Below are positions 1 to 37,487 of a stretch of DNA of 37,487 nucleotides, piece after piece. Source of the DNA: an uncultured Oscillibacter sp. (lineage in GTDB: Bacteria > Bacillota > Clostridia > Oscillospirales > Oscillospiraceae); assembly GCA_947382875.1 (NCBI GenBank), contig CANDBG010000023.1, positions 1-37,487 on the forward strand, written 5' to 3'. The translations under genes and the position numbers were made by a program. The stretch's first letter is position 1, and each line of letters starts with the position of its first letter. The notes beneath the pieces are model-generated. The model worked only from the letters and a program-made list of their open reading frames with translations. It did no database searches and had not been told where the DNA came from.

Positions 1-217
1 CCGGCGTCCAAACGCCGAAATCCCACAGCTCGAAAGCTGTTGTCATCATGTGAATTAGGGATCATTCATGCATCTCTCTCCTGCGTCTTTCTTTTTTCTT
101 GGCGCCGTCCAGAACCGACCGGCCCATTTGGAACAGCCCTGTATAAAGGGTTTCCTGCAGGACCGGCGTCCAAACGCCGAAATCCCACAGCTCGAAAGCT
201 GTTGTCATCATGTGAAT
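1..217. repeat. 55-bp exact direct repeat, period 162 bp
   Basis: Bases 1-55 are identical to bases 163-217 and diverge at the next base. The offset of 162 bp is 54 codons, so both copies lie in the same reading frame of the DUF5685 gene on the minus strand. The right copy is inside the gene. The left copy lies beyond the stop at 62-64. This fits a tandem duplication of the gene's 3' end, stop included, whose remainder is outside the window. A contig-end artefact is possible. Confidence 0.85.
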
Positions 218-940
218 GGAGTGGTCCAGCGTTACGGCGAATTCCTTTCGGCTTTCCGGCGTCCAGAGGCCGCCCTGCAAGCCGTACCGCAGCGCAACCG
301 GATTATAACGGTTTTGTGCAGCGTCTTCTTTCAGGTCGTCCGCTGCGTCCACCAGATACACCCAGCGGCCCAGGTGGTACAAAAGCTGCTCCAGCACCCG
401 CCGCCGAACCGGATTGTCCACTTCCTTCGCCGCCCCTTGCAGCAGTACGGCGAAAACGTCTGCTGTCTGGTCCAAAGACGGACTACGGTCTCGCTCCAAA
501 GCGGAGAGCTGTTCCAGTTGACGCCGGGTGCTTGCATCAAAGGACGGTCGTGCCTCTGCCGCGCGGCGGTATGCCGGTTCCAGAACCGCGGAAAGGCTTC
601 GGTATTTCAGGCCGTGCAGCCAGTCATGGTCTTCCACACCGTCGCGGAGCTGCCAATAGGCCAGGATTACGCTCTCATCCGCCGCCAGATCAAACGCAGA
701 ACATTCCCCAAGGTACTCCCGCCGGTGAAAGGGGCTGGCGAGACAACGTCTGCGCCCACATGGCTCCTCTTTCCCGTCGGAAAGTAGGATTGCCAGATAG
801 GTGAAATCATAATTCAGAATGAAGCGGGCGGCAGAACCGCTGCGGCGTCCTAGCGTGTGACACAGGCCGCAGTAAGCGCGGCGAAACCGTTCCAGCTCCT
901 CAGCCGGAAGGGAACCCGGCGGCCGGACGTAACCAAACAC
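62..940 (-). CDS. DUF5685 family protein
   Basis: 292 residues, recognised as the DUF5685 type from the N-terminus, which opens MFGYVRPPG and continues with a CGLC motif near residue 27. No activity is established for this family. The middle is helical and rich in Asp and Arg, with a YHLGRWVYLVDAADDLKED stretch that is helical and acidic like metal-dependent enzyme helices. No signal peptide or membrane segment is evident. The start is GTG at 940, one base after the TGA of the RseC-like gene, so it is probably the last gene of the cdaA transcript. The C-terminus is basic. The 3' end is partly duplicated just downstream (bases 1-55). Confidence 0.75.
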   Translation of the reverse strand: MFGYVRPPGSLPAEELERFRRAYCGLCHTLGRRSGSAARFILNYDFTYLAILLSDGKEEPCGRRRCLASPFHRREYLGECSAFDLAADESVILAYWQLRDGVEDHDWLHGLKYRSLSAVLEPAYRRAAEARPSFDASTRRQLEQLSALERDRSPSLDQTADVFAVLLQGAAKEVDNPVRRRVLEQLLYHLGRWVYLVDAADDLKEDAAQNRYNPVALRYGLQGGLWTPESRKEFAVTLDHSIHMMTTAFELWDFGVWTPVLQETLYTGLFQMGRSVLDGAKKKERRRREMHE

Positions 941-941
941 G

Positions 942-1352
942 TCAGAACAGCCGCACGATGGTGAAGGACAGCCCGCCCCGTGCCTTCAGTTTCCGGTCGT
1001 ATGCAATCGCAGCCAGTACGCCGGCGGCAAAACCGGCGGCTGCAGTGAGGTACTGTACGCTGGTACTGGCGGTGAACAGAGCAGCGATAAGATAACCCGC
1101 CAGAAACAGCGCTACGGGAATCAGATACACCAGGGCCACAATCCGTAACATTTTTTTCGTGCTGCTCTCTACCACTACCTTTTGTCCGGGCCGTGCGCCA
1201 ATGTCATTGACGGCTTTCGCCTGCACCGCCGCGCCGGAGACGCCGCATCCGGCGCATTCCTCGCAGTCGTGACCGCAGGCGGATTTCCGGGGTACGGAAA
1301 TCACGGCGTAGCGGTCGTCTAAAATTCGTTCGACCGTTGCGATTTGTGTCAT
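942..1352 (-). CDS. RseC/MucC-like SoxR-reducing system membrane protein
   Basis: 136 residues. The N-terminal half is a small soluble domain with a cysteine cluster, GHDCEECAGCG, near residues 27-37. Two hydrophobic helices follow at about residues 68-90 and 95-113, and the tail is basic. This is the layout of the RseC/MucC family, linked in proteobacteria to sigma-E and SoxR reduction, and in many anaerobes to electron-transfer complexes. ATG at 1352 is chosen because GGAGG stands directly before it; an upstream in-frame ATG has no such site and would overlap cdaR. It lies 34 bases after cdaR. Its role here is unknown; a membrane redox or Fe-S function is inference. Confidence 0.7.
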   Translation of the reverse strand: MTQIATVERILDDRYAVISVPRKSACGHDCEECAGCGVSGAAVQAKAVNDIGARPGQKVVVESSTKKMLRIVALVYLIPVALFLAGYLIAALFTASTSVQYLTAAAGFAAGVLAAIAYDRKLKARGGLSFTIVRLF

Positions 1353-1386
1353 GTTTATTCCTCCATTTGTGGCATTTCTATGGGAA

Positions 1387-2715
1387 TCATTCTTCGGTTG
1401 GCGGTTGTTCCTGGGAAGGTTGGGATTCCTCCGGTTCCGGCGGAACATCCTCCTCTTTTTCCCGTATGGTGACTTGAACCTGATATTCTCCGATAATTCC
1501 CACGTCGCCGATTGCCACCAAGACCGTGGCCGGGATGGTATACGTCCCGGAAGCGGCGGAATAATCCGACAGATCGACGGTTACGGAAATGTGCTGGCCG
1601 GTTACGGCTTCCACATTGGCGGCGGTGCCGAAAATCCGGACGTTCATGGAATTGGTCAGAATTTCCGCGCTTCTTCCTTCCGGAAGGTTTTTCCAGATGA
1701 TATTGTCCGTTGCAACCGTTGCGTTGCGCATATCCACAAAACGGATTTTCAATGCAGCCCGAGTAATGCCGCTGAGGTTCTGACAGCCATCCGGCAGAAT
1801 GATGGGATAATATGTCGTTGTATAGTTTTCGGAAGCGTTTGTGCCCAGGTCCGTAAGATTGAACTCGCCCAGGTTGAGCGTCTCCATGTTTTTCAGCAGG
1901 GTTGCGTCGCCGGAGACCGTGATGGTTCTGGGTTCGATCTTGTAGTCCGTGCTCCGCAGCCGCGCGCCCGGCGCATCGGCAAAACTGACGGCAAGCCGCA
2001 GTTCTTTTGTGACATAAACCGGCATAGTTGCCCGGATGGTTTCAATATCGGCATGAATACTGGACTTGTCCATAAGATTGCCGTGGGTGTCATAGAATTG
2101 AATTTCCAGCTCCTGCGAAACGGTTTCCTCTGCATCGGCGCCGATATCCAGCGTAACCCTGGCAAAGCGGACCGGATCAATGTCCTCCGCCTGCCCGCGA
2201 ATTTCGATGCTGGAATGAGACAATTCTACTTGTCCGGCGGTATATCCCTCCGCCACATTGCCCACCAGCTCACAGCCGACATCCACGGAGCGGCTGTATA
2301 GTTCGCTGATATTTACCGTGGCAGAGCCGATATTGGCTTCGTAATCCAAAGCATAGAACTGCCGGTCCGTGTAACTGACGGTGTAATTAATCGCCTGGGT
2401 TCCAGCGCTGACCACGTTAACCAGGTTCGCTGTAACCCGAATCTGGGAGCGGTCCAGACAGGACAGCATCCAGCGAGTACCTTTCAGCTTCAGATCAATG
2501 GTCATATCGCTGCCGTCTTCCAAAAGCATCAGGCCCCGGTCGGCGAGAGTGCCCTCCTGAAGATATTCGATGGGAATGTCCTTGAATTCCTGCACTCTGG
2601 TACGCGGGGTGTTGTTCGGACCACTGGTCAGGTCGGCAAAGAGCCAGATCGAACCGGCAACCAAAACAGACAACAGCAAATAAAACGCTTTCCGGCGTCC
2701 GGTATTGTTTTCCAT
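1387..2715 (-). CDS. cdaR: CdaR, YbbR-domain regulator of diadenylate cyclase CdaA
   Basis: 442 residues. One N-terminal membrane anchor (about residues 10-26, preceded by RRK) is followed by an extracytoplasmic region of YbbR-like beta domains (about 45-410) and a Pro/Glu/Gln-rich tail from 415. YbbR-domain proteins encoded next to CdaA bind it and modulate c-di-AMP synthesis. ATG at 2715 is one base after the cdaA stop and has GGGGAGGA in front; an in-frame extension of 50 codons upstream only overlaps cdaA and is rejected. In many Firmicutes glmM follows cdaR; here an RseC-like gene follows instead. Confidence 0.93.
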   Translation of the reverse strand: MENNTGRRKAFYLLLSVLVAGSIWLFADLTSGPNNTPRTRVQEFKDIPIEYLQEGTLADRGLMLLEDGSDMTIDLKLKGTRWMLSCLDRSQIRVTANLVNVVSAGTQAINYTVSYTDRQFYALDYEANIGSATVNISELYSRSVDVGCELVGNVAEGYTAGQVELSHSSIEIRGQAEDIDPVRFARVTLDIGADAEETVSQELEIQFYDTHGNLMDKSSIHADIETIRATMPVYVTKELRLAVSFADAPGARLRSTDYKIEPRTITVSGDATLLKNMETLNLGEFNLTDLGTNASENYTTTYYPIILPDGCQNLSGITRAALKIRFVDMRNATVATDNIIWKNLPEGRSAEILTNSMNVRIFGTAANVEAVTGQHISVTVDLSDYSAASGTYTIPATVLVAIGDVGIIGEYQVQVTIREKEEDVPPEPEESQPSQEQPPTEE

Positions 2716-2716
2716 C

Positions 2717-3646
2717 TTAGTCCTCCCCGTTTTTCCTGGAGCGCAGCAGGTTTGCAAGACTGAATTTCTGCTTGTCCGTCCCATCCTCCTCCTGAGGAAG
2801 CAGCTCGTTCCGCAGAAGGTTTTCCAGTGTCTCCGGCTTGAGATGGCGCTTAAGCATACCGCCAACTACTACCGAGATGGAGCCGGTTTCCTCCGACACA
2901 ATCACAACAACGGCGTCAGAGTTTTCGCTCATGCCGATGCCCGCCCGATGCCGCATTCCCAAATCACGGGAAAGATTTACATTGCGGCTCAAAGGAAGCA
3001 TACAGCCTGCGCCCAGCACACGGCCCATACGGATAATCACGGCGCCGTCATGCATTGGCGCCTTTACGAAGAATATGTTCTTCAGCAGTTCACTGGAAAC
3101 AGAGGCGTCCAGCACTGTGCCGCTGCGAACCATGTCGTCCAGCAGGATTTCCCGCTCGAAGACGATCAGTGCGCCGGTGTGAGACTGCGACATCTCCGCA
3201 CAGGCCAGAACGGTCTGGCTGATGGTCTGCTCCAATACGCTTGCGTTCTCCGCGTGAGAAAAGAACGCCAGAATCCGGCGGCTGCCCATCTCCTCCAAAA
3301 TCCGGCGGATCTCCGGCTGGAACAGGATAATCAACGCCAGCACACCTAATTCCACCATCCGGCTCATCAGGTAATAGATACCGTTCAGATGGAACAGGTA
3401 CGACAGCAGCAGCACTGCGAAAAAGACGAACAGTCCTTTCAAAAGACTGGCGGCCTTTCTGCTCTGCACCAGCGTCAGAAGTTTATACAATGCAAACACC
3501 ATGAGCGCGATATCCAGCACATCGGAGACCTCAATGCTTAACAGATACCGGCCAAGAACGGCGGGCAGATCGGAAAGCGCCACGCCCATGATTTCAAAAT
3601 TCAGCAGATACCGGCTCAAGCCGGCCGCCTGTTCTGTCCCTCCCAT
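2717..3646 (-). CDS. cdaA: CdaA (DacA) diadenylate cyclase, membrane bound
   Basis: 309 residues. It makes cyclic di-AMP from two ATP. Three hydrophobic helices span about residues 38-60, 67-88 and 92-110, followed by the DAC domain at about 125-265. The DGA motif is at 200-202 (in APMHDGAVII) and the RHR motif at 232-234 (in GMRHRAGIG), both needed for catalysis. The C-terminal 40 residues are charged. Length is slightly above the usual 270-280 because of an N-terminal extension of about 20 residues. ATG at 3646 has AAGGAAGG upstream, and a good sigma-A promoter lies 30-60 bases before it. Confidence 0.96.
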   Translation of the reverse strand: MGGTEQAAGLSRYLLNFEIMGVALSDLPAVLGRYLLSIEVSDVLDIALMVFALYKLLTLVQSRKAASLLKGLFVFFAVLLLSYLFHLNGIYYLMSRMVELGVLALIILFQPEIRRILEEMGSRRILAFFSHAENASVLEQTISQTVLACAEMSQSHTGALIVFEREILLDDMVRSGTVLDASVSSELLKNIFFVKAPMHDGAVIIRMGRVLGAGCMLPLSRNVNLSRDLGMRHRAGIGMSENSDAVVVIVSEETGSISVVVGGMLKRHLKPETLENLLRNELLPQEEDGTDKQKFSLANLLRSRKNGED

Positions 3647-3678
3647 GTTGTCCTTCCTTTCAGGCCATGAATAGTTAG

Positions 3679-3707
3679 ATTATATAGAACCTACTGGTAA
3701 AAAGCAA
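3679..3707 (-). promoter_or_regulatory. sigma-A promoter of cdaA-cdaR
   Basis: On the minus strand, TTGCTT (3702-3707) and a perfect TATAAT (3679-3684) are separated by 17 bases. The -10 is 32 bases upstream of the cdaA start. Confidence 0.8.
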
Positions 3708-3836
3708 GGTAAACTAAGGGAAAATTCACGGACTGTTCAGAAAAGTTCCGATTGCGTTTTTTGGCAGTAAGATGCGTCAGAGCGGTCGAAAAGAAATCTG
3801 ATTTTAACAGCGGTCATGTGCTTTGCATGCAAAACC

Positions 3837-3858
3837 GGCCCGCAGGTTTCTGCGGGCC
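3837..3858 (-). terminator. Hairpin terminator after the cysteine-desulfurase-like gene
   Basis: Perfect 9-bp arms GGCCCGCAG / CTGCGGGCC with a 4-base loop, followed on the minus strand by GGTTTTGC. It lies between the 3985-5115 gene and the cdaA promoter. The interval 3859-3984 holds no gene; a second, weaker hairpin (3953-3960 / 3967-3974) sits just after the stop codon and lacks a U-tract. Confidence 0.7.
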
Positions 3859-3984
3859 TTTGAAAAATAGACGCTGATTCCATTGCTTATCAATGATTGA
3901 AAAGGGAAAACACTTTACATTTAATTGATATTTTTGTTCTGTAAAGGTTTATTTGCTGCAGGTAGTTGCAGCAAAAATTTTCCA

Positions 3985-5115
3985 TTATTTTCGGGCGCGA
4001 ATCCGTCGCACGGCAGAGACCAGCCGTGAAATTTCTCCCGGCGTATTAAAATCCGAAACGCTTACACGAATGGTTCCGGTATTCAGTGTTCCCGCACTCC
4101 TGTGCGCCAGAGGCGAACAGTGCACCCCTGCCCGGACAGCGATATTCCGTTCGGCCAACGCCGTCCCCAGTTCCTCCGCGCCTTGATTCTTCACCGTTAA
4201 CGACAACACACCAGTTTGATTCTGCATTCCCGGTTCTGCATAGACACAAAGCCCGGGAATACGGGAAAGACCATCCGCCGCCTGCTGGATCAACTGTCGT
4301 TCCCGGTCCAGAATTTTTTTAGTCCCCCGTTGCCGGACGTAGCGGACGCCTGCCAAAAGCCCCGCAATGCCAGGCATATTGTGAGTGCCCGCTTCCAGAC
4401 GGTCCGGCAGGAAATCCGGCATTTGCTGCTGGATGGATAAACTGCCGGTTCCGCCTTCCAGAAGCGGACGGGGCTGAACGCCGTCCCCGCAAAGCAGCAC
4501 GCCGGTGCCTTGAGGACCATATAAGCCCTTGTGCCCAGGCATGGCAATATATGCCGCGCCCAGCGCCTTTCCATCCAGGGGCAGCACCCCTGCCGACTGG
4601 GACGCATCAACAATCAGCGGGACGCCTCTGGATTTACACAGTGCGGCGATTGCCTCCAGCGGCTGAATAAAGCCAAAAACATTGGATACATGACTGCAAA
4701 TCACAGCGCTTACCCCAGATTTGATCAAACGTTGAAAGGCGTCTTCCGCCGCGTCCGGACGGAACAGCGGACAAACCGCAACCGCCACATTTGCGCCCAG
4801 GGCTTCCAGCGGACGGGTAACGGCATTGTGTTCATAGCCGGAGACAACAACCCTTCCGCCTGGAGGAACCAAACTCTTGATGGCAATATTTAAGGCGTGT
4901 GTGGCGTTCAGGGTAAACACCACCTGTTCCGGATTGTCCAGGTGAAACAGCTCTGCCAGCTCGCTCCGGCATTGAAACGCCGTATCTGCCGCCCGCATAG
5001 CGGCGGAATGTCCGCCCCGGCCCGGAGAGCTCATCGTGGCCAGAGCATCCCACATGGCGGCGGCAACGCTGGCAGGTTTCTGAAAGGTTGTCGCCGCGCT
5101 GTCGAGATAAATCAT
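3985..5115 (-). CDS. Cysteine desulfurase-like PLP enzyme (class V aminotransferase)
   Basis: 376 residues. PLP-dependent fold type I enzyme: the N-terminus reads YLDSAATT, the pyridine-binding Asp170 lies in VDASQSAG, and the Schiff-base Lys196 in MPGHKG. Cys333 in RAGVHCSPLAHR occupies the position of the persulfide cysteine of NifS/SufS enzymes, so cysteine desulfuration (or selenocysteine lyase) activity is plausible. It belongs to the branch often found beside DUF3343 and selenium-related genes, as here. Its ATG overlaps the DUF3343 stop by ATGA. No IscU/SufU scaffold gene is adjacent. Substrate and sulfur acceptor are not visible from sequence. Confidence 0.88.
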   Translation of the reverse strand: MIYLDSAATTFQKPASVAAAMWDALATMSSPGRGGHSAAMRAADTAFQCRSELAELFHLDNPEQVVFTLNATHALNIAIKSLVPPGGRVVVSGYEHNAVTRPLEALGANVAVAVCPLFRPDAAEDAFQRLIKSGVSAVICSHVSNVFGFIQPLEAIAALCKSRGVPLIVDASQSAGVLPLDGKALGAAYIAMPGHKGLYGPQGTGVLLCGDGVQPRPLLEGGTGSLSIQQQMPDFLPDRLEAGTHNMPGIAGLLAGVRYVRQRGTKKILDRERQLIQQAADGLSRIPGLCVYAEPGMQNQTGVLSLTVKNQGAEELGTALAERNIAVRAGVHCSPLAHRSAGTLNTGTIRVSVSDFNTPGEISRLVSAVRRIRARK

Positions 5116-5363
5116 GGATGCACCTCCTGGTACAATCCGCGCTGGTACAAAAATATTTGAACGGGGTCCAAAGACGCCGCATGAAGGCTCGTTAACGCAG
5201 CCGTCAGGTCAACGGTTGCAATCCGCACCGCATAGGCGCAGCCCAGGTTTGACAGATCTCTGGGAGCGCGGAAGATTTGACAGCGGACGCCTGCCCGGTT
5301 CAACACCTTCTGCATCCTCTGTGCGTAGGTAACAGAACGGGCAAGAATCAGATAATGCTCCAC
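5112..5363 (-). CDS. DUF3343 protein
   Basis: 83 residues. Short alpha/beta protein of the DUF3343 type (putative Se/S carrier-like), with a hydrophobic first strand and an invariant-looking LSNLGCAYAVR segment carrying the single conserved Cys. GTG at 5363 is chosen because GGAGG lies 7-8 bases upstream; the longer open frame runs back into the ispF terminator. It is translationally coupled (ATGA) to the cysteine-desulfurase-like gene. In other anaerobes this pair travels with selenium-dependent molybdenum hydroxylase or YedE/YedF genes (family knowledge); none of these is in this window. Confidence 0.82.
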   Translation of the reverse strand: MEHYLILARSVTYAQRMQKVLNRAGVRCQIFRAPRDLSNLGCAYAVRIATVDLTAALTSLHAASLDPVQIFLYQRGLYQEVHP

Positions 5364-5385
5364 ATTGCACTCCTCCTTTCTACCC

Positions 5386-5415
5386 ATTCTATGGATGACC
5401 GGAAGAAATGTGCAA
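5386..5415 (-). promoter_or_regulatory. Possible promoter of the DUF3343 / desulfurase-like pair
   Basis: On the minus strand, TAGAAT (5386-5391) lies 18 bases after TTGCAC (5410-5415). The -35 is weak and touches the U-tract of the ispF terminator. This is the only reasonable candidate in the short gap. Confidence 0.4.
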
Positions 5416-5444
5416 AACAAAAAGCCCTGCGTATTTGCAGGGCT
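5414..5444 (-). terminator. Intrinsic terminator after ispF
   Basis: Perfect 8-bp stem AGCCCTGC / GCAGGGCT (5423-5430, 5437-5444), extended by A-T pairs, with U-tract TTTTTGTTTT on the minus strand. It ends the carD-ispD-ispF transcript 36 bases after the ispF stop. Confidence 0.9.
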
Positions 5445-5479
5445 TTCCATCGAAAGAAAGCAGTTGAAAAACAGCGTTT

Positions 5480-5965
5480 TTACTGTATTTTTTCCACCAA
5501 CGCAACTGCATGAGCGGCCATTCCGGAACCGTCGCCGGTAAACCCGAGGCCCTCCTCCGTTGTTGCCTTCACGTTGACCTGTTCTGCGTCCACACCCAGA
5601 GCCGCAGCGATGTTCTCCGCCATCCGGTCTTTGTACGGCGCAATTTTGGGCGCCTGCGCCAAAAGCGCTGCGTCAATGTTTACCACGGAAAAACCGGCTT
5701 CCCGCAGAAAATGCCCCACTTCCTTCAGCAGCTTCAAACTGGATACGCCTGTATAAGCCGGGTCCGTATCCGGAAATAATTTGCCAATATCCCCCAGACG
5801 CGCCGCGCCGGTCAGGGCGTCCATGACGGCATGGGTCAGAACGTCGGCGTCAGAGTGACCCAGCAGGCCCTTTTCCCAGGAAATCTCCACGCCGCCCAAA
5901 ATCAAACGGCGTCCCGGTACCAGACGATGCACGTCGTAGCCATGGCCGATCCGTAAATTTGTCAT
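5480..5965 (-). CDS. ispF: IspF, 2-C-methyl-D-erythritol 2,4-cyclodiphosphate synthase
   Basis: 161 residues, the usual length. It cyclises CDP-ME 2-phosphate in the MEP isoprenoid pathway. The zinc ligands are visible: Asp11 and His13 in GHGYDVHRL and His45 in [14 protein letters not shown] is at 37-41, and the CDP-binding [11 protein letters not shown] motif is near residues 134-144. The start overlaps the ispD stop (ATGA), and the pair is preceded by carD. Confidence 0.97.
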
Positions 5966-6693
5966 GACCGCTCCTTCCGGTTCTGCAAAATTGCTTCTGC
6001 AACAATCAGGTCCAGCGGCGTGGTGATTTTGATGTTCTCCTCGTCGCCGTCCACCAGAAACACGACCTTCCCCAGATGCTCCACTGCGGAGGCATCGTCT
6101 GTAATAGGCAGGTTTCCCTCAATGGCGGACTGAAGCGCCGCCTTCAAAAGCGACGCGTCAAAAACCTGCGGCGTCTGAACGGCCCGCAGGCGGTCACGGT
6201 CCAGCGTCTCCTCTACCGCGCTATCGGAACGGCAGGTTTTCACGGTGTCTTTCAGCGGTACTGCCGGAACAGCGGCGGAGCAGCGGGCGGCGGCGGCAAT
6301 CACCTCGTCAGCCATTTCCGGCGTCAGGAGGGGCCGTGCGCCATCGTGGACCGCCAGAAGCTGTACCTCCGGTGAAGTTTCCAAGGCTGCCAACAGTACT
6401 GAATGCGCCCGGGTCTCGCCGCCCCGGACCACCTTGGTACATTTGGAAATCCCGTAGTCCCGGCAGAGCCGGGAGACATCTACCAGATCTTCTTCCCGCG
6501 TGGCGACGATGATCTCGTCAATCTGCCGGGCAAGCTGCAAAGCAGTCAGCGTCCGCACCAAAACCGGAACGCCGTCCAGCAGCTCCAGCATTTTGTTGCT
6601 TCCACCCATCCGCCGGGACTCCCCCGCCGCAGGCACCAGAGCGGCGCAGCGGGGTCGGACTGCTTCCCGGGCCTTTTTGAGAAACGACAACAT
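5962..6693 (-). CDS. ispD: IspD, 2-C-methyl-D-erythritol 4-phosphate cytidylyltransferase
   Basis: 243 residues. It couples MEP to CTP. The N-terminal nucleotide-binding loop is [14 protein letters not shown] (residues 21-34), the basic loop that binds CTP triphosphate; VHDGARPLL is at 115-123 and TPQVF near 184. An extension of about 15 residues precedes the core. ATG at 6693 has GGGGGAAG upstream. It lies 18 bases after carD and overlaps ispF by four bases. Confidence 0.96.
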
Positions 6694-6711
6694 GAAAACT
6701 TCCCCCTGATG

Positions 6712-7200
6712 TTATTGCGGCTTTTGGCGCATGGCATGATCCAGCCGGTCCTCCGCGTCCTGATAGGCGCAGCCTTCCGCTAGTACCATTTCTGAAATGA
6801 TGATCTGCTTGGCGCTGTGCAGCATTTTCCGTTCCCCGGTGGAAAGGCTGCGGCGGGATTCCCGCCGCATCAAGCCCTTGACCACGCGAGCAACCTCATT
6901 TAAGTCGCCGCTTTTCAGGCGAAGCAGATTTTCCTGATAGCGCTTGTTCCAATTGGTGTTTACCTCCACTTCCAAGGTGGGGATTCCAGCCAGAAACGCC
7001 TCCACCTGGGCCGGAGTGATGATGGAGCGGATGCCGATGGTCTGACAATTTGCCGTGGGAATTTTCAGCACCAGTCCCCCGACGGGCATTTTGAATACAT
7101 AGTATTCCTTCACAATGCCCGTAACTTTTTCGCGGACGATATCGTCAATCACGCCCGCGCCGTGCATTGGGTGCACGACTTGGTCCCCTATATGAAACAT
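6712..7200 (-). CDS. CarD family transcription regulator
   Basis: 162 residues. An N-terminal Tudor-like RNA-polymerase interaction domain (about 1-60, FHIGDQVVHPMHGAGVI) is followed by a helical C-terminal domain with basic patches (MRRESRRSLSTGERK). CarD-like proteins bind the RNAP beta subunit and promoter DNA to stabilise open complexes. ATG at 7200 is chosen because GGGGGA lies 7 bases upstream. It heads the carD-ispD-ispF unit, a common arrangement in Clostridia. No strong promoter was found in 7201-7320, nor a terminator after the CoA-transferase, so read-through from that gene is possible. Confidence 0.93.
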   Translation of the reverse strand: MFHIGDQVVHPMHGAGVIDDIVREKVTGIVKEYYVFKMPVGGLVLKIPTANCQTIGIRSIITPAQVEAFLAGIPTLEVEVNTNWNKRYQENLLRLKSGDLNEVARVVKGLMRRESRRSLSTGERKMLHSAKQIIISEMVLAEGCAYQDAEDRLDHAMRQKPQ

Positions 7201-7320
7201 AATGTTTCCCCCTTTGCCGCTGCTGCGGCGTCCGCTTGCCTGTGCTGCTTCAAGGATCATAAGGATCATGCAGAAAATTTGCTGGGATTCCTGGGGAAAG
7301 GGAACGTTCCGGTTTATCGT

Positions 7321-8667
7321 TTACCGCTTGCTGGACCGCCTCCAGATGTGCATTTTCTCCGCCTCCTGGATCAGCTCTTCCCGGAACTGCGGGTGTGCGA
7401 GGTTGATAATTCCCTCGGCCCGTTCCCAGGACGACTTGCCCTTGACGTTGAATTTGCCATATTCCGTTACCAGCCAATGAAGGTTGGTGCGGGTTGCGGT
7501 GACCACGGAGCCTTCCACCAGGGTGGGACGGATACGGGATTTCAGCTGACCGGTTTTCTTGTCCATAAAGGACGAGGAACAGCAGATAAAGCTCTTGCCG
7601 CCCTTGGCGAGATATGCGCCCATGACGAAATCCTGTTGGCCGCCTGCGCCGGAAATGTGGTTGATGCCGGAGGACTCGGAGGACACCTGACCGTACAGGT
7701 CAATGTCTACCGCGCCGTTGATGGACATGAAGTTATCAATCTGCGACACCCGGGCAATGTCGTTGACATAGCTGACCGGAGCCGCCATACACTCGGGGTT
7801 GTTATGCAGGAAGTCGTACAGCTTCTGCGTGCCTGCCGCAAAGGCGTAAGTCTGACGGCCGCGGTCGAAGGGCTTGCAGGCGCCGGTGATGCGTCCCGCA
7901 AGGGACATATCGACAAATGCGTCGACATACATTTCCGTGTGGACGCCCAGGTCCTTCAAATCGGATTCGGCAATCATCTTGCCGATGGCGTTCGGCATGG
8001 AGCCGATGCCCAGCTGAAGGCACGCGCCGTCCGGAATTTCAGAGACCACCAGCTTGGCGACGGCCATATCAATTTCGGAAGCCGCGCCGCTGCCGCCCAG
8101 GATTTCCATCGGCGGGTTCTCGCCTTCTACAATCATGTTCACGTCACTGATGTGGACGCAGTTTTCAAAACCGCCCAGGCAGACAGGTATATTCTTGTTG
8201 ACCTCTACAATGATGGTCTTGGCGCATTCGCAGACGGCTTTCAGGTGCGAACCGCCGGGGCCGAAGTTAAACCAGCCATGCTCGTCCATGGGAGCTGCCT
8301 GGAACATGGCGACATCCAGGGTTTTGATGCAGTTGCGATAATAACCGGGCAGCTCGGAGTAGCGCAGCGGGATGTAATAGGCAAACCCCTCCTTCACGGC
8401 CTTGCGCTCAATGCCGCTCATATGCCAGGAATTCCAGGTAAAATGCTCGGCAACGTTCGGCACGTCGAAAATAGCAGGCCGGCGGGTCAGGATGCCGCCG
8501 CGGAGCTTGACGTCGGTCAGTTCCTCCGCACGGGCCGCAAGGGCTTTGTCCAAGGCATTTGCAGTGCATACGCACCATCCGTAGTCCACCCAGTCGCCAG
8601 GTTTGACGGCTTTCACCGCCTCGGACGCACTGGTCAGCTTCTGTTGATACTCTTCCTGATAACGCAT
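7321..8667 (-). CDS. Butyryl-CoA:acetate-type CoA-transferase (acetyl-CoA hydrolase/transferase family)
   Basis: 448 residues, full length for family I CoA-transferases. Glu245 in GVHTEMYVD matches the glutamate that forms the covalent CoA thioester. The C-terminal half has [20 protein letters not shown] and [13 protein letters not shown], highly typical of butyryl-CoA:acetate and 4-hydroxybutyrate CoA-transferases. The likely role is the last step of butyrate formation: CoA moves from butyryl-CoA to acetate. The exact acyl acceptor cannot be fixed from sequence. Monocistronic: own promoter, ATG at 8667 with GGAGGAAG. Confidence 0.9.
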
Positions 8668-8753
8668 ATGTCTTCCTCCAATAAAATCGTTTTCGCTCCT
8701 TGAAAAGAGAGTTTCTGCAGCTGTGCAGCAAAATCACACAACTCTTTTACTAC

Positions 8754-8782
8754 AGTATACCAGCTTTGGGAAAACATTGCAA
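8754..8782 (-). promoter_or_regulatory. Promoter of the CoA-transferase gene with overlapping palindrome
   Basis: On the minus strand, TTGCAA (8777-8782) and TATACT (8754-8759) are 17 bases apart. A perfect 10-base palindrome, CATTGCAATG (8775-8784), spans the -35, a possible operator. The leader is about 80 bases and includes a small CTGCA/TGCAG dyad. Confidence 0.75.
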
Positions 8783-8820
8783 TGCAAACGTGAAAAAAAT
8801 CACAAAAATTTACGTAAAAA

Positions 8821-8845
8821 AGCAGACCCGGTTTTCGGGTCCGCT
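8821..8845 (-). terminator. Terminator after ispH-S1
   Basis: Ten-base arms 8821-8830 and 8836-8845 with one mismatch, flanked by A6 and T6, so it can work in both directions. It ends the ispH-S1 transcript 20-45 bases after its stop. Confidence 0.9.
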
Positions 8846-8867
8846 TTTTTCAGGAAATAAAATCAAA

Positions 8868-10823
8868 TCAGGCTTCCTCGCCGTCCTCCGGCTCGTCGGC
8901 AGACGGAGCCAGCAGGGCACGGATCGAAAGAGAAATCTTCTTCCGCTCCTCGTCCACGGCGGTGATCTTCACATCCACCATCTGGCCCTCGGACAGAACG
9001 TCGCCCGGCTTTTCAATCCGGCGGTCGGCGATCTGGGAAATGTGAATCAGGCCGTCCACACCGGGAACCACCTCGGCAAACGCACCAAAGTCGATCAGTT
9101 TCACAATGCGCACGGAAGCCACGTCACCCACGCTGTACTTGTCCATAAAGACCTGCCAGGGGTCGATGCTGTGGTCCTTGACACCCAGAGAAATCTTACG
9201 CTTTTCGGGGTCGAAGGAGATGACATAGACCTCCATCGTGTCGCCCACCTTGCAGATCTCGGAAGGTGTCTTGATCCGGCTCCAGCTCAGCTCCGAGATA
9301 TGTACCATGCCGTCCACACCGCCAATGTCGACGAATACGCCATAGCTGGTCATGGACTTCACCGTACCAGTGTAACGCTTGCCCTGCTCGATGTTGGCCC
9401 AGATTTCCTCCTGGGCGGCGCGGCGGGCTTCGTCGGTGACGGAACGGATGGAACCCACTACCCGGCGGCGGGCGCGGTTCACTTCCGTAATGCGGAGCTG
9501 CACCTTCTGGCCCTTCATGGCAGAGAGGTCCGCGCCCCGGGGCTGGCCGCTCTGGGAAGCGGGCACAAATACCCGTACGCCCTTCACGGAAACGACAATA
9601 CCGCCCTTGTTCTCCTCGGTGACGGTACCTTCCAGCACGACCTTTTCCTCGACGGCCTGTTCAATGTTCTCCCAGACCTTCACCGCGTCCAGACGCTTCT
9701 TGGAAAGCTCCGCATAGCCCTCCACATCATTGACGCGAACGATGTATGTCTCGATTTCGTCGCCGACCTTCACCACGTCTTCCGGCTTGGCGGAAGGATC
9801 ATCGGTCAGTTCGCTGAGTTTGATGTAAGCCGCCTGCTTGGCGCCTACGTCCACCTGCACCTCCGTCGGAGTGATGGCGGTCACAATGCCGGTTACCTTC
9901 TCTCCTGTATTTAAAGTTTTGAAGGACTGATTCAGCAGTTCCTCAAAGGATTCCTCTTTGTTTTCCACTGCTTTGATTTCTTCGCTCATGGCTGCATATA
10001 CCTCCTTAATGATGCCCGCAGGCGTGGAGGCGCCGGCCGTAAGGCCCGCAACCGAAACGCCCTGGAAAAAGTCCGGAGGAAGCTCGTCCGCGTTTTCAAT
10101 CAAAAGGACTCGCGGGCAGCTTCTGGCACAGATTTTCGCCAGGTGTCTGGTATTGGCGCTTTTACGGTCGCCTACCACAACCATTGCGTCCGCTTCAGAG
10201 GCGATTTGAGCCGCCTCGGCCTGACGCTTATGCGTAGCATCACATATTGTATCAAATTTTTTTGCGTTTGTACACTCTTTTTTTATGATTTTCCAAGAAG
10301 TTTCAAAAAGTTCACGAATACAAGTGGTTTGCGCCATTACGGAAAAGGGTTTTTCCCGGGCTTCCGGATGGTCGTTCAGCCATTGCCGGACCGCCTCCGG
10401 GCCTTGCAGGACAACGGCTTGAGCACACCAGCTGGCCGCGGCCAGCACCTCCGGGTGGTCCGGCTCGCCGATGAGAATGGGGATGCGTCCCTCCTCCTCC
10501 GCCTGAGCCGCAAGGCGTTGAATGCGTTGCACATTTGGGCAGGTGGCGTCCACACAGCGGACACCGCGGGCTTTCAGACCATCCAAAACGCTTTTGAGTT
10601 CTCCGTGGGAGCGAATGAGAACGGTGTCACCAGTTTGCAGAGCTTCCGCTTCCGCCGCTTTCCGTATGCCAAGACAGTTGAGGCGTTCCACAGCATAACG
10701 GTTGTGAATCAGGTCTCCCAGCATCCAGCAGCCGCCGGATTCCTGGGATGTTTTTTCCGCCAGTTCCACGGCTCTTTGTACGCCGCAGCAAAATCCGGCG
10801 CTCTTTGCCAAGATTACTCGCAC
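8868..10823 (-). CDS. ispH: IspH fused to four S1 RNA-binding domains
   Basis: 651 residues. Residues 1-280 are HMBPP reductase, the last MEP step, making IPP and DMAPP. Its [4Fe-4S] ligands are Cys12 (next to Cys13), Cys95 (DATCPNVQ) and Cys194 (ICDATHKRQ); substrate residues include SHGE near 72 and KSAN at 221-224. A linker of about 25 residues leads to four S1 OB-fold repeats at about 305-376, 393-460, 480-549 and 565-635, followed by an acidic tail. This IspH-S1 fusion is known in Clostridia; the S1 half resembles ribosomal protein S1. GTG at 10823 has GGAGGG upstream. It overlaps plsC by 10 bases. Confidence 0.96.
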   Translation of the reverse strand: MRVILAKSAGFCCGVQRAVELAEKTSQESGGCWMLGDLIHNRYAVERLNCLGIRKAAEAEALQTGDTVLIRSHGELKSVLDGLKARGVRCVDATCPNVQRIQRLAAQAEEEGRIPILIGEPDHPEVLAAASWCAQAVVLQGPEAVRQWLNDHPEAREKPFSVMAQTTCIRELFETSWKIIKKECTNAKKFDTICDATHKRQAEAAQIASEADAMVVVGDRKSANTRHLAKICARSCPRVLLIENADELPPDFFQGVSVAGLTAGASTPAGIIKEVYAAMSEEIKAVENKEESFEELLNQSFKTLNTGEKVTGIVTAITPTEVQVDVGAKQAAYIKLSELTDDPSAKPEDVVKVGDEIETYIVRVNDVEGYAELSKKRLDAVKVWENIEQAVEEKVVLEGTVTEENKGGIVVSVKGVRVFVPASQSGQPRGADLSAMKGQKVQLRITEVNRARRRVVGSIRSVTDEARRAAQEEIWANIEQGKRYTGTVKSMTSYGVFVDIGGVDGMVHISELSWSRIKTPSEICKVGDTMEVYVISFDPEKRKISLGVKDHSIDPWQVFMDKYSVGDVASVRIVKLIDFGAFAEVVPGVDGLIHISQIADRRIEKPGDVLSEGQMVDVKITAVDEERKKISLSIRALLAPSADEPEDGEEA

Positions 10824-11455
10824 AGCGGTTTCCCTCCAACCATTTGTCCACCCAGCGCATAAGCCTCTTTCAAAATGTCGTCCGCAATCTTCTGCATCTC
10901 CTCGGAGGTCCCGCGCCGCCCGGTGTACTGGGGTTCATAGGGATTCCCAAAAATAATGCGGGTGCGATGGAATAACTTTTTTTCGCCGTCTACGAACACC
11001 GGCACCAGAATTGCACCGGTCCGTACGCCAATCATGGCGGCTCCGGCCTTTGCGTGAGCGGGCAGGCCGTCGATGTAGCCGATGCCATTGTGAATGGTGG
11101 TTCCCTCGGGGAAAATCAGAAGGTTGTCACCGCTTTTGATGGCCTGCATGGACGCTTTTACCGAGCTGAGATCGTTGTTTCCGCGGCTGACGGGAAACGC
11201 GCCTACTTTCCGTAAGAGCCAGCCCAAAAGGGGATTTTTGAAAAGCTCCTCCTTCGCCATGATGTGCAGCCGGTAGTTGATGGGCAGCTTCAGGGCTACG
11301 AGAATAGGGTCCCAGTTGCTGGCGTGGTTCGGGCAGAGAAGAACGCCGCTTTTGGGCAGACGCTCCAAGCCCTCCACGGAAACGGGGTGCAGCACATCTG
11401 CGATAAAACCCACTACATAATATATAAAAACAAACAGACCATTAAATGGCTTCAT
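10814..11455 (-). CDS. plsC: PlsC, 1-acylglycerol-3-phosphate acyltransferase
   Basis: 213 residues. It acylates lysophosphatidate at the inner membrane face. The HX4D motif is at His44-Asp49 (NHASNWDP) and FPEGT at 115-119; VPV near 151 completes the family pattern. A hydrophobic N-terminus (about 6-22) probably associates with the membrane. It overlaps the cmk end by 14 bases and the ispH-S1 start by 10, so the genes are translationally coupled. The cmk-plsC-ispH order is common in Clostridia. Confidence 0.94.
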   Translation of the reverse strand: MKPFNGLFVFIYYVVGFIADVLHPVSVEGLERLPKSGVLLCPNHASNWDPILVALKLPINYRLHIMAKEELFKNPLLGWLLRKVGAFPVSRGNNDLSSVKASMQAIKSGDNLLIFPEGTTIHNGIGYIDGLPAHAKAGAAMIGVRTGAILVPVFVDGEKKLFHRTRIIFGNPYEPQYTGRRGTSEEMQKIADDILKEAYALGGQMVGGKPLCE

Positions 11456-12128
11456 GTGCCTTGCCCCTTTCCTGAACGATTTTTAACAGAGCATCCAAAC
11501 TCTCCTGAAAATTCAGCGCTGTGGTGTCCAAGCGTACAGCGTCTGCGGCCTGCTGCAACGGGGCTGCACTGCGGTGTGAGTCCCGCCAGTCCCGCTCTTC
11601 GATTTCCCGCAGGACTTTTTCATAGGGCTGCGGCGTCCCGCGGCGTTCCAGTTCCAGCATCCGGCGCTGTGCCCGGGCCTGGGCGGAGGCTGTCAGGAAA
11701 ATTTTGACCTCCGCATCCGGCAGGACGACCGTCCCGATGTCCCGCCCGTCCATGACGACGCTGTGCGTTTTGGCAAGCTCACGCTGCATTTCCAGCAGAT
11801 ACGCCCGCACGGCAGGAATGGCGGCTGCGGACGAGGTGTACTGCGATACCTCCGGCAAACGGATTTCCTCCGTTACATCCTGACCATTCAAAACCATCCG
11901 CTGCTGGCCGTTGTCATAATGCAGCTCAATTTGCAGGTGCGGCAGCTCCCTGACGATCCCTTCCGTGTTTGCAGGGTCCAGACCGCATTTCCAGACGTGC
12001 AGTCCGATGGTGCGGTAGATTGCGCCGGTGTCTACATAAATGCATCCCAAAGCGTCGGCGGCGGCTTGTGCAAGCGTACTTTTTCCGGCCCCGGAAGGCC
12101 CGTCAATGGCAATGCGGATGATGCTCAT
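11442..12128 (-). CDS. cmk: Cytidylate kinase
   Basis: 228 residues. It phosphorylates CMP and dCMP with ATP. The P-loop GPSGAGKS is at 10-17, DTGAIYR at 33-39 is the CMP-binding start, and MDGRDIGTVVLPDA near 125-140 is diagnostic of Cmk. ATG at 12128 overlaps the stop of the flavoprotein gene (ATGA), and GGGAGGAA lies upstream. Confidence 0.97.
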   Translation of the reverse strand: MSIIRIAIDGPSGAGKSTLAQAAADALGCIYVDTGAIYRTIGLHVWKCGLDPANTEGIVRELPHLQIELHYDNGQQRMVLNGQDVTEEIRLPEVSQYTSSAAAIPAVRAYLLEMQRELAKTHSVVMDGRDIGTVVLPDAEVKIFLTASAQARAQRRMLELERRGTPQPYEKVLREIEERDWRDSHRSAAPLQQAADAVRLDTTALNFQESLDALLKIVQERGKAHEAI

Positions 12129-13390
12129 AATATTCCTCCCTGCGTCTCACGGCGCTTTGTATCTTTGGTGTTTTCTGCGGCGGCGAAGCCGGCGGCCCGG
12201 CCTGTGGCCCAGGCGATTTGCAGATTGAAACCGCCGGTATAGGCGTCTGCGTCCAGAATCTCGCCTGCAAAGTGTAATCCCTTTACAATCTTTGATTCCA
12301 TTGTCGTTGGGTTGACTTCCCTTACCTTGATTCCGCCGGAAGTGACGATGGCATCTGACTCCGGCATGGGCGCTGTAATCTCGACGGAGAAGCCTTTCAA
12401 CAGGCGAAGAAGTGTTTCGCGTTGTGCGCGGGTGATATTGTGGACTTTTTGATGAGCCGGAATTCCGCAGCGATTTACGACCGCTGGAATGATTTTTTGA
12501 GGAAGCAAATCATTCAGAGAATTACCGAAGTCGTGGTTTGCGTATTTTTTAAAATCCGACAGAAGACGCCGGTCCAGCTGCGGAAGGTCCAACGCGGGTT
12601 TCAGGTCGATTTCCAGACGGTATGTTTTTTTGTCGAAATGCCGCATATGTGCCGAAGCCGACAGCACCAGCGGGCCGCTGACGCCGAAATGGGTAAACAG
12701 CAGTTCGCCGAAGTCGGCATAAATTTTTTTGCCGTTTTCAAAAGCGGTCAACCCAATATTCCGAAGGCTTAATCCTTGGAGTTCAGCACAACCCGGCGCT
12801 TGCAGCGGCACCAGAGAACCCCGCAGAGGCGTAATTGTATGTCCAACCGATGCGGCCAGAAGGTGCCCTTCTCCAGTAGAACCGGTGGCCGGATAAGACA
12901 CGCCGCCAGTAGCTAAAATGGCGGCATCGGCCGGATAATAGTTTTTTGCACCGGTTACGCTTTGAATCGCTCCATTTGAAACTTCCAAGGCGGTTGCACG
13001 GTCCCGCACAATGGATACATTCAACTTTCGCAAACGCCGTTCCAGGGCCGTGCTGATGTCAAACGCCCGGTCACTGACCGGAAATACACGGTTGCCTCGT
13101 TCCGTTTTCAGGGGCACGCCAAGGGATTCAAAGAAAGCCATGGCATCCCGTCCATCAAAGCGGGAGAAAGCGCTGTAAAGGAATTTTCCATTACATGGTA
13201 CATTTGCCAGAAGCTCTTCCAAACCAGCGTTGTTTGTTACGTTACAGCGGCCCTTTCCGGTGATGTTCAGCTTCTTGCCTAAACGCTCGTTTGGTTCTAG
13301 AAGGGTAACAACCGCTCCTGCTTCCGCAGCAGTAATCGCCGCCATCATTCCGGCAGCCCCGCCGCCGATTACCAAAACTTTTTTATTCAT
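12125..13390 (-). CDS. HI0933-family FAD-dependent oxidoreductase (BaiN-like)
   Basis: 421 residues. The Rossmann FAD motif is VIGGGAAGMMAA (about residues 6-17), followed by KKLNITGKGRCNVTN, ATGGVSYPATGSTG near 168-181, and a C-terminal FAD-closing GEILDADAYTGGFNLQ. This is the HI0933/YhiN family, of which BaiN is a member; most substrates are unknown. ATG at 13390 is taken because homologues begin right at the GGGAAG fold; a longer frame to 13444 only overlaps the RpiR gene. It overlaps that gene by 8 bases and cmk by 4. Confidence 0.9.
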   Translation of the reverse strand: MNKKVLVIGGGAAGMMAAITAAEAGAVVTLLEPNERLGKKLNITGKGRCNVTNNAGLEELLANVPCNGKFLYSAFSRFDGRDAMAFFESLGVPLKTERGNRVFPVSDRAFDISTALERRLRKLNVSIVRDRATALEVSNGAIQSVTGAKNYYPADAAILATGGVSYPATGSTGEGHLLAASVGHTITPLRGSLVPLQAPGCAELQGLSLRNIGLTAFENGKKIYADFGELLFTHFGVSGPLVLSASAHMRHFDKKTYRLEIDLKPALDLPQLDRRLLSDFKKYANHDFGNSLNDLLPQKIIPAVVNRCGIPAHQKVHNITRAQRETLLRLLKGFSVEITAPMPESDAIVTSGGIKVREVNPTTMESKIVKGLHFAGEILDADAYTGGFNLQIAWATGRAAGFAAAENTKDTKRRETQGGIL

Positions 13391-14249
13391 CGTCCATTTT
13401 CCCAAACACGCCGTATTCGTTCCAAATATCTTCCAATTCTGCAAAGGTTGCGGAAAGGTCTTCTCCCCGTCGGCTCGCCAGGGCGACCAGCAGCGCGTTG
13501 ATCAGCGACAGCGGTGCGACCATCGAATCCACAAAGGAGATCATTTCACAGGGGGCAAGCAGCGCGCCGTCGGACATTTGGTAGATTGGCGAAAGTGTGT
13601 TGTCCGTAATTGCAATGATTCCTGCGCCCCGGTCCCGGGCGAATTTCACCGTATTTACGGTAATCCGGGAATATCGCGGAAAGCTAATGGCGATCATAAC
13701 GTCCTCTTTGCCAATGCGGAAAAGCTGTTCAAAAATCTCGCCTGCTGAACTGGACTGCACCAACGAGACGTTTTGAAAAAGCAAATGCATATAGAAATGG
13801 AGGTATCCCGCCACGAAGGAAGACGACCGGACGCCTAATATATAAATGTGCTTAGCGGCTCGGATGCGGTCGGCGGCCCGGTTGAAATCTTCCCGGTCGG
13901 CTTCGCTGACCACCTGCCGGAGCTTGTCGATGTCCGATTGCAGTACCGCACCCAGCAGGTCCGGACTGGAAAAGATATCTCCTGCCGCCTGAATTCGCTG
14001 GGTGGAGGTCAGACGGCTCCGCAGCATTTCCTGTAAAGCCCGCTGCATATTGGGATAGCCGTCGTAACCCAGCTCAAAGGCAAAACGCACCACCGTCGAT
14101 TCGCTGACGCCCACCAGACTGCCCAAACGACTGGCAGTCATGAACGCGGCCTTGTCGTAATGCTCCAAAATGTAATCTGCAATGCGTTTTTGACCTCTGG
14201 AAAATCCGCTCCGTTTGCTTTCGATTGTATGTAAAATGCTCTTAGCCAC
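13383..14249 (-). CDS. MurR/RpiR family transcriptional regulator
   Basis: 288 residues. The N-terminal RpiR helix-turn-helix domain (about 1-78) includes LVGVSESTVVRFAFELGYDG; the SIS sugar-phosphate-binding domain spans about 120-262 (YILGVRSSSFVAGYLH and the SISFPRYS-type loop near 193). It probably senses a phosphosugar, but no sugar gene is nearby to name the ligand. GTG at 14249 follows GAGGGA. It is the first gene of the unit running through cmk, plsC and ispH-S1 and occupies the place where dxs usually follows ispA. Confidence 0.92.
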   Translation of the reverse strand: MAKSILHTIESKRSGFSRGQKRIADYILEHYDKAAFMTASRLGSLVGVSESTVVRFAFELGYDGYPNMQRALQEMLRSRLTSTQRIQAAGDIFSSPDLLGAVLQSDIDKLRQVVSEADREDFNRAADRIRAAKHIYILGVRSSSFVAGYLHFYMHLLFQNVSLVQSSSAGEIFEQLFRIGKEDVMIAISFPRYSRITVNTVKFARDRGAGIIAITDNTLSPIYQMSDGALLAPCEMISFVDSMVAPLSLINALLVALASRRGEDLSATFAELEDIWNEYGVFGKMDDE

Positions 14250-14266
14250 GATGCTTCCCTCTTTTG

Positions 14267-14293
14267 AAGCGGCCCGGAACGGCCGGGCCGCTT
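14267..14293 (-). terminator. GC-rich 11-bp inverted repeat between ispA and the RpiR gene
   Basis: Perfect arms AAGCGGCCCGG / CCGGGCCGCTT (14267-14277, 14283-14293) with a 5-base loop. No real U-tract follows on the minus strand, and the hairpin lies downstream of the candidate RpiR promoter, inside its leader just before the ribosome binding site. It could be a weak ispA terminator or an attenuator-like structure. Confidence 0.5.
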
Positions 14294-14308
14294 TAATCGT
14301 TCTCTGTC

Positions 14309-14343
14309 ATTGTACCACAAACCGAATAGAATTCATACGAATT
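14309..14343 (-). promoter_or_regulatory. Candidate promoter and operator of the RpiR gene
   Basis: On the minus strand an extended -10, TGGTACAAT, occupies 14309-14317. The -35 is poor. A dyad AATTC-4 bases-GAATT (14330-14343) lies at the -35 position and could be an autoregulatory site. Confidence 0.5.
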
Positions 14344-14366
14344 ATTTCTGGCAGGTAAAAATGGTT

Positions 14367-15263
14367 TCAACGGCTACGTTCCGCAAGATTGTCCGCCAGT
14401 GCGCAGAGAAACGCTGTTCCGCCCGGCCAGGCGCCGGTTTCCAGAGCGGCCTTCGCCTGGGCTGTATAGGTCAGCACACGACGGGTACACTCCTCCACGC
14501 CCAGCAGCGTAACGTAGGTGGTCTTGCAGTTGGCGGCGTCCGATCCAACCGGTTTGCCTAATGTTTCCGTGGTGGACGTTGCGTCCAGAATGTCGTCCTG
14601 AATCTGAAACGCCAGACCTAAATTTGTGGCGTAGTCCCGCGCCGCGTTGATACAGGCGTCGTCAACGGCCCTGCGGCCCATGGAGGCAACCACCCCCATC
14701 ATACATGCCGCCCGCAAAAGAGCGCCGGTTTTTTTGTCGTTGATGCTGGTGAGCTGTTCCTCCGTACGAGGGGCATCTGCGGGCAAAGTATCCCAGTATT
14801 GCCCGCCGCACATACCGTCTAAACCGGCGGCCTCGGCCAGCAGTTTTGCCGCCAGCGCCTTGGAGGCTCCGCCCCCGTGCCGCCATGTGCCGTCAGCGGA
14901 CAGAACTGTTTGAAACGCCGCCGCTTGCAGTGCGTCGCCTGCCAGCGTGGCGGTGCATTCACCGAACATTTTATGGTTTGTCAGTTTTCCGCGGCGAAGG
15001 TCGTCGTTGTCCATGCAAGGCAGGTCATCATGAATCAGCGAATAGGTGTGAAGCATTTCCACGCCGCACCCGAAATCCAAGCCTTCCTCCGGGGTCCCCC
15101 CTGCCGCCTCACAAAACTTCATCGTCAAAACAGGCCGGATGCGCTTGCCGCCTGCAAGAAGGCTGTAACGCATGGCTTCCGCCAACCCGCCGCCGGGGAA
15201 AAACGTTGCCAGACGGCTCTCCGCCAACTGACGGGCCGTATCCAATTCTTTTGTAAAATCCAT
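14367..15263 (-). CDS. ispA: IspA-type farnesyl/geranyl diphosphate synthase
   Basis: 298 residues. Condenses IPP with allylic diphosphates. The first Asp-rich motif is HDDLPCMDNDD (Asp79, Asp80 and Asp85) and the second is FQIQDDILD (Asp223, Asp224, Asp227). GGKRIRP at 38-44 binds IPP. Short-chain specificity is inferred from the two-residue insertion in the first motif, typical of bacterial FPP synthases. It is three bases after xseB. Usually dxs follows; here an RpiR gene follows after 117 bases. Confidence 0.95.
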   Translation of the reverse strand: MDFTKELDTARQLAESRLATFFPGGGLAEAMRYSLLAGGKRIRPVLTMKFCEAAGGTPEEGLDFGCGVEMLHTYSLIHDDLPCMDNDDLRRGKLTNHKMFGECTATLAGDALQAAAFQTVLSADGTWRHGGGASKALAAKLLAEAAGLDGMCGGQYWDTLPADAPRTEEQLTSINDKKTGALLRAACMMGVVASMGRRAVDDACINAARDYATNLGLAFQIQDDILDATSTTETLGKPVGSDAANCKTTYVTLLGVEECTRRVLTYTAQAKAALETGAWPGGTAFLCALADNLAERSR

Positions 15264-15266
15264 GGT

Positions 15267-15509
15267 TTACCCCTCTTGCTCTCCGGATTCAAACGGCAGC
15301 TCTGCCGGCGCGCCGTCGGCGCCCTTCATCAGCTTGACAACCTGTTGTTCCGCCTGGTCCAGTTCCTTGGAGCAGGCGGAGATTAACGTGGTTCCTTCCG
15401 CAAACAAGGACAGGGAATCCGAAAGCTGCACATCGCCCTTTTCCAACGCCGCCACGATTTCTTCCAGACGGGCAATCTGCTGTTCAAACGACATCTTTTT
15501 TTCGCTCAT
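15267..15509 (-). CDS. xseB: Exodeoxyribonuclease VII small subunit
   Basis: 80 residues, the usual size. Two-helix coiled coil with the family signature SFEQQIARLEEIVAALEKGD at residues 7-26, then LSDSLSLFAEG. It assembles in several copies with XseA. The start overlaps the xseA stop (ATGA), and ispA begins three bases after its stop. Confidence 0.97.
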   Translation of the reverse strand: MSEKKMSFEQQIARLEEIVAALEKGDVQLSDSLSLFAEGTTLISACSKELDQAEQQVVKLMKGADGAPAELPFESGEQEG

Positions 15510-16723
15510 TGCTCTGTCTCCTTTTGATAAGTCTGCTGGACAATCCCAATAAAACCGCCGTCACCCAACGTGACGGATACCGTTTCTCCGGCGGCGGTAT
15601 CCTGATAACTACGGAGAATCTGTCCGGAAGGTCCCTGAACCATGGCATAGCCCCGTCGGAAAACCTTCAGGGGGCTCATGGCGTCCAGCGCCGCCGCCAG
15701 AGTGGAAAACTGCGCCTGTTTCTGGGCAACCTGCTTGCTGGACAGGTCGGATAAACGCTGCTGAAGATGCGCCAGTTCCATTCGTTTGTCCTGGATATAG
15801 CTTAGATGGTTCTGCATTACCCGCGCAGATGCCAACGTGTTCAGACGCTGCCGGAGCGCTGCAAGACGGGCGGTCTGCATCTGTTCCATACGCACGGCGG
15901 AGCCTTGCAGCCAGCGCAGCAGATCCGCTTGGTCAGGCACAGCAATTTCCGCTGCGTTGGAAGGCGTTGAGGCGCGGGCATCCGCAACAAAATCGGAAAT
16001 GGTTACGTCCGGCTCATGGCCCACGGCGGAAATGACCGGCAATTCAGATTCGTAGATAGCCCGGGCAACGCGTTCGTCGTTAAAAGCCCACAGATCCTCA
16101 ATGGAACCTCCGCCCCGTCCTGTGATGATTACATCGCCAATTTTCCAGCGGTTTGCGTAGCGGATGGCCCCGACAATCTCCGGCGGGGCCTCCGCGCCCT
16201 GAACGCGGACGGGTAATAAAATAACCTTTGCCAACGGATAACGCCGGTTCAGAATCCGGATCATGTCATGGACCGCCGCCCCGGCGGATGAGGTGATAAC
16301 CGCAATTTTTTCCGGGTAACAAGGCAGAGGCTTTTTGTGTGCCGGATCAAACAAGCCCTCAGCGTAGAGCTTGGCTTTCATCTGCTCAAAAGCGACAGCC
16401 AAATCACCTGCGCCCTCTGGCGTGACCGCGTCGCAGTAGAGCTGATACGCGCCATCCCGCGGGAAAACGGTCACACGGCCCCGAAGAATGACTTTCATTC
16501 CGTTATCCGGACGAAACCGCAGCTTCGACGCCTGCCCGCGGAACATCACGCAGCGCAAAGAGCCCTCTTTGTCTTTCAGGGTAAAATAGTGATGCCCGGA
16601 TGGATATACCTTATAGTTGGACAGCTCACCGCGGACATAGAGATTTTGAAGGTCCGGCGTGCCGTCCAAAAGATTTTTGATTTTCTGATTCAGCTCCGTG
16701 ACGCTGAAAACGTGCTGCTGCAT
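15506..16723 (-). CDS. xseA: Exodeoxyribonuclease VII large subunit
   Basis: 405 residues. Degrades single-stranded DNA to oligonucleotides. The N-terminal OB-fold spans about 1-100 (YVRGELSNYKVYPSGHHYFT), and the catalytic domain from about 120 holds TSSAGAAVHD, ITGRGGGSIEDLWAFND and SAVGHEPDVTISDFVADARA-type motifs. A long coiled coil follows at about 265-350, and a C-terminal beta piece from about 365. Typical length. Confidence 0.97.
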   Translation of the reverse strand: MQQHVFSVTELNQKIKNLLDGTPDLQNLYVRGELSNYKVYPSGHHYFTLKDKEGSLRCVMFRGQASKLRFRPDNGMKVILRGRVTVFPRDGAYQLYCDAVTPEGAGDLAVAFEQMKAKLYAEGLFDPAHKKPLPCYPEKIAVITSSAGAAVHDMIRILNRRYPLAKVILLPVRVQGAEAPPEIVGAIRYANRWKIGDVIITGRGGGSIEDLWAFNDERVARAIYESELPVISAVGHEPDVTISDFVADARASTPSNAAEIAVPDQADLLRWLQGSAVRMEQMQTARLAALRQRLNTLASARVMQNHLSYIQDKRMELAHLQQRLSDLSSKQVAQKQAQFSTLAAALDAMSPLKVFRRGYAMVQGPSGQILRSYQDTAAGETVSVTLGDGGFIGIVQQTYQKETEQ

Positions 16724-16735
16724 GGAGAAACTCCT

Positions 16736-17425
16736 TTACTTGATTCCCGAACGCCGCCGACCCGTGTAACGGTATATTTTCTGGCGGGGTGGTTTCCGCA
16801 GGCCGTGGAAAGCGAGCCAGAGCCGTAAACCGCATACTGCCGCCGGAATGATCAAAAAAAAGATTGCAGCGTTTCGATTGTCCGATTTTGCATGAGAGGC
16901 GGTTTCGTAGCTCAAAAGCTCCCGCCCGTTCAGACGAAAAGCGTAAATGGCATGACTGCGGCGGTCCTGTGTGTAGAGAAGTTCCACGGCGTCACCCGCC
17001 TGGGCTTCTTCCGAAATCACTTTTCCCGGGAAACCCAGAAAGGTGAGACCAACATAGGGATTGTCGTCATTTTGAAGATAAATCCGGTAATTGTCCCGTC
17101 CGCGGTTCGGAATGACGCGGATGGAAGCAAACGTTCCTGATACCTCTGCAAGCTCCTCACGGGCTGGAGGCGCAGAAACCGTATAAATAAAATAACACTG
17201 AAAAAGACCTGCCGCGAGAACAAACAAACCGCCCAGAGCCAACAAAAAGGGATTGTCGTCAAAATGGAGGATGACCGGAATGATACCCAGCATCAGAAGC
17301 AAAAATGCCAGAATATTCAGCCAGTCATAATTTCCGGTCAGGCAGAAAACGCCCAAAATCATACCGGAAGCCAGAGGCGCATATACCAAAAGTTCCCGGA
17401 TGACCGAAATCATTTTTCCTGTCAT
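16736..17425 (-). CDS. Uncharacterised membrane protein, DUF3592-like layout
   Basis: 229 residues. Hydrophobic helices at about 12-30, 34-53 and 60-80 precede a soluble beta-rich domain (about 85-180), then a last helix (about 190-210) and a basic tail. The central domain between helices, with GDAVELLYTQD and a short helix pair after it, resembles DUF3592-type proteins, but the match is not firm. ATG at 17425 is preceded by GGAGG at short spacing; ATG at 17413 is an alternative. It sits between nusB and xseA. Confidence 0.7.
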   Translation of the reverse strand: MTGKMISVIRELLVYAPLASGMILGVFCLTGNYDWLNILAFLLLMLGIIPVILHFDDNPFLLALGGLFVLAAGLFQCYFIYTVSAPPAREELAEVSGTFASIRVIPNRGRDNYRIYLQNDDNPYVGLTFLGFPGKVISEEAQAGDAVELLYTQDRRSHAIYAFRLNGRELLSYETASHAKSDNRNAAIFFLIIPAAVCGLRLWLAFHGLRKPPRQKIYRYTGRRRSGIK

Positions 17426-17459
17426 TGTCCTCCACTCCCTCCGTCCGCCCACGGAAAGA

Positions 17460-17501
17460 GGCAGAGCTGGAAAAGCGGTTTTTCACCGCCTCCGCTCTGC
17501 C
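17460..17501 (-). terminator. Nested hairpin after nusB
   Basis: Outer arms GGCAGAGC / GCTCTGCC (17460-17467, 17494-17501) enclose an inner stem GCGGT / ACCGC (17475-17479, 17485-17489) followed on the minus strand by TTTT. It could be a partial terminator or processing site between nusB and the membrane protein gene. Confidence 0.5.
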
Positions 17502-17510
17502 AGGTTACAC

Positions 17511-17960
17511 TTATTCCGTGAATTCCTGCCGTACAAAGCTGCCCAGAATTCCGTTCATAAACTTCACAGTTTCCGGGGTTTCGTACCTTTTGGCGATGTT
17601 CACCGCCTCATTGATCGCCACGCCGTTAGGAATGTCCGGCATATACAGGATCTCATACATCGCAACCCGCATAATGGCCGAAGCCACCAGCGAAATACGG
17701 GCAAAACGCCAGCCCTTGGCGTATTTTTCGATGTAGCCGTCCAACTCCGCGCCGTGTTCATCCACGCCCAGGACCAGACGGCGAATGTAAGCGGCCTGCT
17801 GGGGGCCGGGGGCCTCCTGATAAACGGGGGCCTCTCCAGCCCACGCGGCAAAGGCTTCCGGAGTCAGACGCTGGTCCAGCAGTGCGTCGGCGGATTTATC
17901 GGTAAAACTCAGTTCATAGGAGAGGTGGATTGCAATTTCCCGGGCGATGTTCCGTATCAT
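17511..17960 (-). CDS. nusB: NusB transcription antitermination factor
   Basis: 149 residues, all-helical NusB fold. It binds boxA RNA with NusE (S10) in rRNA antitermination complexes. Typical C-terminal segments are present: ILYMPDIPNGVAINEAVNIA, then KFMNGILGSF. The N-terminal REIAIHLSYELSF is family-like. The insert rich in Gly/Pro (about 40-56) is longer than in B. subtilis. It lies 55 bases downstream of asp23, as in other Firmicutes. Confidence 0.93.
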   Translation of the reverse strand: MIRNIAREIAIHLSYELSFTDKSADALLDQRLTPEAFAAWAGEAPVYQEAPGPQQAAYIRRLVLGVDEHGAELDGYIEKYAKGWRFARISLVASAIMRVAMYEILYMPDIPNGVAINEAVNIAKRYETPETVKFMNGILGSFVRQEFTE

Positions 17961-18015
17961 AAAACTTTAACGTCCTTTGCAGCAATTTATATCTCTGATC
18001 AAACGTGCGGGCCGC

Positions 18016-18393
18016 TCAATTCAGCGTCACACCGCCCACATGGATATTGACCGCCTCTACGGCACAGCCCGTCATGGCCTCCACGGAGGAGGAAACCGCC
18101 GTCTGAGCGTTCTTTGCAACCTCGGGGATGGGATGGCCGTACTGTACGGTCAAAAACAAATCCAGGGTCAGCGCTGCGCCGGTCATGTCGATCTTTACGC
18201 CGCGAATGCTTTTCTGCGCATTCTTCCGGTTTGTCACCAAATCGCTGACGCTTCCGCCCAGGGTGGTCATCATACCGGAGACGCCCTCCACCTCCCGGAC
18301 TGCACCCACGGCAATGGCGGCAATGACTTCCTCCGCGATATTGATGCTGCCGTTTTCTTCCGGCAGGGTCATGTATTCCTTGCTCTCGGCCAT
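18016..18393 (-). CDS. Asp23/Gls24 family protein
   Basis: 125 residues. DUF322 fold: INIAEEVIAAIAVGAVREVEGV at the start (residues about 17-38) and QYGHPIPEVAKNAQ in the second half. Members are alkaline-shock or envelope-stress proteins, often membrane-tethered through partners; the B. subtilis homologue YqhY lies in the same place before nusB. ATG at 18393 is chosen for its AAGGAGA site; it shortens the open frame by 16 codons. It has its own promoter after the spoIIIA operon. Confidence 0.93.
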   Translation of the reverse strand: MAESKEYMTLPEENGSINIAEEVIAAIAVGAVREVEGVSGMMTTLGGSVSDLVTNRKNAQKSIRGVKIDMTGAALTLDLFLTVQYGHPIPEVAKNAQTAVSSSVEAMTGCAVEAVNIHVGGVTLN

Positions 18394-18453
18394 TCTAAAA
18401 CTCTCCTTACTACATCCTTGGTAAATTGGGGCGTTCCCCACTCATTTGGAAGT

Positions 18454-18482
18454 ATCTTATCATATCCCGGAAAAAAATACAA
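18454..18482 (-). promoter_or_regulatory. Promoter of asp23-nusB-xse-ispA
   Basis: On the minus strand, TTGTAT (18477-18482), 17 bases, then TAAGAT (18454-18459). A small hairpin TGGGG/CCCCA (18427-18440) lies in the leader. The spoIIIAH stop is immediately upstream and no strong terminator separates them. Confidence 0.55.
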
Positions 18483-18485
18483 CCA

Positions 18486-19112
18486 CTAATTTGCTGCCAT
18501 GATTTTTATTCCGCTGGCGGAAAAACCGGTCTCGGTCATGGTGATGTCCTGGATTTTGGCGACGTCCTCCGCTGTCAGCTCTCCGCTGGCTGTGGAGACC
18601 ACCACGCTTACACTCTCGTCGCCCATGAAAGCCACACAGTCGGAATAGCCCTTCGCGGTGACGAGGTTTTCAATCTGGGCTTCTTTCAAGGTGTAGGATG
18701 CCAGAACCTGAATGCCCTCTGAGGCTTCGTTTGCGACTGTCTGGTCGGCGTTCTCCTGTTCCGCCGCCTCTTGCAGCAGGGAAATCGCATTGTCCCGGGC
18801 CTGCTGGCGGGTCAGACGGGCAGAGGCAAAATAGTCGGAACCGGCGTAGACGTCCGTCTCGTCGGACGGCGTGCCGGAACTGTTTTCCTCTCCCTCTGTT
18901 CCGTCTTCACCGGTCGTATGTTCCGCGCCAGGGGACGTACCGGAAGGTTCTTCCGTTTCGTTCTGCTTGGAAACCAAGGTTGCTTCCCCCAGAATCTTAC
19001 CGGCCGCGTCTGCCACGTCCTGACCGGTATACTTCCAGTTCAGCGCCACCGCCGCGCAAACCAGCACCGCCATTGTGGCAACCACTATGTTCCGTTTCCA
19101 TCTTGCACTCAT
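18486..19112 (-). CDS. spoIIIAH: SpoIIIAH, mother-cell channel protein
   Basis: 208 residues. One N-terminal membrane helix (about 9-25), an acidic Ser/Thr/Glu-rich linker (50-95), then a ring-forming YscJ/FliF-like domain (about 100-208). In sporulation it crosses the intermembrane space and pairs with SpoIIQ from the forespore. ATG at 19112 has GGAGGAGG directly before it; the open frame upstream only overlaps spoIIIAG. Last gene of the operon. Confidence 0.93.
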   Translation of the reverse strand: MSARWKRNIVVATMAVLVCAAVALNWKYTGQDVADAAGKILGEATLVSKQNETEEPSGTSPGAEHTTGEDGTEGEENSSGTPSDETDVYAGSDYFASARLTRQQARDNAISLLQEAAEQENADQTVANEASEGIQVLASYTLKEAQIENLVTAKGYSDCVAFMGDESVSVVVSTASGELTAEDVAKIQDITMTETGFSASGIKIMAAN

Positions 19113-19135
19113 GGTTTTTTTCCTCCTCCAAATAA

Positions 19136-19648
19136 TTACTGCCATTTTGCCACTGTGATGCGGTCGGCGGACAGACCGGTCAGGGCAGCGACCGCCTCCG
19201 TCACTGACAGACGAACTTCCGCCCGGTCTCCTCCCTCGCAGACGATCAGCGCACCCCGATAGGTGGGATAGGTGGTCCGCACCGTCACCGCTCCGCCGCC
19301 GCCGTTCACCAGAACCGTCTCCGTCCGGCGGTTGTAGTCCTCCGGGGCCGCCGTGCTGCCGCTGTAACTCAGCTGCGTGTCCTGTGCCAGCTGGCGCTCT
19401 CCATCGGAATCCACCGTCAGCATCACCTGTACCTGACCCACGCCGTTCATGGAACCCAGTATGGACTCCATTTCCTTCTGCAAATTCCGAATCTCGGTCT
19501 CCTCCTGTTCCGTCGGCTCTTTGGAGGAAGGCCGCAAGTTGAAGCCTCCACCGGGCCACAGCAGAAGTCCCGCGCCGATCAGCGCCACCAGCGCCGCGTA
19601 TTTGTATCGGTCCCATATCTTTCGCACTCCTTCAGTTTTTTCGTTCAT
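19136..19648 (-). CDS. spoIIIAG: SpoIIIAG, stage III sporulation ring protein
   Basis: 170 residues. Single membrane helix (about 17-33), a Glu-rich linker with LQKEMESILGSM (about 53-65), and a ring-building domain with GVGQVQVMLTVDS at about 68-80. It forms a large ring of the SpoIIIA-SpoIIQ channel. ATG at 19648 lies 17 bases inside the spoIIIAF end. Somewhat shorter than the B. subtilis protein. Confidence 0.93.
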   Translation of the reverse strand: MNEKTEGVRKIWDRYKYAALVALIGAGLLLWPGGGFNLRPSSKEPTEQEETEIRNLQKEMESILGSMNGVGQVQVMLTVDSDGERQLAQDTQLSYSGSTAAPEDYNRRTETVLVNGGGGAVTVRTTYPTYRGALIVCEGGDRAEVRLSVTEAVAALTGLSADRITVAKWQ

Positions 19649-20111
19649 GCCAAACCTGCCTCTCTGCCGGAATCCCAAGCTCCCGCGCAATCCACTCCGC
19701 CAGCTCCGGGGACCGGGGGCCTTTCAGCTCCACGGAGACTGGCAGCGGCGTACCGTCCCTGCCCGGCTCCGTGTGGACTTGAATGGTTAAATCCAGCCCC
19801 AGCGCGTCCGCTTTGTCCCATATATATGCCGCCGTCCGCTCTGCTATGATATCCGCCAGTTCCTCTTTTCCGGCGGCGTCCAGTTCCTCGGCACGGTCCG
19901 CAATGGCGGCTGCGTAATCGGAAAAGTGTAAATGCAGCTGCGACAAGTCTGACCGGAGAATCGGCTGAAGCAGCGCCGACAAAAGCAGAAGGCCGCCGGT
20001 GAAATGGATGATTTTTCGCATGGTTCCCTCGGGGGCCAGGAGCTGCACCACGGACAGCAACAGCGTTACCGCCGTGATGGAAACGAACCATGCCCGTACC
20101 GCGCCGATCAT
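19632..20111 (-). CDS. spoIIIAF: SpoIIIAF
   Basis: 159 residues. Two N-terminal membrane helices (about 6-26 and 33-51) and a soluble C-terminal domain of ring-building type from about 75. It overlaps spoIIIAE by ATGA and spoIIIAG by 17 bases. Part of the mother-cell SpoIIIA complex needed for late forespore sigma-G activity. Confidence 0.92.
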   Translation of the reverse strand: MIGAVRAWFVSITAVTLLLSVVQLLAPEGTMRKIIHFTGGLLLLSALLQPILRSDLSQLHLHFSDYAAAIADRAEELDAAGKEELADIIAERTAAYIWDKADALGLDLTIQVHTEPGRDGTPLPVSVELKGPRSPELAEWIARELGIPAERQVWHERKN

Positions 20112-21187
20112 GGCGCCACCACTGACACGGAGGCCAGTACCGAAATGAACAGCAGCAGCGCACAGCTTCCCGTCATGCCAAGAATCAAGCCAAACGCGCC
20201 ACCCAAGCCGTCAATGAGTTTGCACAGGCCCGACGAGCCAATCGCTGCGGCCAGAAACGCCGACAGCTTGTACAACAAATACTGTATGCCAAGCTGCAAA
20301 AACGGGTAAGCGCAGGCCGCCAGGATTGCCAGCATTCCAAAGACGCCGATGGTGTTTTTCAGCATCCCCGCTCCGGCCAGAACGGTCTCCGTCGCTTCGG
20401 CGATGATGCCGCCCACTACCGGCACCACGCCGGAAATCGCCGCTTTTGCTACCTTTACGCTGGCTCCGTCCGCCGCGCCCGCAACGATCCGCACAATGGA
20501 AAGATACACGGTAAACAGCAGCAGAGAGGTCGTCAGAATCCATGTGATTATTTTTTTCAGGCCATCCGCAATTACCCCCAGACGGTTTTCCGGCAGACAG
20601 GCTCCGGCGGCCAATGCACCGATGTATAAATACACCAGCGGAAGCAGCAGACCGTTGATGAGCGTCAGCAGGAGATCCGCCAAAAAGGCGGTTGTGACCT
20701 GCTGGAAGGTTGCCGTAGTGATGGCCCCGGAAGCCGCTGTCGCCGCCGCCAGCGTGGGCAGGAGCGCCTTGGAAAAGACGTTCAAACCTTCAATGGTCTC
20801 CGCACCCAAGCCGATCAGGTCGTCCAGACTGCCCGCTGTCAAAAGTGTCACCGCCAAAGCGCCTGCCATAGGGAGATATGCGGCGGCTTTTTCTCCGCCG
20901 GTTCCCTCCGCGAAGCCGTCCACCGCGCCGCAGGCCACCACCACCAGCAAAATTGACGCGGCTCCGCGCAGGCGTTGGCGGAGAACGGTTCCCACCTGAC
21001 GGCTGACTTCTTCTAAAATCGTTTGTATGCCTCCGGCAAGCCCCGCCGGGCTGGACAAATCGGCGTCTTTCAGAAGCCATGCCGCTTCGGGCTGCGCATC
21101 TGTCAGTTCGCGGGGGAGTTCCACCGCTTTTGCATCCACGGTCAGCAGCAAAGCGAAAAATAAAATACATATCCATCGTTTCATCAT
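20108..21187 (-). CDS. spoIIIAE: SpoIIIAE, polytopic channel protein
   Basis: 359 residues. An N-terminal signal-like helix (about 3-20), then several long hydrophobic helices over about 80-350, with GVVPVVGGIIAEATETVLAG near 255-275 diagnostic of the family. It is the largest integral membrane subunit of the SpoIIIA channel. The first of two adjacent ATG codons (21187) overlaps the spoIIIAD stop by ATGA. The frame continues upstream but overlaps spoIIIAD completely. Confidence 0.94.
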   Translation of the reverse strand: MMKRWICILFFALLLTVDAKAVELPRELTDAQPEAAWLLKDADLSSPAGLAGGIQTILEEVSRQVGTVLRQRLRGAASILLVVVACGAVDGFAEGTGGEKAAAYLPMAGALAVTLLTAGSLDDLIGLGAETIEGLNVFSKALLPTLAAATAASGAITTATFQQVTTAFLADLLLTLINGLLLPLVYLYIGALAAGACLPENRLGVIADGLKKIITWILTTSLLLFTVYLSIVRIVAGAADGASVKVAKAAISGVVPVVGGIIAEATETVLAGAGMLKNTIGVFGMLAILAACAYPFLQLGIQYLLYKLSAFLAAAIGSSGLCKLIDGLGGAFGLILGMTGSCALLLFISVLASVSVVAP

Positions 21188-21573
21188 TGCATCAGCTCCA
21201 GTAACAGCGACAATACCGCACGCAGAAGCGGTACGGCCGCCAGCAGCGCACAGACGGCTCCTGCCGTTTCCACCACAGAACCAAGGGCGGATTCGCCTGC
21301 GTCCCGACAGAGGTTTCCTCCGACTTTTACCACCAGTGCAATTCCTACCGTTTTGTATAAAGGTATGAACAATTCCGGGGAAATTCGGCTGCGCTGCGCC
21401 AGTTCGGACAGAAAATCCATCAGGGCTTTCAGGTCTTCCGACAGGGAGAGCAGAACCACAACCGCCGCCGCCAGCGTCAGAAGCAGCGCGGCTTCCGGGG
21501 TTCCCTTCTTCAAAACCAGCGCCAGAAGCGCCGCGACAATGCATAAAACAGCGGCCCGTATGACTGGTTCCAT
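21184..21573 (-). CDS. spoIIIAD: SpoIIIAD
   Basis: 129 residues. Small polytopic protein with helices at about 5-21, 28-45, 72-86 and 100-127. FIPLYKTVGIALVVK near residues 69-83 is characteristic. It lies two bases after spoIIIAC and overlaps spoIIIAE. AC and AD are thought to be related membrane subunits of the channel. Confidence 0.94.
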   Translation of the reverse strand: MEPVIRAAVLCIVAALLALVLKKGTPEAALLLTLAAAVVVLLSLSEDLKALMDFLSELAQRSRISPELFIPLYKTVGIALVVKVGGNLCRDAGESALGSVVETAGAVCALLAAVPLLRAVLSLLLELMQ

Positions 21574-21575
21574 GG

Positions 21576-21770
21576 TTAAAAATTAAACAGAGTTTTGATG
21601 AGATTGAACAGATTGCTGATCTCCTGCACCATCATCATCAATACCACTACCAACCCGGCCAGGGTGGTCATCATAGCCTGTTCCTCCCGCCCGGAGCGGA
21701 CAAGCAGTTGGTTCAATACCGCCACCAGGATGCCGATAGCGGCGATTTTGAAAATCAAATCCACATCCAT
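21576..21770 (-). CDS. spoIIIAC: SpoIIIAC
   Basis: 64 residues, the usual size. Two membrane helices; IFKIAAIGILVAVLNQLL and a polar GREEQAMM turn are typical. ATG at 21770 lies 10 bases after the spoIIIAB stop. Small membrane subunit of the SpoIIIA complex. Confidence 0.95.
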   Translation of the reverse strand: MDVDLIFKIAAIGILVAVLNQLLVRSGREEQAMMTTLAGLVVVLMMMVQEISNLFNLIKTLFNF

Positions 21771-21780
21771 CTTGCGTTCC

Positions 21781-22278
21781 TCATATCAGTAAAATCACCA
21801 GCAGCGCCGCTCCGGAAAACCAGAGGGCTGTCGCCCGCTTCTCCTCCTCCGGACGTTTGCGTTCGGATTCCTCTGCGCTTTTAGCGAGCCGGTACGCAAC
21901 AGCGGAAACCGCTTTGCAAACCGTTTCCTCGTCGCCTTGCAGGTCGGCGCCCAGGGCGGCAACGGCAGATTTGTCATCGTCATTCAAGGGCAGCGCTTCC
22001 GCCAGGACCGGCCAGATTTCCGGAAGATTTTCGCCTTCCCGCACGGCGTTTGCTGCGCCGGAAAAAAATGCAGAGGCGTCTGGTCCGCAGCTGGAAGCCA
22101 GCATGTCCAAGAGAACCGGAAGGGGCGTCCGGGCCATACGAACGTGCTCAGCCATTCGCCGGAAGGCGGACAGAAAATCAAACAGGGTATCCCGTCTCCG
22201 GCGGTGCTCGGCAAGCTGCAAACACCGGGCAAGTACGCCGCCGCCCAGAATACAAAGACTTCCCAACAGTTTCAGCAT
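21781..22278 (-). CDS. spoIIIAB: SpoIIIAB
   Basis: 165 residues. Hydrophobic N-terminus (about 2-17), a helical cytoplasmic domain related to type II secretion GspF/PilC proteins, and a C-terminal membrane helix (about 150-165). Residues about 78-110 (GENLPEIWPVLAEALPLNDD) are family-like. The gene overlaps spoIIIAA by 7 bases. Confidence 0.93.
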   Translation of the reverse strand: MLKLLGSLCILGGGVLARCLQLAEHRRRRDTLFDFLSAFRRMAEHVRMARTPLPVLLDMLASSCGPDASAFFSGAANAVREGENLPEIWPVLAEALPLNDDDKSAVAALGADLQGDEETVCKAVSAVAYRLAKSAEESERKRPEEEKRATALWFSGAALLVILLI

Positions 22279-23186
22279 GGCAGCTCCTCCACCTCGTAGG
22301 CCCGTCCGCTTTCGTCAGAGAGAATACGGATGGATATGCGAAAGATCTGATCTTCCAGAAGTTGACGGTAGAGCGGCTTCTGCTGCAATTCCTTCACGTT
22401 TGCGGCGTGGATGGTCGCCAGAAGCCCCACGCCGCAGCCCGCGGCCATAGAGATGGCCGTCAGGTCCGGACGGACGGTGATTTCATCCACGGCAATGATT
22501 TGCGGATTCATGGCCCGCAGGACAATCGGAATGCCCAATGCTTTGGGACAGGCGTCCAATACGTCGGTGTGAGGGCCGACGTCCATCTGCGGCTCGCCCT
22601 GGTACATTACCGCCACTTCCCCCCGCTCGTCGACGAGGGAAACCCGCTGGGGCGCAAGACCGTTTGCACCTTCGGACAGACAGCGCACCAAATCCCGCAG
22701 CAGTGTTGTTTTGCCGCCGCCCGGCGGCGAGAGAATCAACGTGTTTGCAAAACGGCCGTCTGGAAACAGCAGTGGTACAAGCGGTTTCGCAATTCCCTTA
22801 CGCTCCCGCGCAATGCGGATGGCCGCTGACGAGAGGTTTTTCAGGTTTGTGTTTATACCGTCCTTCATGACGGCGGTGCCGCACAGGCCAACCCGAAAAC
22901 CTCCGCGGACGGGCAGAAATCCTTCCCGCAGCGATTCCGAGGCCGCGTAGCGGGAAAAATCCGTAGCCAGATCACAGAGAGTTTCCAGTTCCTCCGGTTC
23001 GACGGTCACATCAAAAGGCATTTCGCCGTTTGGCAGGAGAACGGTCAGGGGCTGTCCCGCCCGGAGGCGGATTTCTTCTGCGATTGCCTTTTGTTCTCCT
23101 GGCAGGGCCAAGGCCCGCTTTCGGAGGCGGTTCGGCAGAATGGACACAGCGTCTTCATAGCGGGAAATATTCAAATTCTTTGGCAA
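22272..23186 (-). CDS. spoIIIAA: SpoIIIAA ATPase
   Basis: 304 residues with the chosen start. Secretion-type ATPase of the mother-cell channel. The Walker A loop SPPGGGKTT is at 153-161; LVDERGE follows near 189 and ATIHAANV near 265. TTG at 23186 is chosen: AGGGGG lies upstream, the length is normal for the family, and the 51 codons above it run through the promoter region. An ATG would be far too early or too late. First gene of the spoIIIA operon. Confidence 0.93.
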   Translation of the reverse strand: MPKNLNISRYEDAVSILPNRLRKRALALPGEQKAIAEEIRLRAGQPLTVLLPNGEMPFDVTVEPEELETLCDLATDFSRYAASESLREGFLPVRGGFRVGLCGTAVMKDGINTNLKNLSSAAIRIARERKGIAKPLVPLLFPDGRFANTLILSPPGGGKTTLLRDLVRCLSEGANGLAPQRVSLVDERGEVAVMYQGEPQMDVGPHTDVLDACPKALGIPIVLRAMNPQIIAVDEITVRPDLTAISMAAGCGVGLLATIHAANVKELQQKPLYRQLLEDQIFRISIRILSDESGRAYEVEELPC

Positions 23187-23215
23187 GGGAGGTTCCCCCT
23201 TTCTTTGGTTACTCC

Positions 23216-23245
23216 ACTCTATGACGGCTCGTCCGGCTCTATACC
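23216..23245 (-). promoter_or_regulatory. Candidate sigma-E promoter of the spoIIIA operon
   Basis: On the minus strand, GGTATA (23240-23245), 16 bases, then CATAGAGT (23216-23223). The -10 fits the sigma-E pattern CATAnAnT and the -35 has the ATA core. It lies 30-60 bases before the TTG start. spoIIIA is a sigma-E operon in B. subtilis, so the match is expected, but the -35 is not perfect. Confidence 0.6.
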
Positions 23246-23272
23246 AGGTTTGTCCAAAAAAATTTATGAAAA

Positions 23273-23302
23273 AAGTCTGGAGCTTGAAAAAGCTCCAGAC
23301 TT
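23273..23302 (-). terminator. Strong terminator of the alaS-HIT transcript
   Basis: Perfect 13-bp arms (23273-23285, 23290-23302) with a GAAA-type loop; the minus strand continues into T6. It separates the alaS unit from spoIIIA. Confidence 0.95.
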
Positions 23303-23343
23303 CGGAAACGCATAGATGGACGAATGATCGCAGTAACAATGAA

Positions 23344-23682
23344 TCAGCCCGGAGGCCACGTCATATCGCGGCCGCTCAAAACATGGAAGTGTAAATGAAA
23401 GACGCTTTGACCGGCTTGCTCGCCGATGTTGGACACCACCCGATAGCTTTCCAGATTTTGCTCTTTGGCGAGTTTCGCAATCACCTCAAAAATGTGGCCG
23501 ACAACCGAACTGTTTTCCGCCGTCACCTCAGACACCGAACCAATATGCTCCTTCGGAATCACCAGAAAATGCGTGGGGGCCTGGGGAGCAATGTCCTTGA
23601 ATGCAAAGCACTGTTCGTCCTCATAAATCTTGCTGCTGGGAATTTCACCTGCAATAATCCTGCAAAACAGACAATCCGACAT
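23344..23682 (-). CDS. HIT family nucleotide hydrolase
   Basis: 112 residues. The histidine-triad signature HLHFHVL holds His96, His98 and His100. Cys4 and Cys7 (CLFCRI) at the N-terminus belong to the zinc site typical of Hint-type proteins. Such enzymes hydrolyse AMP-lysine-type phosphoramidates and aminoacyl-adenylates, which may fit its place after alaS. ATG at 23682 has GGAGGAAA. The C-terminus is at the normal WPPG ending. Confidence 0.95.
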   Translation of the reverse strand: MSDCLFCRIIAGEIPSSKIYEDEQCFAFKDIAPQAPTHFLVIPKEHIGSVSEVTAENSSVVGHIFEVIAKLAKEQNLESYRVVSNIGEQAGQSVFHLHFHVLSGRDMTWPPG

Positions 23683-23702
23683 TTGCTTTTCCTCCTTCTT
23701 AC

Positions 23703-23876
23703 TTAAATGAATTGATTTCGCTCGGGACTGTATTCATAATTCAACGCGGAAAGCGTTTCGCAAATCTGCGCTTCGCTCACGTCCAAAGACGCGCACAAAT
23801 CATTCAGACTTGCGTATTCATCCCTTAGCTTTGTGTTGACAAAACCAAGCAGAATAACCGGGTCCTTTGGCAGCAT
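23703..23876 (-). CDS. DUF4250 small protein
   Basis: 57 residues. The start MLPKDPVILLGFVNTKLRD and end YSPERNQFI are characteristic of the DUF4250 family of Firmicutes, whose function is unknown. It reads as a small helical, wHTH-sized domain: one helix over residues 6-20, another over 23-31, and SEAQICETLSALNY near 34-47. ATG at 23876 is one base after the alaS stop, so it is cotranscribed and probably coupled. Confidence 0.88.
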   Translation of the reverse strand: MLPKDPVILLGFVNTKLRDEYASLNDLCASLDVSEAQICETLSALNYEYSPERNQFI

Positions 23877-23877
23877 T

Positions 23878-26523
23878 TCAGCTCAACCTTTCCGCGACGA
23901 AATCGTCGACTCCCGCCAGGGCGTTGTCCAGCTTCAGGAGGTCCGTACCGCCGCCCATAGCGCTGTCGGCTTTGCCGCCGCCCTTGCCGCCGCAGCACGC
24001 GCAGACGGATTTAATCAGCTCGCCGGCCTTAATGCCACGGGCAATGGCCTCCTTGCCGCAGACCGCCAGAAGGCTGATTTTTCCGTCCTTCACAGAGGCC
24101 ATCACACCAACAACATTCGGCTCCTTGTCCCGGAGGAAGTCGCCCATTTTACGCAGCGTGGCGGCGTCCAGATCGTTCTTCTGCGCTGTCAGGACCTTCA
24201 GGCCGTTGACGTCCTTCGCGCTCATCAGGAAATTACGCGCCTCACCCAGGGACGCCTCGGACTTGAATTTCTCCAAAGACTGCTGTAAATCCTTGATGAC
24301 CGCCATTTGCTGGGTGATCCGGTTTTCCAGCTCGCCCGGGGTGGTTTTCAGCATCTGCGCCGCATGAAGCAGAATATTTTGATTGCGGTGAAGCGCTTCC
24401 AGCGTCAGTTTTCCAACAGTGGCCTCAATGCGCCGCACGCCAGAGGCTACAGAACTCTCGGACTTGATGCGGAACGGTCCGACCTTGGCGGTGTTGTCCA
24501 GGTGGGTACCGCCGCAAAATTCCATCGAGAAGTCGCCCATTTCCACCACTCGGACAACATCGCCGTATTTTTCGCCAAACACGGCAATCGCGCCTTTTTT
24601 CTTGGCTTCTTCAATTGGGAGAATTTCCGTGACCACCGGAAAGCCCTCCAAAATGGCCCCGTTTACAATGCCGTCGATTTCGCTGAGTTGCTCCGGCGTG
24701 ATGGCCTCAAAGTGGGTGAAGTCAAAACGGATGCGGTCCGGCTCCACCAGAGAGCCCGCCTGGTGAACATGATCGCCCAGGACCTTTTTCAAGGCGGCGT
24801 CCAGCAGGTGGGTCGCGCTATGGGCACGGCGGATCGCCTTCCGCCGTTCGGAATCAATTTGGGCGCATACCGTGTCGCCGACTTTCAAAATGCCTTCCGT
24901 CATCCGGCCGGAGTGGAGGAATTTGCCGCCCTTGTTTTTTTGTACGTCGGCCACTTCAAAGCCCGTTTTTTCCGCAAGGAGCATGCCATGATCGGCAGTC
25001 TGTCCGCCCATCTCGGCATAAAAGGGCGTCTTGTCCAGAACGACGGCGGCTTCCACGCCGGAAACAATTTCGTCCACCAGCTCGCCCTCGGCCACAATAG
25101 CAACGACCTTGGCGCCCGCAATACGATCATTTTCATAGCCAACGAACTCTGTGGCGGGTACGTTGCTGCCGAACTCGATACCAGCCCAGCCCAGATCGCC
25201 CAGAGCCTTCCGAGCCTCCCGGGCGCGGACGCGCTGTTCTTCCATCAGCTGGTCAAACGCGGCGCGGTCGACGGTCATTCCCGCTTCCTCTGCCATTTCA
25301 GCTGTCAGGTCAATCGGGAAACCAAAGGTGTCGTAGAGCTTGAAGGCGTCAGCGCCGGAGAACACGGTTTCCCCTCGTTCCTGGTGGGCCGTCAGAAGAT
25401 CGTTATAAATGCGCATACCGCCGTCGATGGTCTTGGAGAAGTTTTCTTCCTCCGTACGGATTACCTTGGTGATATACCCCTGGTTTTCCCGGAGAGCCGG
25501 ATAAGCGGTTTCGTTCTCCTGAACCACCGTGTCCACCACTTCGTAAAGGAAGGGATGCTCCACCCCCAAAAGACGGCCATGCCGTGCGGCGCGGCGCAGA
25601 AGACGGCGCAGTACATACCCTCGTCCCTCATTGCTGGGAAGAACGCCGTCGCAGATCATCATGACGGAAGACCGGATGTGGTCCGTAATGACCCGGAGGG
25701 ATACGTCGGTTTTGTGGCTTTCGCCGTAATGGGCGTGGGTGATCTCCGACACCTTGTCCGTAATTTTCATTACGGTGTCCACGTCAAACAGGGAATTCAC
25801 GTTTTGACACACGCAGGCCAGACGCTCCAGGCCCATACCGGTGTCGATGTTCTTATTCGCCATTTCCTCGTAATGGCCCTCGCCGTCGTTGACGAACTGG
25901 GAAAAGACGTTGTTCCAGACTTCAATATAACGGTCGCAGTCACATCCAACGGTACAGCCGGGCTTGCCGCAGCCGTGTTCCTCGCCGCGGTCATAATAGA
26001 CCTCGGAGCAGGGACCGCAGGGACCCGCGCCATGCTCCCAGAAGTTATCTTCCTTGCCGAAGCGGAAGATCCGGTCAGCGGGAATGCCGATATCCTTGTT
26101 CCAGATTTCAAAGGCTTCGTCGTCGTCCAGATAGATGGACGGATACAGACGGTCCTCCTCCAGCCCTACAACTTTGGTCAGGAATTCCCAGCAGAAGGGA
26201 ATTGCTTCCTTCTTGAAGTAGTCGCCGAAAGAGAAATTGCCCAGCATCTCAAAGTAAGTGCCGTGACGGTCGGTTTTGCCGATGTTTTCAATATCGCCGG
26301 TACGGATGCATTTCTGACAGGTGCAAACCCGGTTCCGCGGCGGTTCTTCTTCCCGTGTGAACCAGGTTTTCATGGGAGCCATACCGCTGTTGATCAGCAG
26401 CAGACTGGCGTCACTGGCGGGCGGAATCAGGGAAAAGCTCGGCAGACGCAAATGCCCCTTGCTTTCAAAGTAGCTGAGGAACAGCTCCCGCAGTTCGTTC
26501 AGACCATGGTAGGGATGTGACAT
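23878..26523 (-). CDS. alaS: Alanyl-tRNA synthetase
   Basis: 881 residues, full length. Charges tRNA-Ala. Class II core in the first 240 residues; tRNA-recognition helices follow. The editing domain zinc motif HSATHLLDAALKK is near 565-577 and CGGTHLDN near 667. The C-terminal C-Ala domain ends with CCGGKGGGKADSAMGGG. ATG at 26523 has GGAGGAA. Expression should depend on the Ala T-box upstream, with the unknown gene at 26553-26978 between leader and alaS. Confidence 0.98.
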   Translation of the reverse strand: MSHPYHGLNELRELFLSYFESKGHLRLPSFSLIPPASDASLLLINSGMAPMKTWFTREEEPPRNRVCTCQKCIRTGDIENIGKTDRHGTYFEMLGNFSFGDYFKKEAIPFCWEFLTKVVGLEEDRLYPSIYLDDDEAFEIWNKDIGIPADRIFRFGKEDNFWEHGAGPCGPCSEVYYDRGEEHGCGKPGCTVGCDCDRYIEVWNNVFSQFVNDGEGHYEEMANKNIDTGMGLERLACVCQNVNSLFDVDTVMKITDKVSEITHAHYGESHKTDVSLRVITDHIRSSVMMICDGVLPSNEGRGYVLRRLLRRAARHGRLLGVEHPFLYEVVDTVVQENETAYPALRENQGYITKVIRTEEENFSKTIDGGMRIYNDLLTAHQERGETVFSGADAFKLYDTFGFPIDLTAEMAEEAGMTVDRAAFDQLMEEQRVRAREARKALGDLGWAGIEFGSNVPATEFVGYENDRIAGAKVVAIVAEGELVDEIVSGVEAAVVLDKTPFYAEMGGQTADHGMLLAEKTGFEVADVQKNKGGKFLHSGRMTEGILKVGDTVCAQIDSERRKAIRRAHSATHLLDAALKKVLGDHVHQAGSLVEPDRIRFDFTHFEAITPEQLSEIDGIVNGAILEGFPVVTEILPIEEAKKKGAIAVFGEKYGDVVRVVEMGDFSMEFCGGTHLDNTAKVGPFRIKSESSVASGVRRIEATVGKLTLEALHRNQNILLHAAQMLKTTPGELENRITQQMAVIKDLQQSLEKFKSEASLGEARNFLMSAKDVNGLKVLTAQKNDLDAATLRKMGDFLRDKEPNVVGVMASVKDGKISLLAVCGKEAIARGIKAGELIKSVCACCGGKGGGKADSAMGGGTDLLKLDNALAGVDDFVAERLS

Positions 26524-26552
26524 AAATTCTTCCTCCTAAATATGATTGTAAG

Positions 26553-26978
26553 TTATTCAATGACGATTTTATATTCCTCGTCTTCGGCGTCTTCATCGTC
26601 CTCCCCGCAGGGCACGGCGCAGAACCGTTTGCCGATCAGACCGCGCAGGTTCCGGATGTTTTCCAGGTCAAAGGCGCCGAATTCCTGATAGCAAGTTCGG
26701 TCACTGGCTTGGTTCAGGTCGTCATAGAAATCGGTGACAAACACAGAATAGTCGTCCAGAATGCTTTCAAATGGAATCTGCGTAATATCCTGGGGACAGC
26801 CGCCCTCTTCGCCGTAGCAGTCCGGTTCCATCTCAAAGCTCAGGGAGGTGACAAAAAGGTTTTCGTGGCAGTCCCCCGGACTCCGGTAGGGATTTTTTCC
26901 CCGGTAGATGCCATCCTCTACTTTTTGATACTCTGGTCCGGCATACTTTTCCGGGGTGTAATCCTGAAAGTTTTTCAT
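26553..26978 (-). CDS. Unknown acidic protein between the T-box and alaS
   Basis: 141 residues; not recognised. No signal peptide or membrane helix. Strongly acidic, with a DDEDAEDEE run near the C-terminus, and it has five Cys: two in DCHENLF and PDCYGEEGGCPQD-type contexts, others at TCYQ, FCAV and PCGED. Sequence suggests a small cytoplasmic beta-alpha protein. ATG at 26978 follows AAGGAGGT. As the first gene behind the alaS T-box it should be induced with alaS when tRNA-Ala is uncharged. Confidence 0.8.
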   Translation of the reverse strand: MKNFQDYTPEKYAGPEYQKVEDGIYRGKNPYRSPGDCHENLFVTSLSFEMEPDCYGEEGGCPQDITQIPFESILDDYSVFVTDFYDDLNQASDRTCYQEFGAFDLENIRNLRGLIGKRFCAVPCGEDDEDAEDEEYKIVIE

Positions 26979-27001
26979 GCGATAATACCTCCTTTCCAAA
27001 T

Positions 27002-27241
27002 AAAAAAGCCCCTGACAGCGTCAGGGGCGAAGACTTGCTTCACGGTACCACCCTAATTATCCCCTCATTTCGGAGGGGCGTCTCAAGTCATCCGGTAACG
27101 GGGATGAACCGTCCCGCTCATCGCGGGACGCTCAAAAGTGGCTGCGCCGGGGCGTAAACAAGGGGCTTTCACCCTCCCCCTCTCGCTCTGGGACCGTTTC
27201 ACGACGCTGGCTTTTTCACGGCGTTTTATTGTATTGGAACA
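27002..27241 (-). promoter_or_regulatory. Alanine T-box leader upstream of the alaS unit
   Basis: On the minus strand the T-box sequence AGGGTGGTACCGTG lies at 27041-27054 and can pair with uncharged tRNA acceptor ends. The terminator stem GCCCCTGA / TCAGGGGC (27008-27015, 27021-27028) ends in T6 (27002-27007). A stem I with GC-rich arms occupies about 27130-27230, and the candidate specifier codon GCC (Ala) is at 27140-27142, followed by the usual purine and ACTTTTGAG-like bases. Antitermination should follow alanine starvation. Confidence 0.93.
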
Positions 27242-27247
27242 GTTGCT

Positions 27248-27275
27248 ATTATAGCTTATTTGCGGCGTTTGTCAA
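27248..27275 (-). promoter_or_regulatory. Sigma-A promoter of the T-box-alaS unit
   Basis: On the minus strand a perfect TTGACA (27270-27275), 16 bases, and a perfect TATAAT (27248-27253). Transcription starts near 27241. Confidence 0.9.
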
Positions 27276-27333
27276 TATGAAGATTTACGTTTTCTTCTGC
27301 TGTGTAGCTTTTTTCGTCCGTTCGGTTCAAACT

Positions 27334-27395
27334 GGACATATTTATCCACTTGCCGCAAAAACATTTGGGTAAAATCAAGGTGGATATATTTATCC
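27334..27395 (+). promoter_or_regulatory. Two 14-bp dyads upstream of the XRE gene
   Basis: GGACATATTTATCC (27334-27347) and GGATATATTTATCC (27382-27395) differ at one base, are 48 bases apart, and read as dyads GGATA-4-TATCC. They lie 20-80 bases before the XRE regulator start and are good candidates for its operator. No convincing sigma-A promoter could be aligned. Confidence 0.5.
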
Positions 27396-27415
27396 GGAAA
27401 AACTGGGAGGCGGCT

Positions 27416-27658
27416 ATGTCAAACGGATTCAAACAGGATATTTTCATCGGACACAATTTGAAATCTTTGCGCAGGAAAGCAAAACTGACACAGCGCGAAG
27501 CGTCTGCCCAACTGGAAATTTTGGGCGTTCCAATGACGGAGGACATCCTTGCCAAAATAGAACAAGGCCGTTACAGCGTTCGTGTCAGCGTCTTACTGGC
27601 CCTCAAACGAATTTACAGCGTTGCCAGCTTTGACGCCTTTTTTGAAGACCTGGAATGA
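27416..27658 (+). CDS. Small XRE-type HTH regulator
   Basis: 80 residues. An HTH_XRE domain fills residues 14-65: NLKSLRRKAKLTQREASAQL is helix 1-2, and DILAKIEQGRYSVRVSVL follows as recognition and supporting helices. No effector domain. ATG at 27416 has GGGAGG upstream; the longer frame has none. It is divergent from the alaS leader and convergent with a GNAT gene. Two dyads upstream suggest self-control. The target is unknown. Confidence 0.85.
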   Translation: MSNGFKQDIFIGHNLKSLRRKAKLTQREASAQLEILGVPMTEDILAKIEQGRYSVRVSVLLALKRIYSVASFDAFFEDLE

Positions 27659-27729
27659 AGGGCGGAAAAAATAAAAACTCCCTCCTCAAAAGAAAAGGCT
27701 TCCCCTGCATATGTCTGGACGACCTGTTT

Positions 27730-28125
27730 CTAAAAGCAATAGGCGCTTTGGCTGCCGTGAGAAGGGGAAACCGTCCACGTTCCGGTATGCGTTTCCAGAC
27801 ACGCCAGCGCGGCCGTTCTGCCTGCTCCCTTGCGGCGGTACTGCGGAAGAATCATGAATTCTTCAATGCAATGGCCGGAAGGAGATGCCTGAAAATCGGG
27901 ACGCAGCATCGCAAATCCGAATAATTTTTTGCATTCCCGCTCCCGAAACAAATAGGCTTCCCAGTCAGGAGCGGTGAAGTAGGCGTCAAAGTGCGGGTAA
28001 GCAAACAGGGCGTCGTTTCCGATTTCGTTGCCGTCCTGGGCGCTTTCTTCATAAAGAGAGTATTGTAAAAGGCGATATAAAATCTTTCGCTCTGATGGTT
28101 GTACCCGGTCCAGTTGAATATCCAT
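27730..28125 (-). pseudogene. GNAT acetyltransferase cut by an amber codon
   Basis: 131 codons before TAG at 27730-27732. GNAT core features: ECKKLFGFAML, EEFMILPQYRRKGAGRTAAL (motif A acetyl-CoA loop near 90-109), then a short strand TWTVSP. Family members continue with an FW pair and a final strand. Here the frame reads SAYCF-stop-KQVVQTYAGEAFSFEEG for another 20 residues after the stop, so TAG stands where Trp (TGG) is expected. Without this tail the last strands are missing. ATG at 28125 has AGGAGAG. Either a recent pseudogene or a shortened protein. Confidence 0.75.
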
Positions 28126-28166
28126 TTGTCTCTCTCCTTTCGTTTGGTTTGAAAACTGCGGAAAGC

Positions 28167-28610
28167 CTACCATGGAAATAATTCCTCGTTCAACGGCAAT
28201 TGCAACAGCCGCAGACCCAGCAGCGGAAGAAGTTCTTCCGCCGGAGCAGGCAGCGGCGGCAAAGGAATTTCCTGTGGATCAATGATGGTTCCGTCCAGAC
28301 GCGGCAGAGCCCGCTGGACGCACAAAAGCGGTTCCGTCAGGCTGGAAAGCGTCAGGCTGTCCCGGGGCGAGAGGCCGTAGGTGACCACGGTCTCCGCCTG
28401 GATGCCGGTCAGGCGTTCCGGGCAGTCGCCAGAGGCCAGGAGCAGACGGCAAACCGGTTTCCGTTTCCCCAGACGCAGACAGCCGGTGGGCGTCAGAGCC
28501 AGAAGAAACCAGGGGCGCTCGTCCAGCTCCTTTGCCGTCCGCAGACGCTGGGAACCAAAGGGCAAAAGCCGCTCCCATCCAAGGGGACAATCGTAAATCG
28601 CAGAATTCAT
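28167..28610 (-). CDS. Unknown protein
   Basis: 147 residues; not recognised. No membrane helix or signal peptide. Leu-rich, with many Pro in the last third (IPLPPLPAPAEELLPLLGLR). A middle portion is beta-like (KRKPVCRLLLAS, AETVVTYGLSPRDSLTLSSL). ATG at 28610 has AGGGAGA. It lies behind a possible weak promoter (TACAAT at about 28650) and is divergent from the DUF5662 gene; the 5' end of the open frame above 28610 is not needed. Confidence 0.65.
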   Translation of the reverse strand: MNSAIYDCPLGWERLLPFGSQRLRTAKELDERPWFLLALTPTGCLRLGKRKPVCRLLLASGDCPERLTGIQAETVVTYGLSPRDSLTLSSLTEPLLCVQRALPRLDGTIIDPQEIPLPPLPAPAEELLPLLGLRLLQLPLNEELFPW

Positions 28611-28743
28611 GGCAACCATCTCCCTGCCGGGGGATATCCCACCGGAAAATTGTAAGCCGGGGCCTCCGGCCCTGACAGAAATTAGTTTCTGCCGCCTGGG
28701 GAATTCCATGCAAAAATATCTCGTTTTTTTCGGTGGGATGTGC

Positions 28744-28749
28744 TATACT
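28744..28749 (+). promoter_or_regulatory. Extended -10 of the DUF5662 gene
   Basis: TGCTATACT with the -10 at 28744-28749; the -35 region is a T-run with no clear hexamer. Leader about 25 bases. Confidence 0.5.
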
Positions 28750-28777
28750 GGAAACCAGAGATTTTGAGGTGATCATT

Positions 28778-29308
28778 TTGAATTTCTGGGGTCATTTGAA
28801 AACCGTAAACCGTCACCGGGCGTTGGTGCGGAAGTACTGCTTCCGGCTGGGACTGTACTGGCAGGGGCTGACGCATGATTTGTCCAAATATTCCCCGGTC
28901 GAGTTCTGGACGGGCGTCCGCTATTTTCAGGGGGACCACAGCCCGAACGATGCGCAGCGAAAAGCGTTCGGGTACAGCGCCGCGTGGCTCCACCACAAGG
29001 GCCGCAACCGCCACCATTTCGAGTATTGGACCGACTATCAGCCTGATGGCAGCGGCGTCGGGGGCGTGGAGATGCCAAAGAAATATGTGGCGGAGATGTT
29101 CTGCGACCGTCTGGCCGCCAGCAAGGTCTATCGCGGCGCGGACTTCGTTCCCGGCGATCCGTACAAGTTTTTTCAGCGCGGAAAAGGACGGCGGCTTCTC
29201 CTCCACCCTGCAACGGCGGCCCTGTTGGAAACCATGTTGATAAAGCTCCGGGACGAGGGTGAAGACGCTGCCTTTGCGTACATCCGGCGGGAGGTTTTGG
29301 GAAAGTGA
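28778..29308 (+). CDS. DUF5662 family protein
   Basis: 176 residues. Recognised by the N-terminal pattern NFWGHLKTVNRHRALVRKYC, then LTHDLSKYSPVEFW and WLHHKGRNRHHFEYWTD, which carry many His and Asp residues compatible with a metal-binding helical (HD-like) fold. No function is established; it is a common accessory gene in gut Firmicutes. TTG at 28778 is chosen because GAGGTGA lies six bases upstream and no in-frame ATG suits. GTGA overlap with the next gene. Confidence 0.85.
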   Translation: MNFWGHLKTVNRHRALVRKYCFRLGLYWQGLTHDLSKYSPVEFWTGVRYFQGDHSPNDAQRKAFGYSAAWLHHKGRNRHHFEYWTDYQPDGSGVGGVEMPKKYVAEMFCDRLAASKVYRGADFVPGDPYKFFQRGKGRRLLLHPATAALLETMLIKLRDEGEDAAFAYIRREVLGK

Positions 29309-29877
29309 AACGAGTAAGGGTTTGGACGTCAACGGACGGGATTATAAAAACAAAAATCCCGGAGGATACGGATATCCGGCAAATGCTTCTGCCGGGAGAA
29401 ACGCTGCTTTGGCAGGGACGGCCAGCGGAAGGCGTACACTGGCGTTTGCGGATGGAGACGGTCATATTTCTAATAATCGGCTCAGTGATGCTTTGCGCAT
29501 CCATTCCCTTTTTTACTGCGGTACTGTTCTTGAATATGCCAGTGTTTTTTCTGCTCTTCAGCCTCCCCTTTTTCCTGGTTGGAGTCATCTTTCTTGCATT
29601 TGTACTCCTCTACCCATTTTTCGAGTCCAGGCGGTTGGAAAAGCAACGTTATGCGGTAACAGACCAGCGGCTTTTGCTGTGGAATCCCCATTATCTTTTT
29701 GTTTACCAGGTCCGGGAGATTACCGGCTTGCAAATAAAAGTTTTCAAGGATGGCAGCGGAACCATTTATACAGAACACAGAACCATGCGTGGGCGGACGC
29801 TTCGCTATATTTTTGAGGAAATCCCGGAGGTGGAACGTGTTTTCCGTTTGATCAAATGCCAGCGTGCCGGTGCATAA
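29305..29877 (+). CDS. Membrane protein with bacterial PH-like domain
   Basis: 190 residues. Helices at about 52-72 and 78-105 follow LLPGETLLWQGRP, a typical lead-in of bPH-type proteins, and precede a beta-rich domain (about 110-188: RYAVTDQRLLLW, EITGLQIKVFKDGSGTIY). The beta domain would be cytoplasmic and scaffold-like. Function unknown. GTG at 29305 overlaps the DUF5662 stop by GTGA, so the two are one unit, ended by the hairpin at 29878. Confidence 0.75.
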   Translation: MKRVRVWTSTDGIIKTKIPEDTDIRQMLLPGETLLWQGRPAEGVHWRLRMETVIFLIIGSVMLCASIPFFTAVLFLNMPVFFLLFSLPFFLVGVIFLAFVLLYPFFESRRLEKQRYAVTDQRLLLWNPHYLFVYQVREITGLQIKVFKDGSGTIYTEHRTMRGRTLRYIFEEIPEVERVFRLIKCQRAGA

Positions 29878-29903
29878 AAAAGAGATGCAGGTGCATCTCT
29901 TTT
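29878..29903 (+). terminator. Terminator after the PH-like protein gene
   Basis: AAAAGAGATGCA / TGCATCTCTTTT, perfect 12-bp arms with a 2-base loop, starting at the stop codon. The A/T ends make it work in both directions. A larger loop would form in reality. Confidence 0.8.
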
Positions 29904-29926
29904 CAGAGTTTGCGGAGGTAAGGGAT

Positions 29927-30199
29927 ATGTTTCCAGAATTCTTAGATAACGCAGAAGTCTTATATCATACGCTCATAGGCGATTTCGGAACAATTAAATA
30001 TGTTGCAGGGGATATATTTGACGATATAAAATATTTGGCGATTTGTAAATATGCAAACGACGGAAACGCCTGTTATTTATTTCAGGTCAATCGTCACTAT
30101 GAAGTCATTGGCGATTGCCTGTTTGATAGTGTGGATGACTGCATGAACGCTGCGAATTCAACTTATGGCGGCAATATACTCTGGATCAAAACAGACTGA
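29927..30199 (+). CDS. Unknown 90-residue protein
   Basis: 90 residues; no known family. Acidic, soluble, with FGTIKYVAGDIFDDIKYLAI in the first half and several Cys and Tyr residues. The sequence is AT-richer than its neighbours, a possible sign of transfer. ATG at 29927 has GGAGGT seven bases before it, and an in-frame upstream ATG at 29864 is rejected because the terminator hairpin would then lie inside the coding part. Convergent with the XRE gene. Confidence 0.65.
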   Translation: MFPEFLDNAEVLYHTLIGDFGTIKYVAGDIFDDIKYLAICKYANDGNACYLFQVNRHYEVIGDCLFDSVDDCMNAANSTYGGNILWIKTD

Positions 30200-30217
30200 C
30201 GCAAATGGAACCCTTTA

Positions 30218-31048
30218 CTATTTGATATTGGCCCCGATGAAGCTCAGGAATTTCAACAGCGGCTTCCACAAATGCGGATGGTGCTGCAAAAGAAATGCCT
30301 CCACGTCTCCTTGTGTCAGGCTGTCGCCCCAGAGGAGAATGTGTTTTCCGGAAGCGTCATAGCCGACGGCAGTTTCTCCCACGACGGCCACGCCCACAGC
30401 AATTTTTCCGCCCAGCGCCGCTACACCTCCGGCGTACCAAAGGCCGATTGCCACAGGGCCAAAGGCCAGAAGACCAATTGCAACAGGTCCTAACGCCGCC
30501 AGTCCAAACGCCAGAGCGCCCAATGCAAGCGCACCTATGCTGCAAGCGCCAAGGCTGAATATGCCCACACTAAGCGCTCCAATCGCTACGACGCCTGCCG
30601 CAACGTTGCCAATGGCAATAATGCCGCGGGCAATTTTGCGATATCGCGTTATATGAGGATAGATACAAAAACAGATCGAAACCAGCGGCAGGCCGAAGAG
30701 TTTGGTTTTGCTCTCCCAGGTCCAGGAGCGGAAAAACCGGGAGATTTCCTCCACCTGTTCCGTCAGCTTTGCCGTGGAGGAAAGAACTTCCTCCGTACGG
30801 TCCGGCGTTCCCTGGCTGTCCTGCGTTTCCGGACGCTCCGGTTCTTCCAGACGATCCTTCACCAGATAATCCACGCTGACTGAAAAAATATCGGACAGCG
30901 CAATGAGCTTTCCCAGCTCCGGGACCGCCGCGCCGCTCTCCCACTTGCTGACCGACTGCCGGGTTACGCCCAGCCTTTCCGCAAGCTGTTCCTGAGACAT
31001 GGCGTCTCTCCGCCGCAGCTCGGCTAACTTTTCGGAAAATGTTTTCAT
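30218..31048 (-). CDS. XRE regulator with a membrane-like glycine-pentad repeat
   Basis: 276 residues. HTH_XRE domain at about 5-62 (EQLAERLGVTRQSVSKWESG). An acidic linker and coiled region (65-105) follow, then a hydrophobic helix (117-131). From 142 to 207 glycine recurs exactly every five residues (14 times), usually in a unit A/S-hydrophobic-Gly-x-hydrophobic, then a two-residue slip and five more glycines at 214-234. The tail is polar. The repeat could form membrane helices or a beta-solenoid. A membrane-tied sensor-regulator is inference. ATG at 31048 has a weak GAG site. Confidence 0.85.
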   Translation of the reverse strand: MKTFSEKLAELRRRDAMSQEQLAERLGVTRQSVSKWESGAAVPELGKLIALSDIFSVSVDYLVKDRLEEPERPETQDSQGTPDRTEEVLSSTAKLTEQVEEISRFFRSWTWESKTKLFGLPLVSICFCIYPHITRYRKIARGIIAIGNVAAGVVAIGALSVGIFSLGACSIGALALGALAFGLAALGPVAIGLLAFGPVAIGLWYAGGVAALGGKIAVGVAVVGETAVGYDASGKHILLWGDSLTQGDVEAFLLQHHPHLWKPLLKFLSFIGANIK

Positions 31049-31079
31049 AGAACCATCTCGCTTTCTGTATGTTGCCTTG

Positions 31080-31108
31080 ATGGTAGTGGATTCCAGCCCA
31101 AAAAGCAA
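31080..31108 (-). promoter_or_regulatory. Promoter of the XRE glycine-repeat gene
   Basis: On the minus strand, TTGCTT (31103-31108), 17 bases, TACCAT (31080-31085). A dyad CAACCA-G-TGGTTG (31132-31144) upstream might bind a regulator. Confidence 0.45.
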
Positions 31109-31188
31109 GAACGCGGCGGGTGGAACTTTGTCAACCAGTGGTTGCAGTCTCTGCGGCGCAATGGATATGCGTTTTGCTCCGGACGAAG

Positions 31189-31224
31189 AAACCGGCGCGC
31201 CGATTTGCTGCGGTGCGCCGGTTT
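31189..31224 (-). terminator. Terminator of the phosphoribosyltransferase gene
   Basis: Perfect 10-bp arms AAACCGGCGC / GCGCCGGTTT (31189-31198, 31215-31224) with a 16-base loop; the downstream minus strand starts TTTCTT. Just after the stop at 31231. Confidence 0.75.
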
Positions 31225-31230
31225 TGGTTT

Positions 31231-31791
31231 TCAGGCTTTGATTGTGCCGTCGGCGTTGAACAGCGGCAGCGGGGCCAGGAACTGAATATCCTCCCGATTT
31301 TGGGCGTCGCCCTCCGCCAGAACGGCAATCCTCCCGGTGACGGTTCCGCCTGCCAGCTCCACCAGGGATTCCATCGCCAGAAGGGAACCACCGGTGGAAA
31401 TAACATCATCCATAATCAAGACCCGTTTTCCGCGAATCAAATCCGCGTCGTCGCGGCCCAGGTACAAACGCTGTGTCCCGGCTGTGGTGATCGATTGGTC
31501 CTCTACATGAATCGGGTCGGGCATGTACGCCTTGGGACCCTTCCGGGCGATGAAATACTTGGATGCTCCAGATTGCCGGGCCATCTCATGAATCAGGGGA
31601 ATGCTCTTGGCTTCGGCAGTGAGAAGATAGTCGTAATCCGTCGCGGGGACCAGCTTCAGGAGCTCCCGGGCGCAGGCGACCGTCAGCTCTGCATCGCCAA
31701 AGCAGATGAACGCGCCGATGTACAAATCGTCTGTGACCTTGCAGATCGGAAGTTCCCGCTGCAAGCCCGCTACTTGAATGGGATAAGTCAT
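31231..31791 (-). CDS. Phosphoribosyltransferase, purine salvage type
   Basis: 186 residues. Type I PRTase fold with the PRPP-binding loop VLIMDDVISTGGS at 124-136 and a flexible-loop region near 82-108. Size and layout resemble adenine or xanthine phosphoribosyltransferases, including Apt-like TAEAKSIPLIHEMARQ. It would make nucleotides from a free purine base and PRPP, but the base cannot be told. ATG at 31791 has AGGGAGG. Monocistronic, strong promoter, no purine riboswitch in its short leader. Confidence 0.85.
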   Translation of the reverse strand: MTYPIQVAGLQRELPICKVTDDLYIGAFICFGDAELTVACARELLKLVPATDYDYLLTAEAKSIPLIHEMARQSGASKYFIARKGPKAYMPDPIHVEDQSITTAGTQRLYLGRDDADLIRGKRVLIMDDVISTGGSLLAMESLVELAGGTVTGRIAVLAEGDAQNREDIQFLAPLPLFNADGTIKA

Positions 31792-31841
31792 ATGTGTTTC
31801 CTCCCTAAAAATCGCCCCTCCGGGCAAAAGAATTCACCCCT

Positions 31842-31869
31842 ATTATAACGCCTTGCAGAAAAATGTCAA
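31842..31869 (-). promoter_or_regulatory. Sigma-A promoter of the phosphoribosyltransferase gene
   Basis: On the minus strand a perfect TTGACA (31864-31869), 16 bases, and a perfect TATAAT (31842-31847). A small GCCC/GGGC hairpin lies in the leader (31813-31824 region). Confidence 0.88.
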
Positions 31870-31876
31870 CGACCTG

Positions 31877-32212
31877 TCAGGCGTCTCCCGTTCCCGGGAC
31901 CTGCATGAGTTTTTCTTTTTCGGTTTGAAATAGTATGGACATCTCTGGTTCATTGTATTTTTCACAGAGGGCAATTTCCGTTTTCAGCACGTTCAGCATG
32001 GCGGATTTGCTGATAACATCCACATACCGCTCGCCAGCCTGTATGCCTTCCTCGATGTGGAGTTCCTGGAAGTATTGGCCGTCTGTGGCTTCATACCATA
32101 TCTGTGTTTCTGCCGGTCCGAAACACAGGCGCTTGACAATGACTCGTTTTCCTGTGTGATCGAATGCTTCGTCCGGCGCGTCGTGCAGCCATGCGCCCGC
32201 CCAAAAACTCAT
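31877..32212 (-). CDS. Unknown 111-residue protein
   Basis: 111 residues, not recognised. The N-terminus SFWAGAWLHDAPDEAFDHTG is soluble and small-domain-like; the middle is beta (KRVIVKRLCF, TQIWYEATDGQYFQELHIEE), and the end has a helix with CEKYNEPEMS. Cytoplasmic, acidic. ATG at 32212 has GGAGGA upstream, so the extra 15 codons are left out. It runs out just before the PRTase promoter. Confidence 0.65.
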   Translation of the reverse strand: MSFWAGAWLHDAPDEAFDHTGKRVIVKRLCFGPAETQIWYEATDGQYFQELHIEEGIQAGERYVDVISKSAMLNVLKTEIALCEKYNEPEMSILFQTEKEKLMQVPGTGDA

Positions 32213-32256
32213 TTTTGCTTCCTCCGGATTTCCAAAGAAGTTACAGACGCGGAACA

Positions 32257-32294
32257 ATGGAAACAGCTATTCTTTATGGAAACAGCTATTCTTT
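32257..32294. repeat. 19-bp perfect tandem duplication at a stop codon
   Basis: Unit ATGGAAACAGCTATTCTTT at 32257-32275 and 32276-32294. The right unit contains the last two codons and the TAG of the GNAT gene; the left unit repeats them outside. Confidence 0.95.
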
Positions 32295-32741
32295 GTGGAT
32301 GTACATTCTTGCTGTTTCACCGGTTCCGTCCTCCTGCACCATGCAGAAAAATTGCCAGCCGTACCGCTCATAAAGTGAAACATGGTCGGTAGCAAGATAC
32401 AAGGTATCGATGCCTCTTTTCTTCATATCGGCACACGCAAAACGCAGCAAAGCACCTGCAATTCCATTGCAGCGTTTGTCTTCTTCCGTGTAGACGGCGC
32501 ACACGTTCGGCGTCAGGTCTTTTCGATTGTGAAAGTCGTTTTCAATCACGCCCAAACCGCCGATGATCCGTTCACCTTCTATGGCTATATACCACTGCGG
32601 AACGGGAAAGACTTTTGTGAGACAGACTTCCATGCTTTCCGTGTAGGTTTCCAGGGGAATCCCCCATTTTTCATGGAACCACTGCGCCGCCGCTCCCTTC
32701 CTTTCCGGACAGTCTGTCAGTCGTATGATTTCGTATTCCAT
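32286..32741 (-). CDS. GNAT family acetyltransferase
   Basis: 151 residues. Acetyl-CoA-binding motif A is NGIAGALLRFACADMKKRG (about 92-110), followed by LYLATDHVSLYERYGWQF, where YERYGW is the common C-terminal GNAT hallmark. Substrate unknown. ATG at 32741 has no clear ribosome site but lies five bases after the tgt stop and may be coupled to it. The 3' end is partly duplicated in 19-bp tandem copies. Confidence 0.88.
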   Translation of the reverse strand: MEYEIIRLTDCPERKGAAAQWFHEKWGIPLETYTESMEVCLTKVFPVPQWYIAIEGERIIGGLGVIENDFHNRKDLTPNVCAVYTEEDKRCNGIAGALLRFACADMKKRGIDTLYLATDHVSLYERYGWQFFCMVQEDGTGETARMYIHKE

Positions 32742-32746
32742 TGCAG

Positions 32747-33880
32747 TCAGGCCCGTTTTGCCAGCTGTTCGCTGTACTGACTGCGGAACGCCGCAAAGGT
32801 TCCCTCATCCAACGCCTGCCGGATACGAGCAGTCAGTTCGTTGTAGAAATACAAATTGTGCAGTACCGCAAGACGCAGCGCTAACACCTCGTCCGCTTTG
32901 AACAGGTGACGCAGATAAGCCCTGGAATAGCTGCGGCACAGCGGACAGCCGCAGCTCTCGCTGACGGGGCGGGAATCGGCGGCATATTTTTCGTTCAGGA
33001 TGTTGACCGTTCCCTCCCAGGTGAACAGTTTGCCGTGACGTCCATTGCGCGAAGGCATCACGCAGTCGAAAAAATCCACCCCGCGGGCGACGGCTTCAAT
33101 AATATTGCTGGGCGTGCCTACGCCCATGAGATACCGGGGTTTTTCCTTTGGCATATGCGGTTCCACAGCGTCAATGATATTGTACATAATCTGTGTGGGT
33201 TCGCCAACTGCCAGACCGCCAATGGCATAGCCGTCGCAGTCCAGTTTGGCAATTTCGTCCATATGCCACGCCCGCAGATCAGGAAAGGTTGCTCCCTGGT
33301 TGATGCCAAACAGAAGCTGTCCAGGGTTCAAGGTGTCCGGCAAAGCGTTCAGGCGGTCATGCTCTGTTTTGCAGCGGGCTAACCAACGCAGGGTACGCTC
33401 ACAGGAAGCTTTTGCATACTCGTAAGTGGCCGGGTTTTCGACGCACTCATCAAATGCCATGGCAATGTCGCTGCCGAGGTTCGACTGAATCTGCATGGAT
33501 TCCTCAGGACCCATGAAAATTTTCCGGCCGTCGATGTGGGAGGAAAAATAAACGCCTTCTTCCTTGATGCGCCGCAGGGATGCAAGAGAAAAAACCTGAA
33601 AACCGCCGGAGTCGGTAAGAATCGGGCCGTCCCAGTTCATGAACGTATGAAGCCCGCCCAGCTGACGAACCAGGTTGTCGCCGGGACGGAGATGTAGATG
33701 GTATGTGTTGCTCAGCTCGATCTGACAGCCTACATCCCGCAGGTCCTGAGCGGACACGCCGCCCTTGATGGCCGCCTGGGTGCCGACGTTCATGAAGACT
33801 GGCGTCTGTACAACGCTGCCGTGGGTGCAGGTAAATTCACCGCGGCGGGCGCGGCCTTCGGTTTTCAGCAGGTGGAACAT
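32747..33880 (-). CDS. tgt: Queuine tRNA-ribosyltransferase
   Basis: 377 residues, normal length. Exchanges guanine-34 for preQ1 in tRNAs with GUN anticodons. The Asp of ILTDSGGFQVFSL is residue 90; SRNGRHGKLFTWEG follows, and CGCPLCRSYSRAYLRHLF gives the zinc-binding cysteines. ATG at 33880 has GGAG in front; the 12-codon extension has none. There is a long leader (about 240 bases) if the promoter at 34129-34157 is used. Queuosine synthesis genes (queA etc.) are not nearby. Confidence 0.97.
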   Translation of the reverse strand: MFHLLKTEGRARRGEFTCTHGSVVQTPVFMNVGTQAAIKGGVSAQDLRDVGCQIELSNTYHLHLRPGDNLVRQLGGLHTFMNWDGPILTDSGGFQVFSLASLRRIKEEGVYFSSHIDGRKIFMGPEESMQIQSNLGSDIAMAFDECVENPATYEYAKASCERTLRWLARCKTEHDRLNALPDTLNPGQLLFGINQGATFPDLRAWHMDEIAKLDCDGYAIGGLAVGEPTQIMYNIIDAVEPHMPKEKPRYLMGVGTPSNIIEAVARGVDFFDCVMPSRNGRHGKLFTWEGTVNILNEKYAADSRPVSESCGCPLCRSYSRAYLRHLFKADEVLALRLAVLHNLYFYNELTARIRQALDEGTFAAFRSQYSEQLAKRA

Positions 33881-33932
33881 CTTGTTTCTCCAATCTATTT
33901 CATTATGGACCGTCAAAAAACGGCGAGGTTCT

Positions 33933-33969
33933 GCTGCTCGGCTGGGAGTATATCCATCAGCCGAGCAGC
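33933..33969 (-). other. 12-bp inverted repeat in the tgt leader
   Basis: Perfect arms GCTGCTCGGCTG / CAGCCGAGCAGC (33933-33944, 33958-33969) with a 13-base loop. On the minus strand no U-tract follows; on the plus strand TTTC does. It may be a leader structure for tgt, or a terminator for a plus-strand transcript from a weak TTGACC-16-TATAAC match (33984-34011). Confidence 0.5.
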
Positions 33970-34028
33970 TTTCATACTCACATTTGACCTAATATATATC
34001 TCACTTATAACGGATACAGGTCAACGAC

Positions 34029-34109
34029 TTACCATCCAGCTTTACTAAGAACTTCAGAGATTTCTTTGAACACTTGCCGATCATGATAAGGTCCTCTCAC
34101 TGCATCCAT
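34029..34109 (-). CDS. Possible 26-residue leader ORF or gene remnant
   Basis: ATG at 34109 to TAA at 34029. The translated product is soluble, helix-like (RQVFKEISEVLSKAGW) and resembles the C-terminus of a larger protein. Its start has no well-placed ribosome site (AAGGG is 15 bases away); an alternative ATG inside (34085) in another frame has GAGAGG. No family recognised. It may be a leader peptide of the tgt transcript. Confidence 0.25.
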   Translation of the reverse strand: MDAVRGPYHDRQVFKEISEVLSKAGW

Positions 34110-34128
34110 TATAATAATTATTACCCTT

Positions 34129-34157
34129 ATTATACTGCCCTGACGTTGAAAAGACAA
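34129..34157 (-). promoter_or_regulatory. Sigma-A promoter towards tgt
   Basis: On the minus strand, TTGTCT (34152-34157), 17 bases, and a perfect TATAAT (34129-34134). It is 250 bases before the tgt start, and no other good promoter lies between. Confidence 0.65.
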
Positions 34158-34479
34158 CAGTTTTTTGCATCTCCGCGCGCTATGGGTACTGGCGTTTGCG
34201 TTAGTTTTATAAATACCTCATGTCAGCAGATCAGCAAAAACAGAGTATGTTATGGGGCTGCAATGTGGCATGACGGATGTGCAGAGCACTGGGAAACCAA
34301 GGAATTTGACCAGGACTCTGTGCCCTTCGAGGTGACCTGGAGTTGTCCTGGGCCTGTTATCATTTAGTTTTCCAAGATGCACCCGACTTTGCAGGTGGAA
34401 GCTTGGCGGGCAGATGAAAATGTGGGAAGCAGCACTCTTTCATTTTTGTGCCAATCTGCCTCATCAATAAACTTTTTCG

Positions 34480-34533
34480 TTCGACAAAAAATGACAAATT
34501 TCGACACCATATATGTAGTATCATAATGTCGAA
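34480..34533 (+). promoter_or_regulatory. Three Spo0A-box matches at the promoter of the exported pair
   Basis: TTCGACA occurs at 34480-34486 and 34500-34506 and its reverse, TGTCGAA, at 34527-34533; TGTCGAA is the core Spo0A box. Boxes 1 and 2 are 20 bases apart, two helical turns. Box 2 lies where a -35 would be for the CATAAT -10 at 34522-34527, and box 3 abuts this -10. That geometry is like Spo0A-activated promoters such as spoIIG, though repression by box 3 is possible. Confidence 0.65.
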
Positions 34534-34567
34534 CACTAGCGAAAAATGAAGGAAAGAGGTCACAGCT

Positions 34568-35083
34568 ATGAAAACAACTATCCAAAAGAAATGGAAAGCC
34601 TGGATCCTGCCTGTTTGTATCGTGTGCGCCGTTTTAGCGCTGGCCATTTTTTTCTTTACGCGCCAGCGCTTGGGTAATCCGTTGGAATTGGAGAATAATG
34701 CCACAATGGGTATCCTGCCAGGCATCGACCCTGCTCAGAGGCAAGCGGAACTTCAGCAGTTGCTGGACGAGAGCATGATCTCCTTTTCCATCAATACTAG
34801 TCCTGTTTTTGAGACAGGCGGGTCTGAGGGAAACCTGATGCTGGAAAATCCCGCTAATAACGCCAAGCTGTTGGTGGTAGAAATCTACATAAACGATACT
34901 CAGGAACTAATCTATGAATCAAAAGCCCTTCCCGCAGGCTCCTATATTGAAAATGTCCGGCTGGATAAGTTATTAGAGCCCGGCAGCTACGAAGCCACCG
35001 CCTATTTTAAGGCATATCGGGAATCGGACCACTCTTACATCGGTCAGGCGGGCGCGGACATCACACTTTCCGTGCTCAGCTGA
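34568..35083 (+). CDS. Membrane-anchored exported protein, unknown family
   Basis: 171 residues. A basic N-terminus and one membrane helix (about 12-30) leave the C-terminal 140 residues outside. A helix at 54-68 leads to a beta domain (about 70-171) of repeated strand pairs, e.g. NLMLENPANNAKLLVVEIYI and GSYEATAYFKAY, typical of an Ig-like beta sandwich. Related unnamed proteins are frequent in gut Firmicutes, often beside secreted beta proteins. ATG at 34568 has AAAGAGGT. It is 51 bases before the next exported gene, behind Spo0A boxes. Confidence 0.78.
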   Translation: MKTTIQKKWKAWILPVCIVCAVLALAIFFFTRQRLGNPLELENNATMGILPGIDPAQRQAELQQLLDESMISFSINTSPVFETGGSEGNLMLENPANNAKLLVVEIYINDTQELIYESKALPAGSYIENVRLDKLLEPGSYEATAYFKAYRESDHSYIGQAGADITLSVLS

Positions 35084-35134
35084 TGCTGGCAGTTCTCCGT
35101 GGATACAGGCATTCATAAAAAGGAGGATTTGCAC

Positions 35135-35710
35135 ATGAGACAGAAAAAACTTTTCAGCTTTCTGGTTGTTGCGCTGGCGACCACCCTGCTTATGGTCAAC
35201 GCTTACGCGGTGGGTTCCTACCAAGATAAAAACCTTCCTTTGGGTTCCTCCAGCGAAGTGCTGATGGTTGGCGAGATTGAACCCACTATCATGTCCGTTA
35301 CTATTCCGTCCTATGTTCCATTCCACATTAGCAGGTCCATTGAAGGAGACAATAAAATAATCTCTCCCCGTGTCACTATCACCAGCCATTCCGGCGTTCC
35401 TGTCAGCGTGGATGTGGCTTATACGGATGTAAACCTTAGCGGCCTGAAGGGGACTTCTTGGAGTAATGGGCCAAACGTAGGCACAAACCAGATTGCCGTT
35501 GGTTTCCAGCCGGAAACACTATCCAATCAGCTTCCTACCTCCCTGGATGGAACCAAATGGCTCCTCGCAAACACGGCGCAGAGTCTGAACCTTACCAACC
35601 TGAATCCCTATGGCAGTTCCACCCTCTATGTTGTAGGCACATTGGGTTCTAGTGTCCCGGAGGATAGTTCCTTCACAGTCACACCCACCTTTGTCGTAAG
35701 CAAAGCATAA
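35135..35710 (+). CDS. Secreted beta-rich protein
   Basis: 191 residues. A clear Sec signal peptide (residues 1-25, RQKK then a hydrophobic core, AYA before the likely cut) precedes a mature part that is almost all beta, low in Cys and rich in Ser, Thr, Asn and Val. SVTIPSYVPFHISRS near 55-70 and SPRVTITSHSGVPVSVDVAY are strand pairs of an Ig/WxL or TasA-like sandwich; the end is FTVTPTFVVSKA. No sortase motif or known domain. ATG at 35135 has AAGGAGGA. Second gene of the Spo0A-box unit. Confidence 0.8.
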   Translation: MRQKKLFSFLVVALATTLLMVNAYAVGSYQDKNLPLGSSSEVLMVGEIEPTIMSVTIPSYVPFHISRSIEGDNKIISPRVTITSHSGVPVSVDVAYTDVNLSGLKGTSWSNGPNVGTNQIAVGFQPETLSNQLPTSLDGTKWLLANTAQSLNLTNLNPYGSSTLYVVGTLGSSVPEDSSFTVTPTFVVSKA

Positions 35711-35773
35711 TTATTTTTCCAATTTTGGGTAAAATGTAACTGCATCCATCAAGCCTGTATCTGCGATTTGAAC

Positions 35774-35806
35774 AGACAGCCGGAAGATAAGTTCTTCCGG
35801 CTGTCT
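35774..35806 (+). terminator. Terminator after the exported pair
   Basis: Perfect 14-bp arms (35774-35787, 35793-35806) with a 5-base loop, followed by ACCTGTTTTGCG on the plus strand. It lies between the convergent secreted-protein and epsG genes; a U-rich tail is present but not immediate. Confidence 0.7.
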
Positions 35807-35908
35807 ACCTGTTTTGCGCGTTTTTGCGCACCCAAATTTAGTTAAGATTGTTCTCGCCCTTTTCTGCTTGAATTCATTTTTTCGAAGAACTCCGCTGTCA
35901 TGAGTTCT

Positions 35909-36964
35909 TCATGGTGAAATCGCCATGCTCCATACCCCATGGTAGGGATATACACCATGAAAGCCTCGACTGGCTGCAAACAGGAAGTAAACGGCACCGC
36001 AGGACAGCAACAGACCAGTCCATATCCTGGGATCTCTCCGCTCACCTGTCTGTAAAACAGCCTCCGGGAGTGCCAGAATAGTAAAAAAAGCGGTATAAAT
36101 AGAGAGACGCTCCAAGATGAAATGCTGCGTGATAAAGATTTGGATCAGCATCGTATAAAATACACTGTTCGCTAGGACTGGAGATGCAGAGGGGTCCTGT
36201 ACTGTCCGTCGGATCAAAGGCAACGTAAACAAAAAACATCCGAAAGGTTCCAAAAGATAAACGGCACTATTACCCTGCCAGTATCTTCCTTCTGTGTAAG
36301 AACTGTAACTTGAAACAAACCGGAAAAGCAGCTGGAATATGGGGTCGCAGAACAAATATATACCTCCGGCAGTCAAAGCGGCTATGGCATAATGCCGTTT
36401 GGAAATCCGAAGATTCAACAGAACATAAAACGGGAACAGAATCATGGCCGATTTATGAAAGCAGGCCGCCAAAAACACAATGCCACAGAACGGCAGAAAT
36501 CGGCGGCGGAGCAAAAAGGGATACGCCCACAATATCAAAGCGGCAGCGAGAGATTGCCGCAAAAGATTCATGCTCATCGCGAAGTACTGCAATGTCAAAA
36601 ATAAATAGACACTTAGAGATGGAGAAGGGGAATAGCGGCCAATCCAAACAAAAACCAGGACCGTAAACAGCAGGTGGAACAAAAACAGAAACTCGCGATA
36701 ACCACCTCCCCAAAAAGCCACTATCCAATTTAGAAGGACAAAGCCAGGCTCCATCAGCCGTAAACTGGACAGTCCCCCCTCGGTAATTTTTTGAAAGATT
36801 GCCTCATAAGAACGGTAATCAAATCCGATAACATACCGAAGGGACGACAAAATCCAGCAGGCCAGCCCCATTACCAGCAAAAATGCCCATCGATATCCCG
36901 GTCTTCGCCTCAGTGACACTCCTCCTGCTAAACTGGCTCCGATTAGTCCGAAATAAGGCAGCAT
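35909..36964 (-). CDS. EpsG-type polysaccharide polymerase
   Basis: 351 residues, about ten membrane helices. Family features: RYVIGFDYRSYEAIF near 43-57, LRQSLAAALILWAYPFL near 134-150, and an HKSAMIL motif near 169-175, as in B. subtilis EpsG and Wzy-like polymerases that extend exopolysaccharide at the membrane. ATG at 36964 has AAGGAGGAAG. No other polysaccharide genes are in the window, so the partner glycosyltransferases are unknown. It is convergent with the exported pair. Confidence 0.85.
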   Translation of the reverse strand: MLPYFGLIGASLAGGVSLRRRPGYRWAFLLVMGLACWILSSLRYVIGFDYRSYEAIFQKITEGGLSSLRLMEPGFVLLNWIVAFWGGGYREFLFLFHLLFTVLVFVWIGRYSPSPSLSVYLFLTLQYFAMSMNLLRQSLAAALILWAYPFLLRRRFLPFCGIVFLAACFHKSAMILFPFYVLLNLRISKRHYAIAALTAGGIYLFCDPIFQLLFRFVSSYSSYTEGRYWQGNSAVYLLEPFGCFLFTLPLIRRTVQDPSASPVLANSVFYTMLIQIFITQHFILERLSIYTAFFTILALPEAVLQTGERRDPRIWTGLLLSCGAVYFLFAASRGFHGVYPYHGVWSMAISP

Positions 36965-37003
36965 CCTCTTCCTCCTTCCGCATTTGTAGTCCTTATTTTC
37001 TTT

Positions 37004-37032
37004 ACTTTACCACTCTTTCTAACTAAATACAA
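37004..37032 (-). promoter_or_regulatory. Possible promoter of epsG
   Basis: On the minus strand, TTGTAT (37027-37032), 17 bases, TAAAGT (37004-37009); 40 bases before the start. It overlaps the end of the DnaC-like fragment. Confidence 0.5.
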
Positions 37033-37171
37033 GATCAAAAAAGCGCATAAGCGGGGAACCTTCTGGGATAGGTATTTTGCACTCTTTTCTGGTGTGACAC
37101 TTCCCACAACACAGGAAGCCTTCTTCATCGTAGTAGTCGCTATCAGACTTTCCGTTGCGCTGGGCTACCAT
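37019..37171 (-). pseudogene. N-terminal fragment of a DnaC-like ATP-binding protein
   Basis: 50 codons. The translation carries DSDYYDEEGFLCCGKCHTRK, close to the N-terminal Cys-x2-Cys zinc motif of DnaC-type ATP-binding proteins found in integrative elements. The downstream AAA+ part (Walker A and B) is absent; the frame ends in TAG at 37019-37021, where the epsG promoter begins. It is a relic, left of the recombinase fragment by 51 bases. Confidence 0.65.
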
Positions 37172-37222
37172 ATGATTACCGTCTATTAGGAAAACAAGCT
37201 GCCAGCATGGGATAGAAGCCGC

Positions 37223-37487
37223 TCAGACAGCCAAAGCGTTAGCAGCCTCGGTGTTGAGCTCGATGTATTCAACGATTTTGCGGAGCTCGTCGGCAAACTT
37301 GAAGCGGACGCTGATATTGCCGTTTTCATAGACCTTGATGTGGTCTACAAGCTCCACCAAAATGTCGCGGGTCAGACAGTCGATATTTTAATACTTCATA
37401 AAGGCTACCAGCGCAGGATGGGAATGATCCACGCCGTTTGCCAGTTCCGCCCGCTCCGCCGTCAGGTTTTCCAGTACAGCGGTCAGC
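37223..37487 (-). pseudogene. C-terminus of a large serine recombinase, with an internal ochre stop
   Basis: The minus-strand frame running into the window edge encodes the end of a Tn-type serine recombinase: NLTAERAELANGVDHSHPAL, then after a stop TLTRDILVELVDHIKVYENG-like sequence (here CLTRDILVELVDHIKVYENG) and NISVRFKFADELRKIVEYIE. TAA at 37388-37390 stands where homologues have Gln (CAA) in a YQNI motif, so the protein has lost its last 54 residues. The catalytic N-terminus lies outside the window. Element is probably inactive. Confidence 0.8.

Follow-up and report, generated by a model that had tools for sequence, protein, structure and literature searches.

Several described systems resemble parts of the locus reported here. 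Matrix fibres of the TapA-TasA/CalY type, encoded with eps genes, combine an anchored protein with a secreted one and are linked to Spo0A. WxL clusters pair a secreted beta-type protein with an anchored WxL-interacting partner. In the window, which is the whole 37,487-base stretch of DNA analysed, an array of 0A boxes precedes two co-directional genes, P1 and P2. The core 0A box is TGTCGAA, with contacts at G2, C4 and G5, as described in excerpts of PMC3485338. Gut Clostridia are known to carry promoters that invert (invertons) next to tyrosine recombinases, according to excerpts of PMC11892184. Judging from sequence, we consider it reasonably probable that P1 and P2 form part of an accessory three-gene envelope module that would be controlled by Spo0A in this lineage and possibly switched by DNA inversion in relatives.

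An anchored and secreted protein pair and its EpsG-family neighbour

The original prediction described a membrane-anchored and a secreted protein, both beta-sandwich-like and neither belonging to a characterised family. The first part agrees with hydropathy, on which basis P1 carries a single hydrophobic segment at its N-terminus, and the N-terminus of P2 resembles a signal peptide. The most likely start of P2 is the ATG at 35135 behind AAGGAGG, as opposed to that of a longer GTG ORF at 35099. The proposed fold has fair support for P1, where residues 71-171 of the structure model reach block means of 76-92 pLDDT, and goes unsupported for P2, whose model is not reliable (mean pLDDT 44.6). As for family membership, Pfam yields no match to P1 or P2 at E values up to 10, NCBIfam yields a single P1 match far under its cut-off (E 0.14), and among solved protein chains the sequence matches are confined to signal-type or helical segments (best E 0.15 and 0.019).

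Table 1. Features of the module in the window and of the inverted-repeat elements in three related loci.
Feature	Coordinates	Strand	Basis or details
0A box 1, TTCGACA, exact	34480-34486	-	motif search
Degenerate middle box, AATGACA	34490-34496	-	sequence reading and shuffle test
0A box 2, TTCGACA, exact	34500-34506	-	motif search; start-to-start 20 bp from box 1
-10-like TATCAT	34519-34524	+	read from sequence; aligns with TATACT of L008
Alternative -10-like CATAAT	34522-34527	+	read from sequence
0A box 3, TGTCGAA, exact, inverted, abutting -10	34527-34533	+	motif search
P1, 171 aa, one N-terminal membrane segment, predicted extracytoplasmic Ig-like beta domain	34568-35083	+	ORF, hydropathy, model
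P2, 191 aa, signal-peptide-like N-terminus, without LPxTG	35135-35710	+	ORF, hydropathy; beta-rich by reading only
Hairpin AGACAGCCGGAAG/CTTCCGGCTGTCT between convergent P2 and EpsG genes	35774-35806		terminator-like by eye
EpsG-family (PF14897) polytopic membrane protein, conserved partner	35909-36964	-	Pfam, tblastn
Inverted-repeat element, L075	9457-9764		repeats 20 b at 95%, 16 b perfect; encloses 276 b
Inverted-repeat element, L088	2901-3185		repeats 21 b perfect; encloses 243 b
Inverted-repeat element, L076	1602-1889		repeats 23 b perfect; encloses 242 b

Close relatives of this pair are few. P1 is matched in three of 86 genus genomes and P2 in two of the 60 genomes of the relatives search, the host being included in both counts, and profile searches recover close copies in two sister genera as well. 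Six orthologous loci were compared: the window, L008 (Oscillibacter sp., JAAWGR010000007.1, from a genome-contig search), L007, L075 and L088 from one sister genus, and L076 from another.

At greater distance, the order was sampled with 394 genomes, and a P1 profile built from three rows (threshold E 0.001) matches 42 of them. In nine of 20 regions, with L057 doubtful, the P1 match is directly followed by an ORF of signal-peptide type, 120-360 aa in length; this filter is crude, and some of the other regions carry longer ORFs. Homologues of P2 are found by profile in L012, L019, L023, L025 and L077-L080. When 24 P1 members were compared with Pfam at E up to 1, 27 families were matched by at most two members each (best E 0.0082 among the 25 of 27 listed), and 18 P2 members gave four chance-level matches (best E 0.055). 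P1 and P2 appear to define a recurrent pair of surface proteins in the order, for which Pfam has no model. In L077 (6772-8130) and L079 (7216-8574), proteins carrying three SLH domains and then a C-terminal P1-like domain adjoin P1-P2 pairs. This domain is recognized in L079 by hmmsearch (E 6e-5) and hhalign (probability 92.1%), and in L077 by hmmsearch at E 0.0016 only. Given this P1-like domain in SLH proteins, a membrane segment or, seemingly, SLH anchors keep the P1 domain at the envelope, next to a secreted P2.

The initial reading of the locus did not include a third gene, which encodes an EpsG-family protein and adjoins P2 in all six loci. Its orientation is convergent in five of these and co-directional with P1-P2 in L007 (4497-6946, reverse-strand numbering). 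The PF14897 scores are 175.3 bits for the window, 163.1 for L008 and 142.6 for L007 (cut-off 30.1), and the copies in L075, L076 and L088 were identified by tblastn only. Within the genus, a close EpsG copy (61-100% identity) occurs in three of the 86 genomes, and these are the same three that carry P1; three further genomes have only remote matches of 26-27%. A conserved neighbour of this family raises the likelihood of a role in the envelope or matrix, and for P1-P2 themselves a matrix role appears plausible from sequence.

What form might such a role take? It is possible, albeit somewhat doubtful, that P1 and P2 are structural matrix or pilus-like parts that resemble TapA-TasA, with P2 polymerising. 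No TasA/CalY sequence match is found for P2 in Pfam, nor among the four matches of the 18 P2 members. We also considered P2 as a sortase-anchored pilin and rejected this assignment, as the protein lacks an LPxTG-type end and has the C-terminus FTVTPTFVVSKA. A different function for the third protein, namely that of a glycan ligase that glycosylates P2 instead of an exopolysaccharide polymerase, seems unlikely. The co-occurrence of EpsG with P1-P2 in the genus fits a ligase, as does the fact that no polysaccharide cluster is seen by eye in the ORF lists around EpsG (window, L007, L008, L075 and L076), but PF14897 membership is the sole feature from which a ligase would be read, and the contigs are short.

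The 0A box array and its probable regulator

Three TGTCGAA-type boxes had been predicted in front of the gene pair, two of them 20 bp apart and the third abutting the -10. All three are exact and placed as described, with box 3 beside TATCAT/CATAAT by reading, and all lie no more than 88 bases upstream of P1. The whole window contains four exact 0A boxes, and three of these make up the P1 promoter array; none is present in the segment that contains the EpsG start (36901-37487). When boxes are placed randomly at the window's own rate, three box starts fall within 47 bp anywhere in the window with P about 4.5e-5. The array has a 10-bp period, because a degenerate AATGACA stands between boxes 1 and 2. 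Taken together, this triple has 18 of 21 matches; shuffling the 300 bases upstream by dinucleotides 500 times never gave as many. Since an array of this period overlaps the promoter, direct control by Spo0A~P appears the most likely mode of regulation.

The spacing of the boxes is best understood from the genus as a whole. A search of the 86 genus genomes (host included) with the pattern TTCGACA-N(2-24)-TTCGACA returned 118 sites, which are not independent given the relatedness of the genomes, with at least one site in 66 of the genomes. Spacings of N3 (10 bp) account for 68 sites and N13 (20 bp) for 13, and the remaining 21 spacings have a mean of 1.76 each. Thus, the window pair, which is of the N13 type, has a spacing favoured in the genus. 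The Poisson value of 5e-8 for N13 is overstated, owing to this relatedness and to orthology among some of the promoters. A reversed control pattern gave about 155 matches, exceeding 118 in a comparison of totals and not of spacing, and the signal is therefore a spacing preference and not a count. Twelve other N13 sites were read; at least four of them precede one kind of ORF (L194, L195, L196 and L199), and two precede a second kind (L198 and L200). These ORF types, which recur in other species of the genus, are candidates for a genus-wide Spo0A regulon.

Only four TTCGACA pairs are found in the host genome. The C22 pair lies inside an apparent coding frame whose peptide is kept in G020, the genome of L008, and the C54 pair lies inside a frame resembling 2'-phosphotransferase, both frames being assigned by reading. 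The C62 pair (N16) is located about 90-130 bases upstream of spo0A, depending on the start codon, and the fourth is that of the window. With C22 and C54 in apparent frames, the sole intergenic pairs of the host would be those in front of spo0A and P1. Two exact boxes are present in the spo0A promoter, but neither spacing is significant there: 13 of 21 matches for the 10-bp triple, reached by 0.34 of shuffles, and a 20-bp pair score reached by 0.324. Among the spoIIG loci of the genus, 21 of the 25 read carry no exact boxes. Therefore, exact boxes are not a general mark of the Spo0A regulon, and early-sporulation targets of Spo0A in B. subtilis are likewise near-consensus in the excerpts of PMC3485338.

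Within the set of orthologous loci, the array has a narrow distribution. An unrooted tree of P1, P2 and EpsG joins the window with L008 (support 0.956) and splits the window, L008 and L007 from L075, L088 and L076 (support 1.000). Conservation of the boxes before orthologues was found in part: L008 retains a degraded triple (16 of 21 matches, equalled by none of 500 shuffles) with the same 20-bp span and a -10-like TATACT aligned with that of the window, although the C4 contact is lost from its box 2. The array is absent from L007, L075, L076 and L088, for which the corresponding shuffle fractions are 0.3, 0.528, 0.946 and 0.964. The genomes of L008 and L007 (G020 and G104) have two exact pairs each, none of them at the module. 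The Spo0A reading is limited to the window lineage and does not extend to the module as such.

Could the boxes be a product of chance, or a relict, with P1-P2 otherwise controlled, for example constitutively? The array missing from four of five orthologues would fit this explanation, but the cluster probability given above, the spacing grammar and the retention of the array in L008 speak against it, and we regard it as quite improbable. For control by Spo0A, as originally predicted, the favourable evidence comprises the same spacing grammar, the rarity of pairs in the host, the recognition helix of the regulator and the L008 copy, and the presence of the array in only one of five orthologues weighs on the other side. 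Host full-length Spo0A aligns to the DNA-binding domains of PDB entries 1fc3 and 1lq1 with identity throughout the segment SRVERAIRHAIEVAW, and by this alignment it keeps the Bacillus recognition helix. Overall, Spo0A control of the P1-P2 promoter is likely.

The host also encodes short Spo0A_C proteins at C33:2513-2809 (121-aa frame) and C59:14877-15173 (133-aa frame), and a partial match occurs at C31:19235-19393. Another short protein of this type is encoded at 14208-14774 in L008, about 6 kb from the module. That such stand-alone proteins bind the boxes as a separate regulon in place of Spo0A is very unlikely despite these two host ORFs and the L008 neighbour, given that none is reported on the window's contig, that recognition segments differ (e.g. 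WRAVERNIRTTSAIAW in C33 versus SRVERAIRHAIEVAW in Spo0A) and that exact boxes also stand before spo0A itself.

Even with Spo0A as the probable regulator, the early-sporulation role that had been suggested for the proteins is not specifically implicated, as the module occurs in three of 86 genus genomes compared with a Spo0A_C match in 38 of 41. Elsewhere in the window (21781-23339, minus strand) lie spoIIIAA and spoIIIAB (PF19568 and PF09548), so that genes for sporulation stage III are present in the host.

A putative invertible promoter in sister genera

In L075, L076 and L088, a PF00589 tyrosine recombinase is encoded upstream of the module (90.5, 84.1 and 83.7 bits across the three). The inverted repeats of these loci (Table 1) enclose a promoter of the form TTGCGY-N17-TATGAT, such that repeats, internal promoter and adjacent recombinase, the anatomy of an inverton, are found in all three. 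The promoter is directed away from P1-P2 in each assembly, and the opposite orientation is not seen in these three, which, as assemblies and not reads, represent one orientation each. If the promoter were reversed, its -10 would end 55-61 bases before the P1-side repeat. Because a recombinase accompanies a repeat-flanked promoter, P1-P2 look phase-variable in these loci, and the module there is possibly switched by DNA inversion. The same surface module behind a probable DNA-inversion switch in related genera is the more interesting result of this analysis.

The window locus was also considered as an inverton and rejected, since its promoter is flanked only by short imperfect repeats. Specifically, the inverted repeats found within 33880-34700 have arms no longer than 10-14 nt, and the inverted pairs that span the promoter measure 12 nt (92%), 10 nt (90%) and 14 nt (79%). 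Neither a box array nor inverted repeats were found in L007.

Proposed control of the module and comparison with known systems

Gene order, box grammar, the architecture of recombinase and inverted repeats, and the co-occurrence of the genes are directly observed. From here on we infer that Spo0A binds and in which direction it acts, that the DNA inverts, that P1 and P2 are in contact, and that there is a link to glycan. The module would consist of P1 as a membrane-anchored beta-domain protein, P2 as a secreted protein, and the convergent EpsG-family membrane protein. Spo0A~P would directly control P1-P2 on entry into the starvation or sporulation programme, and at high Spo0A~P a repressive effect could additionally come from box 3, which covers the -10/start region. 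For the three relatives, stochastic switching of the same genes would come from an invertible promoter and a tyrosine recombinase belonging to it. At the cell surface, P1 would most likely anchor or receive P2, and EpsG would polymerise or attach a sugar polymer. A bolder and more tentative proposal is that promoter logic has been exchanged, with Spo0A turning this patchily distributed module on or off in one lineage upon commitment to starvation and sporulation, and recombinase flipping at random in the sister genera, that P2 forms a novel fibre of the matrix or surface for which P1 is the receptor at the wall or membrane, and that this pairing holds across the order.

Spo0A-controlled surface genes seem little studied in gut Oscillibacter relatives, as far as the open-licence literature is concerned, and this locus is a candidate Spo0A target beyond core sporulation. 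The genus-wide preference in 0A-box spacing is usable for regulon prediction. Moreover, the loci offer a natural pair of regulatory solutions for one cargo, a master regulator or, probably, DNA inversion.

Going by the general description of the TapA-TasA/CalY system, the window shares with it an anchored and a secreted protein, an EpsG-family neighbour and a link to Spo0A, whereas P2 differs by having no sequence membership. WxL clusters, as commonly described, are similar in that P1-P2 also comprise a secreted and an anchored protein; no WxL-type model is found in Pfam for P1, P2 or their relatives (25 of the 27 families of P1 members being listed). Compared with direct Spo0A promoters of Bacillus and Clostridioides, the window case differs in that it serves uncharacterised surface genes present in few relatives and is conserved in one of five orthologues. 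It likewise has exact TGTCGAA cores, a phased tandem array, overlap with the core promoter and the recognition helix of the regulator. Invertons of gut Clostridia are distinct from the window locus, where no such element is present. The elements of L075, L076 and L088 differ from inverton group 139, as it appears in excerpts of PMC11892184, in their P1-P2-EpsG cargo, yet, likened by architecture and not by repeat sequence, they have in common with such invertons the inverted repeats, the internal promoter, the adjoining recombinase and a surface-type cargo.
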